This document shows, in pieces, positions 1 to 64,000 of a stretch of DNA of 64,000 nucleotides. Numbering within the stretch: the stretch's first letter is position 1; each line of letters starts with the position of its first letter. The translations under genes were made by a program, and so were the position numbers. This DNA is from Bacillus andreraoultii (GTDB taxonomy: Bacteria; Bacillota; Bacilli; Bacillales; Caldibacillaceae). The notes below the pieces were generated by a model that made no database searches, was not told the origin of the DNA, and was given only the letters and a program-made list of their open reading frames with translations. The stretch lies in assembly GCF_001244735.1 (NCBI RefSeq), contig NZ_LN868937.1, positions 1,022,402-1,086,401 on the forward strand, given 5' to 3'.

Positions 1-348
1 TTCCGTGTGCAAGGGGCATTTATATCTGATGAAGAAATTGAAAAAGTGGTTGAACATGTAAGAATGCAAGGGGAACCTAATTATTTATTTGAACAAGAAG
101 AACTGATTAGAAAATCTGATTTTGCGGAGAACGACGAATTACTTTATGAAGCTTGTGAATTTGCTTTTGAGCAAGGGAATATTTCAACTTCAAGTTTGCA
201 GCGCCATTTCCGAATCGGCTATAATCGAGCCGCACGAATTATTGAATTAATGGAGAATAAAGGTATGATTTCAGAAGCAAGGGGAAGCAAACCAAGAGAT
301 GTATTAATGACAAATGAAGACTTAGAGCGGCTAAAGGAATTTTTATAA
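1..348 (+). CDS. sftA: DNA translocase SftA, C-terminal end (partial)
   Basis: This is the last ~115 codons of an FtsK/SpoIIIE-type DNA translocase; the motor lies off the left edge. The visible part is the gamma (winged-helix) domain, with the run DELLYEACEFAFEQGNIST followed by a helix-turn-helix rich in RAARIIELME. In this family the domain reads oriented chromosomal motifs so that the pump moves DNA toward the terminus during septation. The position directly before murC matches B. subtilis sftA (ytpT), which favours SftA over SpoIIIE. The reading frame is open from base 1, so no start can be assigned. Confidence 0.88.
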   Translation, partial: FRVQGAFISDEEIEKVVEHVRMQGEPNYLFEQEELIRKSDFAENDELLYEACEFAFEQGNISTSSLQRHFRIGYNRAARIIELMENKGMISEARGSKPRDVLMTNEDLERLKEFL

Positions 349-409
349 GAGATAAAACATATTTGGCTATGGGACTTTAAGTTTAGTTGGAAATGGTTAA
401 ACCATTAAA

Positions 410-440
410 GAGGAGAAGACTAACATTTTCTCCTCCTTTT
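410..440 (+). terminator. Probable intrinsic terminator after sftA
   Basis: An 8-bp perfect stem (GAGGAGAA at 410-417 with TTCTCCTC at 428-435) with a 10-nt loop is followed by a short T-rich stretch. It is moderate in strength. Confidence 0.55.
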
Positions 441-532
441 ACAAAGTAGAAATGAATATACTATAAGAATAACTTGTGGAAGGCATCGATAATATATAAA
501 GAGAGATGATAGTTTTTTAAATAATAAAGTGT

Positions 533-625
533 TATAATATTTTAAGTGTAAATTCGTGAGTACCATTGTATACATCGGTACATTTATTAGCTGTTTTAAA
601 TTCGATGGACACAACACGAATTTAG
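533..625 (+). promoter_or_regulatory. Putative murC promoter and folded leader
   Basis: TATAAT at 533-538 is a good -10 box, but I see no good -35. Downstream, AAATTCGTG (550-558) is complementary to CACGAATTT (615-623). Inside that pair GTACC (560-564) can pair with GGTAC (577-581), giving a long leader fold before the murC ribosome site (TTGGAGG). The rest of 349-678 holds no gene I can support. Confidence 0.35.
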
Positions 626-678
626 TTGTTTTATACATATAATGCATATTATATAGTGACATTGTTGGAGGTTCTAAC

Positions 679-1995
679 ATGACTATTTATCATTTTGTAG
701 GAATTAAAGGTTCCGGGATGAGTGCTCTTGCGCAAATCCTTCATAATATGGGTCTACAAGTTCAAGGATCAGATGTAGAAAAACATTACTTTACTCAAGA
801 TGCCTTGGAAAAATTAGGGATTGAAATATTACCATTTAATGCAGATAATATAAAACCAGGAATGACAATAATTGCGGGGAATGCCTTCCCAGATACACAT
901 GAAGAAGTTGAAAGAGCAAAGGAATTAGGGCTTCCTATTATTCGATATCATCGTTTTCTAGGTGACTTTCTTCAAAACTATACGAGCATCGCAGTAACTG
1001 GTTCCCATGGGAAAACGTCAACGACAGGATTACTTTCCCATGTTATGGAATTAGCAAAACCTACTTCATATTTAATAGGGGATGGTACGGGAAAAGGAGT
1101 TAAAGACTCGACGTATTTTGTGTTTGAAGCATGTGAATATCGACGCCATTTCTTATCATACTTTCCAGATTACTGTATTATGACAAATATTGATTTTGAT
1201 CATCCAGATTATTATGCAAATGTAGAGGATGTATTCTCAGCATTCCAAGAAATGGCTTTACAGGTGAAGAAAGGAATCATTGCTTATGGCGACGATGAAC
1301 ATTTACAGAAAATTCAAGCAAAGGTTCCTGTTCTCTTTTATGGATTCGGTGACGAAAACGACTTTCAAGCTCGTAATATAGAAATAACGAGCGAAGGAAC
1401 AACTTTTGACGTGTTTGTACGAAACAATTATTATTCTACCTTTTCTATCCCATTATTTGGAGATCATAATGTCTTAAATGCTTTAGCCATCATTACGATT
1501 TGCCATTATGAGGATATAGATGCATCAGTAATCCGTGAAGGTTTAAAAACTTTTCATGGAGTTAAAAGGCGGTTTACTGAGAAAAAAATAGGCTCACAAA
1601 TATTAATTGATGACTATGCCCACCATCCAACTGAAATTCGTGCAACATTAAATTCGGCAAGACAAAAATATCCAGATAAAAAATTAGTTGCCGTTTTTCA
1701 ACCACATACATTTACAAGAACGCAAACATTTTTAAATGACTTTGCTGATAGTTTGAATGGCGCGGACGAAGTTTTCCTTTGCGAAATTTTCGGTTCAGCG
1801 CGTGAAAATCACGGGAACTTATCAATTAATGATTTACAGTCAAAAGTCGATGGAGCACAAATTTTACAAGAAAAGGATGTAGAAAAATTAGCTACATTTG
1901 ACAATAGTGTAATTCTTTTCATGGGTGCTGGTGATATTCATAAATACCAAGAAGCATACGAAACATATTTAGCCAATAATCATAAAACGATATAA
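679..1995 (+). CDS. murC: UDP-N-acetylmuramate--L-alanine ligase MurC
   Basis: MurC adds L-alanine to UDP-MurNAc using ATP, the first peptide-forming step of cytoplasmic peptidoglycan synthesis. The 438-residue length is normal for Bacillus MurC. The N-terminal nucleotide-sugar binding motif GIKGSGMS lies at residues 8-15 and the Mur-ligase P-loop GSHGKTST at about 108-115. The conserved [14 protein letters not shown] segment lies near residue 315. The start follows TTGGAGG at good spacing. sftA upstream reproduces the Bacillus sftA-murC order. A large terminator immediately downstream ends the transcript. Confidence 0.97.
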
Positions 1996-2000
1996 AATAA

Positions 2001-2090
2001 GCTGTCCATAAATGCCAACACGATACAATAGCTAGATTAGACTGGCTATTGTATCGTGTTGGCTGCGTTTGTGGACCGCTTTTTTTTATT
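2001..2090 (+). terminator. Strong long-stem terminator after murC
   Basis: A perfect 19-bp inverted repeat (2014-2032 with 2045-2063, 12-nt loop) is extended outward by a GCTGTCCA/TGGACCGC arm containing G-U pairs. It ends in nine T (2080 onward). This is one of the strongest terminators in the window. Confidence 0.9.
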
Positions 2091-2457
2091 TCCTTTTCAA
2101 TATGTAAACCTTGATCAAAATCTGGGTTTTGAAAGAGACGAATAAAATGTTTGGCGCTGTTGGAGATATAACGATCTTTTAACCAGATAATAGCAGAGTT
2201 TGATACGATTTTTGTATTTTGAATCCGAAGCATTTGAACACCACGAATATTATTTCTGGACAAGGTAGATTCAGGTACGATGGTGACACCGATTTCATTA
2301 CTAACCATCTCTAAAATAATGTCAACATCTGGGTATTCACAAATAATATTTGGAACTAGATTTCTTTTATTAAATTCATTTATGATAAGTTCGTATTGGC
2401 CAACAACACTACTACGATGTAATAATATTAAAGGTAAATGTCTGAATTTAATTGAAG
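2090..2457 (-). pseudogene. LysR-family regulator, C-terminal fragment
   Basis: Read on the minus strand, this encodes the last third of a LysR substrate-binding domain. Recognisable parts are KFRHLPLILLHRSS, then PDVDIILEMVSNEIGVTIVPEST, then SAIIWLKDRYISNSAKHFIRLF (broken here into short pieces by position: about 2445, 2300 and 2160). There is no DNA-binding helix-turn-helix, and no start codon belongs to the fold. The fragment ends against the murC terminator and abuts the isomerase fragment of the opposite strand at about 2452. It is a deletion scar and cannot encode a working regulator. Confidence 0.7.
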
Positions 2458-2636
2458 CTTGGAAAAGGACGGACTGAAGAAGAGAAACAACTTATTGGTG
2501 ATGCAGTGTTTGACCAAATCCAAAGTCATTTTCAGGAGTTGTTTGAAAAGAGATATTTAGCACATTATCGATGGAAATCTATGAATTCCAAACAGAATCA
2601 TAGAAACGAAATAATATTCATAAACGATATAAGTAA
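2452..2636 (+). pseudogene. 5-carboxymethyl-2-hydroxymuconate isomerase-like fragment
   Basis: The translation GKGRTEEEKQLIGDAVFDQI and FELFEKRYLA-like continuation resembles the C-terminal half of HpaF/HpcD, the homoprotocatechuate-pathway isomerase (compare GRSLESRQQAGEMLF of the E. coli enzyme, from memory). After RYLA at about 2565 the match continues in another frame as LSMEIYEFQTES, then a TAG, then KRNNIHKRYK and a stop at 2634-2636. The N-terminal half, with the catalytic proline, is missing. The piece therefore carries a truncation, a frameshift and a nonsense codon. Its 3' end lies just before the semialdehyde dehydrogenase. Confidence 0.6.
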
Positions 2637-2656
2637 AAAAGTAAGGAGTGTTGTGC

Positions 2657-4099
2657 ATGAAAACGAGTACGATTCAAAACTATAAATTATTGATTAATGG
2701 GGTGTGGATTGGAGATGACTTAGAACAAATCGAGGTGATAAATCCGGCAACAAATGAAGTGATTGCAACTGTTCCAAAAGCTGGAGGAGGCGAGGCTCTA
2801 GCTTGTGTCGACGCAGCTTATGAAGCTCTTTCTGAATGGTCACAAAAAACGGCTGAAGAACGTGGGCGTCTGCTATTTAAATGGTTTTCATTAATTGAAG
2901 AACAAAAAGAATACTTAGGAAAAATGATGACGATGGAACAAGGGAAGCCATTAAAAGAAGCAATTGGGGAAATTAGTTATGCGAACGGGTATATCTCTTG
3001 GTATGCAGAGGAAGGAAAAAGGGTGTACGGAGATATCGTACCTGCTTCTCACCCAAATAAAAGAATTTTTATAAGAAAACAACCCGTTGGTGTAGTTGCA
3101 GCAATTACACCTTGGAATTTTCCGGCAGCGATGATTACACGAAAGGTGGCACCAGCACTCGCAGCGGGATGTACAATTGTAATTAAACCTGCTACACAAA
3201 CACCGTTAACAGGAATTAAACTTGTTGAATTAGCAAACCAAGCAGGTATTCCGAAAGGTGTCGTTAATATCGTAACTGGAAGTTCTAGTGAAATAGGTAA
3301 AGTTTGGATGCGTGATGAGCGAGTGCGAAAAATCACATTCACCGGTTCTACTGAAGTTGGTAAATTATTAATGAAGCAAGCGGCCGACACAGTGAAGAAA
3401 ATATCGTTAGAATTAGGTGGTCTTGCACCATTTATCATCATGGACGATGCCGATATTGATAAGGCAGTTCAAGGCTTACTTACATCTAAATTTAGAAATG
3501 CGGGACAAACTTGCATTTGTGCAAATCGAATTTATGTTCATAAGTCGATTGAAGAAGAGTTTACAGTAAAGTTTGCTAATGCTGTTTCAAAGCTAAAAGT
3601 AGGGAATGGATTGGATGAAAGTACAGATATTGGTCCATTAATTGATTTATCTGCGATTGAAAAAGTGGATGAGCAAGTACAAGATGCTATTCAAAAAGGG
3701 GCAAAAGTGGTTGTAGGAGGAAAATCAGTTGAAGGAAGTAACGGGCATTTTTATGAGCCAACTGTCTTAACAAAAGTGACTGACCAAATGGTATGCATGA
3801 CTGAGGAAACTTTTGGACCACTAGTACCAATAACAACCTTTGAAACTGAAGATGAAGTAATAAAAAGAGCAAACAATACGCCATTCGGTTTAGCCTCTTA
3901 TATCTTTACAGAGAATATCGGCAAAGCCATTCGACTAAGTGAAGCTCTAGAATATGGTATTGTCGGAATCAATGATGGTGCACCATCTACACCGCAAGCT
4001 CCTTTTGGTGGATTTAAAGAGAGTGGGCTTGGTCGTGAAGGTGGCTATCAAGGGATAGAAGAATATTTGGAGACGAAATATATTTCATTGGGATTTTAA
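2657..4099 (+). CDS. Succinate-semialdehyde-type NAD(P) aldehyde dehydrogenase
   Basis: This is a complete 480-residue ALDH-superfamily enzyme. The cofactor-binding TPWNFPAAMITRK segment lies at about 151-163. The general base is Glu252 in LELGG, and the nucleophile is Cys286 in GQTCIC, where a second cysteine follows two residues later. The C-terminal GINDGAPSTPQAPFGGFKES signature is typical of succinate/glutarate-semialdehyde dehydrogenases. AAGGAG at 2643-2648 sets the start at 2657. The isomerase remnant just upstream belongs to a pathway that ends in succinic semialdehyde, which supports this substrate. Exact specificity cannot be read from sequence. Confidence 0.85.
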   Translation: MKTSTIQNYKLLINGVWIGDDLEQIEVINPATNEVIATVPKAGGGEALACVDAAYEALSEWSQKTAEERGRLLFKWFSLIEEQKEYLGKMMTMEQGKPLKEAIGEISYANGYISWYAEEGKRVYGDIVPASHPNKRIFIRKQPVGVVAAITPWNFPAAMITRKVAPALAAGCTIVIKPATQTPLTGIKLVELANQAGIPKGVVNIVTGSSSEIGKVWMRDERVRKITFTGSTEVGKLLMKQAADTVKKISLELGGLAPFIIMDDADIDKAVQGLLTSKFRNAGQTCICANRIYVHKSIEEEFTVKFANAVSKLKVGNGLDESTDIGPLIDLSAIEKVDEQVQDAIQKGAKVVVGGKSVEGSNGHFYEPTVLTKVTDQMVCMTEETFGPLVPITTFETEDEVIKRANNTPFGLASYIFTENIGKAIRLSEALEYGIVGINDGAPSTPQAPFGGFKESGLGREGGYQGIEEYLETKYISLGF

Positions 4100-4132
4100 T
4101 ATTAGATAAAAATAGGTAGAGGATGGCCGTTG

Positions 4133-4181
4133 GGGGAGGATTTGTCTATATATTCTCCTATAGGTTCTCCTCCTTTCTTAC
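4133..4181 (+). terminator. Possible terminator after the aldehyde dehydrogenase
   Basis: GGGGAGGA (4133-4140) can pair with TCCTCCTT (4168-4175) over a 27-nt loop, with a short T-rich tail. The stem is weak. Confidence 0.35.
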
Positions 4182-4204
4182 TTCAAAACAAAGGAGTGGA
4201 AAAG

Positions 4205-4309
4205 ATGTCTGATACAAAACTGTGGACGAAAGATTTCATTTTTATTGTTAATTTTTTTATATTTATAACCTCTTTATTATTAATGGCAGTGATGTCACTG
4301 TTTGCTTAA
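4205..4309 (+). pseudogene. N-terminal stub of an MFS transporter
   Basis: A 34-codon reading frame has a good ribosome site (AAAGGAG at 4190-4196) and begins MSDTKLWTKDFIFIVNFFIF. That is the usual start of Bacillus major-facilitator permeases (KLWTKDF, then the first membrane helix). It stops after one helix. The DNA then continues with TAAGCCCTGAGTTTTCTTTA, which resembles the tail of the dispersed repeat at 5868-6025. A truncation at a repeat boundary is the simplest reading, though a genuine one-helix small protein cannot be excluded. 4310-4526 holds no other gene. Confidence 0.5.
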
Positions 4310-4526
4310 GCCCTGAGTTTTCTTTACGTTATTTTATATTGTCATCCCCCGAATAAAAATGAGAAATTCAAGAAATACCTTCCCTTTTATGCTAATTTTC
4401 TACTATATTTCGTATAATTTTCCAAAATGTTTATTTGTGACTCGATTCTTCTTTGTAAAAATGTTTTAATTAAAATAGAATGAAAAGAAGGATTTTACTA
4501 GGTAAAAGTAGAAGGGAGTTAATCTA

Positions 4527-4988
4527 ATGGAAGCAGTATTATACATAAGTGTGGCGGTTATTGCAATCGCATTTTTCATCTTAGTCATTTATATCATTCA
4601 AACACTAAAGTCATTAACACAAACATTAAACAACATTTCACATACGGTTGAGGGGTTAGAAGAGCAATTACAAGGGGTAACAAGAGAGACGGAAAGCTTA
4701 CTAAAAACAACGAATCATTTGGCCGAAGATTTAAGTGAAAAATCAAAAAGACTCGATTCAGTAGTCATTGCAGTAGAAGAAGTTGGGAAGACCGTTCAAT
4801 CATTTAATCATTCATTAACGGGGATTTCTAATAAAATTATTAACAAAATATATACCAATGAGGAAAAACTATCACAAGTAGTCGGTTGGGGGAAAATTGC
4901 AATGGAGTTTAAAGATAAGTGGAAACAAGTAAGAGCGCGAAAAAAACAAACAGAAACGCATATTGTTATTGAAAAACAAGAGGAATAG
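4527..4988 (+). CDS. ytxG: DUF948 membrane-anchored coiled-coil protein YtxG
   Basis: This 153-residue protein has one N-terminal membrane helix (about residues 4-27), then a long amphipathic coiled-coil stretch (about 30-100) and a basic tail. This is the DUF948 layout, and the genomic place (after murC, before ytxH and ytxJ) matches B. subtilis ytxG. A general-stress role is known for the B. subtilis operon; the molecular function is not. GGGAG precedes the ATG. ytxH follows after 11 bp, so the two are probably cotranscribed. Confidence 0.88.
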   Translation: MEAVLYISVAVIAIAFFILVIYIIQTLKSLTQTLNNISHTVEGLEEQLQGVTRETESLLKTTNHLAEDLSEKSKRLDSVVIAVEEVGKTVQSFNHSLTGISNKIINKIYTNEEKLSQVVGWGKIAMEFKDKWKQVRARKKQTETHIVIEKQEE

Positions 4989-4999
4989 GGGGATACGAT

Positions 5000-5407
5000 A
5001 TGGAAGAAAAAAGATCGACTGAAACAAAGGAGACGAAAGATTTCTTAACTGGGGTTATAATTGGTGGTATTGTCGGTTCACTAGCAGCATTATTATTTGC
5101 ACCTAAGTCTGGCAAAGATATTCGTCATGATCTTCAGTCAAAAGCATATTTAGCTCTAGATAAAACCGATGAACTGAAAAACATCGTCATTCAAAAAGGA
5201 AATGATGTACGAGAATTTGCGAGTGATGCAAAAGGGCGAATGACCAAAGCAGTTAAAGAACAAACCGATGTTCTTGTTGGTGCTGTTCAATCGGTTACGA
5301 AAAAAACTGGCGAAGATGCAATAGAAGTATTAGAGGATGCAAGAAAAACAATTGAAGAATTATCGAATGAAATTGATGAAAAATTGGATGCTTTAAAAAA
5401 CAATTGA
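5000..5407 (+). CDS. ytxH: General-stress protein YtxH
   Basis: A 135-residue YtxH-family protein. A short N-terminal polar segment is followed by a glycine-rich membrane helix (residues ~17-35, with GVIIGGIVGSLAALLFAPKSG, a family hallmark). A soluble helical region rich in Lys/Glu follows. It is probably membrane-associated. The middle position of the ytxGHJ operon and tight spacing on both sides support cotranscription. The precise biochemical role is unknown in the family. Confidence 0.9.
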   Translation: MEEKRSTETKETKDFLTGVIIGGIVGSLAALLFAPKSGKDIRHDLQSKAYLALDKTDELKNIVIQKGNDVREFASDAKGRMTKAVKEQTDVLVGAVQSVTKKTGEDAIEVLEDARKTIEELSNEIDEKLDALKNN

Positions 5408-5430
5408 TCAAAGTGGAAGGGGAAAGGGCA

Positions 5431-5760
5431 ATGGGGTTAAAACAAATATACGAAAAGCAAGACCTCCGAACAATTCTAGAACAGGAAAGTCATTTCTTCC
5501 TCTTCAAACATAGCCTTACGTGTCCAATTAGCCAAGGAGCATTTGAACAATTCAATGAATATTTATCGAAACATAGTAAAATAAACGGCTATTATTTAAC
5601 TGTTCAAGAAAGTCGGACATTATCAAATGATATTGCTGACCAATACGAAATTAAACATGAATCACCTCAAATATTTTATATGAAAAACGGATTGGTACAA
5701 TGGCATACATCCCATCAAAAGATTACCGTTTCTGCAATCGAAGAAATTGTAAATAGCTAA
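5431..5760 (+). CDS. ytxJ: Bacillithiol-system thioredoxin-like protein YtxJ
   Basis: This 109-residue small thioredoxin-fold protein has a monothiol motif HSLTCPIS near residue 30, where the cysteine replaces the CxxC of thioredoxins. Such YtxJ proteins (DUF2847) are linked to bacillithiol-dependent thiol redox chemistry. I chose ATG 5431, behind GGAAAGGG, because it gives the normal family length. An upstream in-frame TTG at 5404 overlaps the ytxH stop and would add nine residues of no conserved character. This is the last gene of the operon before a terminator. Confidence 0.86.
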   Translation: MGLKQIYEKQDLRTILEQESHFFLFKHSLTCPISQGAFEQFNEYLSKHSKINGYYLTVQESRTLSNDIADQYEIKHESPQIFYMKNGLVQWHTSHQKITVSAIEEIVNS

Positions 5761-5798
5761 AAGTTGAATATACTTAATTAAATAATTCGAACAAACGG

Positions 5799-5842
5799 AG
5801 GCTTGTCCTAAGAAAACCGATTTCTAATGGACAGCCTTTCTT
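5799..5842 (+). terminator. Terminator after ytxJ
   Basis: AGGCTTGTCC (5799-5808) pairs with GGACAGCCT (5829-5837) with one bulged base, followed by a T-rich tail. The outer GCTGTCC/GGACAGC motif resembles the arms of the murC terminator. Confidence 0.65.
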
Positions 5843-5867
5843 TATAAGGGGAAAATGAACATTTTTT

Positions 5868-6025
5868 TAGCTAATAGGAAAGTATAAATTTTCAAACTTT
5901 TACTTTCCTTGTACGCTTAAGCGAAAAAGGAAGGCTTCGAGCATTACAATAAAGCCGAAAAACTCTCTTTCCATTCGGCTCAATACTCTTTGGTTTCCTA
6001 AGGCTTGAGTCTTGAGTTTTCTTTG
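5868..6025. repeat. Dispersed intergenic repeat, copy A
   Basis: This contains an imperfect palindrome around CTTGTACGCTTAAGCG, then AAGGAAGGCTTCGAGCATTAC, a GCCGAAAAACTC block and a tail ending TGAGTTTTCTTTG. The same ordered motifs recur at 7772-7945, 34795-34929 and 49965-50070. No coding capacity is visible. Confidence 0.6.
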
Positions 6026-6071
6026 AATTGTTAATATAAAAACTTTATGTCGGGGAGTAGGTGATATCTGT

Positions 6072-7733
6072 ATGGAATTATTAAATCAATTTCCTTTTCC
6101 TTCCGTAATAACAAATGAGAATGGGGAAATTTTATCCTATAATGAATTATTTCGTGAGCAATGTAATTTAAATATTGGCCAACAGCTTTCTGAATTTATC
6201 GCTATGATCCCTTATCAAACCGACGAAAATTTACTATTTGGAACCATTAATGAACATGAATATTTATTTCTAAAAAGTAATATAAATGATGATCAATATT
6301 TATTTATCGGTATGCAATCAGATGGAATTACAGATCTAATAAATAGGTTAGAGGAAACGAAAATTCAAAAGGAACAACTTGAAGTAATTTTTGAACACTC
6401 ATATGATGGATTATATCTCACAAATAAGGATGGGTTAACGATAAAAACAAATGCTGCCATTGAGCGTATTACGGGAATCCCGAAAGAATACTATATAGGG
6501 AAAAACGTAAATAATTTAATGAAACGAGGAATTTTAAAAAACTCGGTTACAATCGAAGCATTAAGGAAAAAAGAAACCGTTTCCTATGTACAAAAAGGTT
6601 ACCAAGGCAATATTACTTTATTAACAGGGGTACCGGTTCTCGATCAACAAGGAAATATTGAAATGGTTGTCACGAATATACGTGATTTAACAGACTTAAA
6701 TCGGATTCAAGCAGAAAATAGTAATTATTTCAATAGAGATCATTCACAACAAGAAAACGAACTCCGTGACCTTTCGAAATATGAAGAGGAATTTGGAATC
6801 ATTGTTCAAAGTGAGTCAATGACAACAATTTATGAAACGGCAAAGAGAATTGCAAAATTTGATGCGACGATATTAATATTAGGTGAGACCGGTGTTGGAA
6901 AAGACGTGTTAACGAATTATATTTTTCAAAATAGTCATCGTGTGAAAACAGGTAAACTAATTAAAGTAAATTGCGGTGCGATTCCACCTGATTTACTCGA
7001 ATCAGAACTTTTTGGTTATGAGGCTGGAGCATTTACTGGAGCTAATCGACAAGGAAAACCAGGAATGTTTGAATTGGCCAATAAAGGAACAATTTTTTTA
7101 GATGAAATTGGTGAACTACCATTAAATTTACAAGTGAAATTACTGCGCATATTACAAGAGGGTGAAATACAGCGGGTAGGAGCGACAAAGCCAAAGAAAA
7201 TAGATGTTCATATTATTGCGGCAACCAATCGAAATTTACATGATATGGTTGATCGGGGTGAGTTTCGAGAAGATTTATATTACCGTTTAAATGTAATTCC
7301 AATCCATCTTCCACCTTTACGCGAACGCCGAGAAGATATTTTTCCATTAATTCATCTGTTTCTAAAAAAATATAATCAAAAATATCAATTGCATAAAGAA
7401 TTTGATTATGAGCTAATTGACTTTCTTACTGAATATGACTGGCCAGGCAATATCCGCGAATTGTCAAACTTAATTGAACGATTAGTCGTAACGACACAGC
7501 AAGATCGAATTTTTATTCATCATCTTCCAAATGAATATCAATCTTCAATAATAGGTGTCCATCAACGACAAACCTCGTTAAAAGAAGCGGTCGAGCATAT
7601 TGAAAAGAAAATGTTAATGAATGCGGTGAAAAAGTATCAGAATACATATGAAATTGCAAAAGCATTACAGACAAGCCAACCAACAGTAGTGAGAAAGTTG
7701 AAAAAATATAATATTAAAGTAAAAAGTGAATAA
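6072..7733 (+). CDS. PAS-domain sigma-54-dependent transcriptional activator
   Basis: This 553-residue enhancer-binding protein has a weak N-terminal PAS-like region (1-85), a clearer PAS sensor (~103-210), an AAA+ domain (~243-470) and a C-terminal helix-turn-helix (~526-547). The AAA+ domain is complete: Walker A GETGVGKD at 271-278, the sigma-54 contact loop GAFTGA at 319-324, Walker B IFLDEIGE at 341-348 and WPGNIREL at 457-464. There is no receiver domain, so the signal is probably a small ligand sensed by PAS. A near-consensus sigma-54 promoter lies 0.6 kb downstream, before the acyl-CoA dehydrogenase operon, which is the likely target. Confidence 0.92.
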   Translation: MELLNQFPFPSVITNENGEILSYNELFREQCNLNIGQQLSEFIAMIPYQTDENLLFGTINEHEYLFLKSNINDDQYLFIGMQSDGITDLINRLEETKIQKEQLEVIFEHSYDGLYLTNKDGLTIKTNAAIERITGIPKEYYIGKNVNNLMKRGILKNSVTIEALRKKETVSYVQKGYQGNITLLTGVPVLDQQGNIEMVVTNIRDLTDLNRIQAENSNYFNRDHSQQENELRDLSKYEEEFGIIVQSESMTTIYETAKRIAKFDATILILGETGVGKDVLTNYIFQNSHRVKTGKLIKVNCGAIPPDLLESELFGYEAGAFTGANRQGKPGMFELANKGTIFLDEIGELPLNLQVKLLRILQEGEIQRVGATKPKKIDVHIIAATNRNLHDMVDRGEFREDLYYRLNVIPIHLPPLRERREDIFPLIHLFLKKYNQKYQLHKEFDYELIDFLTEYDWPGNIRELSNLIERLVVTTQQDRIFIHHLPNEYQSSIIGVHQRQTSLKEAVEHIEKKMLMNAVKKYQNTYEIAKALQTSQPTVVRKLKKYNIKVKSE

Positions 7734-7743
7734 GGGTTGATTG

Positions 7744-7778
7744 GGCTATTCCATTAATAAAGTGGGATAGCTTTTTTT
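7744..7778 (+). terminator. Terminator after the sigma-54 activator
   Basis: GCTATTCCA (7745-7753) pairs with TGGGATAGC (7763-7771) with one G-U pair, followed directly by seven T. Confidence 0.85.
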
Positions 7779-7945
7779 AGCAAATAGGATAGTAAAAATT
7801 TTCCAATTCCTACTATCCAATACGCATCAGTACACAAGGAAGGCTCTAGCAGCATTGCATCAAAGACGATAAACTCTCTAGAACGGTTGAAGACGCTCAA
7901 ATCGCGGAGAAAAAGGATCAAACGGTCATCTAGAAGGGTTATTAA
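7772..7945. repeat. Dispersed intergenic repeat, copy B (hybrid)
   Basis: The first ~90 bp (TTTAGCAAATAGGATAGTAA, ACACAAGGAAGGCTCTAGCA, GCATTGCATC) matches copies A and C. The last ~45 bp (ACGCTCAAATCGCGGAG, AAAAAGGATCAAACGGTCAT, CTAGAAG) instead matches 62645-62720. Confidence 0.5.
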
Positions 7946-8150
7946 GGTTCGTCCATCAAGAATAATTTTGCATCCCGAACAATGGCACGACCAAGAGCAA
8001 CCCGTTGATGTTGACCACTAGATAATGCTTTTGGTTTACGGTCTAAGTATTGTACAAGACCAAAGATTTTTATAGCTTCTTTAACACATTGGTCGAATTC
8101 TTCTTTTGGCATTTTTCTTAATTCAAAATTGAATTGTTTAATCCATTTTT
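7945..8150 (-). pseudogene. MsmX/UgpC-type sugar ABC transporter ATPase fragment
   Basis: Minus-strand translation gives [20 protein letters not shown], then [18 protein letters not shown], then [15 protein letters not shown]. This is the signature-motif region of a carbohydrate-importer ATPase of the MsmX class. A one-base frame change then leads to FLMDEP (Walker B) and an immediate stop. The Walker A half, the H-loop and the C-terminal domain are missing. It is a degraded internal piece with no start and no partner permeases nearby. 8150-8340 shows no further gene. Confidence 0.72.
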
Positions 8151-8348
8151 AAATCATCTAATCGAGCAGTTATTTTATAAATTAATTCATAAGTAAATTA
8201 ACCACTCTTTCTTTAAAAAACAAAAGTGATTAGTGAACATATCATTATGAGTATTTTGAGTACTAGAAATTTATTACGAGTTAGATAAGTCCTGTTTTGT
8301 TGCCGTATTGAACAGAAGTCTCCTTAAAAATGACAACATCTTTAATAG

Positions 8349-8365
8349 TTGGCACGCTTCTTGCA
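8349..8365 (+). promoter_or_regulatory. Sigma-54 (-24/-12) promoter of the catabolic operon
   Basis: TTGGCACGCTTCTTGCA is a nearly perfect sigma-54 element. GG lies at 8351-8352 and GC at 8363-8364, exactly 10 nt apart, which predicts a start near 8376. It lies 36 bp before the first acyl-CoA dehydrogenase, and a sigma-54 activator is encoded immediately upstream. Confidence 0.9.
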
Positions 8366-8400
8366 CTATAAATAAGTGACACATAATAAGGATGTGAAGA

Positions 8401-9552
8401 ATGATGAACTTTCAATTTGATGAAGAAATATTGCTCCTAAAAGCGAGTGTCCGTGACTTTATTCAAAATGAAGTTGAATCCGTTGCCATGCGAATTGAAG
8501 AGGAGGACCAAATTCCTCAAAACATATTTGAAATGTCAAAACAGCTAGGGCTTTTTGGTTTAAGTATCCCTGAAAAATATGGTGGCCTCGGAATTGGGAT
8601 GGTTGGGAAATGCGCCATTTATGAAGAGATTGGTCAGACTCATAACGGATACACAACATTAATTGGTGCTCATACAGGGATAGGGACAGTTGGAATTGTT
8701 GAATTTGGAAGTGAAGAACAAAAGAAAAAATATTTGCCTGCAATGGCTCGTGGTGAGAAAATTGGTGCTTTTGCATTAACGGAACCGAATGCAGGGTCAA
8801 ATGCAGCGAATTTAAAAACATCGGCGATTAAAAAAGGTGATAAATATATTTTGAATGGGACAAAACATTATATTACAAATGCAACAGAAGCGGATATTTT
8901 CACAGTAATGGCTGTGACCGACCCAACAAGAGGTGCACGAGGGATTACCGCATTCATCGTAGAAAAAGATTTTCCAGGATTCCAAATTGGCGCCGTAGAA
9001 AGAAAAATGGGTTTAAAAGGTTCCCATTCAGCAGAAATAATCTTAGAAGACTGTGAAGTACCAGTGGAAAACGTACTTGGTCAAGAAGGGCAAGGCTATA
9101 TTAATGCTTTAAAAATATTAACGAATGGTCGTGCTGGTTTAGCGGCAAGAAATTTAGGTAGCAGTCAAAAATTATTAGATATGGCAATAACTTATGCACT
9201 AGAACGGACACAATTCGACGTTCCTATTATTGAACATCAGGCAGTCGCCCATATGCTTGCAGAAATGGCTGTAGAAATTGAAGCATTACGTTCATTTACT
9301 TACCGAGTGGCATGGATGGTCGATCAAGGTCAAAATGTGATTAAAGAAGCGGCCATGTTAAAGCTCTATGGTTCCGAAGTATATAATCGTGTAGCGGATA
9401 AAGCATTACAAGTTCATGGTGGATTAGGTTATATTGCAGATTATCCAATTGAAAGATATTACCGTGATGCACGGATTACAAGAATATATGAAGGAACGTC
9501 TGAAATTCAAAAAAATATTATTGCTAAACAGTTAGTAAAAGAATTTAGTTAG
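8401..9552 (+). CDS. Acyl-CoA dehydrogenase (first of three)
   Basis: This cytoplasmic FAD enzyme introduces the alpha-beta double bond into an acyl-CoA. It is 383 residues, normal length. Features are the FAD/substrate motif [16 protein letters not shown] (~125-140), the central beta domain and the C-terminal IYEGTSEIQ with the catalytic Glu at about 364, as in short/medium/branched-chain enzymes. Two adjacent ATGs (8401, 8404) could both serve. It is the first gene behind the sigma-54 promoter, and a thiolase starts 19 bp after its stop. Electron transfer flavoprotein genes are not in this window. Confidence 0.92.
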
Positions 9553-9571
9553 GATCGAAAGAGGTGAAGTC

Positions 9572-10759
9572 ATGTCAAGAGATGAAGTTGTTATCGTAAG
9601 CGCTGTCAGGACACCAATTGCATCCGATGGTGGTTCTTTAAAAAATATAAGTTCTGGGCATTTAGCAGCACTTGTCATCAATGAAGCAATCAAACGTGCA
9701 CAGATTGAACGGAATTTGATTGATGAAGTCATTATGGGAGAAGTCCGGCAAACAACCGAATCATCGAATGTTGCAAGAGTTGCATCTCTAAGGGCAGGTA
9801 TTCCAGAATCAACGCCAGCATACATGGTGAACCGACTTTGCGCTTCGGGAATGCAAGCGGTTGTATCTGGTGTAAAAGATATTCTTTTAGGTGATGCAGA
9901 AATTGTTGTTGCAGGTGGAACTGAAAGTATGAGCCGATCCCCCATTTATCTTAGAAATGCTCGATTTGGAGAACAAACTCCTATTTTAGTAGATTCCAAT
10001 ACAGAAGCAGGTCAGCAACCGAATGAGATGTATGGGGCGAATTTAAGTATGGGAATGACGGCAGAAAATGTTGCTGAACGATTTGGCATATCAAGAGAAG
10101 ATCAGGATTATTTTGCCTTTGAAAGCCAAGCTAGAGCAAAGAAAGCAATGGAAAGTGGACGGTTTCAAGAAGAAATTTTGCCCATTGAAGTAAAGATAAG
10201 AAAAGAGACATTTATTTTTTCTAAAGATGAACATCCAAGAGGAAATACATCTTTAGAAAAATTAGCAGCATTAAAACCGGTATTTAAACAAAATGGGACC
10301 GTAACAGCAGGGAATGCTTGTGGAAGAAATGATGGGGCTAGTTCACTAGTTATGATGAAAAGACAAAAAGCAGATGATTTAGGCTTAAAACCACTTGCAA
10401 AAATTGTTGACTGGGCGGTATCTGGTGTTTCCCCTGAAATAATGGGAATTGGTCCCGTTCCAGTCGTAAAAAAGCTGCTTACAAGGCAAAAGAAAACCAT
10501 TCATGATATTGATTTATTTGAACTAAATGAAGCCTTCGCCGCGCAAGCCTTAGCTTGTATACGTGAATTATCGTTAGATCACGAGAAAGTTAATGTCAAT
10601 GGTGGAGCAATTGCACTCGGTCATCCTGTTGGTGCAACTGGTGCAAGAATAATTACAACTTTACTGCATGAAATGATGAAAAGAAATCAACAATTTGGAA
10701 TCGCCACATTATGTGTTGGTGGGGGTCAAGGAATGGCAACAATGATTGAACGAATCTAG
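9572..10759 (+). CDS. Thiolase (acetyl-CoA C-acyltransferase), first copy
   Basis: This 395-residue thiolase cleaves 3-ketoacyl-CoA with CoA or runs the reverse condensation. The acyl-accepting Cys lies in NRLCASGMQ (~90), the active-site His in [10 protein letters not shown] (~351) and the second Cys in TLCVGGGQG (~381), so the triad is complete. An AAGAGGTGAAG ribosome site precedes ATG 9572. It sits between an acyl-CoA dehydrogenase and an acyl-CoA ligase in one operon. Degradative versus acetoacetyl-CoA specificity cannot be decided from the motifs. Confidence 0.92.
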
Positions 10760-10795
10760 CTTTATAAGTTTTCAATTTTGAAAGGATGGTTATTA

Positions 10796-12385
10796 ATGGA
10801 AAAACTTTGGTACAAACATGTCGCAAAAGGAAATCCAATTACAATTGACATCCCAGAAATTACTCTATTAGAGCTGTTTCAACAATCCGTAGAAAAATAT
10901 CCGAATAACATCGCAATGACTTTTTTTCATAAGACATTTACATACAGTGAGTTAAATCATCTCATCAAAATTGCTGAAAGCTCTTTACAACGCAGGGGTG
11001 TGAAAAAGGGTGACCGAGTCGGCATGATGCTACCAAATTGTCCACAATATGTCATTGGCTATTATGCATCGCTTCTAGCAGGTGCAATAGTTGTCCAAAT
11101 TAATCCGATGTACAAAGCGGATGAATTGCTTCACGTATTAAATGATTCAGGCACGAAAACGATATTTGTTTTAGATCAAATGCAACCATTAATCGAGGGG
11201 GTGAAAGATAAAACAGCTGTTACAAATGTTATTACTGTTTCATTTGAAAATGAACAAAACACGTTTAATGATCTTTTTTTAGAGACAAATATCCCGTTTG
11301 AAGAAGTATCAATGAATCCGAAAGAGGATGTTGCTGTACTTCAATATACAGGTGGTACGACAGGGCGGTCAAAAGGAGCAATGTTGACGCATTATAATTT
11401 AGTCGCAAACACATTGCAAAGTTCAGCTACATCCATTTCTAAAACGAAACTTGGTGAGGAACGAGTATTAACCATTTCCCCATTATTTCATGTTTACGGC
11501 ATGACGAGCTGCATGAACTTGACATTTTACATTGGTGGAAATCTTATTTTAGTACCAAAGTTTGATGTAGAGATGGTCGTAAAGATTATTGAACAAACAA
11601 AACCAACCGTATTCCCTGGTGTGCCAACGATGTATATTGCTCTATTAAACTATTACAAAGAAAAGCAATTTGACTTAAGTATTTTAAGGACTTGTATTAG
11701 TGGTTCAGCACCATTACCAGTAGAAGTCATGACAAGTTTTAATAAAGTAACTGGAACTTCCGTTGCTGAAGGTTATGGCTTGTCGGAAGCATCACCAGTA
11801 ACACATCGGAATCCAATTGAAGGAATGCAAAAGCCAGGAAGTATCGGAATTCCGATACCGAATACAGATGCTAAAATTGTGGACACAGCATTAGGAGAAC
11901 AGGAATTGCCAATTGGAGAAGTAGGAGAACTTGTCATTAAAGGTCCACAAATTATGAAAGGATACTGGAATAATCTAGAGGAAACAGAAGTAACGATTCG
12001 TAATGGTTGGCTTTATACGGGTGATTTGGCCAGGATGGATGAGGACGGATTTTTCTATATTGTTGGTCGAAAAAAAGAACTCATTATTGCAAGTGGCTAC
12101 AATGTGTATCCAATTGAGGTGGAAGATGTTTTATATACACATCCAAAAGTGTTGGAAGCTGCAGTTTTTGGTGTCCCTGATCCATATCGTGGTGAGACGG
12201 TGAAAGCTGTTGTCGTTTTGAAAGATGGAGAGCAGCTAACTGAACAAGAGTTAATCGATTACTGTAAAGAACGATTAGCTGCATATAAAGTTCCAAAATC
12301 AATTGATTTTGTTAAAGAATTACCGAAAACCGCTGTTGGTAAAATTTTAAAACGAGTAATCAAAGATCAATATATCCGTGCATAA
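10796..12385 (+). CDS. Acyl-CoA synthetase (AMP-forming)
   Basis: This 529-residue member of the ANL superfamily activates a carboxylic acid to its CoA ester through an acyl-AMP. The AMP-binding loop YTGGTTGRSKGA lies at about 184-195, YGLSEASP near 325 and the hinge GRKKELIIASGYNVYP near 425. The C-terminal acylation lysine is in PKTAVGKILKR near 515. AAAGGATGG sets ATG 10796. It is the entry enzyme of the island. Substrate may be a medium or branched/cyclic acid rather than acetate, because a true acsA lies elsewhere in the window. Confidence 0.9.
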   Translation: MEKLWYKHVAKGNPITIDIPEITLLELFQQSVEKYPNNIAMTFFHKTFTYSELNHLIKIAESSLQRRGVKKGDRVGMMLPNCPQYVIGYYASLLAGAIVVQINPMYKADELLHVLNDSGTKTIFVLDQMQPLIEGVKDKTAVTNVITVSFENEQNTFNDLFLETNIPFEEVSMNPKEDVAVLQYTGGTTGRSKGAMLTHYNLVANTLQSSATSISKTKLGEERVLTISPLFHVYGMTSCMNLTFYIGGNLILVPKFDVEMVVKIIEQTKPTVFPGVPTMYIALLNYYKEKQFDLSILRTCISGSAPLPVEVMTSFNKVTGTSVAEGYGLSEASPVTHRNPIEGMQKPGSIGIPIPNTDAKIVDTALGEQELPIGEVGELVIKGPQIMKGYWNNLEETEVTIRNGWLYTGDLARMDEDGFFYIVGRKKELIIASGYNVYPIEVEDVLYTHPKVLEAAVFGVPDPYRGETVKAVVVLKDGEQLTEQELIDYCKERLAAYKVPKSIDFVKELPKTAVGKILKRVIKDQYIRA

Positions 12386-12504
12386 CAAGAAATTGCATGT
12401 CACTTTAGCGAATTCACACTTTTGCCCATGTACTTAGTTTCTTATTCCTCTTATTCAATCGGAGGTTATTTGATAAACAATAAAAAAGAAATGGAGCGAT
12501 GATC

Positions 12505-13680
12505 ATGCATTTACGATTAACTGATGAACAAAAAATGGTACAAGAAACGATTCGAAAATTTGTTGAAAAAGAATTAATTCCTTTAGAAAATGAAGTGTTA
12601 CGAAATGAACGTGAAGGAAGACCGAGCCTTGCTCCTGAAAAAATAGAGGAACTTCAACAAAAAGCAAAGAATGCGGGGTTCTGGGGCATTAATACACCAG
12701 CTGAATATGGCGGGGCAGATCTTGGACAAATGATGCAGGCAATTGTTGCTATGGAAGTTTCTAAAACATTTGTCCCGTTCAACTTTGGTGGCTCTGCTGA
12801 TAATATTCTTTATTATTCCAATGAAGAACAAAAGAAAAAATATTTAATTCCAACAATCAATGGCGAAAAAAAGTCATGTTTTGCGATGACAGAGCCTGGT
12901 GCGGGTTCAGATACGAGAAATATTCAAATGACAGCTGTGAAAGATGGAGATGAATGGGTATTAAACGGGGAAAAAACATTTATTACTGGTGGCAATGATG
13001 CAGATTTTGTTATGGTTATCGCCATTACTGATAAAGAAAAACATGCAAAAACGGGTAGAGATGGTGTCACATGTTTCATCGTCGATCGAGATATGGGATG
13101 GCGCTCCGAATATATTCATACAATGGGTGAATGGGGACCAGCAAGTTTAGTGTTTGAGAATGTACGAGTGCCTGAGGAAAACATTCTTGGTGAACTACAT
13201 GGAGGATACAAACTCGGTTTAGAGTGGATAGGATTTGCGAGATGGATTGTCGGCGCTCGGGCAGTTGGTGCAGCGGAACGATTACTTCAAATGGCTATTG
13301 ATTATTCAAAAGAACGTGAAACATTTGGTAGACCAATTGCTGATCGTCAAGCGATTCAATGGATGATTGCCGACTCTGCTGTTGAAATTGAAGCGGCACG
13401 TTGGTTAGTGTTAAATGCTGCTTTTACACTAGATCAAGGGGAAGATAATCGTCATCTTGCTTCAATGGCAAAATTGTATGGAGCCAATATGGGTAACCGC
13501 GTTGTTGATCGTGTATTACAAATTCATGGTGGAATGGGTTATACAAAAGAGTTACCGATTGAACGTTGGTACAGGGAAGCACGACTATGGAGAATTTATG
13601 ATGGTACAGATGAAATTCAGCGCATGATTATTTCTCGTAACTTATTAAAAGGCCATGTTCATATTGGGGATTATATTTAA
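12505..13680 (+). CDS. Acyl-CoA dehydrogenase (second), YDGT variant
   Basis: A 391-residue acyl-CoA dehydrogenase with CFAMTEPGAGSDTRN (~130-145) and RETFGRPIADRQAIQWMIAD-type helices in the C-terminal domain. At the usual catalytic position it reads IYDGTDEIQR, so Asp replaces the common Glu. Some acyl-CoA dehydrogenase subfamilies naturally carry Asp, so this may mark a different substrate class and not a defect. The start at 12505 is placed by GGAG at 12493-12496; an in-frame ATG at 12499 is also possible. 12386-12498 has no clear terminator, so readthrough from the ligase gene is likely. Confidence 0.9.
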   Translation: MHLRLTDEQKMVQETIRKFVEKELIPLENEVLRNEREGRPSLAPEKIEELQQKAKNAGFWGINTPAEYGGADLGQMMQAIVAMEVSKTFVPFNFGGSADNILYYSNEEQKKKYLIPTINGEKKSCFAMTEPGAGSDTRNIQMTAVKDGDEWVLNGEKTFITGGNDADFVMVIAITDKEKHAKTGRDGVTCFIVDRDMGWRSEYIHTMGEWGPASLVFENVRVPEENILGELHGGYKLGLEWIGFARWIVGARAVGAAERLLQMAIDYSKERETFGRPIADRQAIQWMIADSAVEIEAARWLVLNAAFTLDQGEDNRHLASMAKLYGANMGNRVVDRVLQIHGGMGYTKELPIERWYREARLWRIYDGTDEIQRMIISRNLLKGHVHIGDYI

Positions 13681-13729
13681 AATTCCTTTAGAATACAAAC
13701 GTGTTTTTTACAAATTTAATGATGAAATA

Positions 13730-13766
13730 AAGGAAGGAACGTGACAAATCAAGTCATTTCCTTCTA
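13730..13766 (+). other. Intercistronic hairpin
   Basis: GGAAGGAACGTGAC (13731-13744) pairs imperfectly with GTCATTTCCTTC (13753-13764). There is no T-run behind it, so it is more likely an mRNA-stability or processing hairpin than a terminator. Confidence 0.4.
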
Positions 13767-13808
13767 ATAAAGTTTACATGCGAAAAGAATGGGAATGGAG
13801 GTTACACA

Positions 13809-14573
13809 ATGGGAAAACGTTTTGAAGGAAGAGTGGCACTTGTAACAGGAGGTAGTCGTGGAATCGGTAAAGCAATTGCTAAACTTTTTTTAACAGAAGG
13901 AGCAAGTGTTGCAATTATTGATATCAACCAAGAAGCACTAGATCAAACAGCAACAGAATTTGCCCAATCTGGTTATGAAGTATTTACGAAAGTAACGAAT
14001 GTCGTCAATAAAAATGAAGTAGAAACGGTGGTGCAAGAAGTCGTTGAAAAATATGGATCACTTGATATTCTCGTGAACAATGCTGGAATCATACGTGATA
14101 ATTTGTTATTTAAAATGACGGATGATGATTGGCAACAAGTCATGGATGTTCATTTAAAAGGTTCATTTCATGTAGCTCGTGCAGCTCAAAAATATATGGT
14201 TGAGAAAAAATATGGCAGAATTATTAACATATCCTCGACATCTGCGCTTGGAAATCGTGGTCAAGCAAATTATTCAACGGCCAAAGCAGGGTTACAAGGT
14301 TTTACGAAAACATTAGCGATTGAATTAGGTAAATATGGAATCACATCAAATGCGGTAGCCCCTGGGTTCATTGAAACTGAAATGACAAAAGCAACGGCAG
14401 AACGGGTAGGTGTCTCTTTTGAAGATTTTATTAAAGCACGTGCTATGGAAATTCCAGTGCAAAGAAGTGGAAAACCAGAGGATATAGCGAATGCGGTAGC
14501 CTTTTTTGCCGATGAAAAATCTTCGTTTGTCAATGGTCAAGTGTTATATGTAGCTGGTGGACCAAAAGCTTAA
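13809..14573 (+). CDS. Short-chain dehydrogenase/reductase (FabG-like)
   Basis: This 254-residue classical SDR has the cofactor motif TGGSRGIG at 13-20, NNAG at 90-93, the catalytic Ser in ISSTS (~143) and YSTAK with Tyr155/Lys159, so all key residues are present. It resembles 3-oxoacyl-ACP reductase. Among acyl-CoA dehydrogenases, hydratases and thiolases it more probably oxidises a 3-hydroxyacyl-CoA with NAD(P)+. AATGGAGG precedes the ATG. The next gene begins 13 bp after the stop. Confidence 0.9.
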   Translation: MGKRFEGRVALVTGGSRGIGKAIAKLFLTEGASVAIIDINQEALDQTATEFAQSGYEVFTKVTNVVNKNEVETVVQEVVEKYGSLDILVNNAGIIRDNLLFKMTDDDWQQVMDVHLKGSFHVARAAQKYMVEKKYGRIINISSTSALGNRGQANYSTAKAGLQGFTKTLAIELGKYGITSNAVAPGFIETEMTKATAERVGVSFEDFIKARAMEIPVQRSGKPEDIANAVAFFADEKSSFVNGQVLYVAGGPKA

Positions 14574-14586
14574 AGGAGTGATTCCA

Positions 14587-15036
14587 TTGTCTAAATTATG
14601 GATTGGGAAAAAAAGTAATAAGGTGAAGAACGGAGTAGATCGTTTATTAGTGAAACGATTTGCTGAATCAATCGGCGACCTACACCCGATTTATGTCGAT
14701 GAGGAATATGGACATAAATCCAAGTATGGATGGAATATTGCACCACCAACCTTTCCAAGGGTATTTGAATATGGCGAATTAGAAGGCGTCCATTTACCAA
14801 ATAAAGGCTTGATTCATGGGGAGGAAACTTATCATTACGAACGTCCATTAATTGTTGGTGAAGAAATTTATTGTTATACCGTTGTAGAAGATTATTATGA
14901 AAAAACTGGTAAAAATGGCGAAATGGGGTTTGTTGTTTTAAAACGGGTTGGTGAAGATTTAAAAGGTAATGTGATCTTTACAGAAATACAGACAGTTATT
15001 ATTACAGAAGCGGTACGAAAGGGGTTGAATGTGTGA
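14587..15036 (+). CDS. MaoC-like dehydratase, N-terminal-type subunit
   Basis: This 149-residue hot-dog-fold protein of the FAS1-type dehydratase/MaoC N-terminal class has the characteristic FAESIGDLHPIYVDEEY near residues 25-40. Such subunits usually lack the full hydratase signature and pair with a second MaoC subunit, which here is the overlapping next gene. The start is TTG 14587, set by AAAGGAG at 14572-14578 with 8-nt spacing; no in-frame ATG is suitable. Its stop overlaps the next start by 4 bp, indicating translational coupling and likely a heteromeric enoyl-CoA hydratase. Confidence 0.84.
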   Translation: MSKLWIGKKSNKVKNGVDRLLVKRFAESIGDLHPIYVDEEYGHKSKYGWNIAPPTFPRVFEYGELEGVHLPNKGLIHGEETYHYERPLIVGEEIYCYTVVEDYYEKTGKNGEMGFVVLKRVGEDLKGNVIFTEIQTVIITEAVRKGLNV

Positions 15037-15434
15037 GCACAATTACGGAGTTAAACGTTGGTGAGACGTTGGAAGTTAAATTAGACCCTGTATCAAGATT
15101 AGATTTAATTAAATATGCTGGTGCTTCAGGTGATTTTAATCCGATTCACACGATTGACGAGGAAGCAGTGAAAGCGGGTCTTCCAGGAATTATTGCTCAT
15201 GGAATGTGGACGATGGGAAACTTAAGTAAACTCTTTACTCCATATTATGAAGAAGGATTTATTGAAGATTATACAGTGCGTTTTGCTGGAATGGTTTTCT
15301 TGAATGATGTGTTAACATTAAAAGCTATTTTAGAAGAAAAAAATGATAACAATTTAATATTTAGTGTGAAAGCAATTAAACAAGACAATAAAGAAGCTGT
15401 AAAAGGCCGTGTCCAATTTAAGTTGTATAACTAA
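15033..15434 (+). CDS. MaoC-like enoyl-CoA hydratase, catalytic-type subunit
   Basis: This 133-residue hot-dog protein carries the R-hydratase motif YAGASGDFNPIHTIDEEAVK near residues 28-47; the Asp and His of that motif are the hydratase catalytic pair. It starts at GTG 15033, overlapping the previous stop (GTGA). The two adjacent subunits together resemble the two halves of a double hot-dog hydratase. The expected reaction is hydration of a 2-enoyl-CoA to 3-hydroxyacyl-CoA, feeding the SDR encoded just upstream. Confidence 0.87.
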   Translation: MSTITELNVGETLEVKLDPVSRLDLIKYAGASGDFNPIHTIDEEAVKAGLPGIIAHGMWTMGNLSKLFTPYYEEGFIEDYTVRFAGMVFLNDVLTLKAILEEKNDNNLIFSVKAIKQDNKEAVKGRVQFKLYN

Positions 15435-15454
15435 CAACAAAGGTTCATACATGT

Positions 15455-15542
15455 GAGCTAGGAGCTTAGCAAAATAGTAATAAGTTTTGAGCAAAAATAG
15501 TAATCAAAATCTTATGCTGTTCACAGCGTCCTAGCTTTTTTT
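15455..15542 (+). terminator. Branched terminator after the MaoC genes
   Basis: AGCTAGGA (15456-15463) pairs with TCCTAGCT (15529-15536), followed by a T-run. Inside the loop, ATAAGTTTTGA and TCAAAATCTTAT form a second stem, and GCAAAATAGTAAT is nearly duplicated. It may only attenuate, because the pathway genes continue downstream. Confidence 0.6.
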
Positions 15543-15598
15543 ATACACCACCTAATCAGAAAATTCTGCAAAAAAACAATTGTAAAGGAGTGGGATTG

Positions 15599-16807
15599 TT
15601 GGAATTTACGTATTCAGACCGAGTAAAAGATTATCAGAACAGGTTAATTGAGTTTATGGATGAATTTATCTATCCGAATGAATCGGTTTATGAAGAACAG
15701 TTAAATGAATATGATCGCTTTGCTACTATTCCACCTATTATTGAGGAATTAAAACAGAAGGCGAAAGAACGGGGATTATGGAATTTATTTTTACCGGATA
15801 GTGACTACGGAGCAGGACTTACAAACCTAGAGTATGCCCCTCTCTGTGAAATAATGGGACGGTCAAGTATTGCCCCTGAAGTATTTAATTGTGGGGCACC
15901 TGATACTGGAAATATGGAAGTACTCGTTCGTTATGGAACAACTGAACAAAAGGACAAATGGCTTGTCCCACTATTAAATGGTGACATTCGTTCATGTTTT
16001 TCGATGACGGAACCAGATGTTGCTTCATCTGATGCGACAAATATTCGAGCTAGTATTATTCGTGATGGAGATGAGTATGTCATCAATGGGACGAAATGGT
16101 GGTCCTCTGGTGCTGGAGATCCACGTTGTAAAATATCAATTGTGATGGGGAAAAGTGATCCTGGAGCTCCGAAACATAAACAACAATCAATGATACTCGT
16201 CCCCCTTGATACACCTGGGGTGACAATTAAACGAGTTTTAAATGTATTTGGTTATGATCACGCGCCTCATGGTCATGCAGAAATTGAATTTAAAAATGTA
16301 CGAGTGCCTGCTAGTAATATGTTACTCGGTGAAGGTAGAGGATTTGAAATTGCTCAAGGAAGACTCGGTCCTGGTCGAATTCACCATTGTATGAGAACAA
16401 TTGGTGCAGCAGAAAGAGCATTGGAGTTACTCACAAAGCGGGTGCAAGAGCGGGAAACATTTGGTAAGAAATTGGCGGAACAAGGTGTGATTCAAGAATG
16501 GATTGCTAACTCAAGAATTGAAATAGAGCAAGCAAGATTATTAACACTAAAGGCTGCTTATATGATGGACACGGTTGGAAATAAAGAAGCAAAGGCGGAA
16601 ATAGCCATGATCAAAGTCGTTGCACCAAATATGGCGTTAAACGTAATTGACCGGGCCATTCAAGTGTTTGGCGCATCAGGTGTTAGCCAGGATACACCAC
16701 TTGCGGCAATGTACGCCAATATTCGAACGTTGAGACTTGCTGACGGACCAGATGAAGTGCATCGACGAACCATTGCTAGAGAAGAACTAAAGAAGTATCG
16801 GTCGTAA
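15599..16807 (+). CDS. Acyl-CoA dehydrogenase (third), ACAD10/11-like
   Basis: A 402-residue acyl-CoA dehydrogenase with [18 protein letters not shown] near 135-150 and the C-terminal [14 protein letters not shown], where the usual EGT is DGP. That is the pattern of the ACAD10/ACAD11-like branch, whose characterised members handle long or branched/hydroxylated acyl groups. AAAGGAG at 15584-15590 best fits TTG 15599 as start; TTG 15596 and GTG 15590 are less well spaced. Together with the other two dehydrogenases it suggests successive rounds of oxidation of an unusual acid. Confidence 0.88.
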
Positions 16808-16924
16808 AGGAAAAGGTTGGTATGAACGGAGATTAGAATCTTTATAGTAAAGCTAAATAAAGAAGTAAGATTAGAAGTTTTTCATTTTGAATGAATAGGA
16901 AAAATGCAAAGGAGTGGATTTTTT

Positions 16925-18094
16925 ATGAAGAGAGATGCAGTGATTGTATCTGCGGTGAGAACAGCAATTGCAAGACAAGGGATGGCACTGGCTTCAGTAC
17001 CTGCCCATGTGTTTGGTGCGGAAGTTATGAAAGAAGCAATAAAACGAGCAAAAGTGGATCCAGAGCAAATTGATGATGTTATTTTAGGAAATGTATTAAG
17101 CGGAGGCGGAAATATTGCACGTTTAACCGCTTTACAAACAGGTTTATCGTTGAATATTCCGGGACTTACGATAGATAGACAATGTGGTTCAGGTATGAAT
17201 GCAGTTGAATTGGCAGCCCAAGCCATTCGGGCAGGAGAAGGAGATATTTATGTTGCTGGTGGAGTAGAAAGTATGAGTCGGGCACCGTATTTGCTGGAAC
17301 GAGCTGAAAAGGCCTACAGTATGAATCCGCCGCAGTTTAAGAAATCCCAACTTTCTCCAAAAAAAATAGGGGATCCACCAATGGGGATTACCGCTGAAAA
17401 TTTAGTAAAGAAATATCAAATTTCTCGTGAAGAACAAGATGAGTTTGCTCTTCGTAGTCAAAGACGGATGGCTCAAGCAATGGCTGAAGGACGATTTGAT
17501 GAGCAAATTGTGCCGATAACAATTCCAGTTCGAAAAAGAGAACCAATTGTTTTTAAACAGGATGAACACCCGCGTCCTGAAACAACAATCGAAGGACTCG
17601 CAAAACTACCTCCAGCATTTTTGCAAGGAGGAACAGTTACAGCAGGGAACAGTTCTGGTTTAAATGATGCAGCAAGTGCACTTGTTATTATGTCCCGTGA
17701 AAAGGCAGAAGAGATCGGCCTTAAACCTTTAGCAACTGTTCGGGAAGCAAGTGTGGCCGGTTGTGACCCAAATATAATGGGAATTGGACCGGTGCCAGCA
17801 ACAAAGAAGGTGTTAGAAAAGTCAGGTTTGTCCATTCATGACTTCGATTTAATAGAAATAAATGAGGCGTTTGCAGCACAAGTGATTGCATGTAATCGAG
17901 AATTAGATATGGATATGGAAAAAGTAAATGTGAATGGTGGTGCGATTGCTCATGGTCATCCACTTGGGGCAACGGGTGCGATTTTAATTACAAAAGCAAT
18001 CTATGAATTAGAACGAATACAGGGCAAAAAAGCGTTAATTACTGCATGTATCGGTGGTGGTCAAGGAATCGCTGTAATTATTGAAAGGGGTTAG
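16925..18094 (+). CDS. Thiolase, second copy
   Basis: A 389-residue thiolase with the nucleophilic Cys in DRQCGSGMN (~87), His in GHPLGATGA (~345) and Cys in TACIGGGQG (~375). It differs clearly from the first thiolase, so the pair is not a recent duplication. AAAGGAG around 16908-16914 supports ATG 16925. Having two thiolases in one operon suggests two chain lengths or branching patterns in the substrate. Confidence 0.91.
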   Translation: MKRDAVIVSAVRTAIARQGMALASVPAHVFGAEVMKEAIKRAKVDPEQIDDVILGNVLSGGGNIARLTALQTGLSLNIPGLTIDRQCGSGMNAVELAAQAIRAGEGDIYVAGGVESMSRAPYLLERAEKAYSMNPPQFKKSQLSPKKIGDPPMGITAENLVKKYQISREEQDEFALRSQRRMAQAMAEGRFDEQIVPITIPVRKREPIVFKQDEHPRPETTIEGLAKLPPAFLQGGTVTAGNSSGLNDAASALVIMSREKAEEIGLKPLATVREASVAGCDPNIMGIGPVPATKKVLEKSGLSIHDFDLIEINEAFAAQVIACNRELDMDMEKVNVNGGAIAHGHPLGATGAILITKAIYELERIQGKKALITACIGGGQGIAVIIERG

Positions 18095-18115
18095 AGCGAA
18101 ACCGTTAACCGTATA

Positions 18116-18168
18116 GTTATCTAGTCCTGTGTCTAAGTTTATAGGGGGATGCAGGACTAGCAGATAAC
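18116..18168 (+). other. Hairpin between thiolase and the ABC importer genes
   Basis: GTTATCTAGTCCTG (18116-18129) is complementary to CAGGACTAGCAGATAAC (18152-18168) apart from a 3-nt bulge. No T-run follows, so it is read as a processing, stability or attenuation element. Confidence 0.5.
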
Positions 18169-18212
18169 AGACTCACTTTTGAAATTACGATTATTTGAAA
18201 GGAGGAGGTAAC

Positions 18213-19082
18213 TTGGAAATCCTTATTCAACAACTATTTAACGGACTAACAATTGGTAGTGTTTATAGTCTTGTTGCTTTAGGTTTAACACTTGTTTACG
18301 GAATTTTGCATATTCCAAATTTTGCCCATGGTGCTCTTTATATGATGGGTGGCTATTTAACATTAACGGTTATGACTTCGTTTGGAATGCATTACGTAAT
18401 AGCCATCCTTATTTCTCTAATTGTTGTAGGTTTATTAAGCGTTTTAATGGATCGACTTGTCTTTCATCCATTAAGACATTCCCCACCCATTCAACATAAA
18501 GTAGCAGCAATTGGTATACTCCTATTCCTTGAAGCACTTGCTCAGTTTATTTGGGGTGCAGATTATCGGCAAATGTCAACACCATTTGGTCAGGTGATTG
18601 ATTTATTCGGTCTTACAGTAACTTTACAACGGATTTTAATCGTTATAACGGCGATAACAATTATGATCCTTCTAACCATCTTTTTAAGGAAAACTTTTAT
18701 TGGAGCAAGTATTATTGCAATGGCACAAAATCGGGAAGGCGCTTCATTAGTAGGAATTAATACAAATCGAGTGACAATGTTAACCTTTTTTATTGCTGGT
18801 ATTTTGGCTGCTATTGGGGCATCATTAACCGCACCAATTAACCTTGTTTTCCCGGCAATGGGTCATCTCGTTATATTAAAGGCATTCGTCATTATTATCA
18901 TTGGTGGGATGGGAAGTATACCGGGAGCCATTCTTGGTGGGTATATACTTGGATTTACCGAGTCTATTGGTGCAACTTATATATCTAATGATTATAAGGA
19001 TATCATTGCATTTATCTTGCTCGTCATTATTTTAAGTGTTAAACCTCAAGGAATTTTTGCAAAAGGGGGGAGCATAACTTGA
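18213..19082 (+). CDS. Liv-type ABC transporter permease, LivH family
   Basis: A 289-residue polytopic membrane protein of the branched-chain amino acid/carboxylate ABC importer family. It starts MEILIQQLFNGLTIGSVYSL, typical of LivH, and has the ALGLTLVYGILHIPNFAHGA signature. The start is TTG 18213 behind a very strong AAAGGAGGAGG. It overlaps livM by 4 bp. In this context it probably imports the acid degraded by the upstream enzymes; import of leucine/isoleucine/valine is the alternative. Confidence 0.9.
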   Translation: MEILIQQLFNGLTIGSVYSLVALGLTLVYGILHIPNFAHGALYMMGGYLTLTVMTSFGMHYVIAILISLIVVGLLSVLMDRLVFHPLRHSPPIQHKVAAIGILLFLEALAQFIWGADYRQMSTPFGQVIDLFGLTVTLQRILIVITAITIMILLTIFLRKTFIGASIIAMAQNREGASLVGINTNRVTMLTFFIAGILAAIGASLTAPINLVFPAMGHLVILKAFVIIIIGGMGSIPGAILGGYILGFTESIGATYISNDYKDIIAFILLVIILSVKPQGIFAKGGSIT

Positions 19083-20062
19083 CCATATTTAATAAACGAA
19101 ACGTAATCATTGGGTCGATTTTACTTGCCTTACTCTTCCCGTTCATTATGCCAAATAGCTACTATTTGTATGTCATGACCCTATCCTTTATTTGGATTAT
19201 AGCTGTTTATGGATTGAATATAGTGGCAGGTTTTACTGGTTATTTATCGCTTGCTCATGCTGGTTTCTTTGCCATCGGTGCTTATACATTCGGGCTTTTA
19301 ACAACAAAGACGAACATCGGCTTTTGGGCCGCATTTATCGCAGCACCGATAATTACAATGATTATTGGAACTGCCATCGGTTTGATCTCTTTACGAACAA
19401 AAGAACATTTTTTTGCAATCTATACATTGTGCGTTGGCTACATTATCTATCTAGTAATTGATAAATGGGAAAGTTTAACTGGTGGTGTGCGTGGATTAAT
19501 CGGCATCCCTTCTTTACCTGATATTGGACCGATTAGCTTAACGGACCCAACAAATCAATATTATTTTGTGTTAGCTATTATGTTACTTTCAATTTTTGTT
19601 GCTTATCGACTTGTCCATTCATTAGTCGGTAGAACATTAATTGCAATTCGTAATAGTGAAATGTTAGCGCTATCACTTGGGATTTCTACGACAAAAAATA
19701 AATTACTTGCATTCTTGCTATCTACTTTTTATGCAGGAGTGGCAGGAGCTTTATATGCTTGCTTTATTCGCTTCCTTGGTCCAGATATTAGTTCGACAAA
19801 TATTATGTTTGATTTATTAACTTTCTTAATAGTGGGGGGCATTGGGACATTATCAGGGCCTATAATCGGGACACTCTTAATTGTATGGACCTCGCAAACA
19901 TTACAGTTTTTACAAGATTATCGAATGCTCATATTTGGCCCATTACTTACCTTAGTCATTATTTATTCACCAATGGGGATTGTTGGTTTCTTTTCCAAGT
20001 TGTTTATGAAAAGAAGGGCACGGAAAAAGATACCAATCATTGAAGTTGAAAAACAAATGTAG
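19079..20062 (+). CDS. Liv-type ABC transporter permease, LivM family
   Basis: A 327-residue second permease with the LivM hallmark NIVAGFTGYLSLAHAGFFAI and about eight hydrophobic segments. It begins at TTG 19079, overlapping the LivH stop (TTGA), which indicates translational coupling. It has a basic C-terminal tail. It forms the membrane channel with the preceding gene product. Confidence 0.9.
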   Translation: MTIFNKRNVIIGSILLALLFPFIMPNSYYLYVMTLSFIWIIAVYGLNIVAGFTGYLSLAHAGFFAIGAYTFGLLTTKTNIGFWAAFIAAPIITMIIGTAIGLISLRTKEHFFAIYTLCVGYIIYLVIDKWESLTGGVRGLIGIPSLPDIGPISLTDPTNQYYFVLAIMLLSIFVAYRLVHSLVGRTLIAIRNSEMLALSLGISTTKNKLLAFLLSTFYAGVAGALYACFIRFLGPDISSTNIMFDLLTFLIVGGIGTLSGPIIGTLLIVWTSQTLQFLQDYRMLIFGPLLTLVIIYSPMGIVGFFSKLFMKRRARKKIPIIEVEKQM

Positions 20063-20077
20063 AGGGGGGTGATGAAT

Positions 20078-20842
20078 TTGTTTTTAGAAACACATAACTT
20101 AACTAAAAGCTTCGGTGGTCTTGTTGCTGTAAAGGATGTCGATTTTTCAATTGAAGAAGGAAAAATCAATGCCATTATTGGTCCGAATGGTGCTGGAAAA
20201 TCAACCTTTTTCAACTTGATTAGTGGGGTTCATAAACCGACTTCCGGACAAATTATTTTCAAAGGTCAAGATATTACAAAAATGCCAGCAAATAAAATCG
20301 CAAAGCTAGGTGTTGCCCGAACGTTTCAAACGACGAGTTTATTTGAAACGGCAACTGTCTTTGAAAATATTATCGTTGGTCACCGTTTAAGAACAAAATC
20401 AAATTTATTTGATGCAGTATTAAGAACGAAGCGATTAAAAGCGGAAGAGAAAGCGAGCCGGGACAAAGCGTTAGAAGTGTTGGATTTCGTCGGCTTGTTA
20501 CATGTGAAAGATGAGATTGTGGCGAATATTTCTCAAGAGGAAAAGAAACGAACGGCTTTTGCTCTTGCACTTGCCACAGATCCTGAAATCATTTTTCTAG
20601 ATGAACCGACTGCTGGAATTAACCCTGAGGAAACGGATTCTTTGTCTCAATTAATTTTAAAAATGGCTGAAAATGGTTTAACGGTTTGCTTAATTGAACA
20701 TAAAATGCAAATGGTCATGAGCTTGGCTGAGAAAATTATGGTTTTAAATTATGGAGAAAAAATTGCGGAAGGTACCCCGGAAGAAATTCAAAATAATGAT
20801 TTAGTTATTAAAGCTTATTTAGGAGGAAGTGTTCATGCTTAA
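20078..20842 (+). CDS. Liv-type ABC transporter ATPase, LivG family
   Basis: This 254-residue ABC ATPase has Walker A GPNGAGKST near residue 38, Walker B IIFLDEPTAG near 170 and H-loop LIEHKM. The signature region reads ANISQEEKKRTAFALAL, where Q-loop-type LSYGEQR residues are replaced by SQEEKK; that is an unusual signature. GGGGGGTGA at 20064-20072 best fits TTG 20078; ATG 20072 lies too close to the ribosome site. It overlaps the next gene by 8 bp. Confidence 0.86.
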   Translation: MFLETHNLTKSFGGLVAVKDVDFSIEEGKINAIIGPNGAGKSTFFNLISGVHKPTSGQIIFKGQDITKMPANKIAKLGVARTFQTTSLFETATVFENIIVGHRLRTKSNLFDAVLRTKRLKAEEKASRDKALEVLDFVGLLHVKDEIVANISQEEKKRTAFALALATDPEIIFLDEPTAGINPEETDSLSQLILKMAENGLTVCLIEHKMQMVMSLAEKIMVLNYGEKIAEGTPEEIQNNDLVIKAYLGGSVHA

Positions 20843-21542
20843 ATTAAATGATATTACAGTAAAGTATGGGAATTACGCCGCGATTCAAAAGATTGATATC
20901 GAAGTAGGAGAAGGAGAAATTGTTGTTTTACTAGGTGCAAATGGTGCTGGGAAAACAACAACATTTCGGGCAATAAGTGGGCTTAACTCGTTAGCTTCGG
21001 GGGAGATTATCTTTCAAGGTACATCTATTGGTGGGAAATTACCAGACAAAATTGTAGAACTCGGAATTGTTCAATGTGCTGAAGATAGAAAGCTCTTTCC
21101 ACATATGTCTGTTGATGAGAACTTAATGATGGGTGGATTTGTCCATCGTAAGCAAAAGAATGAGTTGAAACAGAGATTAAAAGATGTATATGAGCTCTTT
21201 CCTATATTATATGAGAAGAGAAATGATCATGCTGGTTCATTAAGTGGGGGTCAGCAACAAATGGTAGCGATTGGTCGTGCGATGATGTCGAGGCCAAAAT
21301 TAATGTTGCTGGATGAACCTTCTATCGGTTTAGCCCCTTTAGTTGTGGAGCAAATGTTTGAAAGTATCAAAGAAATTAACAGAGAAGGGACAACAATTTT
21401 ACTAGCTGAACAAAATGCCAATGCCGCTTTGAGTATCGCAAACCGTGGTTATGTGTATGAGAATGGAAGAATTGTGATTGAAGGAAGCTCAAAAGAATTA
21501 TTTTCTAATGAAGAAGTTCGTAAAGCTTATATTGGTGCTTAA
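20835..21542 (+). CDS. Liv-type ABC transporter ATPase, LivF family
   Basis: A 235-residue ABC ATPase with Walker A GANGAGKTT (~36-44), a fully canonical signature LSGGQQQM near 138 and Walker B LMLLDEPSIGLAP near 156. AGGAGG at 20821-20826, inside the end of livG, sets ATG 20835. It completes the H-M-G-F order of Liv importers. The canonical signature here contrasts with the variant one in the LivG partner. Confidence 0.91.
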   Translation: MLKLNDITVKYGNYAAIQKIDIEVGEGEIVVLLGANGAGKTTTFRAISGLNSLASGEIIFQGTSIGGKLPDKIVELGIVQCAEDRKLFPHMSVDENLMMGGFVHRKQKNELKQRLKDVYELFPILYEKRNDHAGSLSGGQQQMVAIGRAMMSRPKLMLLDEPSIGLAPLVVEQMFESIKEINREGTTILLAEQNANAALSIANRGYVYENGRIVIEGSSKELFSNEEVRKAYIGA

Positions 21543-21714
21543 TAGGGATAAAATAAATAAATTTACAGTTTAATAATCTCCTGTTTTTTTAGTGTGGTTA
21601 GATAAGTATGACGAGAACGGGTGGAAAGTGTAATAACGGTATATCCGCGGGCTTCCACAATTAATAAGAACAAGTGATATACCTTTATTCATAAAATCTT
21701 TTAGGAGGGTCAGG

Positions 21715-22908
21715 ATGAAAAAGAAATTAAAATTGTTGTTTGTTGTATTGGTAGGTATGTTTATGATGTTAGCAGCATGTAGCCAAAACTCAACAGGAGG
21801 CAGTAGCAATGGTGGGGGAGGAAAAGGGAAAGACGGTGAAAATGTAGTGAATATTGGATTCACTGGTCCGTTAAGTGGTCCTGCAGCAAGTTATGGAGAA
21901 AAAGCATTAAGTGGAATGAAACTAGCAGTTGAAGAAATTAATGAAACAGGTCTTGAAGTTGATGGAAAAAAATATAAATTGAACCTTGTTTCCTTAGATG
22001 ATAAATATTTACCAAATGAAGCTGCTGCAAACGCACAAAGACTTGTCCAAGAAAATAAAACACCGATTGTATATACACCTCATAGTGGAGGGATTATGGC
22101 GTTACAAGTATTCAATGAAAAAGATAATTTTATCATTGGTGCTTATTCAAGTGAACCTACAATTACCGAAAGTGGAAATAAGCTAACCGTTCGAATTCCG
22201 CCAAGATATGACGGTTATATTGAGCCATTTACAAAGTATTCGATGGAGCGTTTTGGTAAGAAACTTGCTGCGATTCCGACCGTTACACAATATGGAAAAG
22301 ATTGGGCTGAAGTTTTATTACCATATTGGAAAAAAAGTGGAGGAGATGTTGTTTATGAATCAGCTGTTGATTTTACAAAGGATACAGATTTCTTTACGAT
22401 TTTAACAAATGCATTAGAAAAGGACCCTGATGTACTATTCATTGGGGGACCATCTGAACCAACGGCAAAATTAGCAAAACAAGCACGTGAGTTAGGGTTT
22501 AAAGGTGGTTTCATCGTCATGGACCAAGCAAAATTGGATGAAATGAAGGCGGTAACAGATAACTCTTATGAAATGTTAGAAGGAGCTATTGGTACCATAC
22601 CATTAGTTGATGCTGGCTATCCTGGAACAGATCAATTTGTAGAAAAATATCGAGAAAAATATGGTAGTGACCCGGGGGCAGAAGCTGGATTTCATTATAT
22701 GAGTGTCTATATTTTTGTAGAAGCGATGAAAGCGGCAGGAAGTGTAGATAACCCAACTGAGATTCATAAACATATACAAGATGCACTAGATGCGTTACCA
22801 GATGATAAAAAGGTTTATGAAGTGCCAAGTATTGATGAAAAGGGTGGGTTTGTCATCCCAGTACGAGTGGCAGCAATTGAAGAGGGGAAAATTGTCTATA
22901 TTGAATAG
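21715..22908 (+). CDS. Liv-type substrate-binding lipoprotein
   Basis: This 397-residue extracellular ligand-binding protein (type I periplasmic-binding fold) has a lipoprotein signal, MKKKLKLLFVVLVGMFMMLAA, with Cys22 as the lipidation site. A Gly/Ser-rich linker follows, then the mature domain starting NIGFTGPLSGPAASYGEKAL-like. It belongs to the receptor family of the four transporter genes before it. A 172-bp gap with only a weak 4-bp stem and T-run (near 21562-21587) separates it from livF, so it may have extra expression. The ligand is unknown. Confidence 0.9.
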   Translation: MKKKLKLLFVVLVGMFMMLAACSQNSTGGSSNGGGGKGKDGENVVNIGFTGPLSGPAASYGEKALSGMKLAVEEINETGLEVDGKKYKLNLVSLDDKYLPNEAAANAQRLVQENKTPIVYTPHSGGIMALQVFNEKDNFIIGAYSSEPTITESGNKLTVRIPPRYDGYIEPFTKYSMERFGKKLAAIPTVTQYGKDWAEVLLPYWKKSGGDVVYESAVDFTKDTDFFTILTNALEKDPDVLFIGGPSEPTAKLAKQARELGFKGGFIVMDQAKLDEMKAVTDNSYEMLEGAIGTIPLVDAGYPGTDQFVEKYREKYGSDPGAEAGFHYMSVYIFVEAMKAAGSVDNPTEIHKHIQDALDALPDDKKVYEVPSIDEKGGFVIPVRVAAIEEGKIVYIE

Positions 22909-22963
22909 AAATATTCCGTGAATCTTATCGTTATGAAATAATTAATAAAAACAACTAGCATAG

Positions 22964-23013
22964 TCTCTCCTTTGAATGGGGAAAATGATGGCAGAAATCA
23001 TTCAAAGGAGAGA
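22964..23013 (+). promoter_or_regulatory. Perfect hairpin masking a ribosome binding site
   Basis: TCTCTCCTTTGAATG (22964-22978) is exactly complementary to CATTCAAAGGAGAGA (22999-23013) with a 20-nt loop. The Shine-Dalgarno AAAGGAG of the following gene lies wholly within the right arm, and no T-run follows. Confidence 0.75.
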
Positions 23014-23019
23014 ATATTT

Positions 23020-24543
23020 ATGAATCAGAAACTTCCTCAAAATCCTACTTCTTATTGGCAAGAAAGTATACAACTACAAGGGTTTCCAACATTAAATGAA
23101 GATATAGAAGTTGATGTGGCGATTATTGGTGGTGGAATTACCGGTGTTGCGTCTAGTTATTTACTAACAAGAGAAGGTATTAAAGTAGCTTTAGTTGAAG
23201 CGGATCGTTTACTGACAGGAACGACTGGAAATACAACGGCTAAGCTAACAGCACAACATGGACTTTTTTATGACGAGCTTATTCAACATTTTGGCGAGGA
23301 ACAAGCGAAATTATATTACGAAGCGAATACGGACGCAATGGAATTAGTAAAAAATATAATAAATAATCATCAAATTGATTGTGATCTTATACAAGAAGAT
23401 GCTTACGTATTTACAGAAACAAATCAAACGATGAGCAAGCTAGAGAATGAATTAAAAGCTTATGAAAGATTAGGAATACGTGGAAAGTTAGTTACTGAAA
23501 CGTCTCTTCCTTTTTCGGTAAAATCAGCAATCGTTATGGAAAATCAAGCTCAGTTTCACCCATTGAAATATTTACGAGGACTTGTTGAAGAAATCGTTCA
23601 GAAAGGTTGTCAAATTTTTGAACAAACTGTTGCATTAAAAGTTGAGATGGGTGAGAGGCCAAAGGTTTTATTAAAAAATGGGAAGACCATCACATGCAAG
23701 TTTGTATTAAGTTGTTCCCATTTTCCATTTCATGATGAAGGGTTTTATTTTGCACGAATGACTGCGGAAAGGTCTTATGTTGTAACTGCACTAGTAGAAG
23801 ATGAATTTTCAAGTGGTATGTATATTAATGCCGAAGAGCCGACGAGATCCATTCGATATACTCCTTATGGTAGTGAAAAGCTAATGATTATTAGTGGCGA
23901 TCACCATAAAACAGGACAAGGTGGATCTACTGATTTACATTACGAAAATTTACAAAAGTATACAGAAAATACATTTCAAGTAAAACAATTTGTTCATCGT
24001 TGGAGTGCTCAGGATTATTCTACACTTGATAAAGTTCCTTATATTGGTCAAATTACTGATTTGAATAAAAACATTTTAGTTGCAACAGGATTTCGGAAAT
24101 GGGGAATGACACATAGTCATGTTGCTGCCCAAATTTTCCGGGACATTATAGTAGAGCAAGAAAATCCATTTATAAACGTATACACGCCTTCGAGATTTCA
24201 GCGAGACCCGTCATTAAAGCGATTAGTTAAGGCAAATGTAGATGTTGCTAAACATTTAGTGAAAGGGAAATTGCAAAATCCGAAAAAAACAGTGAATGAG
24301 TTAAAAAATGATGAAGGGTCAATCGTTGATGTGGATGGCAAACGGTGTGGTGCTTATAAAGATGAAACGGGGAACATTCATCTTGTTGATACAACATGTA
24401 CCCATATGGGGTGTGAAGTAGAATGGAATAATGGGGAGCGGACATGGGATTGCCCTTGCCATGGCTCACGGTTTGCGATAAATGGCGATGTCGTTGAAGG
24501 TCCAGCGGAAAGACCGTTAAAAAGAATAGAGATGAATAAATGA
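23020..24543 (+). CDS. FAD-dependent oxidoreductase with C-terminal Rieske domain
   Basis: This 507-residue protein has an N-terminal Rossmann FAD site (VAIIGGGITGVASSYLL near 30-46), a DAO-type catalytic domain and a C-terminal Rieske cluster domain. The 2Fe-2S ligands are visible as CTHMGC (Cys460, His462, Cys465) and CPCHGS (Cys478, Cys480, His481). It resembles Bacillus YhfW-type proteins; the electron partner and substrate are unknown. ATG 23020 is set by AAAGGAG, which is buried in the hairpin just upstream. It converges on the FtsA-like gene at a shared terminator. Confidence 0.88.
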   Translation: MNQKLPQNPTSYWQESIQLQGFPTLNEDIEVDVAIIGGGITGVASSYLLTREGIKVALVEADRLLTGTTGNTTAKLTAQHGLFYDELIQHFGEEQAKLYYEANTDAMELVKNIINNHQIDCDLIQEDAYVFTETNQTMSKLENELKAYERLGIRGKLVTETSLPFSVKSAIVMENQAQFHPLKYLRGLVEEIVQKGCQIFEQTVALKVEMGERPKVLLKNGKTITCKFVLSCSHFPFHDEGFYFARMTAERSYVVTALVEDEFSSGMYINAEEPTRSIRYTPYGSEKLMIISGDHHKTGQGGSTDLHYENLQKYTENTFQVKQFVHRWSAQDYSTLDKVPYIGQITDLNKNILVATGFRKWGMTHSHVAAQIFRDIIVEQENPFINVYTPSRFQRDPSLKRLVKANVDVAKHLVKGKLQNPKKTVNELKNDEGSIVDVDGKRCGAYKDETGNIHLVDTTCTHMGCEVEWNNGERTWDCPCHGSRFAINGDVVEGPAERPLKRIEMNK

Positions 24544-24589
24544 TGAAATTCAAAATTGGTTGTAGAACGAAAAGCTTATATAAAGAACA

Positions 24590-24626
24590 GAAAAAGGAAT
24601 ATACGATGAAAGTACATTCCTTTTTC
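24590..24626. terminator. Bidirectional terminator between convergent genes
   Basis: GAAAAAGGAAT (24590-24600) pairs with ATTCCTTTTTC (24616-24626) over a 15-nt loop. A- and T-rich arms allow termination from both sides. Confidence 0.75.
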
Positions 24627-24637
24627 CATGATAAAAA

Positions 24638-26770
24638 TCAACTATTACTTGTTGCCACTAAAACTTCAAGATGATCACCAGGTTCAATCTGATCAAAGAA
24701 AGTGGCCTCTTTTTTATTAATTAAAATTTGATAGCTACCTTTCGCATCCACTGGTAGTTCAAAGTCAACAAAGCGAAAAACATCTTGAAAAATAAACGGA
24801 GTATATGGAACTTGTTCAACAATTAATGAATCTCCATTGTAAATCGGACTATCTGATTCGAGTTCTATATCACCGCGTTTTATCGATGTTAGCCTTTTTG
24901 TTAAAATAACTTCCTTCTCATTAAACTTTATTGGTAGAGAAGTTAGTAGTTGCCAATTTTGAATAAGAGCAAGATCTGCTACGGTTGGAGGATTAGGATT
25001 TGAAATTTCAATCCAATCACCGTTTGTAACTTGTCCATGTAAAGAAACTTCTTTACCATTTTTTTGAACTTTCGTAGTAAATTGCGGAATCGTTTTTCGT
25101 TCATTATTAATTTCGATTGTAAAAGTTTGAATAGGGATATTTAGTTGATTTAAGATTTTATCTATCGTATTCATTTCAATAAGTATAATTTCATCACGAT
25201 CATGGATTTGAACATCTTTTGTTGCCTTTTGTCCATTAACTGTTACATCTGGTATGAGCTCGTATTGTTTACCATTTATTGAAACTATTTTTTTATAATC
25301 TTGAAGTAAATCATTTAAAGTGAGAATCGCATCTTTTCCATCTTCACCTTTTTCTGCAGTAATCAAATCCCCGTTTTCTACAGGATCGTCTAAAGAACAG
25401 ACTTTACCGTTTTTTAATAAGTTTGGTGGAGAACCGAAAGTCCCGCTAAGTTTTACTACTTCTCCATTTATCGTAATGATTTTGGCAAGTCCAGGTCTTC
25501 CATATAATTGGCTCATTTTTATTCCAGCTTGTAAAAGACAATCCCCTACTGTTAACTGTTTCACTTCGAATATACGAACAGGTAGGTCATTAACGTAGAT
25601 TGTTCGATATTGAAGTGGGTTTTGATTAGCTGACACCGCAATTCCTATTGGTGTAATTAGTTCGGGTCCATGGTTCACATCATCTTCTTCGATATGTAAA
25701 TTCTGAATTGCATCAATCCCCCGAATGGCTACTCGGTTGGATGGTAAGTTTAAATGGTTAGCAATCCTTTCACTTAACCCAGGAGTTAAACTTCCACCAC
25801 CAATTAACATAACGGCTTTTGGTGATTTGAGGCCATTTAAGCGGAGAATCTCGCTTGTAATCTTTTCTGCTAAATGATCAACCATTGTAGTAAGTGCTTG
25901 TAACACTTCTTCATGTTCTATCGTTTGCTCAAAACCTAGTATATCTTGAATGGTAATCGTTTGATTCGTAGATAATTGTCGCTTTACTCGTTCAGCAACT
26001 GGAAAGTCTAATAGAAAGTGATCACTAATCGCTTCGGTAACTTCATCTCCCGCCATTGGTACCATACCGTAATTGACAATAGTTCCTTGATCAGTAATTG
26101 CAATATCAGAAGTACCGGCTCCAATATCGACAAGTGCAACATTTAATCGACGCATCGATGGCGGAATCAAAACATGGATAGCAGCAATCGGTTCAAGTGT
26201 TAACGCATCAATTTCTAAATTGGATCTTTTTAATGCCGTTGCTAAAGAATCAATGACAACTCTTGGTAAAAAAGTTGCAATAATTTCGACAGTCGCTTCA
26301 TTCCCAATTTGATCGATTAAATTTCCGATCTTCTCTCCGTCTAAATAATAGTAAAGAACAGAATATCCAACACAAAAATATTGGGAATTGAGCCCATGTT
26401 TTTCTTTTATTTGTTGCTCGGCTTTTTGAACTGCCATTAATTCAAGATGGATAATTTCTTCCCGATTAAGTTTTCTACCTTTAATGGAACTAGATACTTT
26501 TGCTTCTTCTGTTTTTAATGAGCGGCCTGCTGCGGCAACATTGACTTTCGTTAAAGGTCCAAATTCAATTTCTAATTCTTTTTTTACATCTAATATGATT
26601 TCGGCCACTTTTGTTACATCATGAATCTGCCCATCTAACATTGCCCGATCTTTATGGTTTTTAACAACAATTTTTTTGACGATAGATTGATTCGTTTTTT
26701 TTTCTAAAATCGTTCCAACGATGGAATTCGTTCCAATATCGAGGGCAAAAATTTGACTATTTTCCTCCAT
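24638..26770 (-). CDS. Long FtsA-like actin-fold ATPase with repeat tail
   Basis: This 710-residue protein's first ~390 residues are an FtsA/PilM-type actin fold: phosphate-1 motif DIGTNSIVG at 11-19, phosphate-2 DIGAGTSD at 215-222 and the adenosine loop LIGGGSLTPGL near 322-332. The remaining ~320 residues are not in canonical FtsA. They contain about five related units, each with an I-x-I-N-x-[KE] strand and a closing N/x-GD-x-[IL] turn (about 430-472, 495-532, 549-590, 611-652, 679-705). FtsA-annotated homologues of this length exist near ccpA in other Bacillus, but their role is unclear. AGAGGTGG precedes the ATG. A cre-like site lies 50 bp upstream. Confidence 0.82.
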   Translation of the reverse strand: MEENSQIFALDIGTNSIVGTILEKKTNQSIVKKIVVKNHKDRAMLDGQIHDVTKVAEIILDVKKELEIEFGPLTKVNVAAAGRSLKTEEAKVSSSIKGRKLNREEIIHLELMAVQKAEQQIKEKHGLNSQYFCVGYSVLYYYLDGEKIGNLIDQIGNEATVEIIATFLPRVVIDSLATALKRSNLEIDALTLEPIAAIHVLIPPSMRRLNVALVDIGAGTSDIAITDQGTIVNYGMVPMAGDEVTEAISDHFLLDFPVAERVKRQLSTNQTITIQDILGFEQTIEHEEVLQALTTMVDHLAEKITSEILRLNGLKSPKAVMLIGGGSLTPGLSERIANHLNLPSNRVAIRGIDAIQNLHIEEDDVNHGPELITPIGIAVSANQNPLQYRTIYVNDLPVRIFEVKQLTVGDCLLQAGIKMSQLYGRPGLAKIITINGEVVKLSGTFGSPPNLLKNGKVCSLDDPVENGDLITAEKGEDGKDAILTLNDLLQDYKKIVSINGKQYELIPDVTVNGQKATKDVQIHDRDEIILIEMNTIDKILNQLNIPIQTFTIEINNERKTIPQFTTKVQKNGKEVSLHGQVTNGDWIEISNPNPPTVADLALIQNWQLLTSLPIKFNEKEVILTKRLTSIKRGDIELESDSPIYNGDSLIVEQVPYTPFIFQDVFRFVDFELPVDAKGSYQILINKKEATFFDQIEPGDHLEVLVATSNS

Positions 26771-26819
26771 ACGACCACCTCTTTATGAAATGAAGGGTTT
26801 TTTATATAGTTAAAAAAGT

Positions 26820-26833
26820 AGTAAACGTTATCA
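26820..26833. promoter_or_regulatory. cre-like CcpA operator upstream of the FtsA-like gene
   Basis: AGTAAACGTTATCA (TGATAACGTTTACT on the minus strand) fits the palindromic cre consensus at all but one position. It lies 50-63 bp upstream of the FtsA-like start, about where its promoter should be, and ccpA itself is the next gene on the other side. Confidence 0.55.
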
Positions 26834-26902
26834 CTAACTAATTTGTTCATATACTCTAGTTGAAATTTAGCATATTTTAAGGTTAATATAAAGTGAAACT
26901 TG

Positions 26903-27060
26903 CATTCGTGGGTGTTTTCCCCACGAATGGTTAGTAGAACCAATCGGGCATTACGGGCTGTTTTCCGGGCATTTCCTTTTAAAGAGAATAATCTATTTAT
27001 CGGAAATTACAGCCCGTTCATGCGGGATAAAGTGGAACTTCCACATACTCTATGTATTTA
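26903..27060. other. Folded intergenic element upstream of ccpA
   Basis: A perfect 10-bp hairpin (CATTCGTGGG 26903-26912, CCCACGAATG 26920-26929) is followed by TTAGTAGAACCAATCGGGCA. A larger imperfect inverted repeat then pairs CGGGCATTACGGGCTG (~26944) with ACAGCCCGTTCATGCGGG (~27012). It is more GC-rich than its surroundings and has no reading frame. Confidence 0.55.
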
Positions 27061-27126
27061 TGTGAATAAATGAGCTAATGATTGTTAATGACGGACACCT
27101 TAAATCATCATGATTTTCCATAAATA

Positions 27127-27196
27127 TTACACTTTTTAAGGGGAATTGTGTTATAATGAACATTATCCCTTTTGCTTCTACAGAAGGGATTTTGTT
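27127..27196 (+). promoter_or_regulatory. Promoter followed at once by a terminator-like hairpin
   Basis: TATAAT at 27152-27157 has a poor -35 (TTACAC, 19 nt away). ATCCCTT (~27165) pairs with AAGGGAT (~27185), followed by TTTGTTCTT. The transcript would end within about 40 nt: either a tiny RNA or an attenuated ccpA leader. 27200-27360 holds nothing else clear. Confidence 0.45.
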
Positions 27197-27380
27197 CTTA
27201 ATACAATAAGGTTGCCAAACCAAATAAAATTAATTTAGTTTCAATTTAAAAACGAAGAATTGTTTACTTATTTAGGGTAAAATAAGGAAAAGAGAAACTT
27301 AACTAATCGTGCTTTTATATAACTTAGTAAATATAGAATGAACATTACCCATTTTAAATGACTTAAAGGAGCTGTTTTTA

Positions 27381-28382
27381 ATGAATAATATAACAATTTA
27401 TGATGTGGCTCGTGAAGCAAATGTTTCAATGGCTACTGTATCACGTGTCGTAAACGGAAATCCAAATGTAAAACCCGCAACGAGAAAAAAAGTAATGGAA
27501 GTCATTGACCGCTTAGGTTATCGACCAAATGCTGTGGCAAGAGGATTAGCAAGTAAAAGAACGACTACAGTAGGTGTAATCATTCCTGATATAGCAAGTA
27601 CATTCTATTCTGAGTTAGCACGTGGAATTGAAGATATTGCAATGATGTACAACTACAATATTATCCTTAGCAATTCAGACCAAAATAAAGAGAAAGAATT
27701 CCATTTATTAAATACAATGCTAGGAAAACAAGTAGACGGAATTATTTTTATGAGTGGAAATGTGACGAAAGAACATGTAGAAGAATTTAAAAAATCTTCT
27801 GTACCAATTGTTCTTGCTGGTTCTATTGAGGAAACAGGAGAAATTTCATCTGTAACCATTGATTATGAACAAGCAGCATATGATGCAACAACACATTTTA
27901 TCAATAACGGACATAAAAATATTGGATATATCTTTGGACCGTTACAAGAGCCGATTAATGGGATTAAAAAATTAAATGGATACAAAAAGGCATTAACAGA
28001 GGCTGGCTTGGAATATAACGAAGAATTTGTCTTTGAAGGCGACTATACGTATGATTCGGGAATAGAAGCTGCAGAAAAATTATTAGAATTAGATGAAAAA
28101 CCAACAGCGATTTGTGTTGGAACGGATGAAATGGCACTTGGAATTGTCCACGGATTGCAAGATAAAGGTTATTTAATTCCTGATGATTTCGAAGTCATTT
28201 CGGCAAGTAATACACGCCTTGCTGTTATGGTACGTCCGCAACTAACTTCAATCGTTCAGCCTTTATACGATATTGGCGCTGTGGCAATGCGATTATTAAC
28301 AAAATATATGAATAAAGAAGAAGTAACTGAACATGTTGTTACGCTACCACATAGAATTGAATTCAGAAACTCAACAAAATAA
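27381..28382 (+). CDS. ccpA: Catabolite control protein A
   Basis: This 333-residue LacI/GalR-family regulator has an N-terminal helix-turn-helix [20 protein letters not shown] (5-24), hinge helix [12 protein letters not shown] (~50-61) and a periplasmic-binding-like core. Together with phosphorylated HPr it binds cre sites and represses or activates carbon metabolism genes. The ribosome site AAAGGAG precedes ATG 27381. Gene order ccpA-motP-motS-acuC-acuB-acuA-acsA is that of B. subtilis, but the aroA-type gene usually found immediately upstream is absent from this interval. Confidence 0.97.
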
Positions 28383-28515
28383 AAAAGGTGTCGATATAAA
28401 AGGAAGAGGGACTAACCCGGCTTATGTTTGATGAGCAATACATATCGCAAGTCTCTAAAAAGTAAAGAAATTGTAGCTAGATAGAAAAAATTCCTTTTTA
28501 CTGTGGGAGATGGAC

Positions 28516-29319
28516 ATGAAACGGTTAGATATTTTAACACCAATAGGTATTATCCTTGGAGTTTCTGTATTTGCTTTTGGTGTTATTTCATCAAAAGGTG
28601 TTAGTGGCTTTTTACAATTTATCGATATACCTTCCATCATTATCGTATTTGGGGGACTAACAGCAGCACTATGTATTAGTTTCCCAATAAAAGATTTAAA
28701 ATTAATGTTTACTGTCATTAAGCAAGCTTTCTCGCATGAAGAATATGAACTGAATAAACTCATTGATTTATTCGTTCATCTCGCTGATCGTGCTAGAAGG
28801 GAAGGCTTGCTTGCATTAGAAAGTGAAATTGAATCAGTCGATGATACTTTTATAAAAAAAGGTGTTTTGCTTGCTGTAGACGGGATTGATTCGGACGTCA
28901 TTATTGATATTATGAAAGCAGAAATATCTGCGATGGAAGAACGCCATCGTAAAGGAAGAAATTTGTTAGAAAAAGCGGGTGAATATGCTCCTTCTTGGGG
29001 GATGATTGGTACGTTAATCGGTTTAATTCTAATGTTAAACGATTTGAATGACCCGAAGTCAATAGGACCTAGTATGGCCATAGCGATTATTACAACTTTA
29101 TATGGTTCTTTATTAGCAAATTTGTTTTTTTTACCGATTGCAGCGAAATTATCCGTAAAAACAGAAAGAGAAGTATTTGTTAAACAAGTAATTATTGAAG
29201 GGATTGTCGGTGTCCAATCTGGTCAAAATCCGAAATTACTTTCAGAAAAGTTATCAGCTTTTATCTCAAAGTCTGATCAGGAATTACCTTCTGAGAAAGA
29301 AATGAGTGAGGAGGAATAG
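28516..29319 (+). CDS. motP: Sodium-type flagellar stator subunit MotP
   Basis: A 267-residue MotA-family membrane protein with four hydrophobic segments (~10-28, 32-50, 150-170, 180-200) and a cytoplasmic loop that contacts the rotor. With MotS it forms the Na+-driven stator in Bacillus. GGGAG at 28505-28509 favours ATG 28516 over 28510. It is downstream of ccpA as in B. subtilis, with motS starting 2 bp after the stop. Confidence 0.93.
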   Translation: MKRLDILTPIGIILGVSVFAFGVISSKGVSGFLQFIDIPSIIIVFGGLTAALCISFPIKDLKLMFTVIKQAFSHEEYELNKLIDLFVHLADRARREGLLALESEIESVDDTFIKKGVLLAVDGIDSDVIIDIMKAEISAMEERHRKGRNLLEKAGEYAPSWGMIGTLIGLILMLNDLNDPKSIGPSMAIAIITTLYGSLLANLFFLPIAAKLSVKTEREVFVKQVIIEGIVGVQSGQNPKLLSEKLSAFISKSDQELPSEKEMSEEE

Positions 29320-29321
29320 AG

Positions 29322-30101
29322 TTGGCTAAAAAAAAGTCCAAGCCTCCAAAAAGTGGTGCACCGTTATGGATGGTTACGTATTCTGATTTAATTACTTTAG
29401 TTCTAGTTTTCTTTATTTTATTATTTTCAATGTCACAAGTCGATCTTCAGAAGTTCGAAGCTTTATCCCAATCATTAAAAAATCGCCAAATATTAGATTT
29501 TTATCCTTCAGCAATTCCGTTAGATTCTTCTTCAAACCAAGTAGATGATCCAATCGATGTGAATGAAACTGATCAGAATAGTGAAGAAGACGAAAAGGAA
29601 ATGATGAAAGAGGATGACTCGGAAGGAGATCGTTTAGATCAGTTATTAATGGAAGTCAATGGGTATATTGAAGAAACGGGTTTAAAAGGAGTTGTTGTGG
29701 CAACACGAACGGAACGCGGAATTGTACTCGTTCTTCCGGAAAAGATTATTTTTGATACAGGTGACGCAACAATTATTAAAGATGCGCTACCATTTCTTGA
29801 ACGAATCTCATCACTTTTAGTAAAAATACCTAATGTTGTGAAGGTTGAAGGTCATACGGATAATCGGAAAATTCATAACGTAATCTACCCTTCCAACTGG
29901 GAGTTATCGACTGCAAGGGCAAGTAGTGTTATTCGATATTTTATTGAAAAGCAAAACATGGATCCAACACGGTTTATCGCAACAGGGTATAGTGATACGA
30001 GACCTGTTGCACCAAATGACGGACCGGAAAATTGGAAAAAGAATCGTCGTGTTGAAATTGTTATAATGGATCCAGCATACGATGATAAAATGGATGAATG
30101 A
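29322..30101 (+). CDS. motS: Sodium-type flagellar stator subunit MotS
   Basis: A 259-residue MotB-family protein: a short basic N-terminus, one membrane helix with the ion-carrying Asp22 in YSDLITLVLVFFILLFS, an acidic linker (~65-105) and a C-terminal OmpA-like peptidoglycan-binding domain. That domain has VEGHTDNRKIHNVIYPSNWE and later SDTRPVAPND. The start is TTG 29322 behind GAGGAGG. The acidic linker EEDEKEMMKEDDSEGDRLDQ is notably charged. Confidence 0.93.
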   Translation: MAKKKSKPPKSGAPLWMVTYSDLITLVLVFFILLFSMSQVDLQKFEALSQSLKNRQILDFYPSAIPLDSSSNQVDDPIDVNETDQNSEEDEKEMMKEDDSEGDRLDQLLMEVNGYIEETGLKGVVVATRTERGIVLVLPEKIIFDTGDATIIKDALPFLERISSLLVKIPNVVKVEGHTDNRKIHNVIYPSNWELSTARASSVIRYFIEKQNMDPTRFIATGYSDTRPVAPNDGPENWKKNRRVEIVIMDPAYDDKMDE

Positions 30102-30141
30102 GATGAGTTAATTTGTGAACAATGAAACTAGTGGAAATTGG

Positions 30142-30205
30142 TAGGGCTTTCCATACTGCTAATATTCTAAAAACATAGACAAACGTATGGAAAGCCATCT
30201 ACATC
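30142..30205. terminator. Terminator between motS and acuC
   Basis: GGCTTTCCATAC (30145-30156) pairs perfectly with GTATGGAAAGCC (30185-30196), with a 28-nt loop and a T-rich tail on the plus strand. It lies between convergent genes. Confidence 0.7.
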
Positions 30206-30221
30206 TTTTTAATCACTTTTA

Positions 30222-31382
30222 CTATTTCGCATTTTGTAAAATTTTTAAAGCCATTTCAACTGTCCTTTTATTTTTTTCTTCTATTTCTTTTTTTCTCGGG
30301 ATGACGGGAACCATGTCTACTGGATCGCTCCATTCCGTTGGTAACGAAACAGGTGATAATGTGTTCCAACTTTCAAGCCAATCTGTTGGTAATTCATCTC
30401 TTGCTTTGTCAACTTGATTCGTCATCTCTAGCCAAATCAAAGACCAAGCACGTGGCACAACTCGCCAAATATCATAACCACCCCCACCAACTGCTATCCA
30501 TTTCCCGTTACAATATTTATGAGCAATTTCATGGGCAATTTTAGGTATTTCATAGTAGATATTCATTGAAGCGGATAAATGAGTTAATGGGTCATAATAG
30601 TGAGCATCTGCACCGTTTTGGGTAACGATAACATCCGGCTGGAAAAATTCAGCAATTTGTTCAACAGATGTTTTATACGCATATAGCCATGAATCATCTT
30701 CAGTGAATGCATCTAGTGGTATGTTAAAGCAATAACCGTACCCTTGACCGATTCCCCGTTCATGTACTTGTCCAGTGCCAGGGAATAAGTATCTTCCTGT
30801 TTCATGGATTGACAAAGTACAAACACCTGGATCATCGTAAAAAGCCCATTGAACACCATCCCCGTGATGAGCGTCTGTATCAATATATAAAACTTTCAAA
30901 TTATATTTTTTTCTAATATAACTTATGGCAACAGAACAATCGTTATAGATACAAAAACCTGAAGCTTTCCCACGAAACCCATGATGTAGGCCACCTCCAA
31001 GGTGAAGGGCATGATGGCATTTTTCCTCCATTACAAGTTCTACGGCGGTTATCGTACCCCCGACAATTAAACTACTCGCTTCATGCATGTTTGGAAAAAT
31101 AGGCGTGTCCTCCGTACCTAAACCAAAATTGCTTGCCCGCTCCATTGGAAGGGTTTGTCGACCAGCACTTTTTACTGCATCTATAAGTAATTGGTCATGA
31201 GAGAGCAGTAATTCACCGTCACTTGCTTTCCGAGGCGATACAATCTGTTCATCTGATAAAGCATCAATCGACTTTAGTAGATCAACCGTTAGTCTTAGCC
31301 TTTCTTGATTAAACGGATGATGTTGATTAAATTTATACGACAACAGTTCGGGTGAGTAGATAAATACGGAATCATTATTCAT
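30222..31382 (-). CDS. acuC: Acetoin utilization protein AcuC, protein deacetylase
   Basis: A 386-residue zinc-dependent histone-deacetylase-fold enzyme. LHHGF (132-136) supplies the catalytic His pair and YIDTDAHHGDG (166-176) supplies zinc-binding Asp/His; a further metal Asp lies in NGADAHYYDP. In B. subtilis AcuC deacetylates and so reactivates AcsA. Its start overlaps the acuB end by 8 bp, indicating coupling. It is the third gene of acuABC. Confidence 0.95.
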   Translation of the reverse strand: MNNDSVFIYSPELLSYKFNQHHPFNQERLRLTVDLLKSIDALSDEQIVSPRKASDGELLLSHDQLLIDAVKSAGRQTLPMERASNFGLGTEDTPIFPNMHEASSLIVGGTITAVELVMEEKCHHALHLGGGLHHGFRGKASGFCIYNDCSVAISYIRKKYNLKVLYIDTDAHHGDGVQWAFYDDPGVCTLSIHETGRYLFPGTGQVHERGIGQGYGYCFNIPLDAFTEDDSWLYAYKTSVEQIAEFFQPDVIVTQNGADAHYYDPLTHLSASMNIYYEIPKIAHEIAHKYCNGKWIAVGGGGYDIWRVVPRAWSLIWLEMTNQVDKARDELPTDWLESWNTLSPVSLPTEWSDPVDMVPVIPRKKEIEEKNKRTVEMALKILQNAK

Positions 31383-32025
31383 AGGTCATCCCCGGGAAAT
31401 TTGGCCATAACACATCAAACTGCTCATCTTTTAATGCTTGTATGATCGGTGTTGGATTAATTGTATCTAATCGGAAAACAATGATTTTTTTATCTGGATT
31501 TTTTTGATCCGGATAAAGGAGAACACTTTGGATATTCACATTAAAGTTATTAAACATATTTACTACTTTCGCTAAACTTCCTGGTGTATTTTGCAAACGA
31601 ATCTCTACTTGAGAACCAGGCTGATCAGCACCGGTTAATCGTACGAATGTTGTGAGGACATCCGTCTCTGTTACAATTCCAACTAGTTTGTCTTCTTTAA
31701 CAATCGGTAAACAACCAATTTGATATTTATAAAAATAGGCACAGACTTCTTCAAGAAAATCTAATGGGTGAGCAGTAATCACGTCTTCTGTCATAATAAA
31801 ATGAACGGGCGTTTGGAAAATTTCCATATCTTTTTTATTCGAAAGTATAGATGGTATGGCTGACCGAATATCACGATCAGAAATAATCCCAATACAATGG
31901 TTTTGTTCATTAACAACTGGAATATGGCGCACTTGGTACGTTTCAATAATATTAATAGCGGATTGAATGCTGTCAGTTTCCTTCAATGTATATAGTTCTG
32001 TTCTCATAATCTCTTCAACTAGCAT
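31375..32025 (-). CDS. acuB: CBS/ACT-domain protein AcuB
   Basis: A 216-residue protein with two CBS domains (~1-60 and ~75-130) and a C-terminal ACT-like domain starting VEIRLQNTPGSLAKVVNMF (~138). CBS pairs bind adenine nucleotides; the role in the AcuA/AcuC acetylation switch is not settled. I chose ATG 32025, behind AAGGGGGGAAT. A longer in-frame start at 32079 adds a non-conserved 18-residue leader. Confidence 0.92.
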   Translation of the reverse strand: MLVEEIMRTELYTLKETDSIQSAINIIETYQVRHIPVVNEQNHCIGIISDRDIRSAIPSILSNKKDMEIFQTPVHFIMTEDVITAHPLDFLEEVCAYFYKYQIGCLPIVKEDKLVGIVTETDVLTTFVRLTGADQPGSQVEIRLQNTPGSLAKVVNMFNNFNVNIQSVLLYPDQKNPDKKIIVFRLDTINPTPIIQALKDEQFDVLWPNFPGMTYE

Positions 32026-32119
32026 AAAAATTCCCCCCTTAAATTCGATTGTAATACCCCTTTGATAGATAAAATTCATTACTCATTTTTAGTCTTAGTC
32101 GTGGATAAATAACACTTCT

Positions 32120-32752
32120 TTAATACATAAAACGATTTCTGAAACGAAGTCGGTCAAATTTTTCAATGGAAGCTTGGTCCACACGTTTGCCAATTCGGAC
32201 CATTAAGCAATTGGCTGGATGTGAACAAATTTCAGGATCATCAGTAGCATACCAAATCAATCCACCAGCATTCATCATTTTTTCCATAACTTTCCGATAC
32301 TCCCACACATTAAGACCCGTACCCTTCAAATCCCAATGCCAATAATATTCTGTAGTAATAATGATGTAGTCTTCCATTGCATCATCCATCATGGCTAGTT
32401 TTAATAATTGTTTTCCAACAGCCTTTCCTCTGTACGGTGCAGCTACTTCAATAGCACCTAATTCTAGTAAATTATCCATATTTCCCTCTGACCATCTTTC
32501 TAATGGGTCTGGATAGAGAAAAGTAGCATAACCAATGACGGTGTCCTCGTCTCTAGCGATAATAATTCTTCCTTCCTCAAGTGAGGCAATTTCGACTAAG
32601 GCTTTCTTTTGCTCGGTGGGAGGGCGGAATGCAACTAACCCATCGTGAAAGTGAAACTCTGCTAATCGTTGTGATGATACCGGTCCTTCAATGATTAATG
32701 TTTCATCCTTCGTTTTCCACCTTTTTTTATAATAGGTTTTTTTATGTTTCAA
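32120..32752 (-). CDS. acuA: Protein N-acetyltransferase AcuA
   Basis: A 210-residue GNAT-fold acetyltransferase; the acetyl-CoA loop is PYRGKAVGKQLLK (~105-117). In B. subtilis it acetylates the active-site lysine of AcsA and inactivates it. The start is TTG 32752 behind AGAGGTGAT. It is divergent from acsA, with a cre-like site between. Confidence 0.94.
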   Translation of the reverse strand: MKHKKTYYKKRWKTKDETLIIEGPVSSQRLAEFHFHDGLVAFRPPTEQKKALVEIASLEEGRIIIARDEDTVIGYATFLYPDPLERWSEGNMDNLLELGAIEVAAPYRGKAVGKQLLKLAMMDDAMEDYIIITTEYYWHWDLKGTGLNVWEYRKVMEKMMNAGGLIWYATDDPEICSHPANCLMVRIGKRVDQASIEKFDRLRFRNRFMY

Positions 32753-32788
32753 AGTATCACCTCTAATAAATGATAATTATATTATAGA

Positions 32789-32802
32789 TGAAAGTGGTTT
32801 CA
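32789..32802. promoter_or_regulatory. Candidate cre site between acuA and acsA
   Basis: TGAAAGTGGTTTCA is a palindrome close to the cre consensus TGAAAGCGNTTTCA, with two departures at the centre. The acu and acsA genes of B. subtilis are CcpA-regulated, which makes the site plausible. A TATAAT for acsA lies at about 32901. Confidence 0.45.
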
Positions 32803-32953
32803 AAAACGAGACTATTTTACGATGAATCAATAATTATATTTATAATATTTTAAATATATATATAAATAGGGTTGCAATTTTAACAAATTTATGAAATAAA
32901 TATAATATGAACTTTATTTTTACACTGACTAAATGGAACAAGGGGGAATATTT

Positions 32954-34669
32954 GTGAAATTGGAAACGCTATCACCAAAAAACGGGGACTACAATCTTAA
33001 AAATTATGATGAAACGTACAGCACATTTAAATGGGAAGATGCAGAGAAATACTTTTCTTGGTATACGACAGGAAAAGTAAATATTGCATATGAAGCAATT
33101 GATCGTCATACGGAGGGTTTCCGAAAAAATAAAGTTGCCCTTATGTATCGAGATGGGAATCGATATGAAAAATATACATTTAAAGAAATGAGAGACTTTT
33201 CAAATAAGGTGGGAAACGTATTTAAAGATTACGGTGTTAGTAAAGGAGAACGTTTATTTATCTTTATGCCACGCTCCCCAGAACTTTATTTCTCTGTTCT
33301 TGGTGCGATTAAGTTAGGAGCAATTGTTGGTCCATTATTCGAAGCCTTTATGGAAGGTGCTGTAAGGGACCGGCTGCAAGATAGTGGAGCAAAATATTTA
33401 GTTACGACGCCTGAGTTATTACCACGTGTTCCAGTTCATGAGTTACCGGATTTAGAAACAATATTTATTGTTGGTAAAGATATAGAAGAAGAAGGAAAGT
33501 ACGTTGATTTTAATAAAAAACTATCTGAAACTAGCAAAAATCTAGCAATTGAATGGGTTGATCGTGAGGATGGTTATATTCTACATTATACGTCTGGTTC
33601 TACTGGTAAACCAAAAGGAGTCCTTCATGTTCATAATGCGATGATCCAACAATATATGACGGCAAATTGGATACTTGATTTAAAAGAAGATGATATTTAT
33701 TGGTGTACGGCTGACCCAGGTTGGGTAACAGGAACTTCATATGGAATTTTTGGCCCATGGTTGTATGGAGCAACAAATGTGATTGTCGGCGGTCGTTTCA
33801 GTCCAGAAGCTTGGTATAAAACGATTGAGGATTTTGGCGTAACCGTTTGGTATAGTGCACCTACTTCATTCCGGATGCTAATGGGTGCAGGAGATGAGGT
33901 GCTTAATCAATATGACTTAACATCACTACGCCATATTTTAAGCGTTGGTGAGCCATTGAATCCAGAAGTTATTCGTTGGGGGGCAAAAGCATTTGGCCAA
34001 CGAATCCATGACAACTGGTGGATGACAGAAACTGGTGCACAAGTAATTAGTAACTACCCAAGTATGGATATTCGCCCGGGCTCAATGGGTAAACCAATTC
34101 CTGGTATTGTTGCTGCGATTGTTGATGATCGAGGAAATGAATTGCCACCGAATCAAATGGGGAACTTAGCAATTAAGAAAGGTTGGCCATCAATGATGCG
34201 TCAAATTTGGAATAACAAAGAAAAATACGAGTCTTACTTTTTCCCAAATGGCTGGTATGTTTCTGGTGATTCTGCTTATAAAGATGAAGATGGGTATTTC
34301 TGGTTCCAAGGTCGTGTTGATGATGTTATTAATACGTCTGGAGAACGAGTGGGACCGTTTGAGGTTGAAAGTAAGTTAGTTGAACATCCGGCTGTTCGTG
34401 AGGCTGGGGTTATTGGTATACCCGATCCAGTGCGTGGAGAAATTGTAAAAGCTTTTATTTCGTTACGCGAAGGTTATACAGAATCTAACGAGTTAAAAGA
34501 AGAGATTCGTCAATTTGTAAAAACTGGACTCGCTGCCCATGCGGCACCTAGACAAATTGAGTTTGTTGATAAATTACCTAAAACTCGAAGTGGAAAAATT
34601 ATGAGAAGAGTACTAAAAGCTTGGGAATTAAACTTACCAACAGGTGATTTGTCTACAATGGAAGATTAA
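32954..34669 (+). CDS. acsA: Acetyl-CoA synthetase
   Basis: A 571-residue AMP-forming acetyl-CoA synthetase. The adenylate loop YTSGSTGKPKG lies at 212-222 and the C-terminal PKTRSGKIMRR holds the catalytic, acetylatable lysine (~548), the target of AcuA/AcuC encoded alongside. AAGGGGGAA points to GTG 32954; ATG 32933 would place the ribosome site inside the gene. Length and N-terminus (GDYNLKNYDETY) match Bacillus AcsA. Confidence 0.95.
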   Translation: MKLETLSPKNGDYNLKNYDETYSTFKWEDAEKYFSWYTTGKVNIAYEAIDRHTEGFRKNKVALMYRDGNRYEKYTFKEMRDFSNKVGNVFKDYGVSKGERLFIFMPRSPELYFSVLGAIKLGAIVGPLFEAFMEGAVRDRLQDSGAKYLVTTPELLPRVPVHELPDLETIFIVGKDIEEEGKYVDFNKKLSETSKNLAIEWVDREDGYILHYTSGSTGKPKGVLHVHNAMIQQYMTANWILDLKEDDIYWCTADPGWVTGTSYGIFGPWLYGATNVIVGGRFSPEAWYKTIEDFGVTVWYSAPTSFRMLMGAGDEVLNQYDLTSLRHILSVGEPLNPEVIRWGAKAFGQRIHDNWWMTETGAQVISNYPSMDIRPGSMGKPIPGIVAAIVDDRGNELPPNQMGNLAIKKGWPSMMRQIWNNKEKYESYFFPNGWYVSGDSAYKDEDGYFWFQGRVDDVINTSGERVGPFEVESKLVEHPAVREAGVIGIPDPVRGEIVKAFISLREGYTESNELKEEIRQFVKTGLAAHAAPRQIEFVDKLPKTRSGKIMRRVLKAWELNLPTGDLSTMED

Positions 34670-34710
34670 TAAAACCCAATAACTCATATAATAGCATAAT
34701 GCTTGAGAAT

Positions 34711-34765
34711 AAAGGGGCTATCTAGAAAGTCATATTTCGACTTCTAGATGCCCCTTTCCATTTGT
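34711..34765 (+). terminator. Terminator after acsA
   Basis: AAAGGGGCTATCTAGAAAGTC (34711-34731) pairs with GACTTCTAGATGCCCCTTT (34739-34757) with two internal mismatches, followed by T-rich sequence. Confidence 0.8.
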
Positions 34766-34794
34766 TTCGTATTTCGGATGCTATTCTTTTTGAA

Positions 34795-34929
34795 CAGTCT
34801 CTTACTTTCCTTGTGCGATTAAGCGTACAAGGAAGGCTCTAGTAGCATTGCATCGTAGCCGAAAATAGGCTTTTTCGCCGAACTCCAGTCTCTTGGATGC
34901 CTAGAGGCTCTAGCGTCCTTGGATTTTTT
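34795..34929. repeat. Dispersed intergenic repeat, copy C
   Basis: The best-preserved copy: palindrome CCTTGTGCGATTAAGCGTAC, then AAGGAAGGCTCTAGTAGCAT, TGCATCGTAGCCGAAAA, CGCCGAACTCCAGTCTCTTG and CTAGAGGCTCTAGCGTCC. It ends at the penicillin-binding protein stop and may also serve as its terminator. Confidence 0.6.
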
Positions 34930-37827
34930 TTACTCTCCACTTCCGTTTTCATTCATATCCGGTATCTCAACATTAACTTCTGGAACATTAATATCCGGTG
35001 CAGGCTCAGGGTTATCTTCAGGTTTTTTCTCTTGTTGTTTACCTGGTTGTTCCTTTTTATCTGTTTCTTTTTGTTCTGGTTTTGGTTCTTCCTTTGCACC
35101 AACGGTTACAATATTTGACAAAGGCGATTCTTGACCAGCAATATCAACGGCAACTACCGCATACTGACCATTACCTGGTAAGGAATAGGTTAAAGAAGAG
35201 CCCGCTTTAATACTTCCAATCTTTCCACCTTTTCCACCGTTTCCGACCCGATAGATTCGATAACCAACAATATCACTTTCTGAGTGTTTGTTCCAACTAA
35301 TTTTGTTACCGAACAACGTCGCCTTTAATGGAGCTGGAACTTTTCCGTTCTCAGACATTTTCGCCGTTGAGATAAATACATTTTTCCAATTTGCTGTAGA
35401 TGGTATGAGCTGATTAACATCCGTGAGTCTAGGTGCAATTTGTTTAACAAAATCTGGGTTGAGCATAACACCGTACGATGTAAATTCACTTGGTGTAGAG
35501 GCAAGTGCAACATATTTTTTATCTCCGATCGTGACGTAGGTTCCATCAATTAAACTATTATCAACCTTTGTCGGTACATGCTCAGCAATAAAGTAATCAG
35601 ATAATGTCATTCCAGCCCTTGCACAAGCATTTGAAGGGAGAAGACCAGATATACCACAGTAAGATCTTTTTACAATTCCACCCGGCATATGAAATCGATC
35701 ACTAGCCCCAATTAAATCAGGGTTTTCATCATAAGCAGCATTCATTAACTTTGCCCATAACGAAAGGTGATTTTTTCGTGCAGAACTAGGAATTGTATTT
35801 GGTACATCAAAACCAATCCACACTCCCAACGTAACATTTGGATTTAGACCGACAAACCAAAGATCATGTGTATCACTAGATGTCCCTGTTTTACCGGCAA
35901 GGTCAGTCGAAAATTTTAACTGTCCAGGTAAGGCAGCTGCTGTACCTCGCCTTACAACATCACGCATCATGTCAACGGTTAGATAAGCCGCTTGAGGAGA
36001 GAAAACTTTTGTCGCCTTTCTCTCTGGTTCATAAACAATGTTTCCATCTTTGTCGACAATCTTGTCAATTAATGAACTATCAACAAATGATCCATTATTA
36101 CCAAATGCAGCGTATGCGTTCGTGTTTTCCTCGACAGTAACCCCATTTGTAAGGCCACCTAATGCAAGAGCAGGACTTTCATGATCTGCTTTCGTTAATC
36201 GTCCAATTCCTAACTTTTCTAAGTACTGCACCGGATCGTTTGGCATAATTTTTTGATACAAATTAACCGCTGATACGTTATAAGAATGGGTTAATGCAGT
36301 TCTAGCTGATGTGAGACCATAATATCGACGTGAGAAGTTTTGTGGCCACGGTCTTCCACCTACTCTCATCCCATGATCAACATCTGCAATCACTGTCCCT
36401 GGTGATGCAAGCCCCATATCAATGGCAGGTCCATAAACGGCAAGTGGTTTCATTGTCGAACCGTTTGAACGTTCCCCTTGGGTTGCATGATTATAATTTT
36501 CTCTTTTATGATCTAAGCCACCAACAAAACTAATAATCTTCCCTGTTTTATTTTCGATTAACATCGCACCTACTTCAAGTGGTTGTTTGACACTAACTTT
36601 TTTTCCTGTTTCAGAATTTTCCACTTGGATTGTTTGATAAGGTACGATTTTTTTGTATTGATCGATAATATTTTGCCATTTATCATAAATATTTTGATCG
36701 ACTGTTGTATAGATTTTATAACCATTTTGTCGAAGGTCTTTTTCAGCAATTGTCTCATAACGCTTTTTTAAAACGGTATTTTTTTCAATATCTTCTTTCG
36801 TATATCCATCTTTTTTATAGTATGATTCCATTAATGCCGCAATCGCTTGTCTTTCACTTTCTATAATTAAATACGGATATTTCTCTATAATTGACTTTTG
36901 TGGTGGGATGAAATCTTTAACAATATCATATTTTACTGCTTCATCATATTCTTTTCGAGTAATAAACTTCATTTCAAGCATTCGTTTTAATACAATTTTT
37001 TGTCGAGTTAACCCAGGTTTTAGTCCTTCTTTACTTTTTTGTACTCCCTTATTCGTAAATGGTGTGTATCCAAAAGGGCTTTGCGGTAATCCGGCAATAA
37101 ATGCTGCTTGTGGTAAATTCAGTTCTTTTGCAGAAACACCAAAAATCCCTTTTGCAGCAGCTTGCACACCGGCAATATTTTGCCCAGATGAATTTCGACC
37201 AAATGGAGAAACATTTAAATAAGCTTCTAGAATCTCGTCCTTCTTGAAAAACTTTTCTAAACGTAAGGCGAGTAGTATTTCCTTTGCCTTCCGTTCAAAA
37301 GATACTTCATTACTTAAAACTTGGTTTTTGACAAGCTGTTGTGTCAATGTACTTCCACCAGTCTGTACAGTAGAATTTGTCACTTCTTGAAAGAGTGCCC
37401 GTAATACAGCTTTTGGTACAACACCTTCATGCGTTTCAAAATTTTGATCTTCTGTTGCAATGACGGCTTTTTTAACATAGTCAGATATATCCTTTATACT
37501 GACTTCTTCCCGAATAATATCTGATCTAAGATAACCAATTCGAAGATTATCAGCAAAATATAATTCGGATGGTTCTTCATAGCTATATATATCTTTTTTC
37601 AACTCTTCATACGTACGTGGATGTTCATCTTTTATTAGAGAAGCAAAATAGCCGGCACCTATCCCAAAACCTAGTGCGCCACCGATAATTAGGAAAATTA
37701 AAAAAATTAAAATGAAATTCCAAATAACAGAATACGTAATTCGAAAGATTTTTGCCGTCTTCGGGTCGACTAAAGTTTCTTTAATCGGCTTCATTTTTGT
37801 CAACCATGTATTGAAAAATTCTCTCAT
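34930..37827 (-). CDS. Class A penicillin-binding protein (bifunctional)
   Basis: A 965-residue membrane-anchored peptidoglycan synthase. The parts are a cytoplasmic N-terminus, membrane helix ~33-60, glycosyltransferase GT51 domain with catalytic Glu126 in ATEDQNFETHEG and transpeptidase domain with SxxK Ser457 (GSTMK), SxN (Ser515-Tyr-Asn) and KTGT at 646-649. A fibronectin-III-like module follows (~835-905), then a Pro/Glu/Lys-rich tail ending in acidic VPEVNVEIPDMNENGSGE. TAGGAGGG precedes the ATG. It is PBP1A-type, but I cannot assign it to a named B. subtilis PBP. Confidence 0.94.
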   Translation of the reverse strand: MREFFNTWLTKMKPIKETLVDPKTAKIFRITYSVIWNFILIFLIFLIIGGALGFGIGAGYFASLIKDEHPRTYEELKKDIYSYEEPSELYFADNLRIGYLRSDIIREEVSIKDISDYVKKAVIATEDQNFETHEGVVPKAVLRALFQEVTNSTVQTGGSTLTQQLVKNQVLSNEVSFERKAKEILLALRLEKFFKKDEILEAYLNVSPFGRNSSGQNIAGVQAAAKGIFGVSAKELNLPQAAFIAGLPQSPFGYTPFTNKGVQKSKEGLKPGLTRQKIVLKRMLEMKFITRKEYDEAVKYDIVKDFIPPQKSIIEKYPYLIIESERQAIAALMESYYKKDGYTKEDIEKNTVLKKRYETIAEKDLRQNGYKIYTTVDQNIYDKWQNIIDQYKKIVPYQTIQVENSETGKKVSVKQPLEVGAMLIENKTGKIISFVGGLDHKRENYNHATQGERSNGSTMKPLAVYGPAIDMGLASPGTVIADVDHGMRVGGRPWPQNFSRRYYGLTSARTALTHSYNVSAVNLYQKIMPNDPVQYLEKLGIGRLTKADHESPALALGGLTNGVTVEENTNAYAAFGNNGSFVDSSLIDKIVDKDGNIVYEPERKATKVFSPQAAYLTVDMMRDVVRRGTAAALPGQLKFSTDLAGKTGTSSDTHDLWFVGLNPNVTLGVWIGFDVPNTIPSSARKNHLSLWAKLMNAAYDENPDLIGASDRFHMPGGIVKRSYCGISGLLPSNACARAGMTLSDYFIAEHVPTKVDNSLIDGTYVTIGDKKYVALASTPSEFTSYGVMLNPDFVKQIAPRLTDVNQLIPSTANWKNVFISTAKMSENGKVPAPLKATLFGNKISWNKHSESDIVGYRIYRVGNGGKGGKIGSIKAGSSLTYSLPGNGQYAVVAVDIAGQESPLSNIVTVGAKEEPKPEQKETDKKEQPGKQQEKKPEDNPEPAPDINVPEVNVEIPDMNENGSGE

Positions 37828-37943
37828 TCACAGCCCTCCTAAAATCAAGTCCATTATAACATACAATAAATTGAACTTACTTTGTTTTTTCGCGAATTTT
37901 GCCGATTTTCTTTTTCAACCTTTTTTCTCTTTTAGAATTATGT

Positions 37944-37980
37944 CGAGAACCCTCGTGACTTCTAGTTATGAGTTGTTTAC
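37944..37980. other. Block shared with the serS upstream region
   Basis: CGAGAACCCTCGTGACTTCT then AGTTATGAGTTGTTTAC resembles CGAGAACCATTGTGACTTTA then GTCATAGGTTGTTGAC at 62959-62994. The shared core is CGAGAACC, GTGACTT, TAGT, AT and GTTGTT-AC in the same order. Confidence 0.45.
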
Positions 37981-37986
37981 TAATGT

Positions 37987-38015
37987 TTGACATATTTTTA
38001 TGAATATGCTAAAAA
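37987..38015 (+). promoter_or_regulatory. tyrS promoter
   Basis: TTGACA (37987-37992), a 17-nt spacer and TAAAAA as a weak -10 lie about 60 nt before the T-box leader. Confidence 0.55.
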
Positions 38016-38074
38016 TAGGTTAAAGATGTTGTTCTATCAGCTCGTTTCAGAGAATAAATTGAATATGTTAAGCA

Positions 38075-39604
<1,530 letters not shown>

Positions 39605-39617
39605 GTTAAATGAAGAT

Positions 39618-39655
39618 GGGGCTCATGGTGTTAAGCCGTGAGCCTTTTGGTATTT
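39618..39655 (+). terminator. Terminator after tyrS
   Basis: GGCTCATGG (39620-39628) pairs perfectly with CCGTGAGCC (39636-39644), with a 7-nt loop and a TTTTGG then T-rich tail. Confidence 0.85.
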
Positions 39656-39662
39656 ATTTTTT

Positions 39663-39932
39663 AAAAGTCTTTCCACCAGATTTTCGGTTAGCTTAACTAT
39701 TTTTAAAAACCTGGTTGAATCTTTTTTACAAATATTTGAATCCGTATTAGAAAATCCTGAACTCCAAATTTTTGAAAAGTATTGGACTTTTTCACACGCT
39801 CATCTCTTGAGGTGGATCCCGAGAATGTCAACCGGTATTTCAATTACTAGTTTTGGATATTACCACTGTACGAAGCGGATCAAATTACGAATAGGACTTG
39901 AAAATTATATGCTTATTTTTCAAAATAGGTGA
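39663..39932 (+). pseudogene. Possible TorD/DmsD-type chaperone remnant
   Basis: An open frame without a start codon encodes FESVLENPELQIFEKYWTFS then HAHLLRWIPRMSTGISIT. The HLLRWIPR core looks like the C-terminal helix region of TorD-family molybdoenzyme chaperones. No molybdoenzyme gene is nearby and the N-terminal part is missing. The match is short, so the assignment is tentative. Confidence 0.3.
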
Positions 39933-39965
39933 TATAATAGGAGAAAAAGGAGGGGAGAAGGGGTG

Positions 39966-40265
39966 ATGGATGTAGAGTTATTACAAGCTTTAAGAACTAT
40001 TATAAAAGAAGAAATTGAGCCTGTTAAAAAAGATTTAGATAATGTTAAAATGGGGTTAGAGAATGTTAAACAGGGTTTAGAGAATGTTAAACAGGAATTG
40101 TTGGTTGAAATTAAACAAAGTAAGCAACAGGTAACTAAAGATATTTCTTCTAGTCTCAGCCAGTATGCAAAGGGGTTAGAAACATATATCGATCACAAAA
40201 CAGAAGTATTAAATAAAAGGGTTTATAAGCTGGAAGTTGAGATGGAACGGTTAACCCAACAATAA
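39966..40265 (+). CDS. Small coiled-coil protein with heptad repeats
   Basis: A 99-residue protein of unknown function, predicted to be almost entirely helical and coiled-coil. Residues ~20-45 consist of the heptad NVK-x-GLE repeated, encoded by three 21-bp tandem units (40035-40055, 40056-40076, 40077-40097), so unit number could vary by slippage. AAGGAGG at 39949-39955 and TATAAT at 39932-39937 give it its own signals. GTG 39963 is an alternative start. A terminator follows. No signal peptide or membrane helix is visible. Confidence 0.7.
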   Translation: MDVELLQALRTIIKEEIEPVKKDLDNVKMGLENVKQGLENVKQELLVEIKQSKQQVTKDISSSLSQYAKGLETYIDHKTEVLNKRVYKLEVEMERLTQQ

Positions 40266-40294
40266 AAAGCCAAATTAGGCTTTATTTTTTTTGA
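40266..40294 (+). terminator. Terminator after the coiled-coil gene
   Basis: AAAGCC and GGCTTT form a 6-bp stem with a 6-nt loop, followed by ATTTTTTTT. Confidence 0.7.
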
Positions 40295-40340
40295 AATTAA
40301 TAAGTGAACAATTTCACAAATGCTAGGAATATTGTTACAA

Positions 40341-40383
40341 AACAAAAAAAGGACTGTTTCTAGTTGATTAGAATTAACAGTCC
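40341..40383 (-). terminator. Terminator after gdhA
   Basis: On the minus strand GGACTGTT (40376-40383 complement) pairs with AACAGTCC (40351-40358 complement), followed by seven T. Confidence 0.75.
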
Positions 40384-40395
40384 ATTTCACATTTA

Positions 40396-42135
<1,740 letters not shown>

Positions 42136-42258
42136 ATGTCGAAGTTAGTAAGTACCATTCAAACTAATTTGACTGGTGGAAGACTCCCTATGACTTTTAT
42201 ACGACAAGGAAGCCTGTTAGACCTACAAGATTATACGATTTACAGCTATGAAGAGTAA
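42136..42258 (+). CDS. Short open frame, 40 residues, unrecognised
   Basis: MSKLVSTIQTNLTGGRLPMT then FIRQGSLLDLQDYTIYSYEE, preceded by AAAAGGAG (12-nt spacing). It is not hydrophobic and I recognise no family. It lies just outside the 3' end of a broken transposase, so it could be the truncated start of another gene. Confidence 0.25.
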   Translation: MSKLVSTIQTNLTGGRLPMTFIRQGSLLDLQDYTIYSYEE

Positions 42259-42277
42259 ATTTATCAATTTTAGGTGT

Positions 42278-43153
42278 TCAACAAAATGCTTGGTGTTGAT
42301 GACGGCTTTGCTCCAACACTTTAATTGCCTGAAACTCAGACGAGATTGTTTTTATTCTTCCTTCCTTAAATCTGCATATATATTTCCATTTGTACTCTTC
42401 ACACAGACTAAATACCTTTTCACATGCATAGAGGCTATTTCCTAAGATACAAATTGGCAGCCTTTTAAATATTTGTTTTATTTTCTTTGCCAACCGATAA
42501 AATGCTTTAAGTTCACAATCTTGTTTAGAAACATTTTCTGGTTCATTTTCGATAAATTCAGAGGCAATACTGAAGATCATATCACCCACGACAAGTTTGG
42601 CTTCAAGTACATGATGCATATAAAGAACAGTCTTTTCTCCTGTTTCTCTATTTGTATATACCCGTCTTAAACAATGTTCACAATGCTTGTCACAAAAGGT
42701 GTGCAACCCTGTTCCATCAATGCCGATTCCCCAATATTTTCCTTCCATTCGATAGGATTCAAAAGATTTTTTTCAATAACTCTTTAATCATATAAGTTCT
42801 GATTTTCTCTAGTTCATTCACATCTAAACCAGAGAAAAAGTCGTTGATTGTATCATAATGAGGGAGTTCTTCAAGGGAATCTAACCCAACACCTTTTCAA
42901 CATTTTTGATACATTCTTCTTTATTGAAACGATTACTCATCGTTCTCATTGATTTCAGTCCAGTCATATTTTTCAAGATCATCGTAAATAAAATGACCCC
43001 TGGACCATACGTTATGTAGCTTTGATGTCGGTGATCTACTATATTTTTTAGGTGATCAACCAAGTCTTTGAAAAAACGTTTTTGAATTTTAAGGAACTCG
43101 AAAAAATAATTAACATTCTTTTCACGTTCTCTTCTCTCTTTTCTGGTAACCAC
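42278..43153 (-). pseudogene. DDE transposase, multiply broken
   Basis: Three minus-strand pieces lie in order but in different frames. 43153-42881 encodes FFEFLKIQKRFFKDLVDHLK and more; about 42889-42776 encodes LDSLEELPHYDTINDFFSGL and ends in a stop; 42757-42278 encodes GIGIDGTGLHTF, CEHCLRRVY, LPICILGNSLYACEKVF and KWKYICRFKEG. The LPICILGxSLYACE and RFKEG segments are transposase-core hallmarks. At least two frameshifts and the missing C-terminus make it inactive. The exact IS family is uncertain (IS4/ISNCY-like), and no terminal repeats were identified. Confidence 0.7.
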
Positions 43154-43239
43154 AATAAAATCCCCTTAAATCGGCTCATTTATTAATCTAATTAGTTAAA
43201 TTATTATATATTTGGGTGATTTTAGGGGGGATAGATATT

Positions 43240-44569
43240 TGAATTACCACGAAAAATTTTTACTCCTCAGAACTGATACGATTTAGAACCTACCCAACGA
43301 TTTGATGCTATTTTTTCAGCTATCAATATTGATCCAATCTTCGCTGTGATGACGAAGAAATCACGTTTTGGTAGACCTGTTGAGCTGAACTACGCCGCTA
43401 TGATATATTCATTAATTGCCCGTTTAACAGAACGAATTCCGTCTATCAAAGATTTGGTTAAACGGTTAAAAAATGATATGATTTTTCGTCTTGATTGCGG
43501 TTTTTTGGGATCTGATACAGTACCGTCAGAAGCTGCCTATTCAAGAATGGTGACAATCATAAGTGAATCAAATGTTCTTGAAAAAGTTCAAGAAATAATC
43601 CTTTCCCAAGCCATCACAGAAGGCTTTATTTCCGATGTTACCGTAGCTATTGATTCGACCCACTTCGAAGCTAAGGATCAGGCGCCTCCAATAGAAGAAA
43701 AGCAAAAAACAGAACCTAAGAAACGTGGGCGCAAATCGAAAGAGGAGAGAAAACAATGGTTAGATGAAAAAGCTGAACGTGAAGCCAATCTTCCTCTTTT
43801 GAGAAGAAAATTGAAGAGAGTAGGACGTTCCTTTAGAACAACATCGTACGGAGATTCCTAAAAGACCCTGAGTGGGATGTAAAGAAGAACAGAGAAGGAA
43901 AGAACGTTTTTTGGTTTAAGGCACATTTAGCTGTGGGTACAAAAAGTCAATACATTCTTCAATCTCTTTTTTCTTCTGGAAACTTAAATGATGGAAAGGC
44001 AGCGATACCTTTATTAAAAGGCATTCATGAACGTGTTCAACTGTCAACTTTACTTTACGTTTGAAACGATGGATGCAGGATACGATTGTGAACCAATTTA
44101 TGAACAGATTCATCGAATGGTTTAACAATCAGTGATTGCCTATAACAAGCGTAATGAACCTGAACCAGTCGGATTTGATAAACATTTCGCACCAACTTGT
44201 TTCCGTGAACATTCGTATTTCTATGATAGTTTTGATTCGAAATACCAAACACTCAAGTATACACGTCCCAAAGAATGTAAGGACTGTCCGTTGGCTAATG
44301 ATGGTGTATGCCAAAAGATATATAAGGTGAACATCACTGATATTAGAAAGTATACAGCGCCAGCACGTGGATCAAAAGCTTGGAAAACGATTTTTAAACG
44401 CCGTACAGCTGTGGAACGTGTCAATGCTTATCTAAAGATATACTTCCAACTAGATAATGTTCGTTATCGAGTTTACTTTGACCTTGTAACCTTAGTTTAT
44501 AATGCTTCGAAATTAGCTGTAGACTGTGTGAAAATAATAAATACAACCCAAGTCTTGAACTTTCCCTGA
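43240..44569 (+). pseudogene. IS1182-family transposase, degraded
   Basis: This is a recognisable IS1182-type transposase: FTPQ(stop)YDLEPTQRF near 43255, FGRPVELNYAAMIYSLIARL near 43370, VAIDSTHFEAKD near 43640, WDVKKNREGKNVFWFKAHLA near 43880, FETMDAGYDCEPIYEQI near 44065 and RGSKAWKTIFKRRTAVERVN near 44370. It is broken by a stop near 43290, frame changes near 43860 and 44060 and a stop near 44124. [16 protein letters not shown] also lacks the usual TGKRAKVH insertion, which the fragment at 47635 retains. The largest intact piece is 43346-43861. Confidence 0.8.
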
Positions 44570-44638
44570 AAATTTTAAAATACTTAAATTTTCCTATAGA
44601 AAAGGTCTTTAAATTAGTAGAGGAGGAATAATGATGGA

Positions 44639-44644
44639 TGGTAA
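44639..44644. repeat. IS21 target-site duplication, left copy
   Basis: TGGTAA immediately precedes the element and is repeated at 47092-47097 immediately after it. Confidence 0.85.
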
Positions 44645-44753
44645 TGTATATGTTAATCTAAAACTGAGCCACCTTATTAATTGAAAAGTGAGCCACTTTT
44701 GATAGAAAATAACCCTGACATTATTGTTAGGGGGAGTATCAGAGGTGATTACT

Positions 44754-46295
44754 TTGAATGTGAAACAACAAATAATAAAGATGCATTTGGAGGGAAAAAG
44801 TCAGAGGAAGATTGCAAAAGAATTGAAAAAATCTAGAAATACAGTAAAAAAATATATAAAGGAGTTCGAAAATAGTAAGTTAACGGATGTTCGAAATTTA
44901 CCAATACCAGAGGAGATTATAAAACCACCAACTTACACAAAAAGAGTTGGTAGGAAAAGAGTATTAAGTGATGAAATTATCGAGAAAATTCGAGGATATA
45001 TAAAAGAAAATGAGTGGAAAAGAGAGAATAATTTAGGTAAACAACAAATGAAAATCATTGATATGCATGAAAAGTTGATAGAGGAAGGGTGTGAAATTAG
45101 TTATACCACAGTACGTAATTTTGTAAACACGGAGCTAGCAAAGAAAAACGAGGTATTCATACGTAGAAATTGCGAACCTGGTTATGAAGTGGAATTTGAT
45201 TGGGGAGAAATTAAAATCGAGGTGAATGGAAAATTAAGAAGCTATTCCCTAGCGGTTTTCACTTTAGCACATAGTAATTATCGATTTGCGAAAATCTATG
45301 AGTCTGAAACCATGGTTTGTGTTTTAGACATCCATTCCTTATTTATTGAACACATTGGTTTTATCCCTACGGTATTTACCTATGACAATATGAGGACTGT
45401 GGTTAAATCGTTCATAGGATCAGAAAGGGAAATCACCGACGGTATGAAAAATATTTCAGATTATTATGGGTTTAAAATTCGACTATGTGAACCAAGAAAG
45501 GGAAATGAAAAAGGCCACGTTGAACGTAGTGTAGAGTACATTCGTAGAAAGGCATTTTCATCAAATTATAAATTTACAAGTTTAAAAGAGGCAGAGGAAC
45601 ATTTGACAAGGGTACTAATAAGAATCAACCAGCAGTTACATCACCAGCATTTATTAAAACACATTGAATTAATGGAACACGAAAGGTCTGTATCCAAGCC
45701 AGCAATAACTCCTTTTGACGTTGCAGAGTTAATAGAATGTCGGGTGGATAAGTATAGTACAGTTGTCATAAAACAGAATCATTATTCTGTGCCAGAAGGA
45801 CATGTTGGGAAATTTATTAAAGCAAAAGTAGGAGCTGAAAAAATCAAACTATTTATCGATGGGGAGCTTGTAGCAGAACACAAACGGAATTGGGGCTTAC
45901 ATCAGTGGGAAATGAATATTTATCACTATCTAAAAACCTTTGAAAAGAAAAAAGGTGCCATAGCTCAAAGTGAATGTTTGAAGCAGGCACCGGATGAAAT
46001 TAAAATGATATACACCAATTATTATACAGGAAATGAAAAAGACTTCATAGAGTTACTTTTATATATTCAAGAAAAAGATAATTTAGGGCAAGTGTTAGAA
46101 GCTATTGAGAAACTAAATAATATTCGCTTTGGTTTTGTCACTACAGAAAGAATACAATTCATCTGTGAGCAAACCAATACTGACAAGTTAACTGATGAGA
46201 ACAAGGACGACATCATGAAACAGTCAGAAAGAAATCTAAAAGCCTACGCAGATATGTTTGATCAATCTGAAGAAGGAGATATCTTATATGGATAA
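44754..46295 (+). CDS. istA: IS21 transposase IstA
   Basis: A ~513-residue transposase with an N-terminal helix-turn-helix (MHLEGKSQRKIAKELKKSRN) that binds the ends and a DDE integrase-type core. The core is complete: Asp in VEFDWGEI, Asp in FTYDNMRT and Glu in KGHVERSVEY. AGAGGTGAT at 44741-44749 favours TTG 44754; upstream in-frame starts exist. It overlaps istB by 8 bp. Confidence 0.92.
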   Translation: MNVKQQIIKMHLEGKSQRKIAKELKKSRNTVKKYIKEFENSKLTDVRNLPIPEEIIKPPTYTKRVGRKRVLSDEIIEKIRGYIKENEWKRENNLGKQQMKIIDMHEKLIEEGCEISYTTVRNFVNTELAKKNEVFIRRNCEPGYEVEFDWGEIKIEVNGKLRSYSLAVFTLAHSNYRFAKIYESETMVCVLDIHSLFIEHIGFIPTVFTYDNMRTVVKSFIGSEREITDGMKNISDYYGFKIRLCEPRKGNEKGHVERSVEYIRRKAFSSNYKFTSLKEAEEHLTRVLIRINQQLHHQHLLKHIELMEHERSVSKPAITPFDVAELIECRVDKYSTVVIKQNHYSVPEGHVGKFIKAKVGAEKIKLFIDGELVAEHKRNWGLHQWEMNIYHYLKTFEKKKGAIAQSECLKQAPDEIKMIYTNYYTGNEKDFIELLLYIQEKDNLGQVLEAIEKLNNIRFGFVTTERIQFICEQTNTDKLTDENKDDIMKQSERNLKAYADMFDQSEEGDILYG

Positions 46296-47055
46296 AAGGC
46301 AAGAGATTATTGAGCTGTGTAAGGAATTGCGTTTGCCTAGTATTCGAAGGATGGTCAATGATGAAAGTAATTTCAAAAAACCGGATGAGGCATTTGAAGT
46401 GTTACTTCAGGTGCTTCATCAAGAACATAGCGACCGACTGATACGGTCGAAACAGAATCGAATACGTACAGCCAATTTCCCACAGAAAAAATTATTGGAA
46501 GAATTAGTTGAAAGTTCTTTACCTGATCAGGCCCGACAAAAGTTACCTTATTTAAAAACGTTAAAGTTTATTGAAGAAGGACAAAATGTGATTTTTACAG
46601 GTTCACCCGGTACGGGGAAGTCGCACATTTCTATAGCACTCGGTATAGAAGCCTGTTTAGCTGGATATAAAGTCTTCTTTGCGACAGTACCATCTCTAAT
46701 TAATCAACTTAAAGAATACAAATCTGAAAGAACTCTTCGCTCATTTGAATTGAAATTTGAAAGATATGATTTAGTAATCATTGATGAACTTGGATATATC
46801 TCATTTGATAAAGAAGGAGCAGAACTATTATTTACGCATTTATCATTACGTGCAGGGAGAAAGTCTACAATCATTACAAGCAATTTACCATTTTTAAAAT
46901 GGCAAGAAATCTTTCATGATCCAGTTTTAACAGCTGCCTTAACGGATCGGCTTACACATAAGTCACATGTTATTAATATGAATGGGCCATCTTTTAGAAT
47001 GAAAGAAACAAAGGCTTGGATGAATTTAAATAAATTCGAGGTGGCTCAAAATTAA
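46288..47055 (+). CDS. istB: IS21 helper ATPase IstB
   Basis: A 255-residue AAA+ protein related to DnaC with Walker A GSPGTGKSH, Walker B LVIIDELGYISFD and sensor TSNLPF. IstB assists target selection and strand transfer by IstA. ATG 46288 follows GAAGGAG inside the istA end. The gene is full length with no lesions. Confidence 0.94.
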   Translation: MDKRQEIIELCKELRLPSIRRMVNDESNFKKPDEAFEVLLQVLHQEHSDRLIRSKQNRIRTANFPQKKLLEELVESSLPDQARQKLPYLKTLKFIEEGQNVIFTGSPGTGKSHISIALGIEACLAGYKVFFATVPSLINQLKEYKSERTLRSFELKFERYDLVIIDELGYISFDKEGAELLFTHLSLRAGRKSTIITSNLPFLKWQEIFHDPVLTAALTDRLTHKSHVINMNGPSFRMKETKAWMNLNKFEVAQN

Positions 47056-47091
47056 ATTGCGAAATGGCTCACTTTTCACTTGCGAAATACA

Positions 47092-47097
47092 TGGTAA
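47092..47097. repeat. IS21 target-site duplication, right copy
   Basis: TGGTAA, identical to 44639-44644. Confidence 0.85.
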
Positions 47098-47294
47098 AAA
47101 ACAACAACAGTGGACCTCAGCTTATAGTGCTGTGGGCATATTAGTTGGTGTTTTAATCAGTCATATAGTTTTCAACGTAGTTTATCTTTAGAGATGATAA
47201 TAGCTGGAATATTAGTATCCTCTATATTATTTATAACAAATATCGTTAAAGTTAAATCCAAGAAAGATAAGACTCCTGAGGTACAATTGTAAAT

Positions 47295-47465
47295 ATGTTA
47301 AAGAATTATGCTTACTCATCAAACGTCATTTTAGCTTTAGTTATTTTATTGCTTACTATATTAACTTTCTTAGGGGTGAAAAGCATTCCGTTTTCTTATA
47401 TATGGCAATTTTAATGGTATATAATTATTGTTGGAGCTGTGTCAATTATTGGGAGTAAAAAATAA
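47295..47465 (+). pseudogene. Second tiny membrane-protein gene, with in-frame stop
   Basis: ATG 47295 starts 2 bp after the preceding frame ends and encodes MLKNYAYSSNVILALVILLL then TILTFLGVKSIPFSYIWQF, stopping at 47412. In the same frame WYIIIVGAVSIIGSKK continues to a stop at 47463. With readthrough or repair it is a two-helix protein of ~56 residues. A further 17-codon frame (MNLEYISLIPTYIFLSN) starts at 47464, overlapping in TAATG fashion. The tight spacing suggests a decayed operon of small membrane proteins. Confidence 0.4.
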
Positions 47466-47634
47466 TGAATTTAGAGTACATTTCATTAATACCCACTTAT
47501 ATCTTCTTGTCTAACTAGTCCTATTAATAGGAAAACAAAAATGTTAAGTACAATTAACTCTATTCAATCTAGTTTTTTTGCAGTATACGTGTATGTACTG
47601 TGTAATATAAAAAGATATGAATATAATTCTGTTA

Positions 47635-47847
47635 CGTGGGTCAAATGCATGGAAAAATATATTTAAACATCGAACTGCTGTAGACCGTGTAAATGCTTAT
47701 TTAAAGGAATATTTTCAACTCAATACTGTCTGTTATCGAACAGGCAAACGTGCAAAAGTTCATTTTGAGCTTGTAACACTTATTTACAATACTTCGAAAT
47801 TAGCCTGTGATCGAATGAATATGTTATTAGCCCGCCAAGCCGCATAA
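47635..47847 (+). pseudogene. IS1182-family transposase, C-terminal fragment
   Basis: RGSNAWKNIFKHRTAVDRVN, AYLKEYFQLNTVCYRTGKRA and KVHFELVTLIYNTSKLACDR align with the end of the transposase at 43240-44569 but differ at many residues, so it derives from a different family member. Only the last ~70 codons remain. Confidence 0.8.
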
Positions 47848-47961
47848 ACTGTCGGACTTGGATTACCGTTAAGTAAAATGATTGCAAATGCCCTTGGAGG
47901 AGATTTGATATTAGTAAAAAGCTCTGAAGAAGGAACGACCTATGGACAGCTAATCTTTTAG
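47848..47961 (+). pseudogene. Sensor histidine kinase, C-terminal fragment
   Basis: In frame from 47848, TVGLGLPLSKMIANALGGDL then ILVKSSEEGTTYGQLIF and a stop. This is the G2 box and terminal strand of a histidine-kinase ATPase domain (GLGLxLSKxIxxxLGGDL, EGTTYxxxIF). It abuts the transposase fragment, so the rest of the kinase was lost by insertion/deletion. 47962-48214 holds only the upstream end of the next insertion sequence. Confidence 0.65.
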
Positions 47962-48214
47962 CTGTTTTTTTATGGTTAAGATCTATATGAGTCTTGGATA
48001 CAAGGTATAATGGAAAACTATAAAGTCGAAAAGTCTTAGCTGAATCTTAAAACTTAAACCTGAATTATTCACAGAAATTCAGAAACTTATTATAACTTAT
48101 GGATTACCAAGCCTTTTCGGCTTTATTGTAATTCATTAAAAAAATGAAAAAAGAATCCATTTCTGTTAAAGTTAAAGTAACCAAAACAAAAACCAAACAG
48201 AAAGGACTCTTTAT

Positions 48215-49528
48215 ATGGTTACTTTAACGCAAAAAACACTTGATTTCAATCATAAAATTAAATTGTCAAATGATGGAGGTTCTCTTTCCTCCGATACAGG
48301 TGAGTTTCTTTTTAGAGAATTCGATGAAAAAATTGGTTTTTCAAAGACTTTAGTTAAGTACTTGAGACTTAACGATTCAAGGAAATATTATCTTCATTCA
48401 AATGAAAACTTGTTACGTCAAAAAGTCTATCAAATCATTGCCGGGTATGCGGAAGATGATGCGGCTGATCAGTTGACTCATGATCCTGTGTTTAAGGAAA
48501 TCATTGAAACTCCAACACTTGCTTCCCAGCCCAGTTTGTCTCGCTTTTATACACGATTTGATAAAGATTCAATTGAACAATTAAATCTGGCTAACCAAGA
48601 AATGCTTGATAAGATTCATTGTTTTCGACAATCGAAAGAGTTATTTATCGACTTGGATTCGACTCATTCGGATACATATGGGGACCAAGAATCTTCGTCA
48701 TATAATACTCATTATGGCACGATGGGTTTTCATCCATTAGTCGCCTTTGATGGTGCGACTGGTGACTTTTTGAAAGCACAACTCCGTCCCGGAAATGTTT
48801 ATACATCAAATGGTGTGGTGGAATTTATTCGGCCTCTCATTAAACATTATAACGAAATGTTTCCGGAAACTACCCTGTTTCTTCGTGGAGATAGTGGGTT
48901 TGCTGTTCCGGGATTATACGATCTGTGTGAAGAAGAATCTGTTTTGTATATTATTCGGTTGAAATCGAATTCACAACTACAAAGTTTAGCGAAGGAATAC
49001 CATCCTTCTTCCGCACCTTTAGATGTTTCCAAGACGGAAACCTATTATGAAGAAACGATTTACCAAGCAAAATCATGGTCAAAACCAAGAAGGGTGATTA
49101 TTCAATCGGTACGTCCTGCAGGTGAGCTGTTCTTTACCCATTCCTTTTTTGTTACTAACTTTGAATTAGCTTTTCCTCAAGATATCGTCCGAGCTTATCA
49201 AAAAAGAGGGACGATGGAAAACTATATCAAAGAAGCAAAAAATGGCTTTTACTTTGATCATATGAATAGCCACGCTTTTCTAGTGAACGAAGTAAAAATG
49301 ATGTTAACACTTCTTGCATATAATTTGACCAATTGGTTACGAACTCTTTGTTTTCCGGAAGGTCAAAAAACTATGCAAATTGATACGATACGTACTCGGT
49401 TAATTAAAGCGGCAAGTAAAGTCGTGAAATCAGGCAGATCCCTTTACTTCAAACTATCATCGAGTTTTGTGTATCAAAATTTCTTTTGGGATGTACTGAA
49501 TCGAATTCAAAAACTACAATTGGAATGA
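48215..49528 (+). CDS. IS1380-family transposase
   Basis: An apparently intact 437-residue DDE transposase with MVTLTQKTLDFNHKIKLSND at the start, catalytic Asp in FIDLDSTHSD (~147-150), Asp in LFLRGDSGFA (~224) and Glu in TMENYIKEAKNGFYFDH (~335). These are IS1380 hallmarks. A hairpin AAGCCTTTTCGGCTT at 48109-48123 lies in the leader and may limit readthrough from outside. I could not fix the element ends; CCTGAATTATTCACAG near 48059 and TTTATGAATTGG near 49632 are candidates. Confidence 0.88.
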   Translation: MVTLTQKTLDFNHKIKLSNDGGSLSSDTGEFLFREFDEKIGFSKTLVKYLRLNDSRKYYLHSNENLLRQKVYQIIAGYAEDDAADQLTHDPVFKEIIETPTLASQPSLSRFYTRFDKDSIEQLNLANQEMLDKIHCFRQSKELFIDLDSTHSDTYGDQESSSYNTHYGTMGFHPLVAFDGATGDFLKAQLRPGNVYTSNGVVEFIRPLIKHYNEMFPETTLFLRGDSGFAVPGLYDLCEEESVLYIIRLKSNSQLQSLAKEYHPSSAPLDVSKTETYYEETIYQAKSWSKPRRVIIQSVRPAGELFFTHSFFVTNFELAFPQDIVRAYQKRGTMENYIKEAKNGFYFDHMNSHAFLVNEVKMMLTLLAYNLTNWLRTLCFPEGQKTMQIDTIRTRLIKAASKVVKSGRSLYFKLSSSFVYQNFFWDVLNRIQKLQLE

Positions 49529-49548
49529 CCAATAGAATACTTCTCATA

Positions 49549-49572
49549 ACTGAAAAAAATAAATTTTTCAGT
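49549..49572. terminator. Hairpin after the IS1380-type transposase
   Basis: ACTGAAAAA (49549-49557) pairs with TTTTTCAGT (49564-49572). Confidence 0.5.
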
Positions 49573-49750
49573 CAAGGGGGAAGTATGCCCAAAATACCAG
49601 AGTTGTTCTATTGAAAATTCAGTTATTTTATGAATTGGCTACGGTTCTTAATTAAATACCGTTATGTTCAACTAATTTAACAAATTTTATCAAATGGGAT
49701 TTGTAGCTATGAATATTTCAGGTTAAATCAAAAATTAAAAAAATAACTCA

Positions 49751-49782
49751 AAGTCCTTCAATAAAGTGAAGGACTTTTCTTT
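49751..49782. terminator. Bidirectional terminator
   Basis: AAGTCCTTCA (49751-49760) pairs perfectly with TGAAGGACTT (49767-49776), with T-rich sequence on both strands. It ends the small minus-strand gene at 49795. Confidence 0.75.
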
Positions 49783-49794
49783 ATAATCGCCAAT

Positions 49795-49911
49795 TTATTT
49801 CTTCTTGCCTTTTTTTTCTTTTTTCGGATTATCAATCATAAATGCAGTTTCTTCTTGATGGTCGTTACGAAGTTGTTCAATACTTGAGTTTTGAATTCCT
49901 TTTTTCGTCAT
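49795..49911 (-). CDS. Small basic protein, 38 residues, unknown
   Basis: MTKKGIQNSSIEQLRNDHQE then ETAFMIDNPKKEKKGKKK, behind AAGGTGGTG at proper spacing, and followed by a terminator. It has a lysine-rich tail and no membrane segment. The ribosome site and terminator make it a credible gene. I cannot name the family. Confidence 0.5.
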   Translation of the reverse strand: MTKKGIQNSSIEQLRNDHQEETAFMIDNPKKEKKGKKK

Positions 49912-49964
49912 TATCTTCACCACCTTATTAGTATCATTTAATTAATATCTACTCTCATAACTGA

Positions 49965-50070
49965 TGACCGCATAGGGAAGGCTTCGTCAGCATAACCTAT
50001 TAGCCGAAAAAAGTTTTTTCCGCGAACTCTAGTCTCTTGGTTGACTAAAGGATCTAGCCCTGACTTTTCA
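49965..50070. repeat. Dispersed intergenic repeat, copy D
   Basis: It shares GGGAAGGCTTCGTCAGCATA, TTAGCCGAAAAAAG, CGCGAACTCTAGTCTCTTGG and GGATCTAGCCCTGACTTTTC with copies A and C. The palindromic head is degraded. Confidence 0.5.
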
Positions 50071-50222
50071 TTATTATTTTGACTAAATCACAAATAAATC
50101 ATGCATAGAAACCACTTCCAAAAATCTACAAATATTATTTTTGAAAATTTTATCGTGTTTCGCTTTTATTTATTTTATAATTTAACATGAACAATAATCT
50201 GATAAGGAAGAGGGGAAATCAA

Positions 50223-51380
50223 GTGTTTAAAAAGTTGATGGCAATCATACTTTCAGTGGCACTCATTTTAGGAATTACTCCGATGAAAAGTGATGCTGCG
50301 ACAAAAAGATATATGACCGTTCATTTTATAAATGTCGGACAAGGTGATGCAATTTATATTAAAGGTCCTTATGGAGAAGATATACTTATTGACGGTGGAA
50401 ACAACTCTAAAGGCAATGATGTTGTAAATTATTTAAAGAAACAAAAAGTAGATGATATTGAAGTTTTAATCGCAACACATCCCGATGCAGACCATATTGG
50501 TGGTTTAGATAATGTATTAAAGGCTTTTAAAGTTGAAAATATTTATGCGCCAAAAGTAAGCCATACGTCACAAACATATAAAGACTTTTTAACTGCGGTA
50601 AAAAATGAAAAGAAAACGATAAAGACTGCACAAAAGGGGGTAAAACTTTCAATTAAAGGAGTAACGGCTAGTTTTGTAGCTCCCGTGAAAGCATATAGTA
50701 AAAGTGATTTGAATAACTGGAGTGCCGTTGTTAAGATGACTTACGGAAAAAAATCATTTTTATTTACTGGCGATGCAGAGACAAAATCTGAAAAAGATAT
50801 GATGAATTCGAAACAAAACTTAACAGCAAACGTTATTAAAATCGGTCACCATGGAGCGAAAACTTCAACAAGCCCAGAGTTCTTAAATAAGGTAAAGCCA
50901 CAATATGCCATTATAAGTGATGGGAAAAACAATAGTTATGGCCATCCAACTTCTGAAGTGCTTAACCGATTGAAATCAGCAAAAGTAAATGTTTATCGGA
51001 CGGATAAACAAGGGACCATTATTGCAAAAACTGACGGATCAACAATTGCATTTAATACGAAACCAGCTGTAACAAATTCAGCATCATCAACATCGAAATC
51101 AAAACCAACGACTAGTTATAAATTGACAGCGAGTTTAAATACGACGAAACCGAAACAATACGGAACAGTAAATTTAACGGTTAAAGGTTTACCAAGCGGC
51201 ACAAATTATAAAGCAGTGTTTCATTATAAATCAACAAATACTACTTATTCAGGGAAAGTTGGCAAAACACTGCCTGTCAAAATTGGTAGAGCACTAAAAG
51301 GTTACCGTGTTACTATTGATGTAAGTGCCACATATAAAGGAAAGACATATAATACAACAACTTCTTTTGTACCTCAATAA
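50223..51380 (+). CDS. Secreted ComEC-like metallo-beta-lactamase-fold protein
   Basis: A ~385-residue exported protein: signal peptide MFKKLMAIILSVALILGITP cleaved near SDAA, then a metallo-beta-lactamase domain with FINVGQGDAIYI, ATHPDADHIGG (metal ligands His, Asp, Asp, His), FTGDAE and IGHHGAKTSTSPEFL. A Ser/Thr linker and a ~95-residue beta-rich C-terminal domain follow. The fold matches the catalytic domain of ComEC without the channel, suggesting an extracellular nuclease or phosphodiesterase. GTG 50223 follows AGAGGGGAAA; ATG 50187 would put extra residues before the signal. Confidence 0.86.
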   Translation: MFKKLMAIILSVALILGITPMKSDAATKRYMTVHFINVGQGDAIYIKGPYGEDILIDGGNNSKGNDVVNYLKKQKVDDIEVLIATHPDADHIGGLDNVLKAFKVENIYAPKVSHTSQTYKDFLTAVKNEKKTIKTAQKGVKLSIKGVTASFVAPVKAYSKSDLNNWSAVVKMTYGKKSFLFTGDAETKSEKDMMNSKQNLTANVIKIGHHGAKTSTSPEFLNKVKPQYAIISDGKNNSYGHPTSEVLNRLKSAKVNVYRTDKQGTIIAKTDGSTIAFNTKPAVTNSASSTSKSKPTTSYKLTASLNTTKPKQYGTVNLTVKGLPSGTNYKAVFHYKSTNTTYSGKVGKTLPVKIGRALKGYRVTIDVSATYKGKTYNTTTSFVPQ

Positions 51381-51616
51381 GTTGTCGTACGAAATTGAAC
51401 ACTTATAATTGATTGTGACCGATGGAAGGAGAAAGAACTATTTTTGCATTGCACAAGTTGCATTAAGTTTTTCTATGAAATAGGCAAAGCTTTTAAGAAA
51501 TCCGCATATGCTTGTTAAACTTAACGCCACTCGTTCAGTGCAAAACTAACTCCATTGAAATGATTTCAACTATTTTTTACTACTTAAGAAAATATTGTTA
51601 TAAGCAGGTGTTCGGA

Positions 51617-51832
51617 ATGAAACTTATACTTGATCGATTTGAAGGAAGTTTAGCGGTCTGTGAAACAGAATCAGGTGAAATGATTGATATTGAAAAGGGA
51701 TATCTTCCGAAAAATGTAAAAGTCGGTGATGTGATTATCTTTGAAAATAACACCTATACAATCGATCAGAGTGAAACAGAGAAACGTCGGAAGGAAATTG
51801 AAGACTTAATGGCGGAGCTTTGGGAAGACTAA
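51617..51832 (+). CDS. DUF3006 family protein
   Basis: A 71-residue protein starting MKLILDRFEGSLAVCETESG with YLPKNVKVGDVI in the middle, the full DUF3006 pattern. This family is commonly encoded next to ComEC-like metallo-hydrolases, as here, but its function is unknown. AGCAGGTG sets ATG 51617; the frame is open further upstream without conserved content. The gap to the hydrolase is 236 bp, so cotranscription is uncertain. Confidence 0.82.
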   Translation: MKLILDRFEGSLAVCETESGEMIDIEKGYLPKNVKVGDVIIFENNTYTIDQSETEKRRKEIEDLMAELWED

Positions 51833-51900
51833 GAATTTTTATAAAATCGACTTCTTTAAAAAGAATAGTGAAGCAGGGACAAAAGTATTCCAGCTATAGG

Positions 51901-51962
51901 AAAACCCGAACTTTTCATGCGAATGATCATTTGGAGTTTCGCAATTGCTCGGGTTTTTTATA
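51901..51962 (+). terminator. Nested terminator after the DUF3006 gene
   Basis: AAAACCCGA (51901-51909) pairs with TCGGGTTTT (51949-51957), with an inner stem TGCGAA/TTTCGCA, followed by a T-run. Confidence 0.8.
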
Positions 51963-52087
51963 TGTATTGTTATTTTAAAGGGAATTTATTTGCCGCTTCC
52001 AAAGGGCAATCCGACTCATTTTATCCAATTCTTGTCATAATAACTTTGTCTAATTTTTAACAGATAAATAAAACCGCCTGAAGTGTT

Positions 52088-52182
52088 TTGTAAACATGTT
52101 ACGATAGTAATGTAATGATAGTTTACTATTTTAAAAGGATGAAATGGATATGATGATATTCTTTATGCTTGGAGGTATTTAA
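52088..52182 (+). promoter_or_regulatory. Promoter and short leader frame of the ArcR-like gene
   Basis: TTGTAA (52088-52093), a 17-nt spacer and TGTAAT (52111-52116) form a promoter; TAGTAA/TTACTA (52105 and 52123) flank it as a possible operator. AAAAGGA at 52133-52139 precedes a mini-frame (ATG at 52144, 52150 or 52153) ending GGI-TAA exactly at the regulator ATG, so it spans the regulator's own GGAGGT. Confidence 0.4.
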
Positions 52183-52872
52183 ATGAGGGTAAAGAACACA
52201 GTGGACGATTTAACTAAATTCACAATTTTGTCACACTTAACAGATGAAGGATTGGAAAGGGTTAAAAAGCAATTATTCCAACGTACGTATAAAAAAAATC
52301 AATTATTATTTACTGTTGGTGACCCCCGAGAACGAATCTACCTTTTAAGTAAAGGTTATGTCAAGTTAGAAAAGACGAATGCTGATGCCACTATGCTCTA
52401 TTTAGATTATGTAAAGCCCCATGACTTATTCCCCTATGGCGGTATGTTTAAAGATACTTACTATCATTACGCTGCATATGCATTAACAGATATTATGGTT
52501 TATTATATACCTACTACTATATTTGAAGAGCTCGTACAGACAAATAAAGAGCAGTTACTTTACATTGTAAACCGCTTATCAAGGATTTTAGAACAGCATG
52601 AAAGAAGATTGCAAACAGTTACAACATCGAACGTAAAAGACAAAGTAGAACAATCTATCACCTATTTATTAGAAGGATTTGGCATTCCAAAAGAAAATGA
52701 TGTTGTCATTGATGTGCCGATGACAATCACTGAAATCGCAAAAATATCTGGTACATCAAGAGAAACGGTGTCCCATGTGTTTAAAGACTTACGCTGCGAT
52801 GGATTGCTGACAATGGAAGGACGTCAAATAATCATTCATGATGTGAATTATTTTAAAGATAAAGTGCAGTGA
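52183..52872 (+). CDS. arcR: Crp/Fnr-family regulator, ArcR-like
   Basis: A 229-residue regulator with a cyclic-nucleotide-binding-like beta-roll (~20-130), a dimer helix (~130-155) and a winged helix-turn-helix MTITEIAKISGTSRETVSHV (~179-198). The SRETVSHVFKDL recognition helix predicts TGTGA-type half-sites. There is only one cysteine (DLRCDG), so there is no Fnr-type iron-sulfur cluster. Position before arcA and similarity to ArcR of bacilli suggest activation of the arginine deiminase genes under oxygen limitation. TTGGAGG precedes the ATG. Confidence 0.82.
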   Translation: MRVKNTVDDLTKFTILSHLTDEGLERVKKQLFQRTYKKNQLLFTVGDPRERIYLLSKGYVKLEKTNADATMLYLDYVKPHDLFPYGGMFKDTYYHYAAYALTDIMVYYIPTTIFEELVQTNKEQLLYIVNRLSRILEQHERRLQTVTTSNVKDKVEQSITYLLEGFGIPKENDVVIDVPMTITEIAKISGTSRETVSHVFKDLRCDGLLTMEGRQIIIHDVNYFKDKVQ

Positions 52873-52971
52873 GTTTTATAATTTGTTATCTTAAATGTTT
52901 ATTTATATGTATATTCATGTGCTTACGTGAATCGACTTAAAAACTCGAAATCATGTAGGCGCTTTCTATTT

Positions 52972-53109
52972 TGTGAAATATACCACGGAAACGGTGTGAA
53001 TCTATCCACAGTAATGATGTGATGGTAGCGCACCTCATTATGTAACCGCCACCATAATGGAGGCAAGAGAAATTTCATATTTAACTTGTTAGCGCCTTCA
53101 CAACAACAA
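52972..53109 (+). promoter_or_regulatory. 23-bp phased array of Crp/Fnr-type boxes before arcA
   Basis: 16-bp boxes begin exactly every 23 bp: TGTGAAATATACCACG (52972), TGTGAATCTATCCACA (52995), TGTGATGGTAGCGCAC (53018), TGTAACCGCCACCATA (53041), a degenerate CAAGAGAAATTTCATA (53064) and TGTTAGCGCCTTCACA (53087). The box pattern is TGTGA-N6-TCACA. A -10-like GATAAT lies at 53127-53132, placing the last box near -44. Confidence 0.8.
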
Positions 53110-53174
53110 AACTTCAATTCTATTAAGATAATAACTGTAAGAAGCATTTCATAATTTTTAAGGAGGGTATTCAA

Positions 53175-54407
53175 TTGAAACATCCACTTCATATTACTTC
53201 TGAAATTGGTGAATTAAAAACAGTTTTGCTACATCGTCCAGGTGAAGAAGTTGAAAATCTTACCCCAGAATATTTACACAGATTATTATTTGATGATATC
53301 CCATACTTACCGATTATTCAAAAAGAGCATGATTACTTTGCTTCTACCTTAAAAAATCGAGGAATTGAAGTGCTCTATTTAACAACATTATTAACGGAGG
53401 CACTTTACACCGATGACATTAAAAAACAATTTGTTACTGATCTATTGACTGAATCACGTGTTAGTGTAAATGGTTCTTTTACTAATTTATATGAATACTT
53501 ATTCTCGTATGACACTGAAGAAATGATTAAAAAAATTATGGCTGGTGTTCGTAAGTCGGAAATTGAGACAAAAAAGAAAACACATCTATATGAAATGTTA
53601 GAAGACCATTATCCATTTTATCTAGATCCGATGCCAAATTTATATTTCACAAGGGACCCAGCTGCTACTATTGGGAATGGATTAACAATTAATCGAATGA
53701 GGGAACCAGCTAGACGACGTGAATCATTATTTATGAAATATATAATAAAATATCATCCACGTTTTGCTAGTCATGATATTCCTATATGGTTTAACCGAGA
53801 TTTTGATTATCCGATGGAAGGAGGAGACGAACTCGTATTATCTAAAGATACAATTGCCATTGGTATCAGTGCAAGAACAGCGGCGAAAGCAATTGAACGT
53901 TTTGCACTAAATGTGTTTAATCGTGAAAGTGATATTAAACGAGTTGTAGCTGTAGAGATTCCAAAATCAAGAGCGTTTATGCACTTAGATACTGTGTTTA
54001 CAATGGTTGACTATGATAAATTTACCATTCACCCTGCAATTCAAGGACCAGAAGGAAACATGAATATATATATTCTTGAAAAAGGTCCGAATGAAGAAAC
54101 GGTTAAAATTACACATAAAACAAACTTAATGGAAACATTGGCAGAAGTATTAGGGCTAAAAGAAGTTGCACTAATTCCTTGTGGTGGTGGTGATGTGATT
54201 GCTGCTCCGAGAGAACAATGGAATGATGGATCAAATACATTAGCCATTGCTCCAGGTGTAGTTGTAACTTACGATCGGAACTATGTATCGAATAGGCTAC
54301 TAAGAGAACATGGTATTGAAGTTATCGAAGTTCTAAGCTCGGAATTATCAAGAGGACGTGGGGGCCCTCGTTGTATGAGTATGCCCCTTGTTCGTAACGA
54401 CATCTAA
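53175..54407 (+). CDS. arcA: Arginine deiminase
   Basis: A 410-residue enzyme converting arginine to citrulline and ammonia, the first step of the energy-yielding deiminase pathway. The nucleophilic Cys is in [12 protein letters not shown] (~400); the Asp/Glu/His set is in [13 protein letters not shown] and MEGGDELVL and [10 protein letters not shown]. The start is TTG 53175 behind AAGGAGG with 8-nt spacing. It is the first gene after the phased regulator-site array. Confidence 0.97.
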
Positions 54408-54425
54408 AAGAAAGACAAGTTTAAC

Positions 54426-54465
54426 AATGCTGATAAATAGGTACATGTTGCTATTTATCAGCATT
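54426..54465 (+). other. Strong hairpin between arcA and arcB
   Basis: AATGCTGATAAATAG (54426-54440) pairs perfectly with CTATTTATCAGCATT (54451-54465), with a 10-nt loop. There is no immediate T-run (ATAAAAATTTTT follows), so it could terminate partially or protect arcA mRNA. Confidence 0.7.
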
Positions 54466-54497
54466 ATAAAAATTTTTGCCAAATTAGGAGGATTACT

Positions 54498-55508
54498 ATG
54501 TCTGCCACCGAAACGAGTCCATTAGCAGGAAAAAGCTTCTTAAAATTAAAAGATTTCACAGGAGAAGAAATCAATTATTTAATAGATTTAGCTGCTGATT
54601 TAAAGGAGAAAAAGAAAGTCGGTATCCCTCATCGTTATATGGAAGGACAGAATGTTGCATTACTTTTTGAAAAACCATCAACAAGAACTCGTTGTGCATT
54701 TACTGTTGCATGTGTTGATTTAGGGGCACATCCTGAATATTTAGGGAAAAATGATATACAATTTGGCAAGAAAGAATCGATTCGTGATACAGCAATTGTA
54801 CTAGGTCGGATGTTTGATGGAATTGAATTTAGAGGATTTGATCAATCAACGGTAGAGGCTTTATCAGAATATTCCGGTGTGCCCGTTTGGAATGGACTAA
54901 CTAATGAATTCCATCCGACACAAATTTTAGCTGACTTTTTAACAATTAAAGAAAATATTGGCCACCTAAAAGGTGTAACACTTGTTTATGTTGGTGATGG
55001 CCGAAATAATATGGGAAATAGTTTATTAATTGGTGGAGCAAAAGTAGGAATGGATATACGGATTTGCTCTCCAGAACAATTATTACCAAGTGATGAAATC
55101 GTTAATTATGCTAAAAAGATTGCGAAAGAAACAGATGCTAAAGTTATGGTTACATCAAATATTGATCAAGCTGTTTCCGGTGCTGACGTCCTTTACACAG
55201 ACGTTTGGGTATCTATGGGAGAAGAAGATAAATTCAAAGAAAGAATTGAATTATTACTTCCATATCAAGTAAATCGTGAAATGCTAAACAAAACAGGTAA
55301 TGAAAATGTTATGTTCTTACACTGCTTACCAAGCTTCCATGATTTAGAAACACAAGTAGGCCGAGAAGTTTATGAAAAATTTGGTTTAACCGAAATGGAA
55401 GTAACGGATGAAGTATTTCAAAGTGAAAATTCATTTGTTTTTGATGAAGCTGAAAATAGATTACACACAATTAAAGCCGTGATGGCAGCAACAAATGGAA
55501 AGTTTTAA
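54498..55508 (+). CDS. arcB: Catabolic ornithine carbamoyltransferase
   Basis: A 336-residue transcarbamylase converting citrulline and phosphate to ornithine and carbamoyl phosphate. The carbamoyl-phosphate loop [12 protein letters not shown] is at 58-69; HPTQILADF and the ornithine loop [10 protein letters not shown] are present. Its place between arcA and arcD/arcC marks it as the catabolic enzyme. AGGAGG precedes the ATG. Confidence 0.96.
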
Positions 55509-55526
55509 ATGGATTCAACCATATTG

Positions 55527-55548
55527 CCCCTACTCAATGTAGTAGGGG
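55527..55548 (+). terminator. Hairpin after arcB
   Basis: CCCCTACT (55527-55534) pairs with AGTAGGGG (55541-55548), 6-nt loop, no T-run. It is probably a stability or partial termination element. Confidence 0.5.
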
Positions 55549-55800
55549 ATGAATGAGTAAAATTGTTAGTGGAGGTTCAACCCAAACGGAAATAAGAGGA
55601 AAAAGAGATTTAAAGCCCCATAAAAGTATAGTTTTACGAAGTGACAAACATCGCGTCGGCTTATAGTCTCTGCCAGGTTGTCGTGATCTATTGGAGAGGA
55701 TGCCCATCTACAAGCTCGAAAACTATGAGGTCCAAATTCTTGTAGCATTTGATTAACAAGGAGAACATATTCTCCTCAAACTAAAGAGAAGGTGAGTCAA
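55549..55800. other. Unexplained 250-bp arcB-arcD spacer
   Basis: This is longer and less AT-biased in its middle (55650-55730) than other spacers of the cluster. It has no gene I can support. AGGAGAACATATTCTCCT (55761-55778) is a small hairpin just before the arcD ribosome site. Minus-strand frames here are broken by stops. Confidence 0.3.
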
Positions 55801-57225
55801 ATGGGTGAAGATAAAAAGCTTGGATTAGTTGCATTAATTGCATTAGTAATCGGTTCGATGATTGGTGGGGGAGCGTTTAATCTTGCTGGAGATATCGCTC
55901 TTGGCGCGAATGCAGGTGCTGTCTTAATCGGTTGGGTTATAACGGGAATTGGTATTATTGCATTAGCCTTTGTCTTTCAAAATTTAGCAAGTAGAAAACC
56001 TGACCTTGATAGTGGTATTTACAGCTATGCAAAAGATGGATTTGGACCATTTCTAGGATTTAACAGTGCATGGGGCTATTGGTTATCCGCATGGCTAGGT
56101 AACGTAGCATATGCAACATTGTTATTCGCTTCGATTGGATATTTTTTTCCAACATTTGCTGGAGGCCAAAATGTAGCCTCAATTATTGGTGCATCTGTAG
56201 CTTTATGGTTTGTTCACTATCTTGTCTTACGCGGTATTCATTCTGCAGCATTTATTAATACAATTACAACGATTGCAAAAATAATCCCTATCTTCTTATT
56301 TATCATAATTGCAATTATTGCATTTAAATGGGATACTTTTACTTTTGACTTTTGGGGAGATGGTAGTTTCTCGTGGGGAGTTGTTGGTGAACAAGTTAAA
56401 AGTACAATGTTAGTAACATTATGGGTATTTATTGGTGTTGAAGGTGCCGTCATTATGTCAGGAAGGGCAAAAAGACGTTCTGACATCGGTAAAGCTACGG
56501 TGATCGGTTTAGTTAGTGTACTTCTTATATACATTCTTATTTCACTATTATCACTAGGAATTATGCCAAGGGAAGAACTTGCTGAATTACCTAATCCTGC
56601 AATGGCCTATATTTTGGAAGACGTTGTCGGTAAGTGGGGAGCAATTATTATTAATCTCGGTCTTATCATTTCTGTATTGGGCGCATGGCTTGGCTGGACA
56701 ATGTTTGCGGCTGAATTACCTTATGTGACTGCAAAAGATAAAATGTTTCCGAAATGGTTAGCGAAAGAAAATAAAAATAAAGCTCCTGTTAACGCATTAT
56801 GGTTAACAAACGGTTTAGTACAAATCTTCTTAATCACATTATTATTCTCTGATAAAGCATATAACTTTATGTTTTCACTCGCATCATCAGCGATTTTAAT
56901 TCCGTATATGTTATCAGCGTTCTACCAAGTAAAATTAACTTTTACTGGTGAAACGTATGAGGCAGATAGGAGTCGGAGGAAAGATAAAATAATCGGAATT
57001 ATTGCTAGTGTTTATGGGATTTGGCTCGTTTATGCAGCTGGTGTTGATTATTTATTATTAACGATGTTGTTATATGCACCAGGTATTATATTGTATAAAT
57101 GGACGATAAAGGAAAATCAAATACAAGTAAAAGAAACGAAATTAGATAAAGCCTTGATGTTCATTATTGCAATCCTTGGATTATGGGCTTTAATAGCGCT
57201 TCTTATGGGGAAAATTAGTATTTAA
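55801..57225 (+). CDS. arcD: Arginine:ornithine antiporter ArcD
   Basis: A 474-residue APC-superfamily exchanger with about 12-13 membrane helices, starting LVALIALVIGSMIGGGAFNL (the substrate-binding first helix) and YWLSAWLGNVAYATLLFASI. It swaps extracellular arginine for ornithine, driving the deiminase pathway without energy cost. AGAAGGTG sets ATG 55801; GTG 55792 is less likely. Its role is supported by flanking arcB and arcC. Confidence 0.94.
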   Translation: MGEDKKLGLVALIALVIGSMIGGGAFNLAGDIALGANAGAVLIGWVITGIGIIALAFVFQNLASRKPDLDSGIYSYAKDGFGPFLGFNSAWGYWLSAWLGNVAYATLLFASIGYFFPTFAGGQNVASIIGASVALWFVHYLVLRGIHSAAFINTITTIAKIIPIFLFIIIAIIAFKWDTFTFDFWGDGSFSWGVVGEQVKSTMLVTLWVFIGVEGAVIMSGRAKRRSDIGKATVIGLVSVLLIYILISLLSLGIMPREELAELPNPAMAYILEDVVGKWGAIIINLGLIISVLGAWLGWTMFAAELPYVTAKDKMFPKWLAKENKNKAPVNALWLTNGLVQIFLITLLFSDKAYNFMFSLASSAILIPYMLSAFYQVKLTFTGETYEADRSRRKDKIIGIIASVYGIWLVYAAGVDYLLLTMLLYAPGIILYKWTIKENQIQVKETKLDKALMFIIAILGLWALIALLMGKISI

Positions 57226-57272
57226 GATATGAGTGTTTCGATAAAAATAGAGTGATAGAAAGGAAATTTGCG

Positions 57273-58214
57273 ATGACAAAAGAACGAATAGTTATTGCGT
57301 TAGGTGGAAATGCTATCCAATCCGGTGAGGCAACTGCAAGTGCACAACAAGAAGCATTAAAACTGACGGCAAACCAGTTAATTGAAATCGTTAAATTAGG
57401 GTATCAAGTGGCAATTACACATGGTAATGGTCCACAAGTAGGAAATATTCTTCTGCAACAAATTAATTCTGATTGCAGTCAAACACCTGCAATGCCTTTA
57501 GATACTTGCGGAGCGATGAGTGAAGGAATGATTGGCTATTGGTTAGATAATGAAATAGATGTCGTTCTTCATAAGAATAAAATGGACAAAGATGTTGTCG
57601 CAATTGTAACTCGGGTTGAGGTGGATCCTTGCGATCAAGCATTTGAAAGCCCCTCCAAGCCAATTGGCCCGTTCTATACAGAGGAAGAAGTGATAAAACA
57701 AATGGAGGAAACAGGGGCGGTTTTTATAGAAGATGCAGGGAGAGGATGGCGAAAAGTCGTACCGTCCCCGAAGCCAATTAGTATTTTAGAACATAGAATA
57801 ATAAAAAAACTAGTTGATAACGGAAATATTGTCATCAGTGCAGGTGGAGGCGGTATTCCTGTCTATCGAAATGATGGGGAAATTATCGGTGTTGAAGCTG
57901 TCATTGATAAAGACTATGCTTCTGAAAAGTTAGCTGAGTTAATTGATGCTGATATACTCCTGATTCTTACTGGTGTTGATTATGTATTTATCAACTATAA
58001 TAAACCTAATCAGAAAGCGTTAGTAGAAGTAAGTGTAGAAGAAATAAAGAGTTATATAGAAGAAGGACAGTTTGCAAAAGGGAGTATGTTACCAAAAGTT
58101 GAAGCTGCTGTTCAATTTGTCGAATCGAAACCTGGACGAAAAGCAATTATTACATCATTGGAACATGCGGTAGATGCAATGGAAGGAAAATATGGAACGA
58201 GAATTATTTCATAA
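57273..58214 (+). CDS. arcC: Carbamate kinase
   Basis: A 313-residue amino-acid-kinase-fold enzyme transferring phosphate from carbamoyl phosphate to ADP, the ATP-yielding step. IVIALGGNAI at the N-terminus, THGNGPQVGN near 45-54, SAGGGGIPV near 198 and KGSMLPKVEAA near 270 are all carbamate kinase signatures. GAAAGGAAA places the start at ATG 57273. Confidence 0.96.
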   Translation: MTKERIVIALGGNAIQSGEATASAQQEALKLTANQLIEIVKLGYQVAITHGNGPQVGNILLQQINSDCSQTPAMPLDTCGAMSEGMIGYWLDNEIDVVLHKNKMDKDVVAIVTRVEVDPCDQAFESPSKPIGPFYTEEEVIKQMEETGAVFIEDAGRGWRKVVPSPKPISILEHRIIKKLVDNGNIVISAGGGGIPVYRNDGEIIGVEAVIDKDYASEKLAELIDADILLILTGVDYVFINYNKPNQKALVEVSVEEIKSYIEEGQFAKGSMLPKVEAAVQFVESKPGRKAIITSLEHAVDAMEGKYGTRIIS

Positions 58215-58314
58215 GGTGTAAAATTATGTAAAAATATGCATAAAAATTAAAAAAATAAGTGATAAAGACTTTAAATTGTGATAAACTTATAAAAGAAAAA
58301 ATAGAGGTGGTGTG

Positions 58315-58360
58315 GAAGGTACAAGTTGATTTTTTGATAGATTGTACCTTCTACCTATTT
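58315..58360 (+). terminator. Hairpin after arcC
   Basis: GAAGGTACAA (58315-58324) pairs perfectly with TTGTACCTTC (58342-58351), with outer AGGT/ACCT pairs, followed by ATTTTCC. It is a weak terminator or attenuator before the second antiporter gene. Confidence 0.6.
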
Positions 58361-58394
58361 TCCCCATAAATTAATATTAAAGGATTTGAAGTCT

Positions 58395-59816
58395 ATGGAA
58401 ACAACATCAAAGAAAATCAGCTTATTTTCATTAACCGCACTTGTTATTAGTTCCTCCATAGGTGGTGGAGTTTTCGGAATTGCCTCCGATTTATCAAGTG
58501 GTTCTGCAGTAGGACCTAGTTTAATTGCATGGCTTATTGTAGGACTTGGTATACTTATGCTATCACTGAGTTTTAATAACTTAATAAGTAAACGCCCGGA
58601 TTTAGTAGGGATGTTTAGTTTTGCAGAAGCTGGGTTCGGTCCATTTTGGGGATTTATAAGCGGTTGGGGTTATTGGTTGTCTGCATGGCTTGGAAACGTC
58701 GCTTTTGCAACGATGATGATGAATGCATTTGCGTACTTCTTCCCAATATTTGATGATGGGCAAAATATTCCGTCAATCATTTTAGCCAGTCTATTTATGT
58801 GGTCACTAACTTTTATTGTTAATAAAGGGGTGGAGAGTGCCGCATTATTAAATACAGTTATTACGATATGTAAATTAACTCCATTATTTGTTTTTATTGT
58901 TTTCGGTATTTTCGCCTTTAAATTGGATATATTTACAGCAAATTTCTGGGGTACCGTTTCGCATAACTTTGAACTACATGCTGTAATGAGTCAAATTCGT
59001 AATTGTATGATGGTGATGATGTGGGTTTTTGTAGGGATTGAAGGTGCTTCAATACTATCTACAAGAGCTGAAAAAAAGAGTGATGCAGGTAAGGCAACTG
59101 TACTTGGGGTATTAAGTCTTTTAGCAATTTATGTAATGGCTTCAATCATCCCGTATGGAATTATGTCACAAGAGCAGTTGGCTGAAATGAAACAACCTTC
59201 GATGGCATATGTTTTTGAAAGTATTGTCGGTCCTTGGGGTGCAGCATTTATAAATATCGGCTTAATTATTTCACTACTAGGTTCATGGTTATCATGGACA
59301 ATGCTTCCAGGAGAAACAGCACTATTAATGTCACGTAAAGGGTTATTACCAAAAGCTTTTAAATATGTAAATAAGGCAGGAGCACCGACATTTGCGTTAA
59401 TCGTAACGGCAGGACTCGTCCAATTATTTGTTTTTACATTTTTATTTACTGATAAAGCTTATAACTTTGCCTATTCATTATGTACAGCTTCAATCTTAAT
59501 TTGTTATTTATTTGTTACGTTATATCAAATAAAAATTTCCTATCAAAATCGGCATATGAAAGGTGAAAAGCAACAGTTCGTAATTGGAATGATTGCGTTC
59601 GTTTTCCAAATTAGTGCGATTTTACTATCAGGACTTATCTATCTATTAATTTGTTTTATCGCCTATATTCCTGGTGTCTATTTTTATATAAAAGCTCGGA
59701 GGGAAGATGGTGAGGAAATTGTGTTATCTACCAATGAATGGATTGCAACAGCGCATATTGTTGTTGGTGCACTAATTGCAATTGGGTTAATCTATACGGG
59801 TTTTGTGCAAATATAA
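58395..59816 (+). CDS. Second ArcD-like amino acid antiporter
   Basis: A 473-residue APC exchanger clearly related to the ArcD at 55801: LTALVISSSIGGGVFGIASD first helix, GFISGWGYWLSAWLGNVAFA and matched downstream helices. Divergence is considerable, so the two are old paralogues. In other deiminase clusters a second exchanger handles arginine/alanine or citrulline/ornithine. Adjacency to an aminotransferase gene suggests an amino-acid partner other than ornithine. AAAGGA precedes ATG 58395. Confidence 0.88.
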   Translation: METTSKKISLFSLTALVISSSIGGGVFGIASDLSSGSAVGPSLIAWLIVGLGILMLSLSFNNLISKRPDLVGMFSFAEAGFGPFWGFISGWGYWLSAWLGNVAFATMMMNAFAYFFPIFDDGQNIPSIILASLFMWSLTFIVNKGVESAALLNTVITICKLTPLFVFIVFGIFAFKLDIFTANFWGTVSHNFELHAVMSQIRNCMMVMMWVFVGIEGASILSTRAEKKSDAGKATVLGVLSLLAIYVMASIIPYGIMSQEQLAEMKQPSMAYVFESIVGPWGAAFINIGLIISLLGSWLSWTMLPGETALLMSRKGLLPKAFKYVNKAGAPTFALIVTAGLVQLFVFTFLFTDKAYNFAYSLCTASILICYLFVTLYQIKISYQNRHMKGEKQQFVIGMIAFVFQISAILLSGLIYLLICFIAYIPGVYFYIKARREDGEEIVLSTNEWIATAHIVVGALIAIGLIYTGFVQI

Positions 59817-59856
59817 ACATAGTTTTCAAAATTAGTAAGATCAGAGGTTATACAAT

Positions 59857-60975
59857 ATGAAAATACCAAGATTCGGTGTAGAAGAATGGTTAAATGTTTG
59901 GGAAAATGATGCACGCTATGATATAGCAGGAAGTTCGATTGCTTCTTTCACATTAGAGGAGATTATCGGAATTGATGGGACTTCTCCAAATGAATTTTAT
60001 GATAGAATAATAAAGAAAAAAATGGACTATGGTTGGATTGAAGGGTCACCACAGTTTAAACAAGAAGTAAGTAAATTATATAAACATATGCCTCCAGAAA
60101 ATATTCTTCAAACAAATGGAGCAACGGGTGCAAACTTACTTGCTTTTTATGCATTAATAGAACGAGGGGATCACGTTATTGCGATGCACCCGACGTATCA
60201 GCAATTATATGATATACCACGTTCAATGGGGGCTGAAGTCACCTTCTGGGAAATCGATGAGGAACACGAGTGGATTCCTAATATTGAAGAATTAAAAAGG
60301 CTCATTCGACCGGATACAAAAATGATCTGTTTAAATAATGCGAATAACCCTACTGGAACAGTTCTCGATGAAGAAATGTTAATGCAAATTGTCGAAATCG
60401 CTGCTAGTGTCGGTGCATATGTGCTCGTTGATGAAGTATATAAACCACTCGATCCGAATGTTCATATCCCTTCTATTGTTGATTTATATGATAAAGGGAT
60501 TGCGACGAATAGTTTGTCAAAGACATATTCCGTACCAGGTGTTCGTGTTGGTTGGACGGCTAGTAATCGTGAAATCGCAAATGTTTTTAGAAAATATCGT
60601 GATTATACAATGATTTGTGCGGGGGTCTTTGATGATTATTTAGCCGTGCATACGTTAAAAAATAAAGAAGCGATCTTAAGAAGAAATCAAGATATTGTTT
60701 ATACAAACTTAGCACTCTTGAAAGAATGGGTGAACAATGAAACGCGGGTTTCGTTAGTTTTTCCAAAAGCCGTTTCAACTTCTTTTATCAAATTAAATAT
60801 TCCAGTTGATGTAGAAGAGTTTTGTATAGATTTATTAAAAACAAAAGGGGTATTACTAGTTCCAGGTAATCGTTTTGATGTACCAGGTCATGCCCGCCTC
60901 GGCTACTGCACCCATACACACATTTTAGAAAAAGGTTTAGCTGAACTGTCTTCCTATTTAAAGCAGTATCATTAG
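59857..60975 (+). CDS. PLP-dependent class I/II aminotransferase
   Basis: A 372-residue fold-type I aminotransferase: NGATGANLLAFYALIERGDH (~85-105), NNANNPTGTVL with the cofactor Asn (~165-175), DEVYKPL (~193-199) and the Schiff-base Lys in NSLSKTYSVPGVRVGW (~218-233). It is the last gene of the arginine cluster, 40 bp after the second antiporter. Substrate is unknown; ornithine, alanine or arginine are plausible given context. Similar aminotransferases occur in other arginine deiminase loci. Confidence 0.85.
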   Translation: MKIPRFGVEEWLNVWENDARYDIAGSSIASFTLEEIIGIDGTSPNEFYDRIIKKKMDYGWIEGSPQFKQEVSKLYKHMPPENILQTNGATGANLLAFYALIERGDHVIAMHPTYQQLYDIPRSMGAEVTFWEIDEEHEWIPNIEELKRLIRPDTKMICLNNANNPTGTVLDEEMLMQIVEIAASVGAYVLVDEVYKPLDPNVHIPSIVDLYDKGIATNSLSKTYSVPGVRVGWTASNREIANVFRKYRDYTMICAGVFDDYLAVHTLKNKEAILRRNQDIVYTNLALLKEWVNNETRVSLVFPKAVSTSFIKLNIPVDVEEFCIDLLKTKGVLLVPGNRFDVPGHARLGYCTHTHILEKGLAELSSYLKQYH

Positions 60976-61014
60976 TGTAGCACATCACCGGTACATAATT
61001 GCTTGGACCCTCCA

Positions 61015-61045
61015 ATACGTTGAAGGGTCCTTCCTCCGTTTATAC
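61015..61045 (+). terminator. Terminator after the arginine cluster
   Basis: GGACCCT (61015-61021) with AGGGTCC (61034-61040), extended by CAA/TTG inside, followed by a T-poor tail. Confidence 0.6.
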
Positions 61046-61137
61046 CTCCCTAATCTTGTAACAATCATTTTGAATGGTCCTTAGTTAGAAAATTGTCAAG
61101 TTACCACCAGGAGTTTTTGGTAAATAATAAGAACCTG

Positions 61138-61236
61138 TGGACATATTAACAATATCGTTTTATAATGGAAGGTAGTACAATAAAAACAATTTACTATGAA
61201 TGCATTGAGCAGTTTTTAGTAGGTTGTCTTTTTTTA
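61138..61236 (+). promoter_or_regulatory. Promoter with immediate terminator before the NCS2 permease
   Basis: TGGACA (61138-61143), a 17-nt spacer and TATAAT (61161-61166) predict a start near 61173. ACAATTTACTA (61186-61196) pairs with TAGTAGGTTGT (61217-61227, two G-U pairs), followed by CTTTTTTT. An upstream TAGTA (61173-61177) could alternatively pair with TACTA (61192-61196), disrupting the terminator. Confidence 0.6.
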
Positions 61237-61299
61237 GTCTTTTGTAAAAGACTGGGTGGGTGAGGGAATTAATACTTTAAAAATTTAAGGAAGGATTAG

Positions 61300-62601
61300 A
61301 TGTTTAAAGAAAAAATTAATAACCTCACAGGTGTTTACGATAAAGGTTCTACGATTAAAACAGAACTTTTATCAGGTTGTGTTTCATTTTTTACAATCGT
61401 TTATATTATTGCAGTAAATGCTACAATCCTCGCAGATGCTGGGATACCCGTTAAAGGTGCTGTTTGGGCTACAATTATTACATCAGTAGTAGCGGGTTTA
61501 CTAATGGGGATATTCGGAAACTTACCATTAATCCTCGTTCCAGGCATGGGTGTAAATGCAATGTTCACCTATACATTTGTTCACTCGATGGGTCTCACAT
61601 GGCAAGAAGCGTTAGCAGTTGGATTTGTTTCAGGTGTGTTATTTGTCGTTATTGCATTTACAAAATTAGCTCCCGTTTTAGCAGCTTCCATACCAGAATC
61701 ATTAAAAGCGGCCATTAATGTAGGTCTTGGTTTATTTTTAGCTTTGATTGGCTTGGAGAAAAGTCAGTTAATCGTAAAAGGGGAACATGCATTAGTTCAA
61801 TTAGGTGATTTTACGAGTATTGAAGTGCTCGTGTTTTTAATAACACTTGTCATTACCATTATTTTATTTTTACGTGATGTACCAGCAAATTTCTTGATTT
61901 CCATTTTTATTGGAACGGTCATTGCTTGGATGTTCGGTCTTGTTGATACGAGTCAAATTGGTCAATCCTCAGCTATTTCAATTAGTGATTTTCACACCGT
62001 CTTTTTCGGTATGTCTTTTGATCGTATTACAACGACAACTTTTTGGATTGCCGTATTTTCTTTAACAATGGTACTTGTATTTGAAAATATCGGTCTTGTT
62101 AGTGGACAATTAAAGTTATCTAATCAATCAGAGAAATTTAAAACTGCTTTTCGGATAACATCTTTAGGAACTATTATTAGTAGTATTTGTGGGTCAAGTC
62201 CAACGGTGTCGACAGTAGAAACAGCAGCTGGTATTACAACAGGAGGAAAAACAGGAATTACTTCGATTACCACAAGTCTGCTCTTTTTACTATCAATCTT
62301 TTTTATACCGTTTGTTACGATTATTCCTGGAAGTGCTATTGCGCCAATCTTAATTATTATTGGTGGATTAATGTTACAAAATGTGAAGAATATCAACTTA
62401 CAAGACTTATCGGAAGTTATTCCCGCATTTTTAATTATCATTATGATACCATTCTCATATAGTATTGCGGACGGGCTTGCGTTTGGATTTATTTCTTACC
62501 CGATTGTCAAAATAGCGATAGGAAAATCAAAACAAGTTTCCATTCCTTTATATATCATTGCAGGGTTATTTTTAATGAACTTCGTTTTACAAAATGTATA
62601 A
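61300..62601 (+). CDS. NCS2-family purine permease (AzgA/PbuG-like)
   Basis: A 433-residue membrane protein with ~12-14 helices. It belongs to the AzgA-like branch (guanine/hypoxanthine/adenine uptake): YIIAVNATILADAGIP near 30, LPLILVPGMGVNAMFTYTFV near 78, and GSSPTVSTVETAAGITTGGKTG near 290, which forms the purine site. AAGGAAGGATTAG precedes ATG 61300. I see no purine riboswitch, unlike pbuG of B. subtilis; control may act at the promoter-terminator module just upstream. Confidence 0.9.
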   Translation: MFKEKINNLTGVYDKGSTIKTELLSGCVSFFTIVYIIAVNATILADAGIPVKGAVWATIITSVVAGLLMGIFGNLPLILVPGMGVNAMFTYTFVHSMGLTWQEALAVGFVSGVLFVVIAFTKLAPVLAASIPESLKAAINVGLGLFLALIGLEKSQLIVKGEHALVQLGDFTSIEVLVFLITLVITIILFLRDVPANFLISIFIGTVIAWMFGLVDTSQIGQSSAISISDFHTVFFGMSFDRITTTTFWIAVFSLTMVLVFENIGLVSGQLKLSNQSEKFKTAFRITSLGTIISSICGSSPTVSTVETAAGITTGGKTGITSITTSLLFLLSIFFIPFVTIIPGSAIAPILIIIGGLMLQNVKNINLQDLSEVIPAFLIIIMIPFSYSIADGLAFGFISYPIVKIAIGKSKQVSIPLYIIAGLFLMNFVLQNV

Positions 62602-62615
62602 TAGATTTTTTAAAC

Positions 62616-62650
62616 AGGCACGTAGATTGAATCTGCGTGCCTTTTCTTTA
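62616..62650 (+). terminator. Terminator after the permease
   Basis: AGGCACGTAGAT (62616-62627) pairs with ATCTGCGTGCCT (62631-62642, one G-U pair), followed by TTTTCTTT. Confidence 0.85.
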
Positions 62651-62720
62651 CGCAAGGATTCTAGACGCCCCAATCGCAGTAAAAAAGGATAAAATGGTCC
62701 TCTAGAAGAGATATACGCTC
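62645..62720. repeat. Repeat segment shared with copy B
   Basis: TCTAGACGCCCCAATCGCAG, AAAAAAGGATAAAATGGTCC and TCTAGAAG match 7900-7938 in order. 62721-62955 shows no gene. Confidence 0.45.
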
Positions 62721-62958
62721 ACTTCATGTCCAATCGAATTGAAGGAATCATTTGCCACATCCACACCTAAAAAACTAAACAACAAAAAATGGACAAGTCC
62801 ATTCATACGAAGCTTATCCGTTGTGTTATTCATATGAGTGAATTCGAATTTCATTTTAGGGTAAAGAAGTGTGCTTTGTTCCTAATCAATAAAAGTTTTC
62901 TATGCTTATACGACAAAATGAATAAAATAGAACAAAAATTAACGATTTAGATTTTATC

Positions 62959-62994
62959 CGAGAACCATTGTGACTTTAGTCATAGGTTGTTGAC
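62959..62994. other. Block shared with the tyrS upstream region
   Basis: CGAGAACCATTGTGACTTTA and GTCATAGGTTGTTGAC, the counterpart of 37944-37980. It lies ~65-100 bp upstream of the serS -35 box. Confidence 0.45.
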
Positions 62995-63057
62995 GAACGG
63001 AGTACCCGAGTATGTGATTATATAGTTGGTTGTTAAAACATATACTAAATTTGGTGC

Positions 63058-63086
63058 TTGACTATTAGAAATTATTCAGATATAAT
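63058..63086 (+). promoter_or_regulatory. serS promoter
   Basis: TTGACT (63058-63063), a 17-nt spacer and a perfect TATAAT (63081-63086), shortly before the T-box leader. Confidence 0.8.
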
Positions 63087-63112
63087 GTGTATAAAATAAT
63101 CGCATACTTTTA

Positions 63113-63348
63113 TCGATGATAGGAAATAGTAGTGGGTGAGTTTTCTTTTTAGAGAGCTGATGGTTGGTGGAAATCAGTAGAAAATACCTGTGAATCCATC
63201 CTTGAGAGTGGTACTGAACGCACGAAAGTAGGTACTGCCGGTTAACCGTTATCTTTGTGAGTGGTGAGTATTTTAAAAATACTTGCAATTTGGGTGGCAA
63301 CGCGGAAACAAAACTTCCGTCCCTTTATTGGGATGGGAGTTTTTTTTA
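63113..63348 (+). ncRNA. T-box leader of serS, serine specifier
   Basis: T-box TGGGTGGCAACGCGG at 63291-63305, then an 11-bp terminator (ACTTCCGTCCC with GGGATGGGAGT) and eight T. Stem I has AGAGAGCTGATGGTTGGTGG; TCC at 63195-63197 in TGAATCC is the likely serine specifier. Confidence 0.92.
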
Positions 63349-63384
63349 TACCATTTTTTAATAAATGAAAAGGAGGAAGGAAAA

Positions 63385-64000
63385 ATGTTTAATATAAAGT
63401 TACTTAGAGAAAACTTTGATGAAGTAAAAGCAAAATTAACACAGCACCGTGGTGAAGACTTGTCAGAATTAGAAAAGTTTGGTGACCTAGATCAAAAGCG
63501 TCGTAATTTAATTGTTGAAACGGAACAGTTAAAGAAAAGGAGAAAAGATGTATCTGCTCAAATTGCTGAGTTAAAGAAAGAAAATAAAGATGCTGAAGAT
63601 TTAATTGTTGAGATGCGCAAAGTTGGTGACCAAATCAAGGTATTGGATGATGAATTACGTGTAATTGAAGACGAATTGAATTTGCTACTTCTATCTATCC
63701 CAAATTTACCCCATGAAACGGTACCGATTGGTGATACAGAAGATGATAATGTTGAGATTCGCAAGTGGGGAGAAGTTCCACAATTTGATTTTGAAGCAAA
63801 AGCCCATTGGGATGTTGCTACAGATTTAGACATTATTGATTTTGAACGTGCGGCAAAAGTAACGGGTAGCCGATTTGTATTTTATAAAGGACTTGGTGCC
63901 AAACTTGAAAGGGCTTTAATTTCCTTCATGTTAGATCTTCATACCGAACAGCATGGTTATACCGAAATGATACCGCCATATTTGGTGAATCGTGCAAGCT
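63385..64000 (+). CDS. serS: Seryl-tRNA synthetase (partial, right edge)
   Basis: The first ~205 codons of a class II synthetase; the gene continues beyond the window. The N-terminal domain is the long antiparallel coiled coil that grips the tRNA-Ser variable arm ([20 protein letters not shown], then Lys/Glu-rich helices to ~105). [12 protein letters not shown] and [20 protein letters not shown] follow, leading into motif 1. AAAAGGAGGAAGG sets ATG 63385. It lies behind a serine T-box. Confidence 0.96.

Follow-up and report, generated by a model that had tools for sequence, protein, structure and literature searches.

The 64,000-nucleotide stretch of the Bacillus andreraoultii genome analyzed here (the window) carries an arc operon, a gene for an ArcR-like regulator upstream of it and, between the two, a comb of Crp/Fnr-type boxes repeated every 23 bp (Table 1). 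The genes arcA, arcB, arcD, and arcC lie directly downstream of the array (NCBIfam), and the regulator gene encodes a protein with the Crp recognition-helix motif SRETVSHVF. Crp/Fnr-type boxes upstream of an arc operon and after a Crp/Fnr regulator gene were what the original prediction had described, and both the regulator domains and the arc genes were identified. Two arginine-ornithine antiporter genes (arcD), at 55792-57225 and 58386-59816, flank arcC, and an aminotransferase gene (PRK07324 family) follows at 59857. Rfam detected no RNA elements in 51800-54600.

Table 1. Features of the arcR-arcA region by position in the window. Fractions are half-site matches to TGTGA-N6-TCACA, P values are window-wide values for the box matrix, and centers are relative to the predicted start.
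Feature	Position	Strand	Basis and remarks
arcR-like Crp/Fnr-family regulator gene, 229 aa	52183..52872	+	Pfam cNMP_binding and HTH_Crp_2
Doubtful seventh box, CGTGAATCGACTTAAA	52926..52941	+	in phase, weak: 7/10; P = 0.024
Slot 1, strong box, TGTGAAATATACCACG	52972..52987	+	center -156.5; 8/10; P = 3e-5
Slot 2, strong box, TGTGAATCTATCCACA	52995..53010	+	center -133.5; 9/10; P = 1.4e-4; strong box at the equivalent place in L084
Slot 3, exact left TGTGA, poor right half, TGTGATGGTAGCGCAC	53018..53033	+	center -110.5; 5/10
Slot 4, weak box, partly cre-like, TGTAACCGCCACCATA	53041..53056	+	center -87.5; 7/10; P = 0.12
Slot 5, moderate box, CAAGAGAAATTTCATA	53064..53079	+	conserved distal position, -64.5; 6/10; P = 7e-4
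Slot 6, cre-like (9/10), TGTTAGCGCCTTCACA	53087..53102	+	conserved proximal position, -41.5; 9/10; P = 1.3e-3
Predicted -10 hexamer, TAAGAT	53124..53129	+	21 bp past the proximal box, as in most layout-fitting relatives
Ribosome binding site, AAGGAGG	53160..53166	+	sequence
arcA, arginine deiminase, TTG start, first arc operon gene	53175..54407	+	TIGR01078, 558 bits

The six slots start at 52972, 52995, 53018, 53041, 53064, and 53087, an exact 23-bp step spanning 52972-53102, and every coordinate originally proposed for them proved exact. The six-slot comb totals 44 of 60 possible half-site matches at period 23, with all other periods from 16 to 39 giving at most 30; in 2,000 dinucleotide shuffles of the intergenic sequence, no period in that range ever gave 44 (the 99.9th percentile of the shuffles was 34). 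Taking the phase from the last box gives the four distal slots a total of 29, a value that none of 20,000 shuffles equaled (best shuffle, 22), and the in-phase left halves of the two middle slots (3 and 4) alone have a P of 1e-4. The phased comb is a genuine and statistically secure feature of this region. The evidence for it rests on phase and not on individual boxes, since single boxes with at most two mismatches occur across the whole window at chance frequency (34, vs. 34.3 expected). Neither Tandem Repeats Finder nor the repeat finder detected the array, because the half-sites alone recur: outside them, identity between units is 0.23, vs. 0.28 expected, in agreement with the earlier description of the spacers as unrelated. 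As that identity is no better than chance, a recent tandem duplication is not the origin of the array. A pattern search extended the comparison to other loci of the genome, and the best match to the two-box pattern genome-wide was the arcA locus itself, with 0 mismatches.

The slots differ considerably in quality. For a symmetric box matrix, 22 distal boxes from relatives were used (selection of the anchored matrix profile had drawn in part on the distal box, and that profile was excluded as evidence for spacing). Slots 1, 2, 5, and 6 score well by this matrix; slots 3 and 4, mainly in-phase left half-sites, score poorly as complete sites. Read in this way, slots 1-2 form one predicted pair and slots 5-6 another, offset from it by exactly four periods, and half-sites occupy slots 3 and 4. 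The box at 53064 had been called degenerate, but by this matrix it is the third best of the array, and the weak ones are those at 53018 and 53041. A seventh box had also been suggested at 52926; it does fall in phase, but was rejected as a box, being a weak match with the intervening slot at 52949 empty.

The promoter layout was read from the arcA upstream regions of relatives: distal box, 7 bp, proximal box, 21 bp, TAnnnT. A scripted search that permitted gaps of 20-22 bp (and gave a one-point bonus to 21) recovered this layout in 34 of 110 upstream regions, the window included, most of them with a gap of exactly 21. The window conforms to it, with a proximal box of 9/10 at 53087-53102, a distal box of 6/10, a gap of 21 and TAAGAT. 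The center of the proximal box is at 53094.5 and the predicted start at ~53136, which gives -41.5 for the proximal box and -64.5 for the distal one; the upstream extension adds four further centers, from -87.5 to -156.5 (Table 1). No -35 element is recognizable: 53101-53106 reads CAACAA, and a promoter scan returned no match for an arcA promoter. A proximal box centered 41.5 bp before the predicted start, together with the lack of a recognizable -35, is the geometry of a class II activator, as in CRP. The original prediction had put the last box near -44 and judged it suited to activating RNA polymerase; the position shifts to -41.5 by the predicted start, and the judgment stands.

The 23-bp spacing recurs in other genomes. 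Our sample of arcA upstream regions came from eighty arcA loci, plus some thirty taken from whole genomes; when the window is excluded, their autocorrelation is led by lag 23 (105; mean 24, sd 12), which is the peak that had been anticipated. Among 92 non-redundant upstream regions of arcA in other genomes, neighboring boxes were spaced 23 bp apart 17 times, vs. 4 times for the next most frequent spacing and at most 3 in shuffles. Within the Bacillales loci with full flanks, the 23-bp pair was present in 11 of the 12 with a linked ArcR gene vs. 1 of the 19 without (Fisher p = 1.6e-6, an optimistic figure as the loci share descent, which does not affect the contrast between spacings); spacings of 20-22 and 24-26 bp gave nothing significant against linked ArcR in the same loci. 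When ArcR homologues were searched across the class, most had a single strong box beside the regulator without the 23-bp pair, so the pair is a trait of Bacillales arc promoters and not of every ArcR-like gene. This conserved two-box rule, drawn from sequence comparison, is our firmest result.

The long comb is shared much less widely. Relatives usually have the two boxes nearest the promoter, and three in phase are rare: O. halotolerans (L004; regulator 57% and arcA 80% identical) has three in-register boxes, equivalent to slots 6, 5, and 3. The nearest arcA relative, from the same family (L084; arcA 84% identical), matches slots 6 and 2 with strong boxes, the distal one 91 bp from the proximal vs. 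92 bp in the window, and its -64.5 slot is empty. In L154/L183 (arcA 80%, regulator 54%) the proximal box stands alone. Three consecutive 23-bp boxes (with at most three mismatches) were found only in the B. andreraoultii genome among 394 genomes of the order. Thus, as to the conservation of box phase in relatives, whose absence the original prediction would have taken as refuting it, the 23-bp pair is kept and the long array is not; the pair is widespread and the long comb, as far as sampled, special to the B. andreraoultii lineage.

The likely protein at the array is ArcR, the product of 52183-52872, because across Bacillales the 23-bp pair is associated with a linked ArcR gene. Homologues of this regulator are linked to arc genes in relatives, and S. 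aureus ArcR binds a promoter with TGTGA-N6-TCACA in gel shifts (PMC5452487).

We consider the best explanation, and a probable one, to be a lengthened ArcR class II promoter of the arc operon in which strong outer boxes would aid weak inner ones and CcpA may compete. The sequence itself shows the phase and that it exceeds chance, the conserved pair, the geometry of the promoter and the link to ArcR; ArcR as the bound protein, the cooperative filling of slots and the competition by CcpA are what we infer. The core is the layout that ArcR-linked arc promoters share, a tandem of ArcR boxes with a 23-bp step, in which the dimer at -41.5 could contact the sigma and alpha subunits of RNA polymerase (class II), and the comb is lengthened by four slots in the same register: a strong pair at -133.5/-156.5, separated from the core by two weak sites or half-sites. 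Crp-family dimers span about 22 bp (from CRP), so a 23-bp step would set neighbors nearly edge to edge, and adjacent ArcR dimers, almost touching, could assist one another. The outer strong boxes would then help to load both the weak inner slots and the proximal box, raising ArcR occupancy at the promoter, so that under anaerobiosis the arc genes would be expressed highly or induced sharply. Competition of CcpA with ArcR at the proximal box would bring about glucose repression.

Since the proximal box is cre-like both here and in several relatives, catabolite repression may be built into the ArcR site. CcpA repression of arc operons via cre has been reviewed (PMC4813224). Slot 6 matches 9 of 10 positions of the cre consensus TGWNANCGNTNWCA (one mismatch, at a chance level that is not negligible) and slot 4, counted by eye, 8 of 10; proximal boxes that are fully cre occur in L023 and L028 (TGTTATCGCTTTCACA), in L092 (TGTCAGCGCTTTCACA) and in L091 and L094 (TGTAAACGCTTTCACT), and L084 has a cre-like palindrome, TGTAAGGGATTACA, where slot 4 falls. 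A composite ArcR/CcpA proximal site is plausible on these matches. The same matches would fit two regulators sharing the register, ArcR at slots 1, 2, and 5 and CcpA at slots 4 and 6, with glucose repression and anaerobic activation competing for the same helix positions. We lean against this division of the comb, although it deserves a place among the possibilities: L013, L034, and L099 share the layout with proximal boxes that are not cre, cre-like 14-mers (at most one mismatch) are in only modest excess in the window (16 vs. 7.6 expected), and the central CG of relatives' boxes, in 5 proximal vs. 0 distal of 28, is borderline (p = 0.05). A reading of the whole comb as cre alone was rejected, slots 1-3 and 5 being without the central CG. 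The boxes might instead be filled by another protein of the same consensus, either Fnr or another Crp/Fnr paralogue or Rex (TTGTGAAW4TTCACAA). The B. andreraoultii genome does hold several other Crp/Fnr-type genes whose products could read the same box, and S. aureus Rex binds upstream of arcA at a box that overlaps the ArcR consensus (PMC2883068); but it is the linked ArcR gene that goes with the 23-bp pair across Bacillales, the right half of the Rex box, TTCACAA, is absent from every slot except slot 6, and both halves occur together in none of the six, which makes such a protein an unlikely occupant.

As to how many of the slots work, the proximal pair alone may act at the promoter, with slots 1-2 as a separate operator pair, so that two to four sites are functional and the intervening half-sites are relics or low-affinity positions without a role. 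This has a substantial chance of being correct, if one somewhat short of even. The matrix backs four slots only, relatives carry two boxes, and the strong boxes of the closest relative lie only at about -41.5 and about -132.5; against it, the left half-sites of the middle slots are in phase beyond chance, and the distal pair retains an exact 92-bp register with the proximal box. Chance or a decayed tandem duplication, to which the chance frequency of single boxes in the window might seem to point, is a very improbable source of the comb, since no shuffle in either set reached the phased scores, the units are alike in their half-sites alone and the 23-bp spacing is seen again in other genera. 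That six dimers load cooperatively or in a wrapped complex is, on the other hand, plausible. At 10.5 bp per turn, successive slots are rotated by 69 degrees, and slots 1 and 6 (115 bp or 10.95 turns apart) come to lie on the same face; CRP-like bends of 80 degrees at a 23-bp step would yield a right-handed coil of ~82 bp per turn, a figure that is a geometric estimate only. That six ArcR dimers form one cooperative nucleoprotein filament, bending and coiling ~140 bp of promoter DNA and giving a steep anaerobic switch, is the strongest version of this idea, and we think it improbable.

Compared with known systems, the array looks like a lengthened form of an ArcR promoter whose design is otherwise ordinary. 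The ArcR-regulated arcABDC promoter of Bacillus licheniformis and relatives was reportedly described by Maghnouj and colleagues in 1998 and 2000. This system is reported to resemble the window in having an arc operon, a Crp/Fnr-type ArcR and TGTGA-N6-TCACA boxes, but to differ in having two boxes instead of six slots, and in the position of arcR, downstream of the operon and not upstream of arcA. Two members of the licheniformis group, B. swezeyi (L023) and B. glycinifermentans (L028), have the same 23-bp pair as the window, and in B. swezeyi it is followed after 21 bp by a -10-like TAAGCT. The S. aureus ArcR and arc operon, native and ACME, are said to have been studied by Makhlin and colleagues in 2007. 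As in the window, one strong TGTGA-N6-TCACA box precedes arcA in S. aureus (PMC5452487), and in related staphylococci (L041, L044, and L049) the box likewise lies 21 bp before the -10; unlike the window, S. aureus has only one strong box, accompanied by no more than a weaker one 23 bp upstream, and the long comb is absent. Class II/III promoters of E. coli CRP also combine a dimer at -41.5 with further dimers upstream. As far as we know, documented CRP promoters have one to three sites, and we know of no six-slot 23-bp comb.

The 23-bp tandem with its fixed 21-bp gap to the -10 provides a simple, testable rule for ArcR-driven promoters across Bacillales, and with it a means of predicting arc operons under ArcR control. 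The extended comb could serve as a natural test case for the cooperative loading of Crp/Fnr activators in long arrays, and the composite proximal site as a concrete model of anaerobic activation and glucose repression meeting on one operator. If true, the six-dimer filament would be an instance of a bacterial activator acting as an oligomeric array.

Several side observations were made in the course of the analysis. Among the sampled loci, four titled Pseudomonas sp. ISL-84 or Candidatus Saccharibacteria (L027, L036, L043, and L059) have an arcA 60-67% identical to that of the window; the Pseudomonas sp. ISL-84 record is probably a misnamed Bacillus, and those of Saccharibacteria may reflect transfer or a binning error. 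Another locus (L181, 1319-1385) has an ArcR-like gene with tandem 23-bp boxes, a 21-bp gap and TATACT, as well as several extra boxes, some of them spaced 18 bp; arcA was not found in that locus. The top single match to the ArcR/Crp matrix in the window, AGTGAACAATTTCACA at 40303-40318, lies 3' of both adjacent reading frames (a small gene and an opposite-strand glutamate dehydrogenase-like gene) and is probably due to chance.

An ARG box was sought upstream of the ArcR boxes, where ArgR-activated arc promoters of the B. licheniformis type have one, and the best candidate, 8/10 at ~52904, was within the shuffle range. The ArgR/AhrC of the same genome (L151; G000:C14:1447220-1447840) is a single frame of 296 aa with two complete tandem ArgR domains, an arrangement seen in none of the 30 relatives searched (in one congener, a 154-aa frame holds just one ArgR copy); such a fusion is unusual for ArgR, normally a hexamer, and may be an assembly error. 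The same genome also carries a second 23-bp Crp-type tandem, TGTGATTATTATCAC..TGTGTTTTTTATCAT, with 2 mismatches, at G000:C14:2527937-2527974 and again at 2529261-2529298 (L133 and L134). These boxes are flanked by a small gene on one side and by a divergent Crp/Fnr-type gene on the other, and the whole locus is tandemly duplicated, the copies being 1324 bp apart.
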